A stretch of 64,000 nucleotides of DNA from positions 62,001-126,000 of the forward strand of contig WHVA01000271.1 in the NCBI GenBank assembly GCA_015179125.1, in the 5' to 3' direction. This DNA is from Gautieria morchelliformis. Taxonomy: Eukaryota > Basidiomycota > Agaricomycetes > Gomphales > Gomphaceae. A program made the translations under genes and the position numbers. Under the pieces are notes generated by a model, which ran no database searches, was not told the origin of the DNA, and was given only the letters and a program-made list of their open reading frames with translations. The stretch's first letter is position 1; each line of letters starts with the position of its first letter. Below, one piece after another: positions 1-64,000 of the stretch.

Positions 1-826
1 GCGGAAGGTTTACGTACAGCAAGCGCTCCCCTTCCGCCAGAGTGTCTTCGGGGCCAAGTCGGATGACATCGGAATCGGAATCGGAATTGGAAGTGGGATC
101 CGGGTCAAATTCGGCTTCCAAGGCTTCTTCTGCAAGCAATGGATGGGGGCCAGAACGACATGTCTGTATGAGCCGTTCGGTCTTCCGCTGCTCCTGGCGC
201 TCCTTCCGCACTTCCGACCGGCACATGTGACACTTGGCTGGGCATCGACTCATCAGTACCTTCCGAGTCTGCCAATTGATCTCAGGGTTGTGCTCCTGAA
301 GCCAGGTAAACCCGAGGATGATGTCTTGCTTCCCCAGGCTGGTGACCGCAAAGGAAGTGCGTTCCGAGTGTCCATCGTAGCGGAGAATTGTGTCTACTAT
401 CTCCGTGATGGACCCTGCCTCATTGGGGCTTCCATCCACATTGAACACCGGGATTGCACGTTGCAACTTCCGCATGGTCAGTCGGTTCCGTTCCACATAG
501 TCCCGGTCTATAAACTGACCAGTAGCCCCGCAATCGACAAGAGCGGGTCCGGATTTGACTTCCGCCGTATCTGTCGTCTGGATCTCCACCTTAATGACTA
601 GTGACTTGGGGCCAGGGGTGGCAGCAACAACATAGCACTTCGGAAGGCGTCTCTCCCAAGGGCGGATGCGGGATAGACGGGGTATCAGATTTGGTTTTTG
701 TGTGACTTTATCCGGTGGGTCTGTACGAAGTGAGGGGAGTGGGGGCTTTTCATTCTCTACTTCAAGACAGGAAAACCGGTTATGTACAGGCAGCAGGGGC
801 ACACATCTCACCCGCTGCGCGTCACA
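1..826 (-). CDS. pol: gypsy pol, aspartic protease region (partial)
   Basis: Minus-strand frame open from about 826 to the window edge, in the -1 frame relative to gag. The retropepsin active site reads LVDCGATGQFID, with D-C-G-A replacing the usual D-T/S-G-A, followed by the conserved IILGFTWLQEHNPEINW flap-side motif near the end of the domain. Downstream is a Ser/Asp-rich linker leading toward reverse transcriptase outside the window. The proline-rich stretch before the protease (around 660-800) is a linker after the gag zinc knuckle. Cys at the second active-site position is common in fungal Ty3/gypsy proteases, so it need not mean inactivation. Confidence 0.85.
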
Positions 827-2669
827 AAATCCGATGCATCTTCCGCTTCCAGTGGACCATGTTCTGCATTTTCAGAAACATCTTCCGCAGTGGGCACTCC
901 ACTTATGTCCGCAAGTGCGAGGAACTCTGGAAGGAGCTCGAGTTTCTCCTCTGTGGTCATAAGCCGGATGTCAAAGGCTTGGGGGCACTCACGGGCATAG
1001 TGGCCTGGTTGTTGACATCGGAAGCAGGTGATAGTTCCGCGGCCTTTTCCGTGCATGCGGTCTGTTGGGTGCATTTATGCTCCTGCACCAAAATCAAGCA
1101 TAATATATTCGATTTATTGTATGGTGTTTCAATCCTTTCTCACATTGTTCTTGTACCATGCATCTATTTCTCTGATTATTTTCGAAATTTTCCAGTCGCT
1201 CCTTATCTCTCCATTCCACTTTGTTATTTCTATTTTCACAGGCGGCTGCACCCAGCGGAGTTTGAAATGACTTCGACGCGCGAGCCCATGGGCGCTAAAG
1301 GGCCGGGTGCACGTATATGCTCTGAGACAGAGTGCTCCTCTCTCAGTGACAATAAATTCACTGAGAGAGGCGAGTAGTATCTTTCATATTTACATAGCAT
1401 GTTGACTGAAAATCATGTAGTGTATTTGATTCTAGGTATTGTATTAATATAATAGTGACAATAAATTCACTGAGAGAGTGTATTTGATTCTAGCTTTCTA
1501 AGAACTCTACCGAAACTTCCCTGCCATAACCCCGAGTTGCTAACACGGTCAACATCCATCGAGGCAGGGCCACTCTTCGAGGGAGGAGGGCTATGGTTCC
1601 TAATAGGAGCAGGTGGAGCAAGAGTCGGAAATACTTTCCGCGTGGGAATGAATGCGCTTCCGGGTTTTGGCATAGGTGGAGTAGGACGAGTGGAACTGCG
1701 TGTCACGTTCCGGCTCGTCTCCACGAAGGCCTCATTTGCTTCCCTGTTCCGGGACATCTTCTGTGCAGCTTGGTACCACCCTTCCGGGTCATCAAAATCC
1801 GGAGCTCCATCCCCAAGCAGCGCGACTTGGTTCTGGAGTGTCGGATCAAGTCCTCGTCGGAATTTGATGACGATCGTCTTGTCGTCGTCATACTCCGCAA
1901 GGTCGATGAGCTCCTGGAAGCGATCGATGTAGTCATCGACCAGATCCTTGGCCTGGTACCAGCTGGTCCCCTCGAGCTTCGTAAGGGCTGTGAGCTGCTC
2001 GTTTTTCGGGAAGAACTGGTTGGAAAATGTTTTCTCGAAGGCGTCCCAGTCCCGGAAGTAGTTCCCCTTGCCCTTCGCTTCATGTCGGATCACCTTGTTT
2101 GCAAAACGGGCTACGCGGTCCGACTTGAAAAAGGACAATGCCCAGTGAATCCGAGCCTGGTCGTTTGGAAAGAGGTCTCCGACAATTGCGAAGTAGATGC
2201 TGCATGTGTTGAAGAATGCACGTCCCTTCTCCCGATCTCCGTCAAAGTCCGCCGGAGTTGCGGGTTTGACCTTTGCTAACTTCGCGGACATCCTCTCTTC
2301 CGCTGCTTCCGCTTTTCCGAACTCCGGATCATCCAGCATTTCATTTCCACCACTTTGTGGAATATCTAACTTAGCCAAAATCGCTTGTAAGGCTGTTTCA
2401 ATCGCGTCGGTCTTCATCCGGTTCCGCGTCAATTCCTCCTCCATATTCCGAAGACGATCGTCCAGCTCCATGTCGGAAGGAGGAATGTGGGACGGGATTT
2501 CCGGGGTTAGGAGCTTGACGTAAGAAGAAGGGCTGTCGTACGCTGTGTGTGCGGAAGAGGTTGCGATCTCCGAGTCGCTGTCTCCGATTCCGAACGCACC
2601 TATGGCAGCTGCAACGCGCAGTACGACCGCCGGTCCTCTAGGGGAGAGACTTTTCTGCTGTAAGGTCAA
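808..2669 (-). pseudogene. gag: gypsy gag, interrupted by a 430-base repeat
   Basis: The N-terminal piece (2669 to about 1497) is an open frame of about 390 residues. It holds an acidic N-terminus, a predicted coiled coil around residues 65-95 and a retrotransposon Gag fold region around residues 150-300 (Trp/Phe-rich, with DWDAFEKTFSNQFFP). The C-terminal piece (about 1062 to 808) carries a CCHC zinc knuckle, CFRCQQPGHYARECP, which binds RNA in this family. Between them lies the hairpin repeat at 1063-1496, which brings a stop codon. Apart from that insertion the frame is clean, so this is one of the younger elements here. The gag stop TGA is at 808-810. Confidence 0.88.
1063..1496 (+). repeat. 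hairpin-rich dispersed repeat, copy 1 (inserted in gypsy gag)
   Basis: About 430 bases beginning TGTTGGGTGCATTTATGC and ending near GATTCTAG. A second diverged copy lies inverted at about 45388-45832. It contains a perfect 13-base inverted repeat (1337-1349 with 1358-1370) whose 8-base loop, CAATAAAT, includes AATAAA. A partial second copy of this hairpin lies at 1454-1480. The 16-mer GTGTATTTGATTCTAG occurs twice (about 1421 and 1479). There is no coding capacity and no clear target-site duplication, so the class is uncertain (solo LTR of another family or a non-autonomous element). Confidence 0.7.
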
Positions 2670-3157
2670 CCCTGGCTAGTTGTGGAGATCACACTACCAC
2701 ACAACTGACAAGGGGAAATCCAAAGTATGTATAAATGAACAGAGCATACAAGAGAGGGGATTCTCACCTGACAAGGGGAAATCCAAAGAGAAAAGTCTAA
2801 GGACCCCCAATGTCAGCGAGCCCGTATTATACTATGCTGCGCAGCCAGGGACAACACTTGGCACCCGCCATCAACCCTGCACCTCCCTGACCTCCCTGAC
2901 CTCCCTGACCCTTGATCGACCCTTGATGCCACCTCTTACGTGAGTCGCTTGATTTACGACACTGTTCCGAGAGTGGAAGTCAGAAATTGGAGTGGAACTG
3001 GCAAGGTGAACAGAACTGGTGGAAGTTCTCCCAGAAGCGGAATCATTTCCGAAAGCGGAGGCGGAGATGGAATCGGAACCGGAAGCGGAGTCGGAAATGG
3101 AGTCGGAACTGGGTGTGGTGTCGGAACTGGAAATGGAAAACAGGGTGTCCCCTGACA
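2659..3157 (-). repeat. 5' LTR of the gypsy element (499 bases)
   Basis: On the minus strand it starts TGTCAGGGGACACC and ends CCTTACA, giving the TG...CA ends of an LTR. The same sequence recurs as two solo LTRs. It contains short GGAATC/GGAACT-like repeats that create several spurious low-complexity reading frames on both strands, and a TATA-like GTATAATA about mid-way. Gag begins immediately inside it: the first gag codons overlap the terminal CCTTACA. I cannot identify a primer-binding site match. Confidence 0.9.
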
Positions 3158-3844
3158 ATAGCGAGATTTGCCACCACCGAGGCGGCCAATATAGCTATCA
3201 GGGACGGGATGATAGTGGCAGGGAAGCGAGTGTGGGCGAGGAGGATGAGATGCGAGCCCCGCCGCTGCCTCAAATGCCAAAGATACAATGCGAGGCACAT
3301 GGCGGCGGAATGCGAAGGACAGGAGACATGCGGCACATGCGGGAAAAGCCATCAGACGACAGAGTGTGACATGACCGATCCGACGCAGTTCAAGTGCGTG
3401 AGCTGCAACACCCAGGGGCACGCATCGTGGGATCACACGTGTCCTAGCTTCAGGGCAGCCTGCCAGATGGTAGAGAGGACTGACGCGAAATACACGTACA
3501 AGTACTTCCCTGGAGATGAGCCCTGGACATGGGAACAGCAGGGGCTGGGGGGACAAGCGGAAGACGCTGGGGAGCTCTTCAAGCAAGCCAACATATGGCA
3601 GCAGACAATGAAGCAGCTCCACACCCAGGAACGGGCGGGGGCATGGAGAGGAAACACATTTGAGCGAGGGCGAGACCGATCAAGAAGGAGCAACCCCAGG
3701 ATTGGCCACAACGACAGGGGATGGGAGAGACAAGGCTCCAGGCAAAGGACTCTCGACGACTATGGAATTGGAAGCGAACAAACAACCCGGCAATACCACG
3801 ACAACTACGACTACTACAACAACATTAACCCATACCGGGAATGA
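3158..3844 (+). CDS. LINE A ORF1, C-terminal part
   Basis: Open frame entering directly from the gypsy LTR. It shows the tandem CCHC knuckles typical of LINE ORF1 nucleic-acid-binding proteins: CLKCQRYNARHMAAEC, CGTCGKSHQTTEC and CVSCNTQGHASWDHTC. These are followed by a charged, Gln/Arg-rich tail ending in an Asn/Tyr/Thr-rich stretch. The homologous part in LINE B and LINE E confirms that the N-terminal two thirds is missing here because the gypsy element cut it. The stop TGA overlaps the ORF2 start as ATGA (3841-3844), an arrangement kept in all three copies. Confidence 0.88.
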   Translation: MARFATTEAANIAIRDGMIVAGKRVWARRMRCEPRRCLKCQRYNARHMAAECEGQETCGTCGKSHQTTECDMTDPTQFKCVSCNTQGHASWDHTCPSFRAACQMVERTDAKYTYKYFPGDEPWTWEQQGLGGQAEDAGELFKQANIWQQTMKQLHTQERAGAWRGNTFERGRDRSRRSNPRIGHNDRGWERQGSRQRTLDDYGIGSEQTTRQYHDNYDYYNNINPYRE

Positions 3845-4640
3845 GCGACAACACCAACAAAACAAAATACTTGCGCGTCAGACAACAGAATGCCAACAAA
3901 TCACTTACTGCCACGGCCGACATTCTCCAACGGTGCTCCCCAGAAAAATACAACATCCTCGCGCTGCAAGAACCATATATCCACTTCCTAGGGAATGCCA
4001 GGGCCACCCCTCATTGGTATACGATATACCCGAAAACGCATTACCTGGATAAGGAGAAGCGCACAAGAGCGATGATCCTTGTAAGCAAAAGGATAGCGAC
4101 AAGCGAATGGACGGCGCTGGATGTGGGCACACCTGACATAACAGCGATAAAGCTCAGAACGGGCGCAGGTACAGTAATAATATACAACATCTATTGCGAC
4201 TGCACGAATGCTGACAGCATACACAACATGCGGAGGCACTTACAGGATCAAGCACGGCGGAACGACGACACGCAGGAAGACATCGCTGGAGTGCTGTGGG
4301 TCGGCGACTTCAACAGACATCACCCGCAGTGGGATGACACACGGAACTCGCACCTGTTCACAAGGCACAACCTCGACGCAGCTCAGCTGCTGATCGACCT
4401 CACCGTTGAGCGCGACCTACAGATGATGCTACCAAGAAGCATACCCACACTAACAGCGATGTCTACAGGCAACCGAACACGAACCGACAACGTATTCTTG
4501 TCCGCATCTATGGCCGAGACGCTAATCAGCTGCACATCGATCCCAGAAGAACAGCCAGCAAAAAGCGACCACTATCCAATAGACACGATATTAGACAGGA
4601 GCATAGCGGAGACAGAAGAAACACCGAAACCCAACTTCCG
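3841..4640 (+). CDS. LINE A ORF2, apurinic-like endonuclease domain (truncated by inversion)
   Basis: Starts at the ATG that overlaps the ORF1 stop. About 267 residues match the endonuclease/exonuclease/phosphatase fold used by LINEs to nick target DNA: RQQNANKSLTA near the start (Asn), the catalytic Glu in ALQEPY, GDFNRHHPQWDD around residue 155 (catalytic Asp and Asn) and SDHYPI near the end (Asp-His). All key residues are present and there is no stop. Genuine homology ends at PNFRQVR, about 4640; the remaining open codons to 4695 are antisense RT sequence read through the inversion junction. Confidence 0.9.
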
Positions 4641-5685
4641 ACAAGTCAGGACTTTCCCCCGTCTCCATGCGTCCTTCGCTGCGCTGACCATGTAGTGTAT
4701 CGCATCAGTAGCAGTGTGGCCCGGTCTGCACCCAAAGTGGTTGCTGGGCAGCAGGCGTTTGAGTTCTGTCATCTTTACTAGGTCTTCTGCCACGCAAGAC
4801 GAGAGGACCTTTCCAATTGTGTCGAGCAGCGCTATCGGGCGATACGCTCCTGGGGCTGCGTAATCTGTTTTTGCTGGTTTTCGCAGTACCCGTGTGACCG
4901 AGTCTCGCCATTGATCAGGGTATGTCTCGCGAGAGTGAACGTGGCCCTGAACAGAGGGCCTAAGTAGCTGATCAGCGTGTCTGCGCACTGCTTGATTAGT
5001 ACATTAGGTATTCCGTTCATGCCCGGAGCTTTAAAGGGGTTCAGCTTAGCTATTGCCCTTCGGATCTGCTCGTCGGTGATGTGGGTAAACGGGAACGCTT
5101 CTGGAGGGTACGAGCCATCAGTCGAGGTGTTTTCATTTGTTGGGCCGACCTCCGGAAAGAACGTGTCGTAAAGCATTGCGGCTTTTTGCTCGTTGGTGCT
5201 GGCTACCCATTTGGTGCTGTCATCGTGTTTGGCTGTGAGCACCGGCACTCTGGCCCTTCCACCATCCGACGGTTCGGCTGCTGCGTATTTGTGCGCTGTC
5301 TACACGGTCTTTTGGTCTATGCCCTCCAAGAAGTCCTCCCAATGTTCCCTTTTCGACTTCTCTATGGCGCTCGCGTATCTGTTTCTGGCGGTCTTGTACC
5401 TCTCGTGTGTCTCGTGTGCACCGTGCCTCCTGTTCACATAGGATCGCCGTCCTAACCTTCTGGTTTCTGTCCAAAGTCACGTTAGCTCTAGTGACCACCA
5501 TCGTTTCATATAAGGTGAGGGCTTAGTCTTGGGTATCAATTCCTCTACTAAATACAGGATCGCCGTGGTGAGGGCTCCTAGGTTGCGATTGAATTCTCTC
5601 ACGTCAGTCGGGATGGGCTCCACGATGTCGTTTCTGAGTCTGTCTGCAAGCTCCTTGTTGAATTCTTTCCAGTCAGAGGACAGGC
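4641..5685 (-). pseudogene. LINE A ORF2, inverted segment (post-endonuclease linker and N-terminal half of RT)
   Basis: Minus-strand reading resumes ORF2 exactly where the plus-strand part stops (DWKEFNKELADRL) and runs through the linker to the RT fingers: FKAPGMNGIPN, YRPIALLDTIGKVL and NHFGCRPGHTATDAIHYM. It breaks off at about the WRRGKVL motif, before the catalytic Asp box. Frameshifts split it into several open frames (5728-5480, 5501-5220, 5248-4832, 4988-4700). It is an in-place inversion of ORF2 with loss of the neighbouring segment. Confidence 0.85.
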
Positions 5686-6121
5686 GAAGGCAACATTTGC
5701 TAAGTCCCCGCGTGCAGCTATCACACACAGAACAGACCCCTCACTACCATCTGCAGCGTTTGCCAGACTCACAGAAAGAATGCCACGCAAGCACACGACG
5801 CTGCTAGTACAGCTCAGGACAGGGCACGTAGCGTTGAACAAGCACTTAGCAAAGATCGGCAAGGCGCCATCACCCAAGTGCCCGGCATGCAGAAGGGCCG
5901 ATGAAACGGTACACCACTACCTGTTCAGATGTCCAAGCTACGCAAAACAGAGGGAAGCACTCAAACGAGAGCTACGCAGAGGAGCAGACTCGACGAGAGT
6001 CCTACTGGCCAGACCCAAGGCGATGAAATCGCTGTTCAGTTACATCCAAGCCACGAGGAGGTTCGAGGAGATGTTCGGCGATCTAACTCTAAGGGAAGAG
6101 ACAGGCGGGAATGGTGAATGA
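5686..6121 (+). pseudogene. LINE A ORF2, C-terminal zinc-finger region
   Basis: Plus-strand frame continuing ORF2 from the end of RNase H (TFAKSPRAAITHRTDP) through MPRKHTTLLVQLRTGHVAL and the zinc-finger-like CPACRRADETVHHYLFRCP to the natural C-terminus at 6121. The same C-terminal block occurs in LINE B, C and the divergent fragment D, which supports the boundaries. The beginning of RNase H is deleted, so the fragment is not a functional ORF. Confidence 0.85.
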
Positions 6122-6343
6122 CAAGGAGGCAGAGAGCACAATGGAGGAGCGAAGAAGAATTCCCCCCGCCCACACAGGCACAGACAGGCTCAGGGCTTCG
6201 CCCAAGAGCGCAAGTAGAGATCGAGAAACATAGGACAGATAGAGATAAATTGCGACCGGCGATATGTATACCTTGTCTTACATAGGGCTCTGCCCCAAAA
6301 GACAATAAATTGGATTATAAAAAAAAAAAAAAAAAAAAAAAAA
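6122..6343 (+). other. LINE A 3' UTR, stem-loop and A-tail
   Basis: Non-coding tail after ORF2. It includes the conserved CTTACATAGGGCTCTGCCCCAAAA region, which can fold as GGGC-TCT-GCCC, then GACAATAAATTGG (AATAAA signal) and 25 A. The same tail closes LINE B (8558-8620, minus), LINE C (26163-26234) and the stub at 8349-8421. Confidence 0.85.
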
Positions 6344-6489
6344 GTGTGCGCTGGCCGGCTCAATCAACCGAGTTACAGCCATCCTAATTATATTGCTGGG
6401 TAAGGATGTGTCGGCTTGTTTTGGACTGCAAGAGCCAAAGTACAAGAAGGTGAACCTCAAGGCAAGTGCAAAAAATAACATGATGAAAG

Positions 6490-7797
6490 GTAGGAACATC
6501 GATGGCAAGTTTGGCGACTTACAATAAATGTGCAGGGAGTAATTGCCGTCGAGTGCGGAGAGGAGGTTCCATACGACCAACTTATGGAACCCTGCATGTC
6601 AGCATGAATCAATCTCGGGTTGCGATGAGGGAGCCATGCACTGAAGGCTGGAGCAAACTGATGGTGGTCAGGACATGTCACAAGGAAAAGGTTGCGATCT
6701 GCGCTGATCTGAAATTTGTAATCACCTGAGACTTCTGGGTTGTCTTAATCTTGGCTAGCTCTATTTTCACCGTGAAGGGGTTCCGCCTTTGTCATTCAGG
6801 GGGCCACGTGCAACTAATACAATATCCAGAGTTATGAATATCGATCCAGATATAAAACGCCACCGTGCGTGAAAGATACTTTCCGTTGCTGGCGTAAGTA
6901 TCGCATCACCGCCCAACTCAACTGCACATTGTACAAGGAGGTATGTCGCCCTTCGGGTCGCATTTGATCAAGCCCAGACCCCCCGCACTCTAGGTCAACC
7001 TTGCCAGAAATGGACAAATGTTCAAAGAGGATGTCTAGGGCACTCGAGCGCTCTCCTCCACGCCACAGGCACCATAAAAGCAGCAAGTCCTCTGTGGTGC
7101 ACAATCCAAGAGACGCACCCCCCTTTAAGACTTGCTCGCTTGTGGGGTCAAGTGAAAAAACCGCTTGCAAGAACTCCCCCCGGGGATCGACATGACGCCG
7201 GTCTTCGCTTCTGAACATGACGACGCTATTACAACCCCATCCTCCCCGTGCCCCGCTCCATGTCAGCTGCCTATACAGGCATCAGGTGCATCTTCCAATC
7301 GGTATACCCCCTTTCCAGGCTTCACATCCTCAATTCCGATCAACTGTTACCAATATCAACCTGCTCCTGCTGATCTCGCCCACATTCCTTCAGTCTTTGA
7401 ACAAATTCAGGAGGACTTTGAGGTCCCATGCCCGACTCACCTAGGCACCATTGTGGACAGCTTCGATGAAATGGATGAAGAGGATCCAGAGGATCCATTC
7501 CTATATTGTCCCTATGAAGGACAATCACCTCCCCATCCCAACGCCAGCCGCGGCCGTCCAAAGACTGTGTGTGTACTGTCGTGCCATTTATACTGCACCC
7601 CCCTACATCCGTGTCCCTCACACCAACATCTGAGCATAAACTTGCTGGTGAGGCATACAACTGAGAGGGTTTAGCATGACAGGGCATGAGGTACCCAGAC
7701 TATAGGACCTCACCACTTGGGCATGGGTGCTGATTGGGGTGTGGGACGCCAGGCAGATGCGGCCGTCAGACGTGGAGTGATGAACAAGCCCGTTTTT
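6490..7797 (+). pseudogene. Unknown Ser/Pro-rich gene family, copy I (degenerate)
   Basis: Homologous, with its upstream DNA, to the minus-strand gene at 57223-58263 and to 21660-22380. The non-coding or 5' part (6490-6830) shares AATAAATGTGCAGG-AGTAATTGCCGTCGAGTGCGG with reverse-strand 58860-58990 and the ATGAATATCGA-CCAGATATA start region. Coding remnants are KRMSRALERSPPRHRH (about 7022), then from 7195 PVFASEHDDAITTPSSPCPAP, ADLAHIPSVFEQIQEDFEVP and DEMDEEDPEDP with PYEGQSPPHPN. Frameshifts break the frame. A SINE has inserted at 7798. I do not recognise a domain, and the function is unknown. Confidence 0.75.
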
Positions 7798-8228
7798 GGG
7801 GGCGGGTTAGTGCAGGTGGAACTGACCCAAACCAAGCGTCCATTTGGGATCACGCAAAGGGAGAGCCTCCAGGTTTGAATTCCCCCCTCCCCATTTGTAG
7901 CAGTAATTACTACAATGGTTCACCCCACCGATAGGTGTCAATAAGTGTTAGGATTACAAGGCTCCTGGACTTCCATCTGGCATATAAGACCTACTGAAAC
8001 TGACCGGTACTGAGATGTATCTAAGGTGATTAGGCACTGTAAACAAACAGGAAGTATCCTATGTTGGTGCCAGCATATCTCTGGCTTACTTTGGTAACTA
8101 CAATGCCCTAGCATGTAAAACACTTTGATTACTCTGTTCCGTGTTCTGGGTAGAGACTGCCTATATAGGGCCCGGCCCCAAGGTGGCAGTATAATAAACG
8201 GAATTCAAAAAAAAAAAAAAAAAAAAAA
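7798..8228 (+). mobile_element. tRNA-derived SINE with LINE-type 3' tail
   Basis: A 431-base insertion flanked by an exact 12-base target-site duplication, AAGCCCGTTTTT (7786-7797 and 8227-8238; the last two tail As are shared with the duplication). It starts GGGGGCGGGTTAGTGCAGG. An A box TAGTGCAGGTGG (7808-7819) fits the consensus TRGYNNARNNGG, and a B-box-like GGTTTGAATTCC lies at 7872-7883, the layout of a tRNA-derived RNA polymerase III promoter. The 3' end has ATAGGGCCCGGCCCCAA (8165-8181), identical over 17 bases to LINE C (26168-26184), then an A-tail from 8207. A protein frame is absent. Confidence 0.85.
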
Positions 8229-8348
8229 GCCCGTTTTTCCTGTTATCAATGTCATGATGGAATCCTACCATGCTGTCATTATCTAACTTGAGCTGATATC
8301 ATAGTGACCTAGCTAAGCTTGCGATTTATTAGAGGCAATTAATGGCAG

Positions 8349-8421
8349 GGAAAGAAATTGTACTTACCATCTTACATAGGGTGCGGCCCCAAAAGACAAT
8401 AAATTGGAAAAAAAAAATTTT
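8349..8421 (+). mobile_element. Extremely 5'-truncated LINE copy (73 bases)
   Basis: Consists only of the LINE 3' tail (CTTACATAGGGTGCGGCCCC, then AATAAATTGG and an A run). It is flanked by the 10-base target-site duplication TTAATGGCAG (8339-8348 and 8422-8431), so it is a true insertion and not a leftover of a larger copy. Confidence 0.8.
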
Positions 8422-8769
8422 TTAATGGCAGAGTTGCGTTGAGCGTTTCCGAATTCCCAGTCTGTATAATACCCGTGACCATTATCTCAATCTAAATACA
8501 CATCATAGCGGCGCCAGCGCCAGTCCCCGACTAGCTCCAGTCGAATTGATCTTTTTCTTTTTTTTTTTTTTTTTTTTCATCCAATTTAATGTCTTTTGGG
8601 GCTGTACCCTATGTAAGACGAAGTATACATGTTCTTTCTTGTGCCCGTTCCTTCTCCCCTTTGACCTCTTTCTCTGCTTGTACTCCTTGGGCTTAGCCCC
8701 GAGTGTGTCCGTGCCTGTGTGAGTGGGGTATGTGATGTGTGTCTCTCTCCTCGTGTCCCTGTCCTCCTA

Positions 8770-11700
8770 TCACCTGCCATTTCCCCTTCCTGATGGTGTC
8801 AATATGTCCCTGTATTGCTTTTCAAAGCGCTTGGTGTCATGTATGTATCTGAATAAATGCTCCATCGCCTTGTGTCCTCCCAGTAGCGTCTTTGCTGACT
8901 TTGCCCCTCTCTTCAACCTTCTCTCTAGCCTCCCTCTCTGCTCTCTATAAGCTGGGCAACCGAACAGGAAATGGTGTACTGTTTCTGGAGCGTTCTTGCG
9001 CGCTGGGCATAGGGGCGATTCTGCCTTCCCTATCTTGTGTAAGTGCTTGTTTGGCGCGATGTGTCCTGTTCTCAGCTGCACCAGCAGACTCGCTTTTTGT
9101 GATCTTCAAAAATGCTGCAGATGGCATTGTGGGATCAATTTCATGTGCATACACGGCTCTGGGGGACTTAGTGAATTTTTCCCTTGCTTCCCGCTTCAGT
9201 TTGCGTTGTGTCGTTGGATTTCTGCCGCTCTGCTTATTGGCAGTGTTCCTCAGACTCGACCGGTATGTGCCGCTTGCCCTAGTCTGTCCTTCCACTGCTC
9301 TTTTTGCCTCTTCATCGGCCCTTTCGTTCCCTCTCACCCCTTCATGTCCTGGTACCCATCTTAAAACCACCTCGGCTCCTGTCTGGCGTTCGACGAGATC
9401 TTGTATCTGTCTGTGTAGAGCGTTCACCATGTATTGTCCGGGTATGGCCCTTTCTTTTCAGGTGGCTTGGATTGCTGCCTGGCTGTCCATCGCTATTGTG
9501 TATCTCCCACCTCTCTCGGAGTTCAGCATCCTTGCACCCATTGCTGCCGCTGCCAGCTCCGCCTCGAACACGGTGTGCTCCCTTTCTGAGCCTAGGTGTA
9601 GCCTCACTAACCTCCTCTCTCTTCCGTTCCTGAATAGTACTGCCGCTGCCCCCACGCCCCCGTCTATGCTTGACCCATCGGTGTACACCATGACCTCTGC
9701 CTCATCATCGTTTAACTCGCTCTTCGCTTGCTCTTTGTTCGGCGGAATCCTCACTTTGAAGGCTGGGGCCCACTTTGGTCCGAACACTGTTGTCTGTATT
9801 TTTTCCATTGCGTCTGGCTCTAGATTATAAGTGTGCATTATCTCGTGCAGCGGAGGTCACTTTACGTATCTTTTCGCTGCTCTGCTCACTTTCTTCGCAA
9901 GTGGGTGGCTCTGGGGGAGACATGAAAGCCGCACTGCTGCCCTATGCGCTACTTTGGCTACTAGTAACAGGAAGGGGAGCAGATTGGCGTGTGCATCGAG
10001 GGTATTGTTGGCTGTTGTTGCGAGAGCTCCTGTAATATCTATTGCTGCTTGTCGCTGGATTCTCGCCAGTTTATTGATATATCCCTTGGTCCCCTTGCTT
10101 TTGTCCGTCTCTGGCACAAGAAAGACGTCAGCCGTGTATAACATTCTTGGACTGCCACCGTCATGTAGTATGTCCTCATGAACTTAGCTGTTACTCCCTT
10201 GGATGGCTTCGCCTGCCTTCTGTACTGGCCGATGTACGCCTCTCCCTTCTTCAACGCATAATTGACATGTTCTTTGAATCTTAACTCCTGGTCCATTATC
10301 ACCCCCAGGAATATGTGTGTTATTGTAGGCTTCACGACATGTTGCCCTATTTTTATTGATGATCTTTTCACCGGCCTGATTTTATTCGGCTTGTCTGGGT
10401 CTTTTTCTCTGCGTCTGGTAAGCCCACCAGACCGAACTTTTCCACCACCAACTGGCATTGATGTTTCTCTGCCCAGCTGTTCGCCCCGCCTGGTCTGGCC
10501 ATGATGTCTGATAGCTTCGCAAATGCATCTTCGAGGTCTGGCCCTTCAGCTATAATGGTGGTATCATCTATGAAGCCTACGCTTCCTTCCCCTTTGCTGT
10601 TCCACACTACGTCTATCAGATCGCCGTTGTAGAACTGGTATGCGATTGCGGAGAGTGGGCACCCCTGGTCCATGCCTCGTCCGATGGGCCTGGTCGCAGA
10701 CATGTAATCGTCGAAGCTTACTGTAGTGAGCCTGTCTTGGACTTTCCTGTGTATCCAATCGGTGTATTCCCTTGGTACCCCCCTTCTGCGCATGTTGTGA
10801 GTCAATCTGTCCAATATTATGCTAGGGAATGCTCCCTTGATGTCCAAATACAGTACTCCCAGTACGTTTCCCCTCCTCCACATGTTCTTCACCTCTGATA
10901 CCACATGATGTATGGCGTCAGTTGTCGCCCTCCCAGGTCTGCATCCAAAGTGGTTGTCAGGTAACAATCCGTACTTTTCCGTCATTTTTACCAGGTCTTC
11001 TGCCACGCATGTGGAGAGCACTTTGCCTATTGTGTCCATCAGTGTGATCGGACAGTATGCGCCTGGCACCATGTAATCTGCCTTGCCTGGTTTTCGGAGG
11101 ACCTTTGTTATCGAATCCCTCCACTCTGCCAGGTATACTTTGAGGTCGAAGGTCACACGGAATAGAGGACCTATGTACGGTATAAGGACATCAATACACT
11201 GCTTTATGAGCTCATTCGGGATACCATTTTCTCCTGGGGCCTTGAACCGATTGAGCTTGTCCACAGTTCTTCCGATCTGTTCATCCGAGATTGGTTGATA
11301 TTCGAACGCTGGGGGAGGGTACTCATAGTCCTCTGGTATTTGTTCCATCGTGTTTCCTGGCTTAGGGAAGAAAGTATTGAACAGCATTTCTGATTTTTGT
11401 TCATTTGTTTTTCCATTAGCCTCACACCATTTGTCTTCTTTGTCACCAGCATCGGTACTCATGCCTGTCCCCCATCGCTCGCGTCCGCCGAGGCATATTT
11501 GTGCGCCGCCCATATTGTATTCTGGTCTATGCCGTCAAGGAAGTCTTTCCAATGGTCTTTCTTCGACTTCTCTATGTCCTCTGCATAACGGTTCCTAGCG
11601 GCTCTATATTCTTCATGTGCTGCGTGCGTCGGATCATCTCTTCGCGCGTACAATCTCCTACTGAGCCGCCTGGTCTCCGCTTTGGTTTGTGACAGTTGTG

Positions 11701-12691
11701 TGGACCACCATCGCTTCATGTACACTGACAGTTTGTTTTTTGGCACTAGTCCCTCTGTTGTCTACAGGATGGCCGCTGTTAGCTCTTGCAAGCAATGGTG
11801 GAACTGTTGGGAGGTGAGCGGTATGGGCTCTCTGATTCTGTCTTTTAACTTAGCTTCGAGTGTTTTTCTGTATTCCCTCCAGTCTACTTGTCTATAGTTG
11901 GGTTTCAGGGGCTGCACGCTGGTCTTGACAGATATGTCAATTGTGGTATCCACGGGGATGTGATCGGTTTTAGGTGGTCTGTCCTCCGGCACTGTACTGC
12001 AACTGATCATGTTTTCTATGACTGAGGTAGAGATGAAGACATTATCTGTTCGAGTATAATTTCCCATGGCCATGGCTCTCAGCGTGGGCACTTCTTTGGG
12101 CAGCGCCATGTGCAGTCCGTGATCTGCTACTGCATCTAAGAGTATCTGTGCTTCGTCTAGGTTGGCCCTGGTGAATAGATGTGAGTTGCACAGCTCGTCC
12201 CACATAGGGTGGTGCCTGTTGAAGTCCCCTAGCCATATCATTCCCTCTATCTCCCTCTCCTGCATGTATCCTTCTGCTGCTCTCTGTTGCATATATTTCT
12301 GTACGGTTCTGATACTGTTAGATTGTGCGCAGTCTGCATATATATTGATAATGAGAATGTCACCCATGTTGGTCTTGATTTTCACCGCCGTAGTGTCTGG
12401 CGATCCTATCTCCACCGCCCCCCATGCACTCATAGCTACCTTTTCGCTTATTAACATCATTGATCTTGTTTGTGCTTCCTTGTCGTGGAAATGTGTTTTG
12501 GGATAGACCGAATACCAGGTAGGTGTAGCTCTGGAGTTGCCTAGGAAGTCAATATATGGTTCTTGGATCACTAAGATGTCATAAGGTTCAGGTGAGCACT
12601 TAGCTAGTGTTTCTACCGTTGCCGTTAGTGATTTATTGACGTTCTGTTGTCTGATTCTCAATTTTTGCACTTGTTGGTTCTCACTGTTCAT
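8770..12691 (-). pseudogene. LINE B ORF2 (endonuclease, reverse transcriptase, RNase H)
   Basis: The endonuclease (12691-11762) is intact with IQEPY, GDFNRHHPMWDE and TDHIPVD. It ends at a GAG-to-TAG stop. RT (about 11513-10368) shows FKAPGENGIPN, YLDIKGAFPS, MDQGCPLSAI and the catalytic FIDDTTI box (usual Y/F-x-D-D). RNase H (9838-8945) shows YTDGSSIDGG (Asp), FEAELAAAAMG (Glu), AMDSQAA (Asp) and WVPGHEGVRGNERAD. The C-terminal zinc finger is near 9000, where CPARKN has lost its second Cys. Other lesions are CGA to TGA near 11459, a one-base deletion near 11430, a stop near 9857 and a frameshift near 9080. Role: target-primed reverse transcription. Confidence 0.92.
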
Positions 12692-14496
12692 CCTTGATGC
12701 GTGCTGTTGTTGTTGCCGTTCTGCTGTACTGTTTGAGCTCGCTCGCGGCTGACTCCGATCCCGTAGTCATCTTGTCTGCTTTGTCAGCCTTCACCCTGGT
12801 CCCTGTCTTGCCATCCTTGATCCATGTGTCCAACCCTCGGGTTGGCTCCTCATCCTCTTCCATGCGTGTTTCCTCTGCTTTCGATTCTTCCCCTGTGTCT
12901 CGGGTTGTCTGGTTCCGTCTGGGTTCTCTCCCTGCTCCTATCTTCTGCCTGTCTCCCTATCTGTTTTTCCATTTCCACTGCTTTCCACCTTCTGTCCTCT
13001 TGCTCTCTAAGTCTCTTTATAAGGTCCCCTGCATCCGCTGCATCTTCCACCTCCTGGTGTTGCTCCCACCTCCAAGGGTCGTCACTAGGGAAAAATCTGT
13101 ACGTATGTTCTGGGTCACTCTTCTCCACCACTGTGCATGCTGACTTGAATACTGGGCATGTCCTATCCCATGACGCGTGCCCTGTTGTGTCGCAATTCGT
13201 GCACTTGAACTTGCTCGGGTTGTTTCCCTGACATTCAGCTGTCCTGTGCTCCTCTCCACATGTTCCGCACGTGTCCCGACTGTTGCATTCTGTGGCGATG
13301 TGACGTGCGTTGTATCTCTGGCAGTTCAAGCATCACCATGGCTCTCTTTTCATTCTTCTGGCCCAGGTTCTATTTCCTGATATTATCAGCCCATCCCTTA
13401 TACTTTGATTCGCGGCTTCTGTGGATCTGAATTTTGCGATGATGTGTGCCGATCGCTGTCCCGCCGTCCTCCTGTGGGCAGGCTTTATTCACCAGGTTGA
13501 GAGCAGGGAGCCATCGGGCAGCTTTGAATCCCTCTCAATCTTTCTCATCTCTGCCATGGCCTCGGGTGAGTGACTCAGCGGTACGTACTCCACTACCACT
13601 GATAGCACTCTGTCTTTTATCATTGCCGTTCCGCTGAATTTGCTTAGGAATGTCCTTTTGTTTGCTTGCACCCACTTCGCCACCTCCTCTGTTTCCATGT
13701 TGAGCACCACCCCTCCATTTGCTAGCTTCTTGGCTCTGATAAAGCTTATGTCGATTCGTTCTGGATCTGGCTTGAGGTTGCTTATTGCTTTGTTTGCCTT
13801 CGCTACCAGCTCCTGCTCCATGAGCCTGTTCAGCTCATCCTGCTCCCATTGCATGTCTCCATCGATTAGTATTTGCCTCGCTTTTGCTTTTGCTTTTGCC
13901 AGGTTATTCATGTGTGATAAAGGTACATTACCTTTCAGCGCTGCTGCATATGTGGCCCCTCTTGCTCCGCTTCCCCCTTGCCACTCTCTCTGTCCTCCTA
14001 TGTTATTTAGATGCTCTATTACGTTCCTGGCCCCTTCTGTAGCTTCCTCCGTGACCTCCGTCGCCTCCTTTGCCCTGTCTGCGGCTGCTTCAATCTTGAT
14101 CAGAGTCATCTCTAGGTGTTTTTCGACATGTTGTAAAACTGCCGCTCCTGCTGCTCTTGCCGCTTCTTCCATCACCAAGATGGCCACTGCTCTCACTCCC
14201 TCCTGCAGAGTTTTGCCACTGACGTTGTGTGCAAGTGACAGTAGTGCGTAGCTTAGTTGCTCTGTCAACAACGGGTCATCCTTCACGTAGTACCCATGTT
14301 TGTCTAGGAACTGCCTCGCTTGTTCTCTTGTTTTCACTGACGTATTCGGCTCTAGCAGCAGCTCTGTTCTAGCTTTGTTGCTGGCTTTCTGTGTGGTGCC
14401 TGCTCCTGTGCCCAATTGTGACATGGCGGGCACCTGGGGATCGACGCTTGGAGGCTTCGTTTTTGTGGCTTCTTTTTCAGGGAAGCTCGGCGTCAC
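12688..14496 (-). pseudogene. LINE B ORF1 (nucleic-acid-binding protein)
   Basis: The first 335 codons are open. They give a low-complexity N-terminus, then a helical Ala/Glu-rich region (about residues 100-165) that may be a coiled coil, then the conserved block GGSGARGATYAAALKG and ISFIRAKKLANGGVVLNMET, an RRM-like region. The later part carries CCHC knuckles (CNSRDTCGTCGEEHRTAEC, CTNCDTTGHASWDRTC). Stops, by comparison with LINE E, are: TGG to TGA after LLSTW (about 13490), CGA to TGA before CLNCQRYN (about 13327) and CGA to TGA in RGRG (about 12850). The first codon at 14494-14496 is GTG where ATG would be expected. The stop overlaps the ORF2 start (ATGA). Confidence 0.88.
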
Positions 14497-14608
14497 CGCT
14501 GGCTATAGTCAGTGATGTGCTAGCGTGAGGTTTGGCTAGCGTGTGTGTAGGAAAAGTGTTCTTGGGTTTTTGGGTGTGGTGGTAGGCGTGAGAAAATCTC
14601 GAATTGAT

Positions 14609-16699
14609 GTTTAATAAGTACCACTAATTAGAACAAATAATACAACTCTTAAGGCAGCATATTAGCAAAACAGGAGGTCTGGGATGAGTGGAGAAATATA
14701 GTAAGGGGGGTGGGAACTTCAAAGTCGCAATAACACAACATAATCAGACTGCCCAAGAAAAAGGCAAACGACACAAGGCCAACATGGAGGATCTGCCAAT
14801 ACTAGTATAAAACAGCCAGAAAACCACAATACATGAAAAACGATTATGGGGACAACTTGAACAGGAGCAACTGAAAATAAAACTCCGTAAAAGGAACAAC
14901 CTAGAAAAGAGAAGATTATGATAATATACATGAGACCACTATCCGTACATATAAATGTAGAACGAAGGAGTTATAATAAAACTGTTATTCTATGATCTAC
15001 TTGAGATCGTCTGTCCTTATATACTAGATACTATGCTCCTAGATGCTGTGTCGATGCCGTGCCGGTGTGCCAGCATCCCGGAGTCGAGAGCGTTCTCGAA
15101 CTCCCGGCTAAGTGCGTGCCGGCTCTGCCTCGGCCGTATCATCGTCCCGATTACTAACAATAAGTGAGTTATACACGGTTCACAGGGGTTAGCGCCGCGT
15201 GGTGCTAAACGGTGGTAATCGCCGGTACGCAGCACTGGCCACCAGCATGCACCACCACTCGGCCGTGCTGACTGATGCTGTCCACGGCCAACCTGTACCT
15301 CACGGCCTCGAACGCCGACGCAGGGCAGACCCGCAACATGTGGCCAGTGGTGAGTACTACCCGCCACTGATAAACAGCGGATATCACTGATTAACAGTAC
15401 ATGCCCCGTTTCTACCCATCATGCCTCGCAGGGGGAAACGATCCACACCAGGGAATCCGGCGGTGGCACACAAGAAAGCTCAGACCACTGCAGGAAGAAA
15501 GGCACTTGTCATCTGTTCCAGAGGGACTGATAACAAGTGTCGAAACCATTGCGGACCAGTGCTCGGATACTGGTCCGCAGTGGCTTCAATGAAGCTGCGG
15601 CGAAGTTGGAAGACGCACATTGATGTGCAGTAAACAAAATGACTTTAAGTACAATTAGGCACTGCTCATCAGTGTCCAATCACTGCTTAGAAGTTCAAAT
15701 TATAAGTATAGAAGTCACTGGTATCAAGTGCTAGTATACACTGCTGTAGGAGCTGAAAAAAGAATACAATCCGGGCAGCGGGAACAAGGGCAAAGTTCGG
15801 TTGTACTCGAGGTAGCGAAAGGCATGAACCAGATGGTAGGACGTCGGGTATGCAGCCAAACACTGCGACAAGGGGCGTCGTAAGTCTGAGTGAAGATGTG
15901 ACTTGTGAAAATGAGACGAGGGCGGAATGGAGGACATTGAGACGTGCTGTAGGAGGATAAATACGAAGTGGCATTGGCAAAGGTTGGTCCGTCTGCATTG
16001 CTAGTCGGTGAGCCTGGGATTTCAATCGTCGTGAATTGGTCAGTATTAGTGAGAGGTGCGCAGACCCAGCTTACGAAAAACCATGCTGGGAATGGGGGAA
16101 AGACATGCGCACCAAGTTAGTTTGGTCTACGATTCTCTTTCACCGGAGATGTTTTGCCAGCATTGCCAGTTGGCGAAACGCGGCTTTCAATCGTTCCCTG
16201 CTGGCCAGTGTTGGTGAGGGCAGCGTCGCGCTTACCTTACGATCAGACGCCACGGGACAGAGCACCAGTGGCCACGATTGGGTGCTGGCTGTGGACGAAA
16301 CAGGGTGGGGCGCAGACGGACACGCGAGTGTACGGCGGGGTACAGTGAGGAGGCCCAGAGCTGGTGAGTCTCAGCGCGGAATGTTAGATAACAGCGCTCA
16401 CCTGAGAGTGGGAGCGAGTGGTGACGAGGTTCCTCGTGGAAACTCGATGGTGCGCCAATGGCCACCACTTGACGTTGGGTGCGAGTGACGTCCGATGGGA
16501 CCTGTTGAACCACGGTGCCACGCGTTGTGTGACAACGCGCAGCAGCGTGCGGTCCCGATCGAGGGTGGGTGCAGGTGGGTGCGAGTGCTGCAAATGGTAA
16601 TTGCCAGTGTGGACTGCCGAAAGTCAGCGGCCGTTGATGCCGGGCGGCCCCAGGCCCGGTGAACCGTGTATTACTATTGAATTCCACCCTTATGCATTC
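14609..16699 (+). other. No gene recognised
   Basis: About 2.1 kb with no convincing reading frame. Overlapping short frames on both strands between 15017 and 16700 have no motif I recognise. A perfect inverted repeat (15550-15560 with 15569-15579, loop of 8) is present. Confidence 0.5.
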
Positions 16700-17990
16700 C
16701 CAGTACAACTTCTTATGATTTTGGATATCGATCGCGGCTGTGCTTCAATTTGAGGCGTGACGTATGCAAAACCTATGTCTCGCTAGGGCATCCCTTACAG
16801 CGGCATCATCTCAATTTTCAGCGTACTAGTCGACACCGCTGATCGCATTCAAGCGATGTTTCTTTGGCAGTGTGCTGTAACGAATGTAATAATGAGGAAG
16901 GTAGGCACTCTCGACTATCTAGGACACTTGTCCATCCCCCAACGTAGCTCACACAAGTTGCACCAGCTAGATTTAGAGCGACACTGAGTGTCGCCCCCGA
17001 TGAGGACCTTGGAAATACATATTGGCGTACTATATTCGCGAGGTCACTTACGGCTGCTCACGTGAAGCTCTCTGGTTCGAAGTGATCTTTTTGAAGAAAA
17101 AGGTCTAAACTTGGCTGTCGGCTCCTGGTGACGAGGGGATCATTTGACTACCTCAGAGGTACGACGGGAAGCGACCTAGTCATGGTTTTCCCATGATTTT
17201 ACACGTCAAAAAATATCGAAATCGAAATCCAGGGGTAACTCATTCTAACTTACCCACTGGCACGTTGGTTTCAAGACATACGAGCACTCCACCGCCCTGC
17301 GTGTTTGGCGGTTGTCACTCGGTCAAAGTCGAGGATTCCCATCAAGCTGCGACGATGATTATCATATTCTTCTGCCGCGGCTCTGCTGTTTTATATCATG
17401 ATCAAGGGTCGCGGACACACATGCACGAACTTATCCATTACGAACCGACATTCCCGTCGAGCTCATGAGAGAACTCGGTATCTATCATGCACGCCATCTG
17501 AAACCGACCAGAGTTCTATTCGGTACTCTCGAAGATCATAGACGCAACTCTTCGGGTGTTGCAGTGGGCACACATTCTCAGTCGCACTACAGGAATCTGG
17601 CCACCAACTGATGGTGGTGGTCCGCTATTAGACCCGCGTTGACGGCCTGGGGATTACTATTTCATTCCCCGATGTCAAGATAGACAAAGAGACTCTGATA
17701 TACCAGGGCATGGAAGAATCACTGGCTCTGAAGACTCAGATTCGCCCATTTGTTAGTGCGAGAGTATTTGGGACAGCAACCCCCTTGTACGCCTTCTCCC
17801 AAACAGCCGGATCACGCTGAGCGAGCTTGCATGATGCACCATTTCATGGATGTATATTTCTTTCTTTTCATCCCATATTGCGTCTTTCTTGGATGATTAG
17901 ATTTACCAATTTTGCGACAGGGTGTTGTAGACACCGCCAGGCCTGCATAATGTCCCAAATTATCCCAACCCTACGATCAGATTTCGCACC
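16700..17990 (+). repeat. Duplicated segment S1, copy A
   Basis: Homologous to 30355-31415 (plus) and to 56945-56135 (minus). Recognisable shared stretches are GGTAGGCACTCTCGACTATCT, AAGTGATCTTTTTGAAGAAA, CCCATGATTTTACAC, CACTCCACCGCCCTGCG and ACGAACCGACATTCCCGTCG. A tract at about 16835-16885 is absent from the third copy. Conceptual frames are broken in every copy, so this may be a decayed gene or a transposon remnant. No domain recognised. Confidence 0.7.
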
Positions 17991-18059
17991 TGGCACGATT
18001 CCCGCAGCGTCTGCATGACAATGCACGGCAGTTCTCGGGCGCACCTATCGTTGATGCTG

Positions 18060-19330
18060 GTCGATATGTGCGTTTCTCGATACTGAGACGCCAAGGTCGA
18101 GAAGAGGCACCTCGGTCTTTTCCAGGACGTCATGAGTCAGCCCTCTCCAGCACGCGCCGTCCTCTGCTCCAGGACTTCACGAGCCGGCCTTTTCCAGCAC
18201 GCGGCATCCTCTATTCCAGAACTTCACGTGCCAGCCTCTTCCAGCACTAGAATGGCCGTACGACTCGCCGTCACCGATCCATGGTGACGGACGTAGCCCC
18301 GAGACTTCATAGCACCAGCAGGACCTGTGGTATACGTCCTCCACCCGTCCATGAACACAGCCCTCAAAGTTTGTCGTTGACGGTGCTAGTAATGGGGTGA
18401 TTTCGTGTCATGACCAAGCGCGCGTCTCTATAACTCCCATACGGCAGCGGCAACACCACTGCTAACCAATATTGGCAAGCTATGTCAGGTGCAAGTTACT
18501 ACCCACGTTACTACACTTGGATAAGGACAAGGAGTGTAGGTCGATAGTATGATACCACATAGACATCCGATAAGTACGTTCTTTTTACTCTGGATTCAAC
18601 TAGTAACTGACGGAAAACGCTGCAAGATTAAGATGCACCGATTCAGCCAGTCCCTACCTGGGACACGCTTTATGACACAGAGGCAGTGAACATATTGTAG
18701 CAAGAGATGGTTCTGCAGACGAGTGTTTGGCCATGCCCCTGCATGGCACCTCTAAGACGGATTATCTGGTCCCAATCTATCTTATCATCAAGGTAGCCTC
18801 TTCTCTCGAACGGCCGCCTGATGGTTGCGTATCAGATACGTGTGTCATGCTCTTATGGCAACGGCCCGGGTGCATGTGGTTCGGGTTCATTGCTGCACTT
18901 CGCCACCAGATTATTGTACGAGTGCCGTGGTTCCGGTCGACTGATTGAGACGCTTACATCCCTTCCCTCCGCCGACGCGCGTTGATTGTTTCTGGCCTTG
19001 CAACCTCGCGCGGCGCCGCAATGGACACTGCCATGCTTAGACTCCTTTTCTTCAGTCCGGAAGCTGTCACACTCCTCTTCTTCGATTCGCCACAATACTT
19101 CCCAGGATCTTCCGGTCGCATCTCCATCTTTGATTCGTGCAATCCTCCCTCAGTGGAGACGATTGATCACTCGGACATGGCGAGAGCAGACAAAAGGCTA
19201 TCCGGAACCAATTTCCCAACTTGTCCAAATGCAGCTCGGCATTTCAGGATCGATACATCCAATGGAGTAGTGGGGGTCTCCTGCAAAGCTTCTCTCCAGC
19301 GGCATTGGTACTAGCCCAGAGTACCTGCCC
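18060..19330 (+). repeat. Duplicated segment S2, copy A
   Basis: Homologous to the reverse strand of 27050-28150. The two share blocks such as GTCGTTGACGGTGCTAGTAATG, GTAGCAAGAGATGGTTCT and ATCTTATCATCAAGGTAGCCTC. In frame the copies keep GPIYLIIKVASS-like and SGLATSRG-A-DTAM peptides, followed by a run rich in hydrophobic residues, so the ancestor was probably a gene. Both copies are frameshifted. Function unrecognised. Confidence 0.65.
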
Positions 19331-20143
19331 TGCAAGCGGAGAAACGGGCGTCTATTTGTGTCAAAGCGCATGAAGTCAATGAAGTCTGGCGCCCCTACTA
19401 TATCGACGGAGAGTTATGCCTTGTTTTCTAATATCGAGGTGAGCCATGTTACTGAACAGCGCATAAAGCCTTTATATTCCCTGTTACAAGATCTTCCCAT
19501 GGAGGCCCGCCTTCCCTTCCTTATTATAGTATTCCTTGCCTGCCGCGATCTCATTGACGAGGGTGTCGCTCTACCCGTTCAGTTCCTCCTTGGGCGTACC
19601 CCTTCATCCCCTGGGCTGATGATCCCGGGTTAAAGGGTGAATGCTTCCACCGTGATGCATGCTATTCCGCCAAGCTGCAGCATCAGGACATCCCCGGACA
19701 AATGCAGGTATCTGGCCGCTTCCATTCTGCATACCTATTGACATGGATATTTGTCCGTTTCGACCTCATCACTACGCAGTTTGATGGAAGAGTAAAGGCA
19801 GGTTGGGGCTCCATACGCCCTTTTAAATGCACCTGTTCCATCTTTTCATGGTGGGGAGAACGAAATAAACTTGACCCTCTGACTCTCTCCCCCATATCGG
19901 TGCACATTTAGTGCATTTGTCCGTATTCGCATAAAAGTAGTACGACGTCGTCGGGGTGGGCTGATGTCTGGAGGAGGAGCATGAGTCTGATTGTAAAGTA
20001 ATGTTCAGAACTATCTGCAGTAAATCTCGAGGGAAGCCGGAATCATGGTATCAGATATACATCAGCGGTCGACCCGGAGATAGAAACTAGTCGTACTCGC
20101 TTACATCGTATCTGGAATATTAATACAATGGTTTCTAACATAA
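19331..20143 (+). other. No gene recognised
   Basis: Only short unrelated frames (for example 19358-19633, 91 codons) without a recognisable motif or splice context. Confidence 0.45.
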
Positions 20144-20524
20144 TTAAGGGATAAAAAAAATTATCTTCCTACTTCCCCCACCACTCCGCCTGTTGCGGCG
20201 AAGTTCGTCCTCTCGGGCCTTTTCCAGTTCCCGGCGTTCCCTTTCCTTCCAACGTTGGTGCTGCTCATCAATGAGCAGATCATACAGGAGCTTAATATAG
20301 TGTCCGTCACGATGGCTGTGGGGTGAAATGGGCGGCTCGAGGGGGTGTCCGCGGAGGATTGGGAAACGGGCTTCCAATTGGGCCTTTTGGAGGCGGTCGG
20401 TCGTCGACTCCACTATCAAGTCGTGGAGCTGTAGGTTTATAAGTCTCTACTAGAAACAAAAATAACTACTATTAGTTCTCACCTCTAGGAACCGTGATGC
20501 AAAATGATGGACTGTGAGGCCCAT
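20144..20524 (-). CDS. Hypothetical 114-residue protein, two exons
   Basis: Predicted on the minus strand: exon 1 20524-20483 (ATG, 14 codons), a 36-base intron with GTGAGA donor and TAG acceptor, and exon 2 20446-20144 ending in a stop. The joined frame is continuous. The product has a hydrophobic-amphipathic N-terminus (MGLTVHHFASRFLERLINLQ), a Pro/His-rich middle, and a strongly charged helical C-terminus (WKERERRELEKAREDELRR) that could form a coiled coil or bind nucleic acid. I recognise no family. Codon use and the clean splice support a real gene, but it could be the end of a larger decayed one. Confidence 0.45.
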
Positions 20525-21659
20525 TTTATACAAAATTTGGCACCTCTCTCTAGGTGCGAGGAGAGAGATTGACACTGGTCAGGGATATGGAAGGTGAGTT
20601 TGAGCATGGAACGTGTAAGTGCCAATGACACTGACCCTCATTGTTAGAGCCAGAGTCCGCCTCTGACTCCACACGGATAAGGCTGGGGTGGCTAGACATG
20701 GCAAGAGGGTGGCGATGGGTGGGGGTCAAGAGTGGGAGATGCGGACTTCAAACCATCTTGCTTCCCTCTATATAGTCCGACAGGTTAGTCGAAGGCACAC
20801 TATTGGCCAAACCGAAAAGGTGACAACCCTGCACCCTAGTGCGAACCGACTTCTTCTCATATTCACATGGGCGGAAGGTGTCTTCAAAGGGTGTACGGTG
20901 CGGTACGCCGAAATTATTATTATTTTCTATACATACATTGGGCTGATTATCAAGATCGTTAAGGTCACTGGCTCGATAGAGGCCCATGGGGTGCGTTCAC
21001 ACTAGCAGCATTCACACGGGGAGCTGAGGGTTACGGGGAGGTGCCTGGAAGGCGCGCACACCATCTCTGTAGCCATTGACAGAAAACTAGTGGGGGTGTC
21101 AGTGGGGACTGCGCGAGGGTGGGGGTGAGGCTCCTTACCAGCGCCATGGACTCATAGAGATCCACATATCTTTGGTCTGGCGACACGTGCCGGCCGCGCC
21201 AGCGGTCTCACTCGTCGCCAAATCTGGTCGTGGGTTTTGAGTCGCCTTGACGCTCCCAAATCGAAGATCGCCAGGTCAGAGACAGTCTGTGTGCACCCTT
21301 CGAGGTTGCGTTGGACAAGTCGCATGAGATGAGGGTTATTTTCCTTTCGTGCATGGAACTGTGCTCTTTTCACTCACAATCAAGCCCTGAAAACATGCTG
21401 CACACCTACCTTTGCCCAATACGTCCCAGGTCCACTGCCCGTGGTTACGAGTGCCGTAGACAATGCCGCAGCAAACTCAATCCAATCATTGAGACTGCCT
21501 AGGGCTTCGAATGCAAGCGCATCCCGAGGACAATCAAACATAACGCGGCACGTCTCCGTCTTACGCCGGGCCTAGTAGTCCAACCTGCGTTTTCAATAGA
21601 AGTCCCAAAAGCGGCAGCTAATCATAGGGAGTGCGAGCCAGATGCTTGCGGTCGAATTA
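20525..21659 (+). other. No gene recognised
   Basis: Short frames only (20688-21005, 21152-21373), no motif; GT-rich tracts near 21060-21130. Confidence 0.4.
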
Positions 21660-22380
21660 TGTCACCAATGGCCACTTAGATGGGTGACAGAACATCACAA
21701 CACGTCACAAGAAAAAGGTTCCGTCATGCGATCTCGACTGATCCAATTATTGTAAAGGGTTGTAAGTGCCGTGCCTTGTTTTCTCACTTCGCCCTCACCT
21801 TTTTCATAAAGGGTCCTGCCTTTATACGATCAGGGCGACACGTGCCACTGACGCAATTTGCAGATTTATGGATATCGAACTTGAACCAGATATAAAACAC
21901 ATCCGTGAAGGATACTTCCCGTACTGGCGTAAGTATACACATCTCCCCCAACTCAACTGCACATACTACAAAGAAGGTATGTCGCCTTTCGGGTCGCATT
22001 TGATCAAGCTCAGACCCTCCGCACTCTAGATCAACAACCCAGAGAGGATGGACACAGAGAGGACGTCTAGGGTCCTAGAACGCTCTCCTCAATGTTTCAG
22101 ACATGCGTATTCGCAGCATAAAAGAGGAGAGTCCTCTGTGGCCCACGTTCCATAAGAAACACCCCCGCTCCCTTTAGGACTTGCCCGCTTGCGGCGTCAA
22201 GTGAAAGAGTCGCCTTCAAGAGATTCCCCAAGGATGGACACGAACATTCACTCGATTCTCTATAACGCGGTTCCTTTCCACACTCTGATGACATGCGGGC
22301 TACTTGCTCTGTTCCTGGTTTCGCGTCAGGAATCGCGCCACGACAGACACACCAACATTCTTCTGCTTGCCCCACGACTT
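21660..22380 (+). pseudogene. Unknown Ser/Pro-rich gene family, copy II (degenerate, 3' truncated)
   Basis: Starts with the same upstream DNA as copy I (CAAGAAAAAGGTT, CGACACGTGCCACTGACGCAA) and the start region GAACCAGATATAAAACA. It continues through MSPFGSHLIKLRPS, ERMDTE, SRVLERSP, RHAYSQH and LGLARLRRQVKESPSRDSP to SRQTHQHSSA, after which homology stops. Stops after RPSAL and before ETPPLPL break the frame. A GCGTAAGTAT donor-like site at about 21927 sits where copy I has GCGTAAGTAT too, hinting at an ancestral first intron. Confidence 0.7.
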
Positions 22381-24867
22381 TACTTTCTGCTTCGTCTTTC
22401 CCATTTGCATGTGGTGCTTTTGCAGTCCATTTGTTTGGCTTTGCTATCATTGCTAGCTTCAACTTTCCACAGATTTCCTTTGCTTTCGCTGTGCGCTCCA
22501 CACCTCCCAGTCTTATGCTACCCTCGATGTTCCGTCATTTTCTTCACGTGTATCATGAAGCATTCGCATTCGGATTGGTTCAGCGCATTGGTCTGTTTGA
22601 ACTTAAGTGTGTGTATCCTCGTACCTCATATGTAAGTTAAACCGCAAATAGACGGTTGGCACTTATAGCTGACTTAGGCGGATAACCGGCTTGCTCTGTC
22701 ATTTACTGTAAGTAGTAACACATCTCCAAGAACCGATTCATTTGGGTGAGTGGTTGTCGGTTGACCCATCCGGCACCAATGTAGCCGGGCTCGCCAATTC
22801 CTTTGTCCAGTTACCAACATGAATCCGAGGGAAACTATTCTGAATGAGGTGACGGCTATCTAACATATGTGGTCTAGGCGCCGGCATGCATAATACTTCG
22901 AGGTTGCAAGGTGTCCCCTTCGCTGGGCCGCAGTCAGACCATTACCATATTACTGCACTAGTACTTCGACCAGCCCGAATCACGGAATGCCTCTTTGTGT
23001 ACCATCAGGAACGCAGGTGTCTTTAGCTAGTAGGTGGCTATGTACCTTTGCGTCGCGCAGCAGAACTTCTAGTGATTAACAGAGCAGTTGAATCGATCTA
23101 ACGGTATCGATATACTGGTTAGGGCAGAAAACCAATAGCATATGAATTGTCAGAGGCAGGTTGACCAAGAGTTGTCGGCTGACAAGTAGTCGGAAATTGT
23201 ATTTTTGTCAAGGCCCCCCCATTTAGCATAGAGCCTTAATTGAGCCATGTGCCGGTCATTATAGGGCCAGGTTGGTCAACCTTTCATGGCCTCCGAGCTG
23301 TCGCGAGATACTCCTTGCAGACGCCGGTAACCACTGTGGGCGCCACAAGGTTGGAGACTCTGGATCACGGCCATGATATAACGACGATGGCGGGCCTACC
23401 ACCGAGGACAACTGCAACGGACACCGAAGGCCTTAGACCCCACGCATATGTGAGGATTCATGACGGGCACAGAAACCCGAGACTGACTGGCACTACACAG
23501 TATGTCTCACAACAACACGCATCCCATAAGCTCGCTATCTGGCGTGATATATTGTCTTCCTTTCCACTTCAATTTCAATGCCAGGCAAATATCGCAGGCT
23601 TATCCCGCGCTCCTTGCCCCCAAAGTCCACGCTTCCAATGTACAACCATAAAGCTACAGCCACCAATTCTCCATCGCCACTCCCCCATCCCGCTACGAAC
23701 TGAGAAACCTTCCTCGAGCATCAGGTCTCGATTCAGAGTATTTATCCACGTGACGTCCTCCCATCCGCCCCAGATAGATCACGTATTCCAGCCCCATTAA
23801 AGCTTCAAGGCCGCGACGGCTTTGGGCTCGCACTTGGGCTTCCGACTTCGGCCTCTGGGACAAAAACACCGCCATTCCAAACCCCACCGGCACGCACAGG
23901 TTGGCCAAGTTTCCAGTACCCGTCATACACTCTCTCCCGTCAACCTTTGTATTTACGACCAGTGGCAGGCGTGCGGATCCTGGCCCTGCTGTCCGCGGCG
24001 ACGGGAGGAAGCATGAGGGACTACCAGTCACCGCTCCAACTGCCGGTGCCGGAGACACATCGCAGGTTGTCGCCTCAGGCACGCCGCCTACCCTGATGCG
24101 CATGCCGACTGCTTCTTCTTGTGACATGTCCGGCGAATCGCAGTACACCACCCAGAGTGGGGCTGAATCGGCGTTTCATTTTTATTCTCCCAGCGCCACG
24201 TGCTGTAATTGGTGCAAGGTGGTGCAAGGCTCAACATGACTGCCTAGTATACATCTTGCACCAGCGTGCTAGACGGCCAGACGCACACATTTTCGCTTGT
24301 GGAATTTGCGTGCGTTGAATGGCTGTGTTGTGTAGGTGCATCGTTATTCCATCTCTTCTCAGAAAATCGTGGATCTCACCCTCATTCTAATTACTTGGCT
24401 GGATTATAGGACTTCGCTAATCACTCTGCGTCCTTTGCAGCATGCCCCCACTCCACCAACTCTCACAGTCAGCCATTCTCCTATCCACACCCACAGCGGA
24501 ACACATCCATTCCCCGCACTCGTGGCAGCCTTCAACACACGTCCATCCTACGGAAATGATATTGTCTTGCTCTCGTATCCCTGGATGACGGCGGTGCACT
24601 TCTGCTAACATACCTGGACTGCTTACCCTGGGGGAATCGTTCCCGTTGGGAATCGTCCCCGTTGCATGTGAAGCGCGCTGGGAGACGCGGTAAGCACAAA
24701 TGAGGGAAATGGGGTGGCGGGTCGTTCAGCGTGAGGAAGCAGAAGAGGGCGATAGGTGCGGCGCAGTTGGTCCAGCGTCTCTTCCCCCCGTGGGGTGGCG
24801 AGGACGTTTGCAAGGGTAGTCGTGCGCGTCGATGCAGGAGCAAGGGGAGCTGATGTGCAGCAGCCAA
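22381..24867 (+). other. No gene recognised
   Basis: Contains overlapping open frames on both strands (23240-23800 plus; 24151-23693 minus; 25152-24532 minus, which runs into the LINE) of high-complexity sequence. None shows a motif I recognise, and both strands are open simultaneously, so neither can be chosen from sequence alone. Confidence 0.4.
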
Positions 24868-26202
24868 AAGATATGTAAAGAGACACAGGGCGCCCCTGCA
24901 TGAAATACTGCACGCATTCAATCTTGAGCCGGATAAGATGGAGAAGATTCGGACAGTCATGCAAGGGCCAAAGTGGTCGCCGGCCTTCAAAACCCGCATC
25001 CCAACAGGCAAAGACCAAGCAGTGGAAGAGAACGATAAGGAAGCAGCAGACGTCAAGATATACACAGATGGCTTGTGCATCGATGGGGGAGTAGGAGCGG
25101 CAGCAGTCCTATACAGAGGGAGCAGGATGGTGCAGGTGGTGAGACTATACATGGGAACAGATCGCGATCACACCGTTTTCGAGGCCGAGCTGGCAGGTGC
25201 AGCAATGGGAGCTAAGCTCCTGAACACGCAGAGGGGAAAGAAGTATGTCATAGCCACAGACAACCAGGCGGCGATACAAACCACGAGGCGGGAGAAGGCC
25301 ATCTCAGGCCAGTATCTGGTAGAAGCGCTCCACAGACAGATTGAGGGCGTGGTAGCACAGCAGCCAGGGGCGGCGGTGCTCATGAGATGGGTCCCGGGAC
25401 ATGCTGGAATAGAGGGAAACGAGAGAGCTGACGCAGAAGCCAAAAAAGCGGCCAGAGGACACTCGAGCGAAGAGAGATTCATCCCCATCGAGTGCAGGGG
25501 GACCCTCCCTCGCAGCAGGGCTGCTGAACTCCAAAGACACCACCTGGAGACCAAAAACGCGGCCAGAGAAGCCTTCGCGAAGTCACCGAGAGCCGCAATA
25601 GCACACAAAATAGACCCTTCCATGCCGTCAAATGCCTACCAAAAGATAAGCCGTGATCTGCCTCGAAAACAAGCCAGCTTACTTGTACAGCTGAGAACAG
25701 GACACGTCTGTCTCAACAAACACCTGCATAGAATCGGAAGAGCGAACACGCCGATGTGTCCAACATGCAACCGAGCTGAAGAAACTGTCCACCACTTCTT
25801 GTTTAGGTGCCCAGGATACGCTGTACAGAGGAAGGAGCTGGAAAAGAAGCTGCGCAGAGGGGCAAAGTCAGCGAGCACACTGCTGGGGAGGCCGAAGGCA
25901 ATGACACACTTATTCCAGTACATCAGCGACACGCGCAGATTCGAGCAGACGCATGGAGACCTCATTCAGCCGCGGAGACAGGATGGAAAGACGACGGAGC
26001 GAGCGGGGAGACCACGCTGATGCGCGAGCCGCAAAGACACAAACACCTCGCCCACACACAGGCACGGACTCGCTCAGGGCCTCGCCCTATGAGCGCAAGC
26101 AGAGACAGAAAAGGAAAGCTTACGATAGAAACACATGTCGACAGAACACTTGTATTAACCGTCTTACATAGGGCCCGGCCCCAAAAGACGTTAAATTGGA
26201 TA

Positions 26203-26234
<32 letters not shown>
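24868..26234 (+). mobile_element. Tad1-like LINE C, 5'-truncated (1.37 kb)
   Basis: Begins inside ORF2 just upstream of RNase H (AAAKRYVKRHRAPLHE) and runs through the full 3' UTR to a 31-A tail (26204-26234). The 3' stem-loop is ATAGGGCCCGGCCCC. Typical of incomplete reverse transcription. I could not find a convincing target-site duplication. Confidence 0.9.
24938..26020 (+). CDS. LINE C ORF2 fragment: RNase H and zinc finger (open frame)
   Basis: Uninterrupted 360-codon frame from an internal Met, continuous with upstream LINE codons from about 24870. RNase H residues are all present: IYTDG (Asp), VFEAELAGAAMGAK (Glu), IATDNQAA (Asp) and WVPGHAGIEGNERADAEAK (His, Asp). Then follows the conserved SPRAAIAHKIDPSMPS linker, LLVQLRTGHVCLNKHL and the zinc finger CPTCNRAEETVHHFLFRCP. 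The frame is the best preserved ORF2 C-terminus in the window, so this insertion is young or from an active lineage. There is no promoter or true start, so it is not an expressed gene in itself. Confidence 0.9.
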   Translation: MEKIRTVMQGPKWSPAFKTRIPTGKDQAVEENDKEAADVKIYTDGLCIDGGVGAAAVLYRGSRMVQVVRLYMGTDRDHTVFEAELAGAAMGAKLLNTQRGKKYVIATDNQAAIQTTRREKAISGQYLVEALHRQIEGVVAQQPGAAVLMRWVPGHAGIEGNERADAEAKKAARGHSSEERFIPIECRGTLPRSRAAELQRHHLETKNAAREAFAKSPRAAIAHKIDPSMPSNAYQKISRDLPRKQASLLVQLRTGHVCLNKHLHRIGRANTPMCPTCNRAEETVHHFLFRCPGYAVQRKELEKKLRRGAKSASTLLGRPKAMTHLFQYISDTRRFEQTHGDLIQPRRQDGKTTERAGRPR

Positions 26235-26237
<3 letters not shown>

Positions 26238-26637
26238 CATACCTCGCTGATGGGCGCTCTGGCCATGAGCCGGCCCGGTTCTCGAACAAGCACTCACAGA
26301 GATCACATGCTGTCAAAGTGAGACATAAGGACGGAGGTTTCCAGGCCGCATGGTGAGCCAGCTCGAAGCAAGTTATTCCATTCCCTGCCACGTCTAGCTG
26401 CCCCATCATGCAGACAGGAGATTTGTATAGCCAGTATAGGTCCCATCACGGATACTAGTCAGTAGAACAAGTATCCCCATCTCTGATACTGCTGTATGGC
26501 TGCATGCAGCCTCCCCCTTGTCTGTATGTAGTGTTTCAGCCCATTCTCTTGATATCTCGAATCCTAATAGTTATAAACATTCTAGTATAAATACCTAGTA
26601 ACAAATGTACGATAGAATGACCAGACAATTACTGTGT
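26235..26637 (-). other. Possible gene end, otherwise unrecognised
   Basis: A minus-strand frame from 26409 downward (MGQLDVAGNGITCFELAHH...CLFENRAGSWPERPSARYVI) ends at the LINE C tail. It reads like the C-terminus of a protein but I do not recognise it. Confidence 0.3.
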
Positions 26638-26862
26638 TCACCCGAAATACCTATATGCATCACGTGCATGTTTCATGATGTTTGCTGTAGGGCCAGGACC
26701 TGCCGCCAGGTTCTCTACGGATTTCTCTTTGTTGAGAGTCTTTTCTAACTGCCTACCGTATACTGGTCCAAAAGCAAAAGCTTCCGGAGCCCTCGTTCCT
26801 CTGATCGGCACCGTTTTCTCCTCCACCAAGTCGCGTGACAGACGCCGAGCGCCGACGGACAC
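26638..26862 (-). CDS. Hypothetical 74-residue ORF
   Basis: Minus-strand frame with protein-like composition (GTRAPEAFAFGPVYGRQLEKTLNKEKS...NIMKHARDAYRYFG). No family recognised. It could be the last exon of a decayed gene. Confidence 0.3.
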   Translation of the reverse strand: MSVGARRLSRDLVEEKTVPIRGTRAPEAFAFGPVYGRQLEKTLNKEKSVENLAAGPGPTANIMKHARDAYRYFG

Positions 26863-27049
26863 GCCACGCCGAGCTTAGTCAGCCCTGGGATCGTAGGACG
26901 CCACGTACAATCGCTGAGCACAAAGAATACATTTTATTCATTTTAATCTAATAGTAAATTTATCAGGCACAGCTCTCTTCGATTCATGCATACGGCCTCA
27001 TGAACTTCCACATAAAATCGACGCCTTTCTAGGGCAAGATGGGCCGCTG

Positions 27050-28150
27050 GAGACAAATCTCGGAAGTTCACAGATCACCAACGCTATTCCATTGGCTGCA
27101 TCTGTCCCGGTCAGAAATGCCGACCTGAGTTTGTACAAGTTCGGAAATCAGTTCGGGATAGCCTTTTGTCAGCTCTCGCCACGTGAGGCGCGACCATTGA
27201 GGGAGGACTGCGGAAATCAAGATAGGATGCGGCCGGAAGAACTCTGGGAAGTATCGTGGATGCGAGTCGATGAGGAGGAGGAGTAGGAGAACTGCGATCA
27301 GAACTGAAGAAAGGGAGGTTGAACCCATGGCAGTATCCACAGCGTCGCCGCGCGAGGTTGCAAGGCCAGAAATCATCGACGAGTGATATACTCAGTCCGG
27401 ACCATGGCATTCGTGCAACCATCAGTCTGAACCTGTGACAAACTGAGCCTGTGACAAATTGCAGCAATGAAAGCGAACCCTTGTACCCGGGCCAGTGCCA
27501 TGACACCCGTGTCTGATACGCAACAACCAGGCGGCCGCTGGGGAGACGAGGCTACCTTGATGATAAGATAAATCGGGCCCAGATAATACGCCTGAGGGTT
27601 TCCATGCAGGAGTCTGACCAAGGTCTCGTCTGGAGAACCATCTCTTGCTACAGCACAAGTTCGTAGTGTTTCTGCGGCGTCAAGGGTGTCCCAGGTAGGC
27701 ACTCGTTCAATCAGTGCATGGCAACCTTGCAGCGTTTCCCGTCAGGTGCTAGCTGAATATAGAGTAAAAAGAGATCGGATCCATGCCGTGTTGAAATGGT
27801 GAGAGGTAGTTGGTGGTATCGACGACCTTTATGTAATGTGGTAACTCAGATAGTGCCGCGTATTTGCGCTTGGCCACGAAATCGCCTCATTACTAGCACC
27901 GTCAACGACCAACTTTGAAGGCTGCACTCATGGAGGAGTGAAGGACATATACCGCAGGGTCTGTTGGGGCTAAGTCTTAGGGGCCCCGTCCGTTACCATG
28001 GATTACTGCCGGTGAGTCATGCGGGCGTTCTAGTGCTGGAAAGGCTGGCTCGTGGAGTTCTGGAAAACACGGAGGTGCATCTTCTCGAGCTGCGCTGTCG
28101 GGTATCGAGAAACGGAACCAGGAGTACTGAATCACTTGGGCGTTCGACCT
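27050..28150 (-). repeat. Duplicated segment S2, copy D (inverted)
   Basis: Reverse complement matches 18060-19330. The minus strand keeps longer peptides than copy A: VPTWDTLDAAETLRTCAVARDG followed by GNPQAYYLGPIYLIIKVASS (27702-27545), then SGLATSRGDAVDTAM and a Leu-rich run (27376-27250) and LTKGYPELISELVQTQVG. The frame is broken at several points. The Leu-rich stretch could be a membrane segment or signal. Function unrecognised. Confidence 0.65.
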
Positions 28151-30039
28151 CGTAACGAGAAGCAGAGCTACTTGCCCAGGCGATCGTCACGATGCATACC
28201 GTATATCCATCCGATAGCGTTGTGTGATATCGACCAGCACCAACGGGATGTGTTTGAGAACTGCTGTGCATTGTCATGTCACACGAACACGCAAACGCCA
28301 TGGGAAATAGTCGAACGGCCATCCATCGGCGCGTCTTGCTACCAAGGCGAGCCCATCGATCGCGAAATTCCAGATGTCGTATCTGGTCCATGTCTAGTAT
28401 TGCATGGGTTGGATACTGGCGGTACGTCAGATCAGTCACTCTGAGCAACGGATAGTGCCATGCACATGGAAATCTAACCATCACTGCAATCGGTAAAAAC
28501 ATGTCGAACGCTATAAATGAGGTTTCCATGGGCATGACACTATGTTCTTTTGTTATCTTCAGGATTAGCAGCTTTTAGATGGAAAACCTTACCGAATGAT
28601 GAGATCGAATGTCGTTGCGTTGGGGCCTTCTCTTTTACGCCTTCTGTGCTACGTGTTAAGGAAGCACTCCCCAGGATTTGAGCCACTTGTAGCCCAGTAC
28701 ATATGTACTGGGCTATAAGCTTGTCATATGCTTCACCCTCCATGCTCAATTTGTGGGCGGTCGAGTAATGAAAGTACGCCTCGTATGGACTCGGGCCCTT
28801 CTAGAGACGACTCCCAGATTGGGCTGCGCCTGCGTTCTGCTGATAGCTTCCTTGCGCAATTCTCATAGCTTATCGATGTCAGTTTCAAAACCAGAATGAG
28901 GAAACTTGGTAAAGACTTACACAAGGCGCTTGGGCTAGGCGGCAAGGCACCTGGCACCGATGTGCGTCGCTGGGCACCCTTTTTCTCTGTTCGCAATGAT
29001 CTGCTGTTCCATCGTGGCCAAGGGTCGGTGCTGGTAGGTAGCTCGTTTTTTTTTTTTTTTTCATTTGGCTCGCTGGGTCGCTTCCCGTGTCTGCGGCTAT
29101 AGTTCCTAATTAGCTCCAGTTTGAGGGTTTTCTGGGTAGTTTCCTTGCTCACCTGTTGGTTAGTTAAGTTCTTAATCTGCTCGCCACTCGCGTCGTGGCC
29201 TTGCTACGGCTCTAGAGGTCACCTCCCCCATAGAACAATCGACGAGGCTATTTCAAAGCCCGCTGTCTTTGAAATGGCCTTTTCGGTCATTGGTCGGTTG
29301 TATCGCTTACCGCAATAGCGACCGTGTCGGTCTTTTAACAGTGAGTTAGCCATCTCTTCACAGTGTCAATGTTGTATTAATTCTTCTTCTGGCCCCTCAA
29401 GCGACTCTACCCGTCCCAGTAGGTCAACTTCAATCACGTACAGTATGTACATTGATGGCGTGCGCATATTCCCATAGCTATCTTTATCACCGTGTTGACA
29501 TGTAGTTGATAGCAAGGTGCCTCCAGTTCTGTCCGTTGTTAGTGGCACTAGGTGGTGCCGGGGTGCAAGGCGACCTGTTGATCACGTTTGGGCACTCTTA
29601 GTCGTGATGGTAGGCTCCAGAGTTCCTTTTCCTGTTATGCAACTTCATACGCTGAGGTCCATGACCGTATGGTATCCCTTGGCAGGTCATCCGCGATGGA
29701 TGGGCGTACACTGGACGACGACCGAGCGGACTACTGTCTCTCCTCCTGGCGTGTGTCGGATCGACTCGCACCACCGAGCGACGCAGTCTTATAGTCCCAC
29801 ACGTCAATCTGGCGTGTGTTTAACTTGCAATGCAACGTCACCTTTGTTATTATCCAATCGAACGCCTTCAAGTTTTGGGACGATGCCTCATGTATGGCGC
29901 TTCAAGTTCTCACAAAGCTCCGTTGTACAATTTTGTTCTAGCTGCCCTTTCGTTATCTCTGCTTGTACACATGGGGGAGCCATGGGCGTATCCATGCCTA
30001 TGTGGGGGAGGGGGTTGTGTTCGTCATCGCGCCTAGGTA
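28151..30039 (+). other. No gene recognised; perfect 26-base palindrome
   Basis: Contains a perfect loopless palindrome (28690-28715), a T16 tract near 29047-29062 without flanking duplication, and a long plus frame (29517-30245) whose 3' half is antisense to a LINE fragment. The minus frame 29152-28733 is Lys/Arg-rich but unrecognised. Confidence 0.4.
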
Positions 30040-30352
30040 TCGTTCTCTTCATCTGGCATCACGAGGTCCCGCAAGGTCTTGCTGAACCATTGCGTGCTGT
30101 TCAGGTACTTGAAAAGGGGCGGTACGCTCTCGCTGGCTCCGCCGCCCTTTATTTATTTATCTTGCTTTCGCTCGCCCTTTTTTTGCTCCTCTGCGGAGCA
30201 CTTGTCCCAACTCCTTTCTCTCCTCCTTGCACTCCGGGAAGTTGAACAGAAAGTGATGTGCCGTTTCATCTGCTCTTCCGCATACTGGGCACCATGCCGG
30301 ACTCTACTTTGCCTATTTGAAACAGATGCTTATTCAAAGCGACGTGGTCGGT
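30040..30352 (-). pseudogene. Fragment of a divergent LINE ORF2 C-terminus (LINE D)
   Basis: Minus-strand codons, across a frameshift, give DHVALNKHLFQIGKVES, CPVCGRADETAHHFLFNFP and LRRGAKKG, ending FKYLNSTQWFSKTLRDLVMP. This is the LINE zinc finger and tail with about half the residues changed from copies A-C. The second half of the zinc finger has lost its final Cys. It stops at the S1 boundary. Confidence 0.7.
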
Positions 30353-30354
30353 CC

Positions 30355-31415
30355 CAGGAAGGTAGGCACTCTCGACTATCTGGGACCCTTGTCCACCCCC
30401 AACTTAGCTCACACAAGTTGCACTAGGCTTGGTTCAGAGCGACACTGAGTCTCGCCCGACGCTTCAAGGACCTTGAACATACATATCGGTGTACTATATT
30501 CGCGAGGTTACTTTCGGTCGCTAACGCGAATCTCTCTGGTTCCAAGTGATCTTTTTGAAGAAAGAAGTCTAAGATTGGCTGTCTGGTCACCAGTCGATCC
30601 TTTAACTACCTCAAAAGTACTACGACAAGCAACCTGATCATGATTTTCCCATGATTTTACACCTCAAAAAAATATCGAAATAGAAATCCATAAGGAACTC
30701 CTTCTAACTTACCCAATGGCACATTGGTTTCAAGATATACGAACACTCCACCGCCCTGCGGGATTGGCGCTTGTTACTCGGTGAAAGTCGAGGATTCCCG
30801 TCAAGCAGCGACGATGACTATGTTGTCCTTCTGCCGAGGCTCTGCTGAGTTTATCATGATCAAGTGTCGTGACACATGAACTTGCTTATGCATTACGAAC
30901 CGACATTCCCGTCGTTCTCATGAGAGAACTCAGCACCTATCACGGACGCCATATATATGAAACCTACAAGAATTCTCCTGGGGTGTTCTTGAAGATCGTA
31001 GGCGCAACTCTCCGGGTGTTCCAATGGTACGCATTCTCGGTCGCACTGCAGGAAGCTGCCCACCAACTGGCGGTGGTGGTCCGCTATTAGACCCACGTTG
31101 ATGGCCTTGGAATCGTTACTATTTCATTCCCCGATACCAATATACCAGGGCATGGAAGATCCACTGGCTCTGAAGACTCAGACTCGCCCGTTTGTTAATC
31201 CGAGAGTACTTAGGACAGTATCCCCGTTGTACGCATTCTCCCAGAACGGCCGGATCACGCTGAGCTTCCATGATGCACCATTTTTTGTAGGAGGCATCTT
31301 TCTTTCTTTCCATGACATATCTGATGATTGGATTTACCACTTTTGCACAGGGTGTTGTTGACGCCGCCAGCCCTGTATAGTGTCCCAAGGTATCCCAACC
31401 ATACGATCAGATCTC
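30355..31415 (+). repeat. Duplicated segment S1, copy B
   Basis: Matches 16890-17990 almost end to end. The best frame (30869-31090) gives ALRTDIPVVLMRELSTYHGRH and VALQEAAHQLAVVVRY; another (31098-31361) gives YQGMEDPLALKTQTRPFV. The frames do not continue in copies A or C. Function unknown. Confidence 0.7.
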
Positions 31416-33659
31416 GCACCTGGCACGGTCCAGCCCACGAAGATAAAAACACCTGCCAGTAGGCATTAATGTGACCAGCACCATCTCTGCAGCTCGTGGG
31501 CGTTTTCCATCACGGTCGCTGATCTTGTAGCGTCCAACTGCCTGTAAACCATCGTAGACCCACCAGGACCCAGTCGAAACGTTGACGCCGGAGATACCGG
31601 AAAGAATCTCCAAACCATCGAAACTCATTTCTGTCTCGGGACTCACGGCTCCGATGAAATCGACTGGAAATTCACAGCAAGTTTCAGCAGAAGGAACGAG
31701 CACATATCCCATTCACCTTCACAGTAATATAGATGGGTAACTCAGGGGCCGCCCTACTCAAGCTCACGGTTCACGCACGTCGCAGACCAGGACGTGCAGT
31801 TTTGTTGTTGACTCAAATCGGATTGGGTCACATCCATTGTGGCAGAACACTAGCATTCTCGGGAAAGACCTATTGGCGCCAGCAATGCTTGCCCGCGTTG
31901 GCACTGTCAAAGTTGACTCTGTTCGAGTTACCGATCGAGTGATGCCATGCTAGAGTCAAGATGGGGCGGTATCGACCGGGGGTTGGGAGTTTTCCAAATT
32001 GGTTATTCATTCTTGTTCAACAGTGGTTCCACGGTCGTGCAGCATGGTGTCGGCTTTGAAGAATCTTCTTAAGGTCGTTATAAAAGTAATGTAATGGCTT
32101 CTGAAGACCTCATTCCGTACACCCTGTGCCTGGATAGCTTCATGGTCCACCGACTCCCATGCAGAAACCGTAATGTTTACGTTCGCAGGCGGCACATATA
32201 TCCAAGGGTTGGAGGCGTTCCAGTGCTTTCTTTACGGCGCACATACTTCATGCCAATGGTTTTCGACAGCCTTCAACCTCCAAATGTTCCCCTAGCTATC
32301 TCAGTGCTTATGAACAGATGTGGGTGACATGTATGATGCCCATAGATGCGCAGCCTATTGCCGACTGTCTATGTCGATATTGCTTTCACTCCATGGCGTC
32401 GAGTGACATCTGCGCCGACAGGCCTTGAATCTGTCGTGATCATTTGATGGAAATCAAGCAGCCTCGACGTACATGACATGGTCGGAGCGCTCCAGAGTAG
32501 GTCAATGAAAGTTAACAACCAAGAGGAGAGTGAAGCTCAAATAATACTTTCCATGGTGAGCAACTCCTGAAGTTTTCTGTCACTTTTCTGTAACACCAAT
32601 TGTTTGTGAGCAAGGTTGGATGGCCGTAGGAAATGAGAAATCAAATCGCATCTATATTTAAGGGCCGAGGCATCAGGGAAGGAATGCAAGTTTGCTGGGG
32701 GCAGGCGCATGTATGATCCTGAGTACTACTCGGGTTTCTCATTGTCTCAATGTGGTATTTGACTTCCTACAGTCAACGCGCCATCCGACTCCAGGGTACC
32801 ATTCCACTATTATTCGTGCATGGGTGTGCATGACCCACTGCGCCACGTGGAGGAGCGCAAAGGGATCCGATCCATCTCCTGAGTGTTACCATGGACTCGC
32901 TTGGACATTGGCTTGAGCAGCACAAGAACAAGACACAGCTTGAAGCGCGATGAGCCTTGTTGCGCTCGACGTAGAAAGGAATGAGTCAGACACGCTCAAG
33001 TCCTACTTCGAATTTTGCTTATTAGAGATGACTACCAGGCAACCCATCCGGCTGCTTTCTCATTCAATATATTTTATAAGCGGTCAGTATGCTTTCAGGC
33101 TTGGAACTGGAGGGTTCTAGATCGCGTGAGGTTCAACAATTGTGTCGGCCCTTCCGGAGCGGCCGGCTGGCTGTCAGCGATACATCCCAGCCACCTCAAC
33201 CTCCGCCCTATTCGAAGATTTGGCTGTAGTTCACGTCATCTGTATTCTTCGTATTCCCAGAAAATCGGAATGGAGACAGGTCGCAGCTTCATGAAGGCTT
33301 GGTCGTGTACCCAGCCCGGCTGGCAACAACCCAAATTGCAGCCTCCGTAGTGGTCTGGTTCCAGGCGGAGCATCACGGCAGCCTCGGGTCTACCTCGAGA
33401 GTGGGTCCAACCCTCACGGCTTCAAGATCGGCCTACTCCCCGGTGCCTTCAAGCTTCTCATGGTCCCAGGCAGATGTCCCAAGGCATGTCTTGTCGTGCT
33501 GGAGGGCCCCGTTGGCTCCCGATGCCCTGGCAGCTGATGTGCTTAGCGATCCGCCAAAGGACCCTGAGCCACCCCCCCAAATACCCTTCAGACGAGTCCT
33601 CAATCCACTCCGCAAGTCCGGAAAAATGTGATACTCTTGCATTTCGCTCTTCTCCCTAC
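31416..33659 (+). other. No gene recognised
   Basis: Minus frames at 31712-31407 (about 100 codons) and at about 32335-32007 (NASNPWIYVPPANVNITVSAWES..., extracellular-looking) read like protein but are isolated and unrecognised. Confidence 0.35.
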
Positions 33660-35670
33660 TTAGGGTAGCGGCTGGCGCTCGTGCAGGATGGCATTTTGTT
33701 CAAAACGGAACATCTGGGACCTTGGTCCTGGAAGAAGTAATAGTGCCTCCCACTCTTGCTATAATGTTCGACAAAGCCAGTACCGATCTTCTCATGGTTA
33801 ACCGACATTCGGCCTGGGGTGTTCTTTGAATCTCGAGGCGAACACTGCATCGCCGTTGGACGTTGTATCCGATTCCTTCTGTGCCTCAAGAGCTTTTTTG
33901 AGTAATGGGACTATGGTGAGATATGTTCTCCTGGTGAAAAGATTCATTTTATGATTCCATTCTATTTTTGGGTGGGAATATTCCAGCCATCCACAAATAC
34001 ACGATACAACTTCATCCACAAGCCCAAGATGGACGTATGGGAATCAGAATTTTGGAATACTGTATCGGCCCAAGCGGGGCTGTGTGTACTCTTTTCGAGG
34101 ATCCCCAGACTCTTCACTTGGCAGAAACCAGATGGGACACGTCGGCGCTAAGAATTTCGATGGCTCGCTGGTATGTATCAACTAACGATCATCAACTGGA
34201 GCTAGTCTCATATTCCATAACAGATTATTGGTGGTATGCACGAGTCAACTCCGTCTTATAATACCCACCCCATCAACAGTATGAAATTCTTTCCTCCTAA
34301 AGATGCTGGAGGGCCCACGTGCTTCCCCGTTCCTCCAGCGAAGTCCACTAGCCAATTTTTTCCCTCGGTGTGTATGAAGCGGCGTCGCTTGTTGTGCCAT
34401 ACTTACGCCTATTTAGAGGATTCGCCCTTCCTGACGGCCGATTTTTCTTTTGCCGCGAATCATGATAATCGCACTGTCATTTATGATGTCGACACCCACA
34501 CAGAGACCGTACTACCTGACATTTCTAACAGCGTCAGAGTCACAAACCCTTTCAATGGGACTGCCACACTACTACCACTGTCACCGCCAGATTTCACTCC
34601 TGAAGTGCTCGTATGCGGTGGCTCAAACGCAAGCGAGACCACACCATCTTTGAATCTGACCTCCCAAGAACCTGCATCTACTCAATGCAGCAGAATTACT
34701 TTGACGCCCGCGGGAATCAAGAAGGGCTGGACAGACCACGTATGGTGCCAGAGTTTATCCTGCACCCAAAAGGCCAGGTTCTCATTATCAATGGGCGAGG
34801 ACGGGCTATGCTGCCGTGGATTCAGTCGCTGACCCGATCGGGAACCTTTCGAACGCCGATCATCCTGTGTGAGCACCTTACAAGGTTGCGGCGTACGTTA
34901 TACTGATTTTTATCACAGGTCACCATCTGCACCGCTTGGACAGCGCATCAGCAATGTGGGTCTGCCTACAACCAATTTTTCACGGATGTATCACTCGTCA
35001 GTGACCTTGACACCAAAAGGGTAATTCTTGACGGATATTCTGCCAAACCTCTCATAGTTTTGACGCCACATCCGTAGTAATCTTTTCGCTGGTTCCAGCC
35101 CGAATAACAATCTCGTCAATAATACTCTATTTCACACGTAAGTTGTTACAGGTAAATTGGCTACTTCACTGATCACTTTCACTAGTGAATTCCAGGTCGA
35201 ATTTTTGGGCCTACCTTTCATGACTGTGACGCGACCAGCATTTCTCAGTATGCTATCAGATAGCCTTCAATGGAGTATTCAAAGTCGGCGTCTCAATCCC
35301 ACCAAACCTTTCAGCATCATCCATCAAGGGTATGTTCAGAACAGCAAGCTCTTTTCATGCTCATCTCACATTCCCGCAAGTGGTTCTCATGGATTTGGGA
35401 TTCTCCACTCATGCATTCCACACCGGCTCTCGCCTCGTCTTTGCGAAAGCACAGCTCTCCGAGGATCGCACTTCGCTAACATTCATGAGCCCGCCGAATT
35501 ACAGAGTATACCCGCCAGGGCCAGGTTGTTATATTATATAACCCCGGTTACAGCTCACTTATTATTCAGTGCTACTCCCTGCCTTCGTTTTCTTGACCGT
35601 CGATGATGTTACAAGCGAAGGCATGCAGGTAATGGTCGGAACGGGGGCATCACGTCCTATAGCCGACCGA
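33660..35670 (+). pseudogene. Glyoxal oxidase-like copper radical oxidase, decayed
   Basis: Extracellular H2O2-producing copper radical oxidase family (kelch repeats plus C-terminal DUF1929). Exons read: GWHFVQNGTSGTLVLEE (about 33670), DSFCASGALLSNGTMV (33870; Cys of the Cys-Tyr cofactor), IRILEYCIGPSGAVCTLFED (34040), IIGGMHESTPSYN (34227), DVDTHTETVLPDISNSVRV (34490), [19 protein letters not shown] (34945; Tyr-His copper ligands), EFQVEFLGLPFMTVTRPA (35185), MDLGFSTHAFHTGSRLVF (35390; His) and LTVDDVTSEGMQVMVGTG (35600). Introns with GT-AG ends separate several. Frameshifts occur near 33828, 34155, 34450, 34740 and 34790. The cofactor Tyr in the RWYP motif is Asp (34136-34138), so it could not form the radical. 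No signal peptide located. Confidence 0.88.
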
Positions 35671-36317
35671 GGAGTCAAATCTAAAGGGTGTAGAATGTTA
35701 CTACATTTTGTCACAGAAACCTGAGCCATGTATTGTATTCGTTGGTCCAGCGGAAAGGTCGGCCGGCGTTGAGCCTATAAATTCCGGGCTTGTATTTGAC
35801 CTTCGAGTATTCCGAACCTGCTTGTCAATTCAGACCCACTGGCACCTGTGATGGGAGAAAGTATCAAACTGCAACTATCGCCTCTGTTGCTTGCAGCGGA
35901 ATTGCCATGGTCCATGTCGTATGGTATGCATTTTAATTCGACGAAACTGCCTTACGCCAGACAATAAGATGGAAATGTGAATGAAATAGCAACTTGAGCG
36001 ATATCGTACAATGATACAAAGACGCGCCTAAGATATTACTTGGAAGAGACAGCACTCGCAACAGATATAGTCATCCATGTGAGAACGAAGTCATCGCATG
36101 GGTGACTAGGGCCTTTCCCAGGATGATTTGAGGGAGAACCGCAAATTAAATATTTATTTCGTCGCATCTACCAGGTCGAACCGTACAATATCGGCGCATA
36201 GATGTTGTTACATTTGATTGTTGAAGTTGAATTTCTCCAGCCAGAGTCTGAACGTTGAACTGAAAAGTCTGTGTCTTGTCTTTTATGTAATGCAGGACAC
36301 GAAATAAACCAACAACC
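35671..36317 (+). other. No gene recognised
   Basis: Intergenic after the oxidase relic; only a short minus frame (36346-36146). Confidence 0.4.
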
Positions 36318-36606
36318 GAGCACTTAGCATGACAGACCAATAGCATGGGTCGAAATAACCAAGCGGAGAGTGGGAGTACCTTGTCTCACAACAGAGGGGG
36401 GCGGTAAACGACTCCGAGGGAGTCGGGCCGGCGGGGGAGAAGGTTCGTCGCCGGTGCCACCGCCCACTCGAGAACGCAGCGGGCGGGAGCCTCAGGGAGC
36501 GAAGAGGAAGGCCCGCCCTTTTATAGGTACAATGTGCTCAGCGACCATCATAGGTTTACCTGCGGTCGAATAAAATGACATAAAAAAAAAAAAAAAAAAA
36601 AAAAAA
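36318..36606 (+). mobile_element. A-tailed retroposon (SINE-like, 289 bases)
   Basis: Flanked by a 9-base target-site duplication CCAACAACC (36309-36317 and 36607-36615, with extra matching As). It ends in 25 A after GTCGAATAAAATGACAT. The GC-rich body (36400-36520) is open in one frame by chance. A GGGTCGAAATAACC at about 36350 resembles a B box, but I see no good A box and none of the LINE-type stem-loop. It may be a SINE, or a retroposed copy of a non-coding RNA. Confidence 0.75.
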
Positions 36607-36677
36607 CCAACAACCTACCTCCACAAAACTTGGAATGCTTGCCTCTTCTGTCCCGTACACCTTTCCATCACGCCTCA

Positions 36678-37430
36678 TTAAGATCCCCCATGTGGACTAT
36701 CCTCTGACCACCAATCAGACACATTACGCCCCAGCGGTGACGACGCATAACATGGAAACTTTTCTCCGAGACGTGCCAGAGATCTGTTGTACAGCGCCGC
36801 CTGGAGCTGGTGGTGTGAGAGCGGGTTGAGGGACGTGGAAGGAAGAGGCTGCGTGTTCACCGGCGCTATCACGTCGACCGACTGTGACAGGTCCCGGTGG
36901 TGATCGGGAATACTGGAGGGCAGTTCATATGGGTGGTATAGGTATATAGGACCCAAATCGCCATGCGTGTCTTGATTTTCAGCGCCGTCTTCGTCGTCGT
37001 CGAAGTTATTTGAGGTAGTGACTATTTGAGATGATTCGGTGGCGCCCAGGTCGGAGGCCCGAGCAGAGCCAGCGGAACGGCCTTGGATGCCTAAGCTGCC
37101 AGACCGCAGCGCACAATCTCGCTGTAGTGACGACATTGGGGGGTCTTCATCTTGACTTTCCTCTCTACCACCTTGGATTTCCTCTCTGCGGGAAATACTG
37201 AGAAGTGGTTTTTGGGCCTGACGGCGTAAGCGGGCGAGGGTTAAGGGGGGCGGCGGGGTTCCCTTTGGAAACAGTCCAACTGAGGACTTGCCAGTCCGGT
37301 GCTGGGAATAGACGTGCCTGTGCCGTAGAGGGGAGCGTTCTGGAGGGCTAGAGATATTTGAAAGGCCGTCCATGGGCTCTGCAGATGTAGATGTATTAGT
37401 AAACAGAGCAGGCTCTGTACGGTGGGTCAT
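36678..37430 (-). CDS. Unknown Ser/Pro-rich gene family, copy IV (open frame)
   Basis: A 250-codon open frame. It shares with copies I-III the N-terminal block ERSPLRHRHVYSQH-GKSSV...TPPPPLTLARLRRQ, an acidic middle (NNFDDDEDGAENQD), then IYLYHPYELPSSIPDHH and the C-terminal LNPLSHHQLQAALYNRSLA...YASSPLGR. The rest is low-complexity and disordered-looking: no membrane segment, signal peptide or catalytic motif. No promoter evidence was checked. It is clearly diverged from the copy at 57223 but still open, so it may be expressed. Confidence 0.55.
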   Translation of the reverse strand: MTHRTEPALFTNTSTSAEPMDGLSNISSPPERSPLRHRHVYSQHRTGKSSVGLFPKGTPPPPLTLARLRRQAQKPLLSISRREEIQGGREESQDEDPPMSSLQRDCALRSGSLGIQGRSAGSARASDLGATESSQIVTTSNNFDDDEDGAENQDTHGDLGPIYLYHPYELPSSIPDHHRDLSQSVDVIAPVNTQPLPSTSLNPLSHHQLQAALYNRSLARLGEKFPCYASSPLGRNVSDWWSEDSPHGGS

Positions 37431-37687
37431 CGCTGGAATGGAGCAGGTTGTCAGGCTATAATAATATTGTTCAGGAATTCAACTGCAGACAACATACCTG
37501 TCTTATCCTGGAGAGGGGATGCTGTAGGAAGCGGGTTTCGTGTCTTCGAAAGCATCCTTTATATCGGTTTCTATGTCTACAAGTGTGGTAATGTTCCCAT
37601 GGAATGATGGTAGCGCCCGGAATTTCCAAATGTGTGTCTAAAGGCGGAGCGTCTCGAGCAAATTGGTCACGGTCCGTGTGCTACGAG

Positions 37688-39046
37688 TAGTGTCTTCCGG
37701 GCTCGGGCTGGGCTCAAAAGCCCGGGCTTGGGCTCGTCAAATTCCAAGCCTGGCCCTGAGCCCAAGCCCGACCAGGGCTCGGGACAGGCTCGGGCTAAAG
37801 CCCGGGCCTGCGGGTGTGGGATCCGGGAAGTCATCGAAGGGGATGCCGCACATGCATGTATTTATTACTTGAACTTAGTATCATATTAAATTCAACTACT
37901 AGACAACCTCCTCATCCAGGAGGTTGTCTAGTTCTCTCACAGTCACTGTCCAAAATGCGTAGTCAGTACGCTGTTCTGCGCAAGCTTGGCTTGCTTAATC
38001 GCATTTGGCAGTTTGTATAGTAAACCCAGTCTTAGAACACCACTCCTCCTATTGTGTAGTTAAATATCTAATGAGAAGGTTGGATGGACTAAAAAATCAC
38101 CTCATGCATCGACTGGAGGTGGTGTCGCAAGGTACTGACATCATTCACAAAACTGACCTTATACCATTCACATTTTCTAGGTTCGGACAAATCAGCGATG
38201 ATGAAATTCCTGGAGGCTGCCACACGCACCGACACAGCTTGCAGTCCATGATTTTCTTGGCTTCTTCCTGGCGCCCGTTCTCAAAAAAGAACTATATATC
38301 TAATTTTTGAATTGTCGGGTGAGACCTCGATACCATCCTAGATCTCTGAGCCACCCTTCCGGGTGGGTGATGTCATGAGTGATAGTTGGGCAGGGGTAAG
38401 GCAATTTTAGACGTATTAATAAAACCAATATAATGATAATATCAAATCACACACCGGGGACAGGCACTGGAACCTCCTTGTCCTTTTGCTTACCGGTAGG
38501 TTTTGCAACGGTATGTTTGGGTTTCTTCCTTTTAGGCTCCTCTGCTTCCCCCAGCCTCCTAGTGCCGTGAGGCCGCCCTGGGACTTTCACCACATTACAT
38601 ACAGTAATATTATTCTAATTATTAGGAGAACCTTTGTCTGGAAAAGTACAAGGGGATCCTTGTACTTTGCAGCCCTCCTTGTCTTTTATCTCCTTTACAC
38701 CGGTACACGTCACCTGCTTACATTAGCGCACCAAAGTGCCGTTTCTAGATCTCAACAATTAGACTGTGGGGAATAGGTGGAGGGACGAAGGAACAGGTGA
38801 GTAATTCTACTTCAAAACCTTTTTGTAACTACAGTTAGTAACTCGTTTGGACGTCGCAAACGATCCACAATGGCGCCAGTGATCCCCACCCAAAAGCCTG
38901 GGCTTAAGGGCCGGGCTCAGGGCTTCTGAAAATGAAGCCCGGCCCTCCTCTTCGGGCTTTTGGAGGCCTGGGCCGGGCTGGGCTCGGGCTTTTTAGGGCT
39001 GGGCTCGGGCTCAGCCCGGGCCTGAGCCCAAGCCCGGAGAACACTA
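37688..39046 (+). mobile_element. hAT-superfamily DNA transposon, 1359 bases
   Basis: Perfect 8-base target-site duplication GCTACGAG (37680-37687 and 39047-39054) and inverted termini TAGTGTCTTCCGGGCTCGGG / TAGTGTTCTCCGGGCTTGGG, matching the hAT terminal signature (Y-A-R-N-G) and the 8-base duplication rule. The termini extend about 140-160 bases as GGGCTCGGG/AAGCCC low-complexity inverted repeats. The interior is too short for a full transposase. The minus strand around 38290-38590 has a Lys/Arg-rich coding-like piece (LGEAEEPKRKKPKHTVAKP) followed by a plausible intron, suggesting a deleted transposase N-terminus. Confidence 0.85.
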
Positions 39047-39582
39047 GCTACGAGTTAGATAAGCTCGAAGGTTAGAAAACAGGTAGCAGGTTGATCTCGA
39101 GCAGGTTGCTCTTTACTCTTCCAGTTGTCAACTTTTGTAGTCAATTTCTTTTATCAAAGGAAATCTCTAATCAGATAGATCAGTATGGGACCTTTGTTGT
39201 GACATGCTGTGACCCTCCCCTGTCACCATCACCAGGCTAGACTTTTGAGTCGCCAATGCATGTCTTTCTGCCCTATCACCACCGCGGTGTTTGCACCAAA
39301 ACTCGTGAGTTTTCGTGGAGACAATATACTTGCGCATCCAGAGACGCCGTGCCGCACGGTGTCGTAATTGTGCTGCGCATCGGCTGAAGCATCTACCGAC
39401 TTCTAGTACAAGCATCCGCCCGCATGTTGGCAGCACCACTTAGCCTTTCTAATTATCTTGCCTTCTTCATAAGTTAGCCGACCATGCCAAATCTGTCCCT
39501 TGGGCATAGTGGCATACCCTGTGATGATCAGTAGTGTATATGAGAGGTCGACACCGGACTTAGAGTATTCATCCACCTGCGT
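39047..39582 (+). other. No gene recognised
   Basis: Between the hAT element and LINE E; no convincing frame. Confidence 0.4.
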
Positions 39583-40852
39583 ACAAGGGGGAAGCGGAGC
39601 AAGAGGGGCTACATATGCAGCAGCCCTGAAAGGTAACGTACCTTTATCACACATGAATAACCTGGCAAAAGCAAAAGCAAAAGTGAGGCAAATACTAATT
39701 GATGGAGACATGCAACGGGAACAGGATGAGCTGAACAGGTTCACGGAGCAGGAGCTGGTAGCGAAGGCAAATGAAGCAATACGCAACCTCGAGCCTGATC
39801 CAGAACGAATCGACATAAGCTTTATCAGAGCCAAGAAGCTAGCGAATGGAGGAGTGGTGCTCGACATGGACACAGAGGAGGCAGCAAAGTGGGTGCAAGC
39901 AAACAAAAGGACGTTCCTAAGCAAATTCAGCGGAACGGCAACGATAAAAGACAGAGCGCTATCAGTGATAGTGGAGTACGTACCACTGAGTCACTCACCC
40001 GAGGCCATGGCAGAGATGAGAAAGATCAAGAGGGATTGGAAGCTGCCCGATGGATCCCTACTCTCAACCCAGTGGATAAAACCTGCACACAGGAGGACGG
40101 TGGGACAGTGATCGGCACACATTATCGCAAAATTCACATCCACAGAAGCCGCGAATCGAAGTATAAGGGATGGGCTGATAATAGCAGGAAAGAGAACCTG
40201 GGCCAGAAGAATGAAAGGAGAGCCACGGCGATGCTTGAAATGCCAGAGATACAATGCACGGCACATCACCGCAAGAACATGTGGATAGGAGCACAGGACA
40301 GCCGAATGTCAGGAAAACGACCCGAGCAAGTTCAAGTGCACGAATTGTGACACAAAAGGGCACGCGTCGTGGGATAGGACATGCCCAGTATTCAAATCAG
40401 CATGTGCAGCGGCGGAGAAAAGCGACCCGGAACATACATACTGATTTTTCCCTAGCGACGACCCTTGGACCTGGGACAAACACCAGGAGGCGGAAGAAGC
40501 AGCGGATGCAGGGGACCTCATAAAGAGACTTAGGGAGCAAGAGGACAGAAGGTGGAAAGCAGCGGAAATGGAAAAATGAATAGGGAGACAGGCAGAAGAT
40601 AGGAGCAGGGAGAGAACCCAGATGGAACCAGACAACCCGAGACACAGGGGAAGAATCGAAAGCAGAGGAAACACATGCGGAAGAGGACGAGGAGCGAACC
40701 TGAGGGTCGGACACATGGATCAAGGATGGCAAGACAGGGACCAGGGCGAAGGCAGACAAAGCAGACAAGATGACTACGGGATCGGAGTCAGCCGCGAGCG
40801 AGCTCAAACAGTACAGCAGAACGGCAACAACAACAGCACGCATCAAGGATGA
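39583..40852 (+). pseudogene. LINE E ORF1 (N-terminally truncated)
   Basis: Retains GGSGARGATYAAALKG, ISFIRAKKLANGGVVLDMDT, LLSTQWIKPAHRR (intact Trp, unlike LINE B), RRCLKCQRYNARH and CTNCDTKGHASWDRTC. Lesions are a TGA after HRRTVGQ (about 40110), a damaged second knuckle with a frameshift near 40270, a TGA in HTY-FFPSDD (about 40442) and a TGA at about 40577. The terminal stop overlaps the ORF2 start as ATGA at 40849-40852. Confidence 0.85.
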
Positions 40853-43686
40853 ACAGTGAGAACCAACAAGTGCAAAAATTGAGAATCAGACAACAGAACA
40901 TCAATAAATCACTAACGGCAACGGTAGAAACACTAGCTAAGTGCTCACCTGAACATTATGATATCCTAGTGATCCAAGAACCATATATTGACTTCCTAGG
41001 CAACTCCAGAGCTACACCTAACTGGTATTCGGTCTATCCCCAAACACATTTCCACGACAAGGAGGCACGAATGAGATCAATGATGTTAATAAGCAAGAAG
41101 ATAGCTACGAGGGCATGGGGGGTGGTGGAGATAGGATCACCAGACACTATGGCGGTGAAAATTAAGACCACCATGGGTGACGTTCTCATCATCAATATAT
41201 ATGCAGACTGCGCACAATCTAACAGTATCAGAACCGTACAGAAATATATGCAACAAAGAACAGCAGAAGGATATGCGCAAGAGAGGGAGATAGAGGGAAT
41301 AATATGGCTAGGGGACTTCAACAGGCACCACCCCATGTGGGACGAGCTGCGCAACTCACATCTATTCACCAGGGCAAACCTAGACGAAGCGCAGATACTC
41401 TTAGATGCAGTAGCAGATCACGGACTGCACATGGCGCTGCCCAAAGAAGTGCCAACGCTGAGAGCCATGGCCACGGGAAATTATACTCGGACAGATAACG
41501 TCTTCGTCTCTACCTCAGTCATAGAAAACATGATCAGTTGCAGCACAGTGCTGGAGGACAGACCACCTAAAACCGATCACATCCCCGTGGATACCACAAT
41601 TGACGTATCCATCAAGACCAGCGTGCAGCCCCTGAAACCCAACTATAGACAAATAGACTGGAGGGAGTACAGAAAAACACTCGAAGCTAAGCTAAAGGAC
41701 AGAATCAGAGAGCCCATACCGCTCACCTCCCAACAGTTCCACCATTCCTTGCAAGAGCTAACAATGGCCATCCTGGAGACAACAGAGGAACTAGTGCCAA
41801 AAAAACAAACCGTTGGTGTACATGAAGCGATGGTGGTCCACGCAACTGTCACAAACCAGAACGGAGACCAGGCGGCTCGGTAGGAGATCGTATGCATGAA
41901 GAGATGATCCAACACACGCAGCACACGAAGAATATAGAGCCGCTAGGAACTGTTATGCAGAGGACATAGAGACGTTGAAGAAAGACCATTGGGAAGACTT
42001 TCTGGATGGCATAGACCAGAATACAATATGGGCGACACACAAATATGCCTCGGCGGATGCGAGCAACGGGGGACAGGCACGAGTACCGATGCTGGTGACA
42101 AAGAAGACAAATGGCGCAAGGCTAATGGTGGAAACAAATGAACAAAAATCAGAGATGCTGTTCAATACCTTCTTCCCTAAGCCAGGAAACGTGATGGAAC
42201 AAATACCAGAGGACTATGAGTATCCTCCCCCAGCGTTCGAATATCAACCAATCTCGGACGAACAGATCAGAAGAGCCATGGACAAGCTCAATCAGTTCAA
42301 GGCCCCGGGAGAAAATGGTATCCCGAATGAGCTCATAAAGCAGTGTATTGATGTCCTTCTACCGTACATAGGTCCTCTATTCCGTGCGCGACCTTCGACC
42401 TCAAAGTTTACCCGGCAGAGTGGAGGGATTCGATAACAAAGGTCCTTCAGAAACCAGGCAAGGCGGATTACATGGTGCCAGGCGCATACTGTCCGATCGC
42501 ACTGCTGGACACAATAGGCAAAGTGCTCTCCACATGCGTGGCGGAAGACCTGGTAAAAATGACGGAAAAGTACGGATTGTTACCTGACAACCACTTTGGA
42601 TGCAGACCTGGGAGGGCGACAACTGACGCCATACATCATGTGGTATCAGAGGCAAAGAACGCATGGAGGAGGGGAAACATACTGGGAGTACTGTATTTGG
42701 ACATCAAGGGAGCGTTCCCTAGCATAATATTGGACAGATTGACTCACAACATGCGCAGAAGGGGTGTCAGGGGACACCCTGTTTTCCATTTCCAGTTCCG
42801 ACACCACACCCAGTTCCGACTCTGCTTCCGGATCCAATCCCATCTCCGCCTCCACTTTTGGAAATGATTCCGCTCCTGGGAGAACTTCCACCAGTTCTGT
42901 TTGCCTTGCCAGTTCCACTCCAATTTCCGACTTCCACTCTCGGAACAGTGTCGGAAATCAAGCAACTCGCGTAATGGGTGGCATCAAGGGTCGATCAAGG
43001 GTCAGGGAGGTCAGGGGGATGCAGGGTTGATGGCGGGTGCCAAGTGTTGTCCCTTGCTGCACAGCATAGTATAATATAGGCTCGCTGGCATTGGGGGTCC
43101 TTAGACTTTTCTCTTTGGATTTCCCCTTGTCAGGTGAGAATCCCCTCTCTTGTATACTCTGTTCATTTATACATACTTTGGATTTCCCCTTGTCAGTTGT
43201 GTGGTAGTGTGATCTCCACAACTAGCCAGGGTTGCCCTTACAAGGGGGGTACCAAGGGAATACACCAATTGGATACACAGGAAAGTCCAAGACAGGCTCA
43301 CTACGGTGAGCTTCAACGATTACATGTCTGCGACCAGGCCCATCGGACGAGGCATGGACCAGGGGTTCCCACTATCCGCAATCGCATACCAGTTCTACAA
43401 TGGCAATCTGATAGACGTAGTGCGGAACAACAAAGGGGAAGGAAGTGTAGGCTTTGTGGATGATACCACCATCATAGCCGAAGGGCCAGACCTCAAAGAC
43501 ACATTCACGAAGCTATCGGGCATCATGGCCAGGCCAGGCAGGGCAAACAGTTGGGCAGAGAAACATCAATGCCAGTTCGTGGTGGACAGGTTTGGTCTGA
43601 TGGGGCTTACCAGATGCAGAGAAAAAGACCCAGACAAGCCGAATAAAACCAGGCCAGTGAAAAGACCATCAATAGAAATAGGGCAA
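40849..43686 (+). pseudogene. LINE E ORF2 (endonuclease and RT), interrupted
   Basis: The endonuclease is open from the ATG with IQEPY, GDFNRHHPMWDE, YTRTDNVFVS and KTDHIPVD. Then there is a frameshift near 41815, a CGA-to-TGA stop at about 41896 and a frameshift near 42385. RT shows FKAPGENGIPNELIKQC, YLDIKGAFPS, the solo LTR between RRRG and VPREYTDW, and after it GMDQGFPLSAIAYQFYNG and the catalytic FVDDTTI. The frame stops at the 43686 junction. Confidence 0.88.
42765..43242 (+). mobile_element. Solo LTR of the gypsy family, in LINE E RT
   Basis: 478 bases, TGTCAGGGG...CCCTTACA, flanked by the 5-base target-site duplication AGGGG (42760-42764 and 43243-43247). Removing the LTR and one repeat restores exactly the uninterrupted sequence seen in LINE B at the same codon. 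It arose by recombination between the two LTRs of a full element. Confidence 0.95.
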
Positions 43687-44184
43687 CTTTATTACACCTT
43701 TTTGAACTTCCTGCAGTTGTTCGCCAAGCGAACAACTGAATTGTGGAAATCCGCGCGATCTTGAAAAAGATCTCGACGTCGACGGCTGTTTACCATTGAA
43801 CATCATCCAGTAGGCCCCCCTACTGTGGACTGTGAGCGTGATGATTCCACGCAGTCGAAGAAGAACGCGAGCCTCTAGCTCGCGGACAACTCCCCAGGCG
43901 CAGCCTAGCGACACAACGGCCGACGCTACCCTGGACCAGGAGTCCAGGACGCCTGTAAGATTGTGAATCTTATTGCCTTGTGTCACAAGGGCAAGCGGAA
44001 CTCGACCAATGAGTGGTAATTCCGTGTGCTACGTAGTGACAGTTGTAAGGTAAGATCTGGGAAACCGCCGCACGGTTCCCACGCAAGAACTGTACATGCT
44101 TATCTAAGCAATCCAGTAGCGCGCATTGCCTTAAGGGCAATGCAGGTAAATAGCGTATTTACACCCTCCCCATCTATGGACAAC
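43687..44184 (-). other. Hairpin-rich non-coding region, probable 3' end of the adjacent element
   Basis: About 480 bases with a dense series of short perfect inverted repeats, including CAGTTGTTCGC-CAA-GCGAACAACTG (43714-43738), AGTAGG-CCCC-CCTACT (43812), GCGAGCCTCTAGCTCGC (43871) and CATTGCC-TTAAG-GGCAATG-like (44125). On the minus strand it ends GGTGTAATAAAG at the LINE E junction, a poly(A)-signal-like end. No protein frame is convincing. Confidence 0.5.
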
Positions 44185-45345
44185 TCAAACCTCCTCATAA
44201 ATGGACCTGGTGAGGTCCTTGGAGTCCGCATCCGACATTGGTATGTCGGTGTACGGGGCCGGCGGTGGATGTGGGTCCATCGGGAGCGCTGCATCACCAC
44301 TGGGTACATGGGGTGGGGAGTCGATACCCATGTCTTGCCGGAAGGTCCCTTCCGCGACCGGATCGGTGACCGGCGAGGGGCCGCGTGTAACAGCTAGTTC
44401 TTGGTCTAGCTGTGTGCGAGCGGCGGCCGATGCTTCTTCGGCCGCGATCGCTGCCTTATGGCGGTCCCGAAGGGCCACCATCCGCAGTCTCTCCTGCCCT
44501 ATTTGGGCAGGCACACTAAACGTCATCCCGGATAGTTCGCGCTGAACGAACTCCTCGATCCGGGGCACGCTGTCCCGATTCATGCCGCCATACCTGGCGA
44601 GCCAGCGGGCAACCTCATCCAGAGGGATGTCCTGGGGCGACCGCCCTCAGATGGGGAACATCCCCATGATAGACACCCTTAGGGTGTCGCCGACAGCATA
44701 CCGGACCTCGTTGGCTGGAACGAGGTCCTTCCATTGGCCAGTGACGCGGAATAGTTCATATATCCGTGTCCTGAGTGGAGAGGGAGGCTTGGGGTTCTTG
44801 GGCACAAGCATCCTCAGCCACATCCATACATCCACGTCGTGGATGTTTAGGCTGTGATCCGGCTCATCCGGGATGGCCGATGGAATGCCCTCAGGGTTGC
44901 GTAGCCAACCCTGGAGAACAACTTTAATGTCATCGGGGGTTCCTTCGCCAATGAGGAAGTAGCTGGCCCTATGGTTATTCACTCGGGCCTCCTCCCGGGC
45001 TTGTCTCATCACGGTCACCATCCCGCGCGTATGAGAGCCAGTTGGCGTCCCCCTGGCCTCCTTTAGGAGGTCCTGAAACCTCTGCTCTGTGGTTTCCCAG
45101 AGGTTGAACCATTCGGCTCGCAACGGCGTCCTTTTCCCAAGGGGCCGTGGCAAGCGGCCCGTCACGGCGAACGGAGGGTCCCGGAGGGGCATGAGCTCCC
45201 CTTCCCCCGGGAGAGGGTTGGGAACTGTCCCTGCTGGTGGGGGCAACGACACAGATGGCGTGGGCCTCAGGACCATTCATCGGGCCCTTTCTTGCTCAGC
45301 CGCGAGGTACTCATTCTGAGCCGTGGCCAGTGTAGTAGACAGGAA
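44185..45345 (-). pseudogene. Proline-rich ORF of an unclassified element, one nonsense codon
   Basis: Minus-strand coding stretch. A first piece EYLAAEQERAR (about 45300) is followed by a TGA, then 210 codons from 45276 to 44647, then a TGA (likely CGA originally) and 133 more in the same frame to 44185. Features: Pro-rich start, a globular-looking centre with Trp/Leu (AEWFNLWETTEQRFQDLLKE, YFLIGEGTPDDIKVVLQGWL, VDVWMWLRMLVPKNP, YELFRVTGQW), a helical Glu/Ala/Arg region and a Pro/Asp tail. Size and architecture resemble a Gag-like protein, but there is no zinc knuckle and I do not recognise the family. Confidence 0.5.
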
Positions 45346-45387
45346 TTATAGGCAGTAGGTATGGACTTGTTGCTCAAAAGAATAGAC

Positions 45388-45832
45388 TAGAAATTAATTC
45401 ACTCTCTCAGTGAATTTAGTTGTCACTATAAATATATTATACACTACCTAGAAATTAATTCACTACAGAGGATTTCTAGGTCAATAAATCGAAAGAACAC
45501 TAGACTAATTTACTTGCCTCTCTCAGTGAATTTAGTTGTCACTGAGAGAGGGGGAAATCTGTCTCACTGTGCATGTACTACTACCCTGCTCTTTAGCGCC
45601 CAAGAGCTCGCGCGTCGAAGTCATTTCAGACTCCACTGGGTGCAGCCGCTTGTGAAAATAGAAATAACAAAATGGAATGGAGAGGTAGAGAGTGACTGGA
45701 AAATTCGAAAACAATCAGAGAAATGGATGCATGGTACAAGAACAATGTGAGAAGAGATTGAAACACCATACAATAAATTGAATATATTATGCTTGATTTT
45801 GGTGCAGGAGCATAAATGCACCCAACAACGAA
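45388..45832 (-). repeat. Hairpin-rich dispersed repeat, copy 2
   Basis: Inverted relative to copy 1 (1063-1496). It shares the TGTTGGGTGCATTTATGCTCC end (45832 side), the block around TTCGACGCGCGAGC, and the same layout: a complete 13-base inverted repeat (about 45518-45552; loop ATTTAGTTG here) plus a partial copy at 45403-45427. The internal duplicated 16-mer is GTGAATTAATTTCTAG here, both units identical to each other but different from the pair in copy 1. Confidence 0.7.
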
Positions 45833-47289
45833 TGTGTCCAAACAGATGAATAGACTCAGCGACCAGGTCTCCGGAGTATGGAAGGTACTTCTTGACCTCC
45901 ACAAGCTCATAGTGGCTGAGGAGTCCCAAACATTCTCTCGACTGCCGATGTTGATGACCGCGCTCAATATATCGCATGCCGATCAAACGCCAGGCGGGCC
46001 TCCTGAGGTGACAAAGAGGGAGGACGACGCATGACCCGATGATGGACTCACTGAACCCATGCCAAGTGAGCGTACGGGTCTTTCAAAGCGCCTACTGAAG
46101 AGCTTCAAGCGCAAATGACCCAATAATACCGCAGACCCTTATTCTGAATGCACAGATGGCATACCCATCCCCACTGCGACAACTCGTGATTTCTTACCAG
46201 CCGAACCTGGGAACACAACAGGACATGCGTCGGAAAGCAAAAATAATCGCAAATGCTTACCTCGTGTTCTTAGGGACTGTCAGGCCAAGTTGCAAAGCGC
46301 TTGAGAAGTCGAAAAGCTTCTGCAATGCATGATTCTCCAAGGATAACTTTACAGCATCGTGCTACAACTGACGGGAAGACGATGTGTAGCTTCGCCCCTG
46401 CAGAGAAAATAAAGTGCAAGCTGATGGGGCCGATCATGCTGGTTCATGTTCTTTACATTTGAGGTACGGATTGTTTTCATGGCTGCGGAACGGGGTAAGT
46501 AAAGCCTATGACATCTGTTTTTAAGTTTTTCAGCTTTGCGTTGTCTTCTGTGTGCCTTACAGACAGGTCACTCAACATGAAATCGAAAGACAAAATCACA
46601 AAACATTCAGACCTGACACCATTCTATACATTTCAGTTCTTTCTTCCCAAGACAGACCAGGTTTAAATCCAAGCCTTCGCCAGAGCTCACATAGGTATGC
46701 AGGGGTTTTCTAATTTGCTGTGCCGGATGGACCAGCTCGGGTTAGAAAGAGTACGATGATGCGTAAAACCAAAACTTCTCCCATAGGATGCGAAGATTAC
46801 ACGGGGCCGTCTCCGGTTACTAATGCTGAGACAACGCCATATAAGCTACAACCCCTTCTTTAAGACATCACATCCTTACCCTCGGACTTTATCGGAGTGA
46901 CGACGTTGTCTCATCCCAAGATAGGGGTGTGATCTGTGGCAAGTTTTAGTTGATGAACCTTATCATTCAGATGGTCCGCTGAGTCATTCACCTGTACAGC
47001 ATTCTTAGATGAGTAATTGACATGGGCCGCGTCAACTGCGTCCATATTTTATATAATGATCGTGTTCCCGTTAGCAGTTCGCAATCTTAACTACTTCATG
47101 ACCTTTGAAATATACGTGGAATTCCAACAGAGAGGATCCATTCATGTACGTCTTCTTTCAGCCAATGAGGTTTACCTAACCTTCTCATACAGCTTCACAT
47201 GTTCTTCTTCGAGGAGGGGAGATTCATTACACATTTACATCTATTCTTCACAGATCCCGATGAACACGGGGTGATTGTCCATAACTACA
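45833..47289 (+). other. No gene recognised
   Basis: A short plus frame (45816-46034; NRLSDQVSGVWKVLLDLHKL...) looks coding-like but is isolated. The rest is unassigned and may include the 5' end of the Helitron. Confidence 0.35.
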
Positions 47290-47385
47290 ACAAACAATCT
47301 CTTTAATCTGGTCACATCCAACTCCTACCTACAATATCATGGCTTTCTCTTCTACAATCACATGGGTTATCGGCAATATCTCATC

Positions 47386-50300
47386 ACCTGTTTTGTATGG
47401 GGGCAAAACCGTGGAGGATGCATACATGAATGCCCTTCTTGTCACTTAGTCCTTTTGACAGGTGAACGTGCAGGGTTCTGTTGTGGGGATCGAGGAAAAT
47501 GACTGCATGACATAAAGCCACTTCCTCCATTGCCTGAAGAGTTCAATGCATTCACCCACGATCCCAACATTTCGTCTTCATCGCGTGTTTTAAACTTGAT
47601 CTACTCTTTTGCTTCTTTGGAATCTACATCAGGCTTCCCCGGACTACATGGACCTCCAGGTTTTTTCTCTGTTCAAGGTCGACTTTATCACCGCCTACGA
47701 CCAAAACATCAGAACTCCGCTATACGATGGTTATTATACGATGGCTTTCTAGCCTCTCAAGCCCCTCATCAAAATTGGTTTCATTCGTTACCATGCGTCT
47801 GGACAATTGCAATGCATGATGCATTGCTACAGGTTAATCCGTTTGTTCATGCATTGCGCCAACTGTCATCCATTAAACCATCTATTTATCCTGAAGCATC
47901 CATCATCCTCAAAGAATCATCGCCTTCAAACAAGGTGACTGCTTCTAAGACACATGTCATACTTATACTTACAGCAGTTTAGATTGCTGCTATTATGTCT
48001 TTTCGCAACACTACCCAATCAGACGTCCATTCACGGTCTCTCACAGTTGCCAAGACCGATGGACGCAATCAATCTATCCCCACCATTAGCCGTCTGTGGG
48101 AACCATTGGTATATCCCCTGTTTTTCCCACATGGCACTCTAGGCTGGGGTGTAAATGAAGGCTTGGGTGTTTCCGCATCTGATGCTGACACAGAGTGTCT
48201 CTACACAGATGTGGTACTACCGTGGCACACTCCTTCATGAACCTCGGTTTCAACTCTTTGGTCGTCTATGCAATGAATATATTGTCGATATGTTCACTCG
48301 CGACCTAGAATGTAGACTGAACTACATCCATCACAATCAACAAAAAGCCTCTCAAGATCGGGGTTCATCTACTAATAACATCTACTTACCTGCATCTTTT
48401 CTTGGTTCAAGAAAATGGGCCTCTGAACAGATTGCAGATGCTCTTGCCCTAGCTGCGACATATGGACCCCCTACATTCTTTATCACTATGACATCCAATC
48501 CTCAATGGTCTGAAATATCCCAGCAGTTGCATCCTGGGCAAGGATTTGAAGATGCACCTTTAATAGTTTGTCGAGTGTTCAAGCGGAAACTGGGTCACTT
48601 TCTGTCAACTTTATCATCAATGTTTCCAAATGCAGGTCGGCAATTATATTTGATATACTGCATTGAGTTTCAAAAACGCGGGTTACCCCATTGTCATATT
48701 CTCATCAAATTTCAATCCGAGTGCATCACACCCGATGACATCAACAAAGTCATTTCCGCAGAAATTCCCTCTAATGATGAAGATGCAGCTCTCATTAGAA
48801 CTCATATGCTCCACCATCATCCTCACAACTGGCCTGCATCACGTTACTGTCAGCGTGAAAATAATGGACTTCGCACTTGCAGGTTCAACTATCCACGCCA
48901 ACTTCAGGAAAATACAACCTTTGATGATGAAGGCCGGGTATTGTATCGACATCGTATGCCTGGAGATGAGATGGTGGTTCCTCATTGCCTTCCATTAATC
49001 TGGAAATATCGATGCCACATAAACATCGAAGCTGCAAGTACGGGTCATTTATTTCAATATATTTTTAAATACATACACAAAGGTGACTTCCTAGTCTATT
49101 CTTTCACACTTTTTCTAAACAGATGTAGGTCCTGATCGCACATGGGTACATCTGAGAGACTCCTCTGATTCATCAGTTGATGAAATTGCTGAGTTTTGGG
49201 ATGCGTGTTATTTGTCAGCAGGAGAAGCTGCATGGAGAATTTTGGGATTTTACATAACAAGCAAAGAACCTGCTGTTACAGCTCTTCCCATACACACCCC
49301 CGATTCAACATGTTATCATCAATACGATCAATCCTCAGAACCTTCCAGCTCCATGTCCAAGCTCAACCATTATTTCTCACGTCCCTATGGCTCTTTTCGT
49401 GACGACAACAATCTTGAACAAAGTTTTGCCAACCTCACTTACGCTGACTACTATCGCCTTTTTCGTCTTCAAAAATTCAACTGGGATAATCAAAACAACT
49501 CCCGGTACTACATGGAAAAACCCAACGTCCTCGGCCAACCTATGAGGCATGTCATTCTTTGTAAACCAAAAAAGCCCCATATCACAAGACTACAACCCAT
49601 CCGGCCATCTGAAGGAGAACATTTCTATATCTGCTCCCTTTTATTACACCTCCCAGCTACATCCTTTGACGACTTGCGTACCATCCAGGGCCACTTACTG
49701 CCTACATTTCAAGAATCAGCTCCAAATCACGGTTTATTTGCTGATCAATCAGAAGGAGACTCATGCATCTCTGAGGCCATTCAAACTCTGAACACTCCGC
49801 GGCAAATGCACCAATTATTTGTCCATCTCCTTACCAATGACTGTTGCCCTCTACCAATTAAAACATGGCACTCATTCGGACATGAATTATCACAAGACTT
49901 CCTCCACCAACAAGGTGGTAATGTTGACTTAGCACAGACAGCTGCTCTGACAGAAATATCAAAAAACTTGGATGAACATGGACGTCAATTGTTGGACTTT
50001 GGATTACCTGAACCACATCTATGTGGAACAGAAATTGAACATGAGTTATGGCAATGGTCAGCAAACATCCCTTTTCTGCATCATCGTAGTCAAATATGTC
50101 GCACATCTTTCATGGATGAACAAGAAGCAATCTTTTCTGAAATTGAACAAGCAGCTAACTCTAAATCTCCACTGCAATTATTTGTTGATGGACCAGCTGG
50201 CCGTGGCAAAACATTTCTTACAAACACCATCCGCGACTCACGTCGTCACTTACATGAGATCGTTCTGCCCACTACAACTTCTGCATTTGCTGCACAAGTT

Positions 50301-51988
50301 TACCCTGGAGGCAGAACCACGCACGCTGCTTTTAGAGTATACAATTTTGATTCCATTACATTGCTTTGAGGACTTACACATTTCATTGCAGGTATCTGTC
50401 AATGATACATCTGAGTTCTTACTATCGCCTATTGACCCTGATGACCCACGAGGACAACTACTCAAAGAAGCCTCTATCATTATCTGGGATGAAGCTCCCA
50501 TGGCTATTCGTGCAGTTCTCACGTGCGTCAATGAAACTCTACAACGCATCATGCAGAATGACATGCCATTTGGAGGAAAGATTATCATCCTCTTAGGTGA
50601 CTTCCGTCAAACATGTCCGGTTGTGTGAAAAGGATCCAAAATAGATGTCATTGATGCATCCATTCGCAGCTCTCCCCTCTGGAATGAGTTCCAAGTCCAT
50701 TCCTTGACTACTCCTGTGCGTCACGCGATGGACCCTGGATTTGCCTCTGCTGTTGATGACATTGGCAATGGCCCTTCTGGCAATGTTTCCTTGGACATGA
50801 TTCAACGTATCACATGTACTACAGATGCTGTTGATTTTGTATTTCCACCTGAGGTTTTGTCAGACCCCACTCAATGCCTGACCCGTTCAATTCTTGCACT
50901 AACAAACTCTCAATGTGACATGTATAACTCCATATGCCTTCACAGGCTGAATGCTTTGGAAAAAATCTACACTGCAGCAGACTCTATCAAAGAGACTGAT
51001 GACGCTAACCTCCTCCCACCTCAAGGCATCCTTGACTATGTAGCCCGCCAAACACCACCTGGACTGCCTTCTCATATGCTATCTATCAGACTTGGAGGAA
51101 TTTACCGCTTGATGCGTAATTTGTCAATTGCCTATGGCTTGGTCACAAACTGCAGAGTAGTCGTCACTCAATTGGGAATGAAGCTCATTACTGTTAACTC
51201 CCTCCATGTCCACACTGTCAGGGGACACCCTGTTTTCCATTTCCAGTTCCGACACCACACCCAGTTCCAACTCCATTTCCGACTCCAGTTCCGGTTCCGA
51301 TTCCATCTCCACCTCTGCTTTCGGAAATGATTCCACTTCTGGGAGAACTTCCACCAGTTCTGTTTGCTTTGCCAGTTCCACTCCAATTTCCGACTTCCAC
51401 TCTCGGAACAGTGTCAGAAATCAAGCGACTCGCGTAATAGGTGGCATCAAGGGTCGATCAAGGGTCAGGGAGGTCAGGAGGATGCAGGGTTGATGGCGGG
51501 TGCCAAGTGTTGTCCCTGGCTGCGCAGCATAGTATAATACGGGCTCGCTGACATTGGGGGTCCTTAGACTTTTCTCTTTGGATTTCCCCTTGTCAGGTGA
51601 GAATCCCCTCTCTTGTATACTCTGTTCATTTATACATACTTTGGATTTCCCCTTGTCAGTTGTGTGGTAGTGTGATCTCCACAACCAGCCAGGGTTGCCC
51701 TTACACACGCTGGACTTAATTGTGTTGATAAAGAGAACATCCTCCTTCCCCATATCACCTTCTCTTCTTTATTGCCCTCCACTGGCCATACTCTTCTTTG
51801 CAAGCAATTTCCTTTATGTCCTGCATATGCAACCACTGTGTCAAGGTCTTACCCTAGATCATGTGGCCATAGACCTGACAACCCCCGTATTTAGCCATGG
51901 GCAACTTTACACTGCCTTATCACGGGTTCGACATAGACTGGACGTTCGAGTACGTTTTCCTTTACATGAACTACAGACACAAACATAG
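47386..51988 (+). pseudogene. Helitron Rep/helicase gene
   Basis: Order of motifs: Cys-rich start CIHECPSCHLVLL (47420); PLPPLPEEFNAF; IPTISRLWEPLVYPLFFPHG (48080); Helitron-like N domain with FITMTSNPQW (48480); the HUH Rep motif FQKRGLPHCHILI (48668) and tyrosine motif YIFKYIHK (49060); and a Pif1-type helicase with Walker A FVDGPAGRGKTFL (50181) and Walker B IIIWDEAP (50478). It ends with TPVFSHGQLYTALSRVRHRLDV (51885). Four introns restore frame: about 47936-47980, 48155-48208, 49082-49129 and 50336-50392. True lesions are TGA codons at about 47500 and 50626, the LTR at 51216-51705 and a small frameshift near 51838. Product: rolling-circle transposase acting on single-stranded DNA. Confidence 0.88.
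51216..51705 (+). mobile_element. Solo LTR of the gypsy family, in the Helitron helicase
   Basis: 490 bases, TGTCAGGGG...CCCTTACA. The flanking 5-mers are CACAC (51211-51215) and CACGC (51706-51710). Using CACGC as the original, the coding frame reads through as VNSLHVHAGLNCVDKENILLP, so the left copy has a G-to-A change at a CpG. Confidence 0.92.
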
Positions 51989-52066
51989 TCTACAATGAAA
52001 TTGTCCTCTAACTCTCCTGCATCCGCTAAAGACTCGCCAAAGCGAAGCGCAGGCGAGGCTTGTTAG

Positions 52067-53457
52067 TATTGAAAATGATGTCAAAAATAAGGTGATTTAA
52101 TCTCTGAATGTGAGATAAATCAAGTAGAAATCAAAGCTGGCAAGAATATCTGCACACAATTGTATATGTGTGTCTTATGATATATGCTGATGAGAGTTTA
52201 ACTATTGTAAAGAATATAGAGCAAAATGGAATAGGAGTTCGCTACTTCTTTATGGTACATGAGACTAGCTATTTATTAGTTGGTGCTAGTGCTTGGTGGT
52301 CATAACGTTCATGGAATAGGAACAAAGCAAAGGTGGGATGGGTGGAGCGGCGCATAGCCGTTGATAGGGTTGTCAACGGGTGTTGTACAAGTCGGGTTGG
52401 GGTGTGAAGTGTAAAGTAGAGAAAGGGAACAGTCTTTGGGAATGGATAGGGGACGTGATCTAGCTACAGGCAGGGTCAGCTCGATGCGTTGCGTCCCTTG
52501 ATTGGGTCACGTGATTATGGGGTGCGTACCATCTGAGTCGGCCTTGGGGTGATTGGGAAGGGTCTTTTAGGGGTGTTCTAGACTACAGTAGCATATGGTG
52601 TGTGTTCCTGTGATATCGGAACGATCGGGGGCGTGAATCGGGTTGGATCGAGTGGGCAGGTGTGAGTTCGGCGATCTCGGGCATAAGTCCCTGTAATGTG
52701 TATGCGTTCGGAGGAATATCGACGAGTTGGCTTTGGTTTGGAATTGTGTTGTTATGATCACCATGTCGATATTGTATTTCCTCAGTACTTTCAACACATA
52801 CCTCCCCTAAGGCAGATGCGCACAACTTTTTATTACCTGTAGCTTCACCCATTTTATTCTCAGATTATAGAAAAGAAGAGGATGAAAATACATGCCAATC
52901 TTATTGTTGGGATATAAATAAACTTACTTTTGTCCCTCCCCAAGCGGCCGCTCTGCTGACGAGAACACCTCTTCTTATTTTTTCTACCCACTTTTAAGAT
53001 ACACTATATCATTATAACTATTCATACTAATACTTCTACTCATATCTATTAGAAGTATCTCTCCAAGTATCTGTTATTCTATCTTGTAGTCAGATACTCT
53101 CTCATATGTATATATATATCTCCGAGAGGTTTAAACATATACAGAATATTCTAATAACATCTATTATTCTCCTTATAAATACTACTATATATTCCTATAT
53201 GTTGTTATTAATACTCTTATAATATATATTATATACTCATATATGTTGTATCACATGGACCATTTTGATTATCCTCCTAAGCTACTATGGTGTATTAAGA
53301 CCTACTGCGACAAAACTACAAGCCCAGATGTCGAACAACGCATCGACCTGTAGTGGTCGGGGACGAGGTTACCCTATCTGTCAAGCGACAGCGACCACAA
53401 GCTCAGAGTAAACCAAACTCTGCCGGTTGGGGAACCAATTTGGTAAAAGGATAGGGT
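52067..53457 (+). other. AT-rich gap, no gene recognised
   Basis: 52900-53270 is strongly AT-rich with TATATATA-type runs. A minus frame from 52852 (ATG preceded by AAA; about 89 codons, GEATGNKKLCASALGEVCVESTEE...) might be a small gene, but no family is recognised. Confidence 0.35.
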
Positions 53458-53960
53458 CTATATACTGCACCTAGAAAGACCAAAACTTAGCTTTATATTT
53501 GGAGTTTGATATATTAGGCATGGTGCCAACGAAATCAGAAGGGAGGGTCTTGTATGCATCCGCAGTCTTAAGTCCCACCGTTCCCATATATGCGGCGCTA
53601 GGTGATATCCTGGGTCAGCAGGTTCAACAGTCTTGGAGCGGCCCGATACTGTCCAGTGCTCTTTTAGTAGTGGACAGATGTTTTCAAAAAACGGATGCAT
53701 GAGGTCATGTGGAAAGGAATCCGGCAGACTGAGTGACTTGAGGCGCAAAAGCCATGACAATTGGTTGACTCCATAGTGCATTCCAAGCCTGTCATGACAA
53801 GTCGGTTCAGCAGACAAGATCTCGGTGAGGTGTGTGATATGGACATTGTGTGTGCAGACAGGCAAGTTGTTTGAGTCCCACCCATCGTCCCTGCGCTGTC
53901 CTGGTCGTCGTGGTGCCTGTAATGTGGAATAGTAGATGGAGCTTGCTTTCTTCCCTGGGA
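53458..53960 (-). pseudogene. CACTA/Plavaka-type transposase fragment
   Basis: Minus strand gives ARLGMHYGVNQ-like lead, then LLRLKSLSLPDSFPHDLMHPFFENICP and HLAPHIWER; after a one-base frameshift it gives GLKTADAYKTLPSDFVGTMP and YKAKFWSF. This matches the conserved block of basidiomycete EnSpm/CACTA-like (Plavaka/Tnp2-related) transposases, where FPHDLMHLFFENI and the LPNI...YKAE-WSFW motif are diagnostic. Both ends are missing, and no terminal repeats were found. Confidence 0.75.
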
Positions 53961-54399
53961 GTTGGATCTAATCACGTTCGCCTCGGATCAGACAGAAACG
54001 CAAGGGCAATAAGTCGTGTGCCCTCTCAAGCATTGCAGCATACAGTGGCCGCCGAATTCTTGGGGGGTTATGGTTCCGACCGCCTGAGTTCACTATTTCA
54101 CTCTCGCAACAACCATCCGCTTGAGCGTCGTCCACTGCCCTTCCTCTCTCTCTATTCGTCTAGCTGTTGCTTTCTATTACTCTTTTTCTGTTTCCGTTGT
54201 TTGCTATCTCGCTATCGTCTCACGTCCTTGTTTCGCTTTTCGCATTTGAAAAAGTTATAAGAGAGAAAGAAAGATCGCTTCTCGCACGGAGTCTAGTGGG
54301 TGGTCGTATGGAGGGAGTGGGTCCATATGGCAACCTTGCCGCGGCGTAGCTTTGACCACGACGACCTGGCGCGGTTGGAAAAATGCCACCGAACATAAT

Positions 54400-56123
54400 C
54401 ACGAATTTAAACGTGTAGACCTGCGACCGACCTCCGTCCCCTTCCCCTTGCATCCACCCAATTCTGACTCAAACACTCTTTATATGGGCAACCTCGGGCC
54501 GTGGATGGATCACGAATACACCAGTCAAGTCGTTCGCCTGATGGGTTGGGATCGTTCCCCTACAGCCAGTATCAATCAGAACAGCTCAGTTACGATCAAA
54601 ATTCAACCACCCTCTCCTGACGCTATGCCACAGCACAACCATACCCGGGTATTGTCTGCTCATCTTCCCAAGTGCAGCACAGGAAGCTAGTATACTCGCG
54701 TCTTTGCATTCTGGTAATAACATGGATCCTGCCTCTGCCCCTCTCCTGATTCCCAATTCGTCGAGGCCTGCGCGCACATGGGCAGTGTTTGCACATCTTC
54801 AGCGGTGCCGCCATCCAGCCTGGGTCTGCGATTTCCAGTGAAGAGCCGCAACGCGAGTTCTCCATTTTCGTCGGTGATCTCACCACCGAAACGTCCAACT
54901 CGGATCTGGTGGCGGGCTTTTGAGGAATTCGGTCCTGGTCGAAACGATAGGTAGGTGGTAATTCGCATCATGCGTTTAAATGCTGTACATCTAACTTGCC
55001 CTCAGGGAGCCTACTAAGCTATAAAACGGGCGTATGAATCTAGTAGATTCATACTCCCATTTTATAGCTGTAAATCCGCATTGCGCAGGTCTACCATGAT
55101 CTTTGCGGATTCCGCAAAGATCATGGTAGACCTGCGACGGGTGTCAGTAGAGGCTATGGCTTTGTCCGGTAAGTCATAGATTTCGAAACTCCATATCATC
55201 ACGCGTATAGTGGTCTTCCCATGCGCACCATAAGAATCTAGATTGGGATCACGATAGAATCCGGACTAACGATTGCCTTCTTTGGTTTCCAGGTTCACCG
55301 ACGAGGCTGACCAACAACGTGCACTAATAGAGATGCACGGCCTCTACATTCTTTCGCGTCAAAGTGCTCAACGTCTCCTTCCTGTATCACCAAACACTCG
55401 CCTGAAGTGCGCATTGCTCCTGCAACAGCCAACCTCAAGCCAAATGCAGCTACGACCACTCCCACCCACCCAGCACCCGCCTCCCTGAGCCTTATCACTA
55501 AGATCCCAACAGCGGAAGGGGCTGATAAGGCTGGTAGCAGTGGTGCGCATAGCAGCAGAGCTCGCTGCCTCGTGACGAGCGTATCGTCGCCGGTGGCAGC
55601 AGCTTCTTCGGCTAGTAGAGCTGGGCTGAATGGTGTTTATGATGAAGCATGGACACATCAGGCGCAGGCCAGAGCGATATTGCGTAACCTGATCGGTCCA
55701 AATGGAGAACAGCTCACGAGCACTGACCCTTGTAATATGACGGTGCGTTATGCGTCCTTTGTGGTGGTCAGAACCGGACTGATATACACGTGCGCCTCGC
55801 TATTATAGGTTCGTTGGGGGCCTGTCACCGCATATTTCCGAGGAAACCTTGAGAACATTCTTTGCTCCGTTTAGCGGCGACATACATTATGTACGCTTTC
55901 CTTTGTCCCCACGTTGTCGATATTTTGCTCATAATATTTGTTGTTAAATTTATTTCTCTACTTTTATGGTCGGTACTCTAATTGCAGGTTAAGGTACCTC
56001 TCGGAAAACATTGTGGTTTCGTCCAATTTGTTCGCCAGGCAGATGCAGATCGCGCCATTGAGCGCATGAAGGGATTTCCTATCAGCGCTAGTAGGATCAG
56101 ATTTAGCTGGGGGCGAAGCCAAT
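54400..56123 (+). pseudogene. NAM8/CSX1-like triple-RRM RNA-binding protein, broken
   Basis: Homolog of fungal NAM8/TIA1-type proteins (U1 snRNP or mRNA-stability factors). RRM1: TLYMGNLGPWMDHEYTSQVV (54478), then, after a frameshift near 54620, PGYCLLIFPSAAQEASIL. RRM2: EFSIFVGDLTTETSNSDLVA (54856); intron; FILPFYSCKSA and KIMVD split by two inverted duplications; GVSRGYGFVR; intron (55169-55290); FTDEADQQRALIEMHGLY. Linker MRIAPATANLKP; ARAILRNLIGPNGEQLTS. RRM3: FVGGLSPHISEETLRTFF, intron, VKVPLGKHCGFVQFVRQADADRAIERM and RIRFSWGRSQ. Coding ends at the donor GTGAGT (56124). The last exon is absent because segment S1 starts there. It cannot encode a full protein. Confidence 0.88.
55017..55136 (+). 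repeat. Two adjacent palindromes inside the RRM2 exon
   Basis: Palindrome 1: 55017-55042 with 55044-55069 (24 of 26 pairs, 1-base centre). Palindrome 2: 55084-55109 with 55111-55136 (26 of 26 pairs, 1-base centre). In each, the right arm is the expected RRM2 coding sequence and the left arm is its inverted copy. Confidence 0.95.
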
Positions 56124-56134
56124 GTGAGTGTATT

Positions 56135-56945
56135 CTTTTAGGCTACCATTCAGTTGCGTCTATGATCTCAAGAGCACCCAAGATGACTCTGGTCGGTTTC
56201 ATATGGCGTTCATGATAGATACTGAGTTCTCTCATGAGCTCGACGGGAATGTCGCTTCGTAATGCATAAGCAAGTTCATGTGGCCGCGACGCTTGATTAT
56301 GATAAACTCAGCAGAGCCTCGGCAGAAGGATAACATGCATAGTCGTCGTCGCTGCTTGATGGGAATCCTCGACTTGTGACAAGCGCCAATCGCGCAGGGC
56401 GGTGGAGTGCTCGTATGTCTTGAAAACAATGTACCATTGGGTAAGTTACCCCTGGATTCCGATTTCGATATTTATTGAGGTGTAAAATCATGGGAAACCA
56501 TGACCAGGTCGCTTCCCGCCGTACTTTTGAGGTAGTCAAATGGTCGACTGGTGACCAGGGACAGACAGCCGAGTTTAGACCTTTTTCTTCAAAAAGATCA
56601 CTTGGAACCTCGCGAATATGAGTACACCGATATGTATTTCCAAGATCCTTGAAGCATCGGGGGCGACACTCAGTATCACTCTGAATCTAGCCTGGTGCAC
56701 TTGTGTGAGCTACGTTTGGGGATTAACTGGACAAAGTGTCCTAGATAGTCGAGAGTACGCTGAAAATCGGGATGACGCTGTAAAGGATGCACTAGCCAGA
56801 CATAGGTTTTGCATGTGTCTCTCAAATTGAGGCACACCCGTGACATCCAAAAGCATAAGAAGCTGCAGTCGGATGAATGCCTAAGGGTGGTATCGGACGC
56901 GCCGCGACTCGGTCCGACTCCAACTGAAAACCTGAGGAGTGACAA
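56135..56945 (-). repeat. Duplicated segment S1, copy C (inverted)
   Basis: Reverse complement of the first 60 percent of S1 copies A and B. It extends about 100 bases further upstream than B (shared with A from about 16700). Its truncated end is fused to the RRM gene's last donor site. Confidence 0.7.
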
Positions 56946-57222
56946 GAACCGTGTTGGATAAGTAAGATATTTTATGCCTATACGTACGGACAGTGGTGTT
57001 ATAATATTCTTTCCTTATAACGAGTTTTATTTTTCAGCTCGTACCCATGTGAGAATTCGTGACACCTTTTGTCGAGATTTCTCCGCGTATTATGCAATAG
57101 CTTTTAGCAACTTCCATCTAGTGCTCAAGTTGTCCCCCTAATTGTTTTTCTCCACTCTTCCCAGCCTTCTGCTGTTTTGTATAAGTGTAATGCGCTGCCT
57201 TAATTGCTCTAATTACTGGTCC

Positions 57223-58263
57223 TTATTGAAGACCGTCGATTCGACTGGAGCTACCACGCCCAAGTGGCGAGGGCCTGTATGCTGGAGCCTTGACGCCTTG
57301 CTGTGCTAATCCGGCTCGGTTGTATACTTCAACAGCGAGTTTATGTTCGGACTTTGGGGTGAGGGAGGCGGGCGGAGGAGGACTCGAGTTCACAGGCGGC
57401 ACTGACAGCGCGGGGACGGTGTTTGGACGGTTACAGCCGGGATTGGGATGGGGAGGCAACTGTCCTTCATAGGGACGATACAGGTATCTCTCGACTGGAT
57501 CCTCTGGATCCTCTTCGTCCATGTCATCATCAAAACTGTCCGAAATAGTCTCTAGACGAGGTGAGTCTGGGACCTCGAAGTCGTCCTGATATGAGTCCAA
57601 GGCTGAAGGAATGTGGGCGAGGTCTGCAGAAGCAGGCTGATACTCGTTTTGGATTGAGCCCCTGATCGGACTTGAGGCTGACGATGATGTCAAGCCTGGC
57701 GACGAAACAGAATGCAAGCCCGGAGGAGGGGTGTCCCGATCGTAAGGCGAATCTGATGCCGCAGGCAGCTGACGTGCAGCGGGGCGCGGGGAGGATGGGG
57801 TTGGGACGGCTTCGTCACCTTCAGAAACGAAGACCGGTGAACCCCAAGGAGCTGAGGCGTCAAAACGACCAGGAGCCGCTTCCATTGAAACGTCGTTGCT
57901 GCGAGCAGACGACTGTTGGTGTGTCTGTCGTGACGCAATATCAGAGTTGTCGCCGGTGCGGGTTGCTGACGCGGAGCCCGGAGCAGAGTAAGTAGCCCGC
58001 ATGAAGTCGTCAGAGCATCTAAAAGGACCCTTGAGAGAATCTTTTGCTACACGCTGATTTTCCACTTGACGCCGCAAAAGGGCAATTCTCAAAGGGAGCG
58101 AGCGTGCTTCTCTTGGATTGTGCGCCAGAGAGGACTTGCTGCGGCGTGGAGAGCGCTCGAGCGCGCGAGACATCCTCTTTGAAAGCGTGTCCATTCTTTC
58201 TGGCGATGTTGATTTAGAGGGTGGGGGGTCTGGCTTGGTCAAATGCGACCCCAACGGCGACAC
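57223..58263 (-). CDS. Unknown Ser/Pro-rich gene family, copy III (longest open frame)
   Basis: A 346-codon frame with no stop, from ATG at 58263. N-terminal KRMSRALERSPRRSKSSLAHN and LPLRIALLRRQ (basic, helix-forming), a long Ser/Pro/Thr/Ala-rich middle with many SP/TP pairs (possible phosphorylation sites), an acidic DSFDDDMDEEDPEDP, YRPYEGQLPPHPNPG, and a C-terminal KLAVEVYNRAGLA...YRPSPLGRG. No signal peptide, membrane span or enzyme motif; probably disordered. The upstream region to 59000 is shared with copy I, including a possible short upstream start (ATGAATATCGAACCAGATATA, about 58325). Function unknown; this is the best candidate for a living member. Confidence 0.6.
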   Translation of the reverse strand: MSPLGSHLTKPDPPPSKSTSPERMDTLSKRMSRALERSPRRSKSSLAHNPREARSLPLRIALLRRQVENQRVAKDSLKGPFRCSDDFMRATYSAPGSASATRTGDNSDIASRQTHQQSSARSNDVSMEAAPGRFDASAPWGSPVFVSEGDEAVPTPSSPRPAARQLPAASDSPYDRDTPPPGLHSVSSPGLTSSSASSPIRGSIQNEYQPASADLAHIPSALDSYQDDFEVPDSPRLETISDSFDDDMDEEDPEDPVERYLYRPYEGQLPPHPNPGCNRPNTVPALSVPPVNSSPPPPASLTPKSEHKLAVEVYNRAGLAQQGVKAPAYRPSPLGRGSSSRIDGLQ

Positions 58264-60651
58264 TCTCCTTTGTACTAGTTGAGTTGGGCGGAGATGGGAA
58301 GCGATATATCTGGTTCGATATTCATAACTCCGGAAATTGTATCAGTGGCACGTGGCGCCCTGATTGATAAAGGCAAAACCCTTCATGTAGAGTTAGCCAG
58401 ATCAAGATGGCAACCCAGAAGTCGAGAAAACAGGTGATTACAATTTGAAAATTTTCTTCAGATCAAAGCAGATCGCATGACGTACCGTGCCGTGACCTTC
58501 TCAATGGCCAGCCACCCGCGATCAATTGCAGCCGGGACCGGGGTTCTCAGGATTAGCGAGGATGATTTTTAGAATGGTTTGAAATGAAAATAAATTAGTA
58601 TAATAATTTAGTAACGGCAAGGATGGATCAAATATCTGAAAAGAATTATCAGAAGTTAGGGTAGAAAATATTATATTTTTCTTTCAAACCTCCCAAATTT
58701 CCATATTTTATAACAGAGACATGTACTCTAATATATCCTGATGCTAGGAACAGGTTTCAAAGAAGCTCGGCGCATCCCGGGATGCTGTGTAGCGCCTCTC
58801 CGAATCCGATTGACAGCCTTCTCAGCGCATGGCCCATTGTTTCATGCTGACATACGGAGGAGGAACACATCCGCGCCACCGGAAACATTTCGCAACAGGG
58901 TTCAATCCATAAGTCGGTCGTCTGGAACCGGCTCTCCGGACTCGACGGCAATTACTTCCTGCACATTTATTGAGGTTGCCATCGATGGTCCTCACTGAAC
59001 CAAATATAAATTTGCGCTATAGGTGTCTCTGACGATAACATGGAGCCAGTACTTAGGCGCATACGCTCCCTTGCAATCATCTTTGACACAGGACTCATAA
59101 GAAACCAGACTCGCGACCTCTACTAGTGCAGGGATCACACCCCTATCTGGAAGGTGGACCGATCTATCCCGCACTGTATTACAATGTTACGCACATACTG
59201 CGCATTACTCGGATGCACACCAGCACGGAATATCTCCAAAGGTGGCCTGACGCCGATTGATTCCCGTGCTAAATATATGACTTCCCCCCTGCTTACGCTG
59301 GCGCCATCAAGAACTTGAATGATTCCTCCGACTTCTTCTCCGCACGTCTGTCACAGTCTTGATATGACTGTTAACGTCTTGGACTTCAGTTTCTCATGGA
59401 ATTCTTGATCGCGAAGGCATCGCTGCCCAGCTCCGCCTTCTGATACGCCACACCCTTGAAATATTCATTGGCACAGTGGTCGCCGAGCAGCGTCTGTTCT
59501 CTAATTACCAGCATCTTGAAAGTATGTTTCCGATATTTTGAAGTCTTCGTTGGGCATCGTTATATGCATACTCGTGGAACATTAAGACCACACCACCTTC
59601 ACCTTGGCATGACCAGGCCACACTGAAACTCAGGGGTCTTGTTAGGCAGCTGCCTATGCTCCGTCTGCTTCGGCGATTTCCTTGACTCCGACGACTTCTC
59701 ACAGCACATCTTTCATCGAATTAATTTCAGTTGTTGCCCTTTTCACAAGCCACCTAACATGTTCGCCTTGGTATGGGCACGTCACACGCCGGTCGTATCT
59801 GCATGTTCGGAGGGGGCTTGCACCATATAGTATACATCACTGTCGCGGTTCAGACATGCGTGGCTTGGTGTATGTCTAATGACATTTAAGTTGTCGTTTT
59901 GCCACTTACTCCCGATGTAGGATCTGCACAAGTACAGCCTCTTGGCTTACTTCTGTACACCCTACAGCTGTAGCCCACCAATCGTGAGTCTGCTGATTCG
60001 ACATGACTCCCGCAGCCGCAATGAGGCTGGCCAGCCTTAAGTAAATGGCAAATCAATTATAACATTCCGCCTGCAGCTAGCGGGACAACTAGGTCGCCAT
60101 GATGACGTAGAGAGCGCCAACAAATTGATGTCTTCGAATCTACAGCGCACAAGCCTGTAGCTTTTGACTACGCGTAAGTACTGGTTGCGCAGGCAGCGCC
60201 GAAACGTCAAAAGTGTCGCGGACGCAACGCCACAAGTGGCTTGTGTCCTCTAATACAAACTTCTTGCTACAGGGCAGCGGTAAACGTAATAGCATACGTG
60301 ATCCCTGTCCTGAAAGCACTGTTGCAGATCCACCGCGAGTCGAAAGATGCTCACGTGGACTCGGGTTCCTCGGACAATCGCGGCGGGGGCAAAATGATAC
60401 TATTGTGCCGATCGATTTCATCTGGTTGCTATCTCTGTTAACCTGTACGGTACCAAGTCTCAGCATTTTCTCTCTTGTAACGGATATGTAATGATCACGG
60501 CTTTCCAAACGCAGCAAGACTGATAAGTTCACAGAAAATGAGTGAGGGACCAAAACTGGCACTGTTCAATGTCGAGTGCATTATGATACAGTATCGACGG
60601 GATTATACTTATGTTCATGTTACTCTAGCGCCTCCCCTCTCTCACTTTTGA
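58264..60651 (+). other. Upstream region of family copy III, then no gene recognised
   Basis: 58264-59000 (minus) is homologous to 6490-6830. 59001-60651 holds exon-like pieces on the plus strand (59398-59520: GILDREGIAAQLRLLIRHTLEIF..., then a GTATGT donor) that I cannot assign. Confidence 0.4.
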
Positions 60652-61575
60652 TTAGATCTGTTTCTTTACGAGCTTCGTCTTGGGACGAGCTCTCCTTTTT
60701 GCACCTTCAGGTGTATGCCGAACCCGAAGCCAGTCTTCCTGTGCACAGACTGGGTCCCTCTCCCAGTGCCTTTTACGAGAATCAGGTCTTGAGAGGCAAA
60801 ATCATAAGCATTCTACGTAGAAATATTTGAAACGAGGCATACCTTGTGAATCCCGTACCGCACCCGTGACAACGATAGGGGGTTTCTCCCGTGTGCGAGC
60901 GTTTATGGCCTGGAAAATCGAAGCGCTAAATGAGTGTAACCCAGTAGATGTACGTCGTACTCACGATTACGGTCATGAGCTAATAAGTGGGGCGTGAGTG
61001 CGAGCAATAGTAGATAGAGGAATGGTGACTCACATCGAGCAAATGCTGCCTGACAAATACCACAGGCATATGGGCGCAGTTCATCTAGTACCTGCACGGC
61101 GAAACATCAAATGTGAGTGACGGATGGGGCGTAGCAGTAAGGACCGGCAGCCTACCTCAGACGCAGACTTGCTCTTTCGACCAGGAAATATTCGCGCGTA
61201 TGAATTGTCGTTGGCGGGGTATGGGATATTAAGTCCCGGGGAGAACGTTCCGGGTGCAAAATCAAGTGGGGGAAACGAGTGGACGAGGGATCCATTGAAA
61301 AAATGCTCCGGATCGGATGGTGCATCCCACATAGCAGGGGGCAATCCGTTGAACTCGTCGAACACGCAATGCTTGTTGGGGAGAGGGCAGGGTATGGGGC
61401 TCTGATCCGCAGCGTACGAACGTATGGGAGGGAATGGCCTCAGTAGATGCGGTAGTGAGTTGTCATGTGTGAGCTGAGGGCCAGACAAATCTGCGTCACC
61501 CATTGCTGGGCTGTCCTCGTAATACGCCAACGCCGGTGCGAGCTCTGTGTAGCTATTACTGTAAGGCAAGCTCAT
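60652..61575 (-). CDS. C2H2 zinc-finger protein, five exons, 231 residues
   Basis: Minus-strand exons 61575-61156, 61091-61034, 60979-60965, 60909-60843 and 60787-60652, all with GT-AG introns and consistent phases. Exon 1 encodes a Pro/Ser/Tyr-rich, disordered N-terminus with acidic patches (possible activation region) and PGRKSKSASE. The spliced fingers are CGICQAAFARSHDRNRHKRSH (finger 1, C-X2-C-X12-H-X3-H), the linker TGETPYR, then finger 2 CHGCGTGFTRPDSRKRH ending in a Cys ligand. A basic tail follows (KRRARPKTKLVKKQI). Likely a nuclear DNA-binding transcription regulator. Every splice was required to rebuild the fingers, which makes the model strong. No lesion seen. Confidence 0.88.
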
Positions 61576-63084
61576 GGCTGACTCTGGTTATTAACGAGGA
61601 TGAGTATACGAGTGTAGCATGTCGGTAGACGGGCTCACTTTGGAGAATCTCACAGCAAGTCGGGCAATGTCAAGTAAGGGACGAAAGTCGAAGGCAAATT
61701 TGAGGGGCCAACATACGCTTTTTAAAAAGTCAAGACCATTCCAAGGATAGATCAAGGATCAGAGAACCACAGTGTTAAGCGGAATCGAGATCCAGTAACC
61801 CCGTCACATTTTTGAAAGGCAGGAGGGAGTAAGCCGTTGCTGGGTCTGTACAAAGGATCTAATCGTAGGCTTCCCGATCCGAGGGAAACGGCCGCCAGGC
61901 GCTCCACATTTGACATTCTTCTGTGTATATAAATTTGCCGAAAGCATACTTCAGCAGTAGCTTCATTTGAATGCAGGGAGAGAATGGCACTTAGGCGACT
62001 CATCTGTTGGAGCCGATGACCAGGAACCATTCTACGAAGAACACTTTTCGACATTCGTGACACGCTTTCTGATCCCTACTTATAAGGTATAGTGGCTCGA
62101 CTAGACCCAGTAGCGAATACATGAAGGGTGCACGAAAAAAGCCTAAAACTCACACGGCAGATTCCAAAAGCATGAAAACAGACGCGCAAGAAGAAGAAGC
62201 CCCGTCGCAGCTGAAACGTTAGTCTAGCAAGATGCCCACAAAAATATCCAGTCGAAGCTTCAAGCTCCCAAGCTCCACGATGATTTGTGGGCACTCTGTA
62301 AATGTCAGATAGCATCATATTGATATAATAAAAGGAAATACAAATAATGTCTCGTGGGAATGCATTTTTGTCTCCGACAACCAGCCTGATGTCACGACGC
62401 GTCAGGAGGCATTGTCTCAACGCGGAAGCATTTTGGTCCCACATCGGCCACATTTTTGTCTCATCCACAATAAATTAATGTCCCACCCAGATGTCCTTTC
62501 TGTCTCAACTTTCTGCAACTCTCCATATACTCTACCAAAAATCACGAGTGGGGGCTCGTTTTGTTGCCCGAATTGAGCACTATACGGCAAAATTGCTAGT
62601 TTGTTGATCCGGGCACAATGCCACTCAAGATACCGGGTTTGGCCTACTTTCTCAGCCTTGAGATGATGTCCGTACACATTCACCAAGTCGCACCATATAG
62701 GATCCAATTATGGTAAGAGAAATTGTATAAAGTATGCCCCACCGTCCCGGGGGCCGTTCTACTCATTGTCATGCCGTTATAGTGTACGTTTAGGACTAAT
62801 ATCGAGGTGGTTCCCCCTTCATCTAACCATCGCATCACCCATGGTGCTACTCTTGTCCTTGGATATCCCTAAGCGCAAGGTGAGCATGGTGTATCTTGAT
62901 TACGCCTAACGCGGACAACGTCGCTTTGTTGTTTGTCCACTTTGTATGTCTCGGCGGACAATGTCACTTTGCGGTTTGTCTGTCTTAAGCATAAGCATAT
63001 ACTGTGTGAATACTGAACTTCTCAGCGTTCTTTGAGGCCCCTCGGCTATATAATAAACAGTGCACGATGCGTTCTCTACAATAA
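61576..63084 (+). other. No gene recognised; repeated GGGACAAAAATG-like motifs
   Basis: 62330-62530 carries repeated GAGACAAAAATG / GGGACCAAAATG / GGGACATTAA motifs on the minus strand. 62911-62990 has an imperfect direct repeat of about 30 bases (GCGGACAAYGTCRCTTTG), followed by CTATATAATAAA at about 63046, a TATA-like box. Confidence 0.45.
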
Positions 63085-63090
63085 ATCGAC

Positions 63091-63418
63091 ATGCCGCCTA
63101 ACAAACGACGCCCCGGTCCTACTTTATTTGACACTTATCACATAAGAGCGGGCTCATATTGAAGAAACCCCTTCACACAATGTGGATAAACGCAATGCGG
63201 ACGCTGGGGGCACTAAAGAACTTGTCCCACAAGAATCTGTAACCATTATTCCCAAAGGCGGTCAAACGGAAAGTCCTGATGTACTACAAGGTCACGAAGA
63301 TGAAGCTATGGCGAGTGGAAGCGAGGTGCAGCGGACGGCAGCTGTGAAAGAACCCAGCAAACCTACACAAGAGCCTCGGCGGTCTTCACAAGTTGAATCA
63401 AGGGCAGTTGATCTGTAG
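63091..63418 (+). CDS. Hypothetical ORFs downstream of a TATA-like promoter
   Basis: ATG at 63091 opens MPPNKRRPGPTLFDTY... and stops after 23 codons. A second frame, 63182-63418 (78 codons), is Glu/Lys/Pro-rich (NADAGGTKELVPQES...VQRTAAVKEPSKPTQEP). Gag-like starts in fungal LTR elements look similar, but nothing confirms this. Confidence 0.25.
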
Positions 63419-64000
63419 CTAGAGCAGACCCAACCACCGGAGCTGCATCTATAGCTAAGGAGAACCTAGTCTCTCCTGTTTTGTTGGTCGCTGCATATTC
63501 CACTCGAGCCCTTTCTACACTTTCGGCTTCTCCTTGACTAGGGATGGAAAACATTTGCCAGTGCTCTTCCACATGGTAAACAGCGAGAGGATGCTTCTGG
63601 TGGCTTGGCGACAAACCATACGGGAACCCAGAAGACCTCCAACCCTAAGTGAAAGCGAAGCCCTGAAGGAGTCCTGGCACCGGCAGATGTAGGGCGACGT
63701 CTGCGGCCCCGAAAATAGTTCATCAAGTAAATCAATCTAGAATTATGCAGACTGTACTGGCCACAGTGGCTCTCATTAATGTGCACTCAATCTACCCTAA
63801 TAACACTCGGGGATGGATTCCGTTCAAGGCTGCAAGAAGCAGAACATATGGTGGCACGAAGCCTGTACGACACAAAGATTTACTTATAACTGAACGAACT
63901 TTGACAATATCATGAAATGGATAATTTTCCTGGAATGTGCTCATTGAGAGCTTTCTATTGATCCCCGGTTCATATTTTATGGTAGCGTTGGGGAGTAGGG
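63419..64000 (+). other. No gene recognised
   Basis: No convincing frame or repeat to the window end. Confidence 0.4.

What the first reader, a model, noticed from the sequence alone, without database searches (positions are those of the whole stretch)
55013..55140. Two back-to-back snap-back inverted duplications inside one RRM exon
Two near-perfect 53-base palindromes (26-base arms, 1-base centres) sit 14 bases apart in the RRM2 coding exon. Dropping the left arm of each restores the conserved RRM2 peptide (FILPFYSCKSA...KIMVD), so both arose as local inverted copies of the exon itself, not as inserted foreign DNA. Two such events in 120 bases points to polymerase template switching on a hairpin or to palindrome formation at a break, a mutation type rarely caught this cleanly.
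Basis: partly seen in the sequence, partly recalled or inferred. Interest (0 to 1): 0.72.

Follow-up and report, generated by a model that had tools for sequence, protein, structure and literature searches.

The report
Paired footprints of departed hAT transposons
Two odd mirror-image duplications in a dead fungal gene copy are most likely scars left where cut-and-paste (hAT) jumping genes landed and left again, with unusually long mirror arms; the kind of scar is known, but these are a striking natural example.

Summary
Both 53-base palindromes are real and far beyond chance. Four of four other copies of this gene in the same genome lack them, so they are insertions. Their details fit hAT transposon excision better than template switching. 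In the second, the left flank keeps 7 bases of an 8-base target, then the complement of base 8, then 4 bases of left-flank palindrome; these overlap by 2 bases a 26-base right-flank palindrome centred on the complement of target base 1. No base is left over. The first has the same right-hand geometry with its left side trimmed and 3 bases unexplained. A blind scan for this geometry found another candidate at 26691-26711, and a relative on C510 shows its empty site. A hAT element with an intact 8-base duplication lies at 37688-39046; the genome has 152 hAT-domain matches. Unusual: both long arms are 26 nt, against a stated S. cerevisiae maximum of 20.

The parts
55011..55013 (+). Footprint 1: remnant (3 of 8 bases) of the left target-site copy
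   Evidence: These 3 bases are in 4 of 4 other copies, the rest of the 8-base site in 3 of 4 with one base different from this copy; the length of 8 is inferred from footprint 2, not seen here
55014..55016 (+). Footprint 1: 3 bases not explained by the hairpin model
   Evidence: 24 bases (to 55013) explained from the left; the palindromic arm begins at 55017
55017..55042 (+). Footprint 1: 26-nt right-flank palindromic (P-nucleotide) arm, 2 mismatches
55043..55043 (+). Footprint 1: hairpin tip, complement of the base that precedes the right flank in the other copies
   Evidence: alignment A1, 4 of 4 copies
55044..55069 (+). Footprint 1: native arm (right target copy would be 55043-55050)
   Evidence: aligned to the four other copies
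55074..55080 (+). Footprint 2: first 7 bases of the left 8-base target-site copy
55081..55081 (+). Footprint 2: left hairpin tip, complement of target base 8
55082..55085 (+). Footprint 2: 4-nt left-flank palindromic arm, overlapping the right arm by 2 nt
55084..55109 (+). Footprint 2: 26-nt right-flank palindromic arm, perfect
55110..55110 (+). Footprint 2: right hairpin tip, complement of target base 1
   Evidence: 4 of 4 copies have the complementary base there
55111..55136 (+). Footprint 2: native arm; right target copy is 55110-55117
26691..26711 (+). Further hAT-like footprint: 13-nt insertion, 8-base target, palindromic arms of 4 and 2 nt
   Evidence: Found by blind scan; matching empty site in the relative on C510
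37688..39046 (+). Non-autonomous hAT element, ends TAGTG...CACTA
   Evidence: 8-base target duplication 37680-37687 and 39047-39054; related ends lie about 110-125 bases from hAT-domain hits on 13 contigs
54396..56122 (+). Decayed duplicate of an RRM-type RNA-binding protein gene that carries footprints 1 and 2 (approximate limits)

Best explanation
The two palindromes are excision footprints of hAT-superfamily cut-and-paste transposons. An element inserted with an 8-base target duplication. On excision the transposase left the two flanks as hairpin-capped ends. A host nuclease nicked each hairpin away from its tip, on the 5'-ended strand, so the opened end carried a palindromic (P-nucleotide) tail centred on the complement of the base next to the transposon. 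End joining then fused the two flanks, at footprint 2 through a 2-base microhomology. This happened twice, at target sites about 31 bases apart, perhaps by a local hop of one element. Shown: the inserts, the empty sites in other copies, the target duplication and complemented bases at footprint 2, and hAT elements in the genome. Inferred: the hairpin step, the strand and nuclease, the order of events and which element did it.
For: Footprint 2: with an 8-base target, the hairpin model explains 31 bases from the left and 67 from the right of a 96-base stretch, overlapping by 2, with nothing unexplained. If an inverted copy is joined at random (left run of 1-20 bases, filler of 0-5), a complemented base plus at least 4 left palindromic bases occurred in 0.0005 of 2 million draws at any stagger and in 0.00018 at stagger 8. 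Footprint 1 has the same 1-nt right tip, the complement of the base in 4 of 4 other copies. A blind scan of the window for fully explained hairpin footprints (inner part at least 4 nt) gave 2, 0, 1, 2, 0, 0 and 0 hits at target lengths 5 to 11; the two at length 8 are footprint 2 and 26691-26711, against 0 in 5 shuffles at that length. Over 38 sources (207,150 bases) length 8 still had only these 2, against 0 in each of 3 shuffles. The site 26691-26711 is a clean 13-nt insertion against its relative on C510. The window holds a hAT element with an intact 8-base duplication, and a relative on C879 (L051) has one too. PF05699: 152 matches, every listed one over the cut-off. [quoted passage not shown] TcBuster footprints in human cells are read the same way, as hairpins repaired by end joining (PMC3499496, passages). 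A DRMBL domain, the kind in Pso2/Artemis nucleases (label recalled), is encoded.
Against: Footprint 1 does not show the 8-base duplication: its left copy is cut to 3 bases, 3 bases stay unexplained and its arm has 2 mismatches. Arms of 26 nt exceed the 20-nt maximum stated for Ac/Ds in S. cerevisiae, and 26 twice is unexplained. No copy with the element in place was found among the five. The five 8-base targets seen here (three scars, two resident elements) share no clear motif; only that of footprint 2 fits nTnnnnAn, the Hermes preference (PMC10368747, passages). Another superfamily with 8-9-base duplications, the Mutator-like elements, is not excluded, though Muta1 excision in yeast was mostly precise when duplications were present (PMC5225508, passages). 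The shuffles are few and simple (5 mononucleotide, 3 in 50-base blocks), and shorter target lengths gave chance-level hits (length 5: 6 against 6, 5, 4; length 7: 1 against 1, 0, 1). The left tip of footprint 2 was noticed before it was tested, so the simulated frequencies are after the fact.
Confidence: 0.8

Rival explanations
1. Replication-linked template switching: the nascent strand jumped to the opposite strand, copied 27 bases backwards and returned, twice, giving local inverted copies.
For: It explains any local reverse-complement copy and the sharing of private bases between arms. It is documented for new hairpins (PMC8794818, abstract and one section) and, as exchange between existing inverted repeats, in yeast genes (PMC8604942, abstract). 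The 1-nt centre also arises if the copy runs one base past the return point.
Against: It leaves the three bases at 55081-55083 and the exact 8-base stagger of footprint 2 to chance (0.00018 in the simulated null). It has no reason to give a 1-nt offset twice, and it did not predict the site 26691-26711 with its 8-base target.
Confidence: 0.12
2. Snap-back synthesis at an ordinary double-strand break (polymerase-theta-like or other end joining): a 3' end folds on itself, is extended, and is joined to the other end.
For: It gives inverted templated inserts and fillers. This is a recalled property of polymerase theta; only a search listing with the start of one abstract was seen here.
Against: The only family-A polymerase match in the genome resembles mitochondrial polymerase gamma, although a six-frame exon-wise search can miss genes. 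A 1-nt loop is too tight for self-priming (established knowledge, not computed). The 8-base stagger is not predicted.
Confidence: 0.05
3. Assembly or chimeric-read artefact.
For: Both palindromes are seen in one assembled locus only; reads were not available.
Against: The two left arms differ in state (two mismatches in one, none in the other). The base-level details of footprint 2 follow a biochemical model. The insertion at 26691-26711 is also seen in the copies on C790 and C1057.
Confidence: 0.03

Closest known systems
Ac/Ds (hAT) excision footprints with P-nucleotides in yeasts and plants (PMC5873905, passages)
   Same: Palindromic insertions centred on the complement of the base next to the transposon; trimming of one side; microhomology at the joint
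   Different: Long arms of 26 nt here against a stated maximum of 20 nt in S. cerevisiae and 3 nt in C. albicans; two scars about 31 bases apart with equal long arms; natural fossils, not an assay
Hermes and Kat1 hAT transposases (PMC10368747 and PMC4763223, passages)
   Same: 8-base target (Hermes); hairpin-capped flanking DNA after cleavage (Kat1, and Hermes as cited there)
   Different: The element responsible here is unknown; only footprint 2 fits the Hermes nTnnnnAn preference
Short template-switch mutations creating hairpins (PMC8794818, abstract and one section)
   Same: Local reverse-complement copy beside its source
   Different: Target duplication with complemented junction bases is not described in what I read
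V(D)J coding-joint P nucleotides (recalled; search listing only)
   Same: Hairpin-opened ends leave palindromic additions
   Different: Different enzymes and hosts

Membership tests
hAT excision footprint | 8-base target-site duplication around the scar | tested here: met
   Footprint 2 and 26691-26711; footprint 1 is trimmed, so inconclusive there
[quoted passage not shown]
   Right tips 55043 and 55110 are complements of the base in 4 of 4 other copies; left tip 55081 and both tips of 26691-26711 too, though the scan demanded that there
hAT excision footprint | Empty site without duplication in relatives | tested here: met
   4 of 4 other gene copies; the C510 relative for 26691-26711
hAT excision footprint | hAT elements in the genome with 8-base duplications | tested here: met
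   Two elements with both duplications seen, the window's and L051; 152 hAT-domain matches. Present mobility was not tested
hAT excision footprint | Allele still carrying the element at the same site | not testable with these tools
   One genome held, no strain panel; none among the five copies
hAT excision footprint | Palindrome arm length within the reported range (a quantitative range, not a defining limit) | tested here: not met
   26 nt against a stated maximum of 20 nt in S. cerevisiae
Template-switch mutation | Insert is a reverse-complement copy of adjacent sequence | tested here: met
Template-switch mutation | Whole insert explained by one jump and return | tested here: not met
   55081-55083 and 55014-55016 are left over (read)
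Polymerase-theta end joining | Polymerase theta encoded | tested here: inconclusive
   Only a gamma-type family-A polymerase was found; exon-wise search

The most novel reading that the evidence does not exclude
This fungus opens transposon hairpins at a measured distance, about 27 nt from the tip on the 5'-ended strand, by a blocked-end endonuclease of the Mre11-Rad50 type rather than near the tip, so its hAT excisions routinely write perfect 53-base palindromes into the genome as a recurrent source of new hairpins.
Probability: 0.15. Interest if true: 0.6.

Novelty: new member of a known kind. Interest (0 to 1): 0.42.

Why it matters
It shows that perfect short inverted duplications, which can be put down to replication template switching, may be transposon scars, and it gives a diagnostic: a 1-nt centre equal to the complement of the native base plus an 8-base stagger. 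If the equal 26-nt arms recur in this genome, they would point to a fixed-distance hairpin-opening step, which a survey of the genome could test.

Tried and rejected
Dispersed-repeat origin of the left arms: rejected, because a search with 55008-55145 found only this locus and other copies of the gene. Other inverted repeats of the window as further snap-backs: 28673-28732 and 37898-37932 lie in multi-copy repeats that share them, so they are not private recent events. Structured RNA: no Rfam match at gathering threshold and no tRNA in the window. Polymerase theta: the only family-A polymerase match is gamma-type. Explaining the 3-base filler of footprint 1 as left-flank P-nucleotides failed (by hand). 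The clustered substitutions of the C345 copy and the 11-base deletion of the C510 copy at the same exon could not be tied to a mechanism.

Full report
OBSERVATION. Both palindromes are present as described: 26-nt arms at 55017-55042/55044-55069 (2 mismatches) and 55084-55109/55111-55136 (perfect), each with a 1-nt centre and 14 bases between them. They are the two strongest short-spacer inverted repeats of the window. The longest exact arm in 60 dinucleotide shuffles was 11 nt.

SETTING. The window lies on contig C306 of a 122-Mb genome in 1113 contigs. No name is given; the exon-intron layout and repeats look fungal to me (not tested). The exon belongs to one of five related copies of a gene for an RRM-type RNA-binding protein: this one and those on C510, C345, C180 and C438. 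Pfam RRM_1 matches the two third-domain pieces just below its cut-off (18.7 and 20.6 against 20.7 bits), and the three pieces before them, RRM2 included, gave no match; the likeness to NAM8/NGR1 proteins is recalled, not tested. The window copy has many private indels and is a decayed duplicate. Four of four other copies lack both left arms, so these are insertions, of about 32 and 36 bases as aligned. Because the copy was already decayed, no function is inferred for them.

WHERE THE ARMS CAME FROM. A search with 55008-55145 hit only this locus and the copies on C510, C438 and C180. Both arms of palindrome 1 share two substitutions absent from the four other copies. Both arms of palindrome 2 share a 1-base deletion absent from the three other copies that can be read there (C510 has its own 11-base deletion over that point). 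Two further mismatches are confined to the left arm of palindrome 1. So the copying was local and came after those private changes. The counts are too small for a date; palindrome 1 may be the older.

MECHANISM. The hAT model from the literature: cleavage leaves hairpin-capped flanks (Kat1, and Hermes as cited there; [quoted passage not shown] Hermes duplicates 8 bases (PMC10368747, passages). Footprint 2 follows this base by base. The left flank runs through 7 bases of the target (55074-55080). Position 55081 is the complement of base 8. Positions 55082-55085 are the left-flank palindrome. Positions 55084-55109 are the right-flank palindrome. Position 55110 is the complement of base 1, and the native flank follows. 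From the left 31 and from the right 67 of 96 bases are explained, with a 2-base overlap and nothing left over. In a simulated null (random left run of 1-20 bases, random filler of 0-5) the left junction reached this quality at stagger 8 in 0.00018 of 2 million draws, and at any stagger in 0.0005; the feature had been noticed before the test. Footprint 1 has the same right geometry (tip 55043, complement of the base in the other copies), but its left copy is cut to 3 bases and 3 bases remain unexplained, so there the 8-base duplication is untested.

INDEPENDENT PREDICTION. A blind scan for fully explained hairpin footprints (inner part at least 4 nt) in the window gave 2, 0, 1, 2, 0, 0 and 0 hits for target lengths 5, 6, 7, 8, 9, 10 and 11. 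Means of 5 mononucleotide shuffles were 1.4 at length 5 and 0 at the others. The two hits at length 8 are footprint 2 and 26691-26711. Over 38 sources (207,150 bases; 27 overlapping or duplicate sources of 65 were dropped, and some overlap remains) length 8 again gave these 2, against 0, 0 and 0 in shuffles within 50-base blocks. Length 5 gave 6 (shuffles 6, 5, 4), length 6 gave 0 (0, 2, 1), length 7 gave 1 (1, 0, 1), and lengths 9 and 10 gave 0. A control that replaced complementation by another base change gave none at lengths 7-10, but 9 at length 5 (shuffles 3, 2, 2) and 1 at length 6 (0, 1, 0). The site 26691-26711 was then compared with relatives. The copy on C510 lacks the 13 bases and shows one undivided target. 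The copy on C790 carries the insertion with one base different. The copy on C1057 matches only from within the left target copy onward and has one base missing there. Forty places matched the 301-base query in all; three of them were compared.

THE LIKELY CULPRITS. The window holds a 1,359-base non-autonomous hAT element (37688-39046, ends TAGTG...CACTA; that such ends are typical of hAT is recalled) between perfect 8-base duplications; a relative on C879 (L051) also has both. For the five other copies checked (L050, L052, L054, L055, L060) a second duplication was not found within the DNA held. On 13 contigs a relative of one end lies about 110-125 bases from a hAT-domain hit. PF05699 gave 152 matches; 150 of 240 candidates were scored, and every listed match is over the cut-off.

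RIVALS. Template switching can make the same inverted copies (PMC8794818, abstract and one section; PMC8604942, abstract), but leaves the left junction of footprint 2 and the site 26691-26711 to coincidence. Polymerase-theta snap-back is weakened because the only family-A polymerase match is gamma-type. A Mutator-like element (8-9-base duplications; PMC5225508, passages) is not excluded as the visitor. An artefact cannot be excluded without reads, but does not account for the pattern.

WHAT IS NEW. hAT footprints are a known kind. Unusual are the arm length (26 nt; the stated S. cerevisiae maximum is 20), its repetition in two scars about 31 bases apart, and their survival as fossils in a dead gene copy. 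Searches for such footprints showed none by title or start of abstract. The lists were capped (25 of 180, 10 of 11 and 12 of 817 papers), and the library lacks most subscription papers, including two primary yeast studies. So I make no claim that longer arms are unreported. The equal lengths may reflect a nick at a fixed distance or may be chance; two cases cannot decide. A DRMBL domain (Pso2/Artemis type, label recalled) is encoded, so simple lack of that hairpin opener is not an evident explanation.

Noticed in passing
window 37680-39054: A 1,359-base non-autonomous hAT element with a perfect 8-base target duplication; close relatives (95-98% over the part compared) on seven other contigs.
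   Followed up: yes
window 26691-26711: A small hAT-like footprint in a repeated sequence; the relative on C510 has the empty site.
   Followed up: yes
L010 (C345) and L009 (C510), same exon as the finding: The C345 copy has a cluster of about nine substitutions at the site of palindrome 1, and the C510 copy an 11-base deletion inside the site of arm 2; the exon looks like a local hot spot of change.
   Followed up: no
window 56152-56440: The gene copy ends here at a repeat of at least 289 bases (the query ended there) found at 83-84% identity at seven other places.
   Followed up: no
window 28673-28732: A 0-spacer imperfect palindrome (30-nt arms, 77%) in a repeat family with 11 other places matching the whole 291-base query or nearly so.
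   Followed up: partly
window 37898-37932: A perfect 15-nt inverted repeat inside the hAT element; a self-inverted match there also shows in 10 of 11 relatives held, not in L050.
   Followed up: partly
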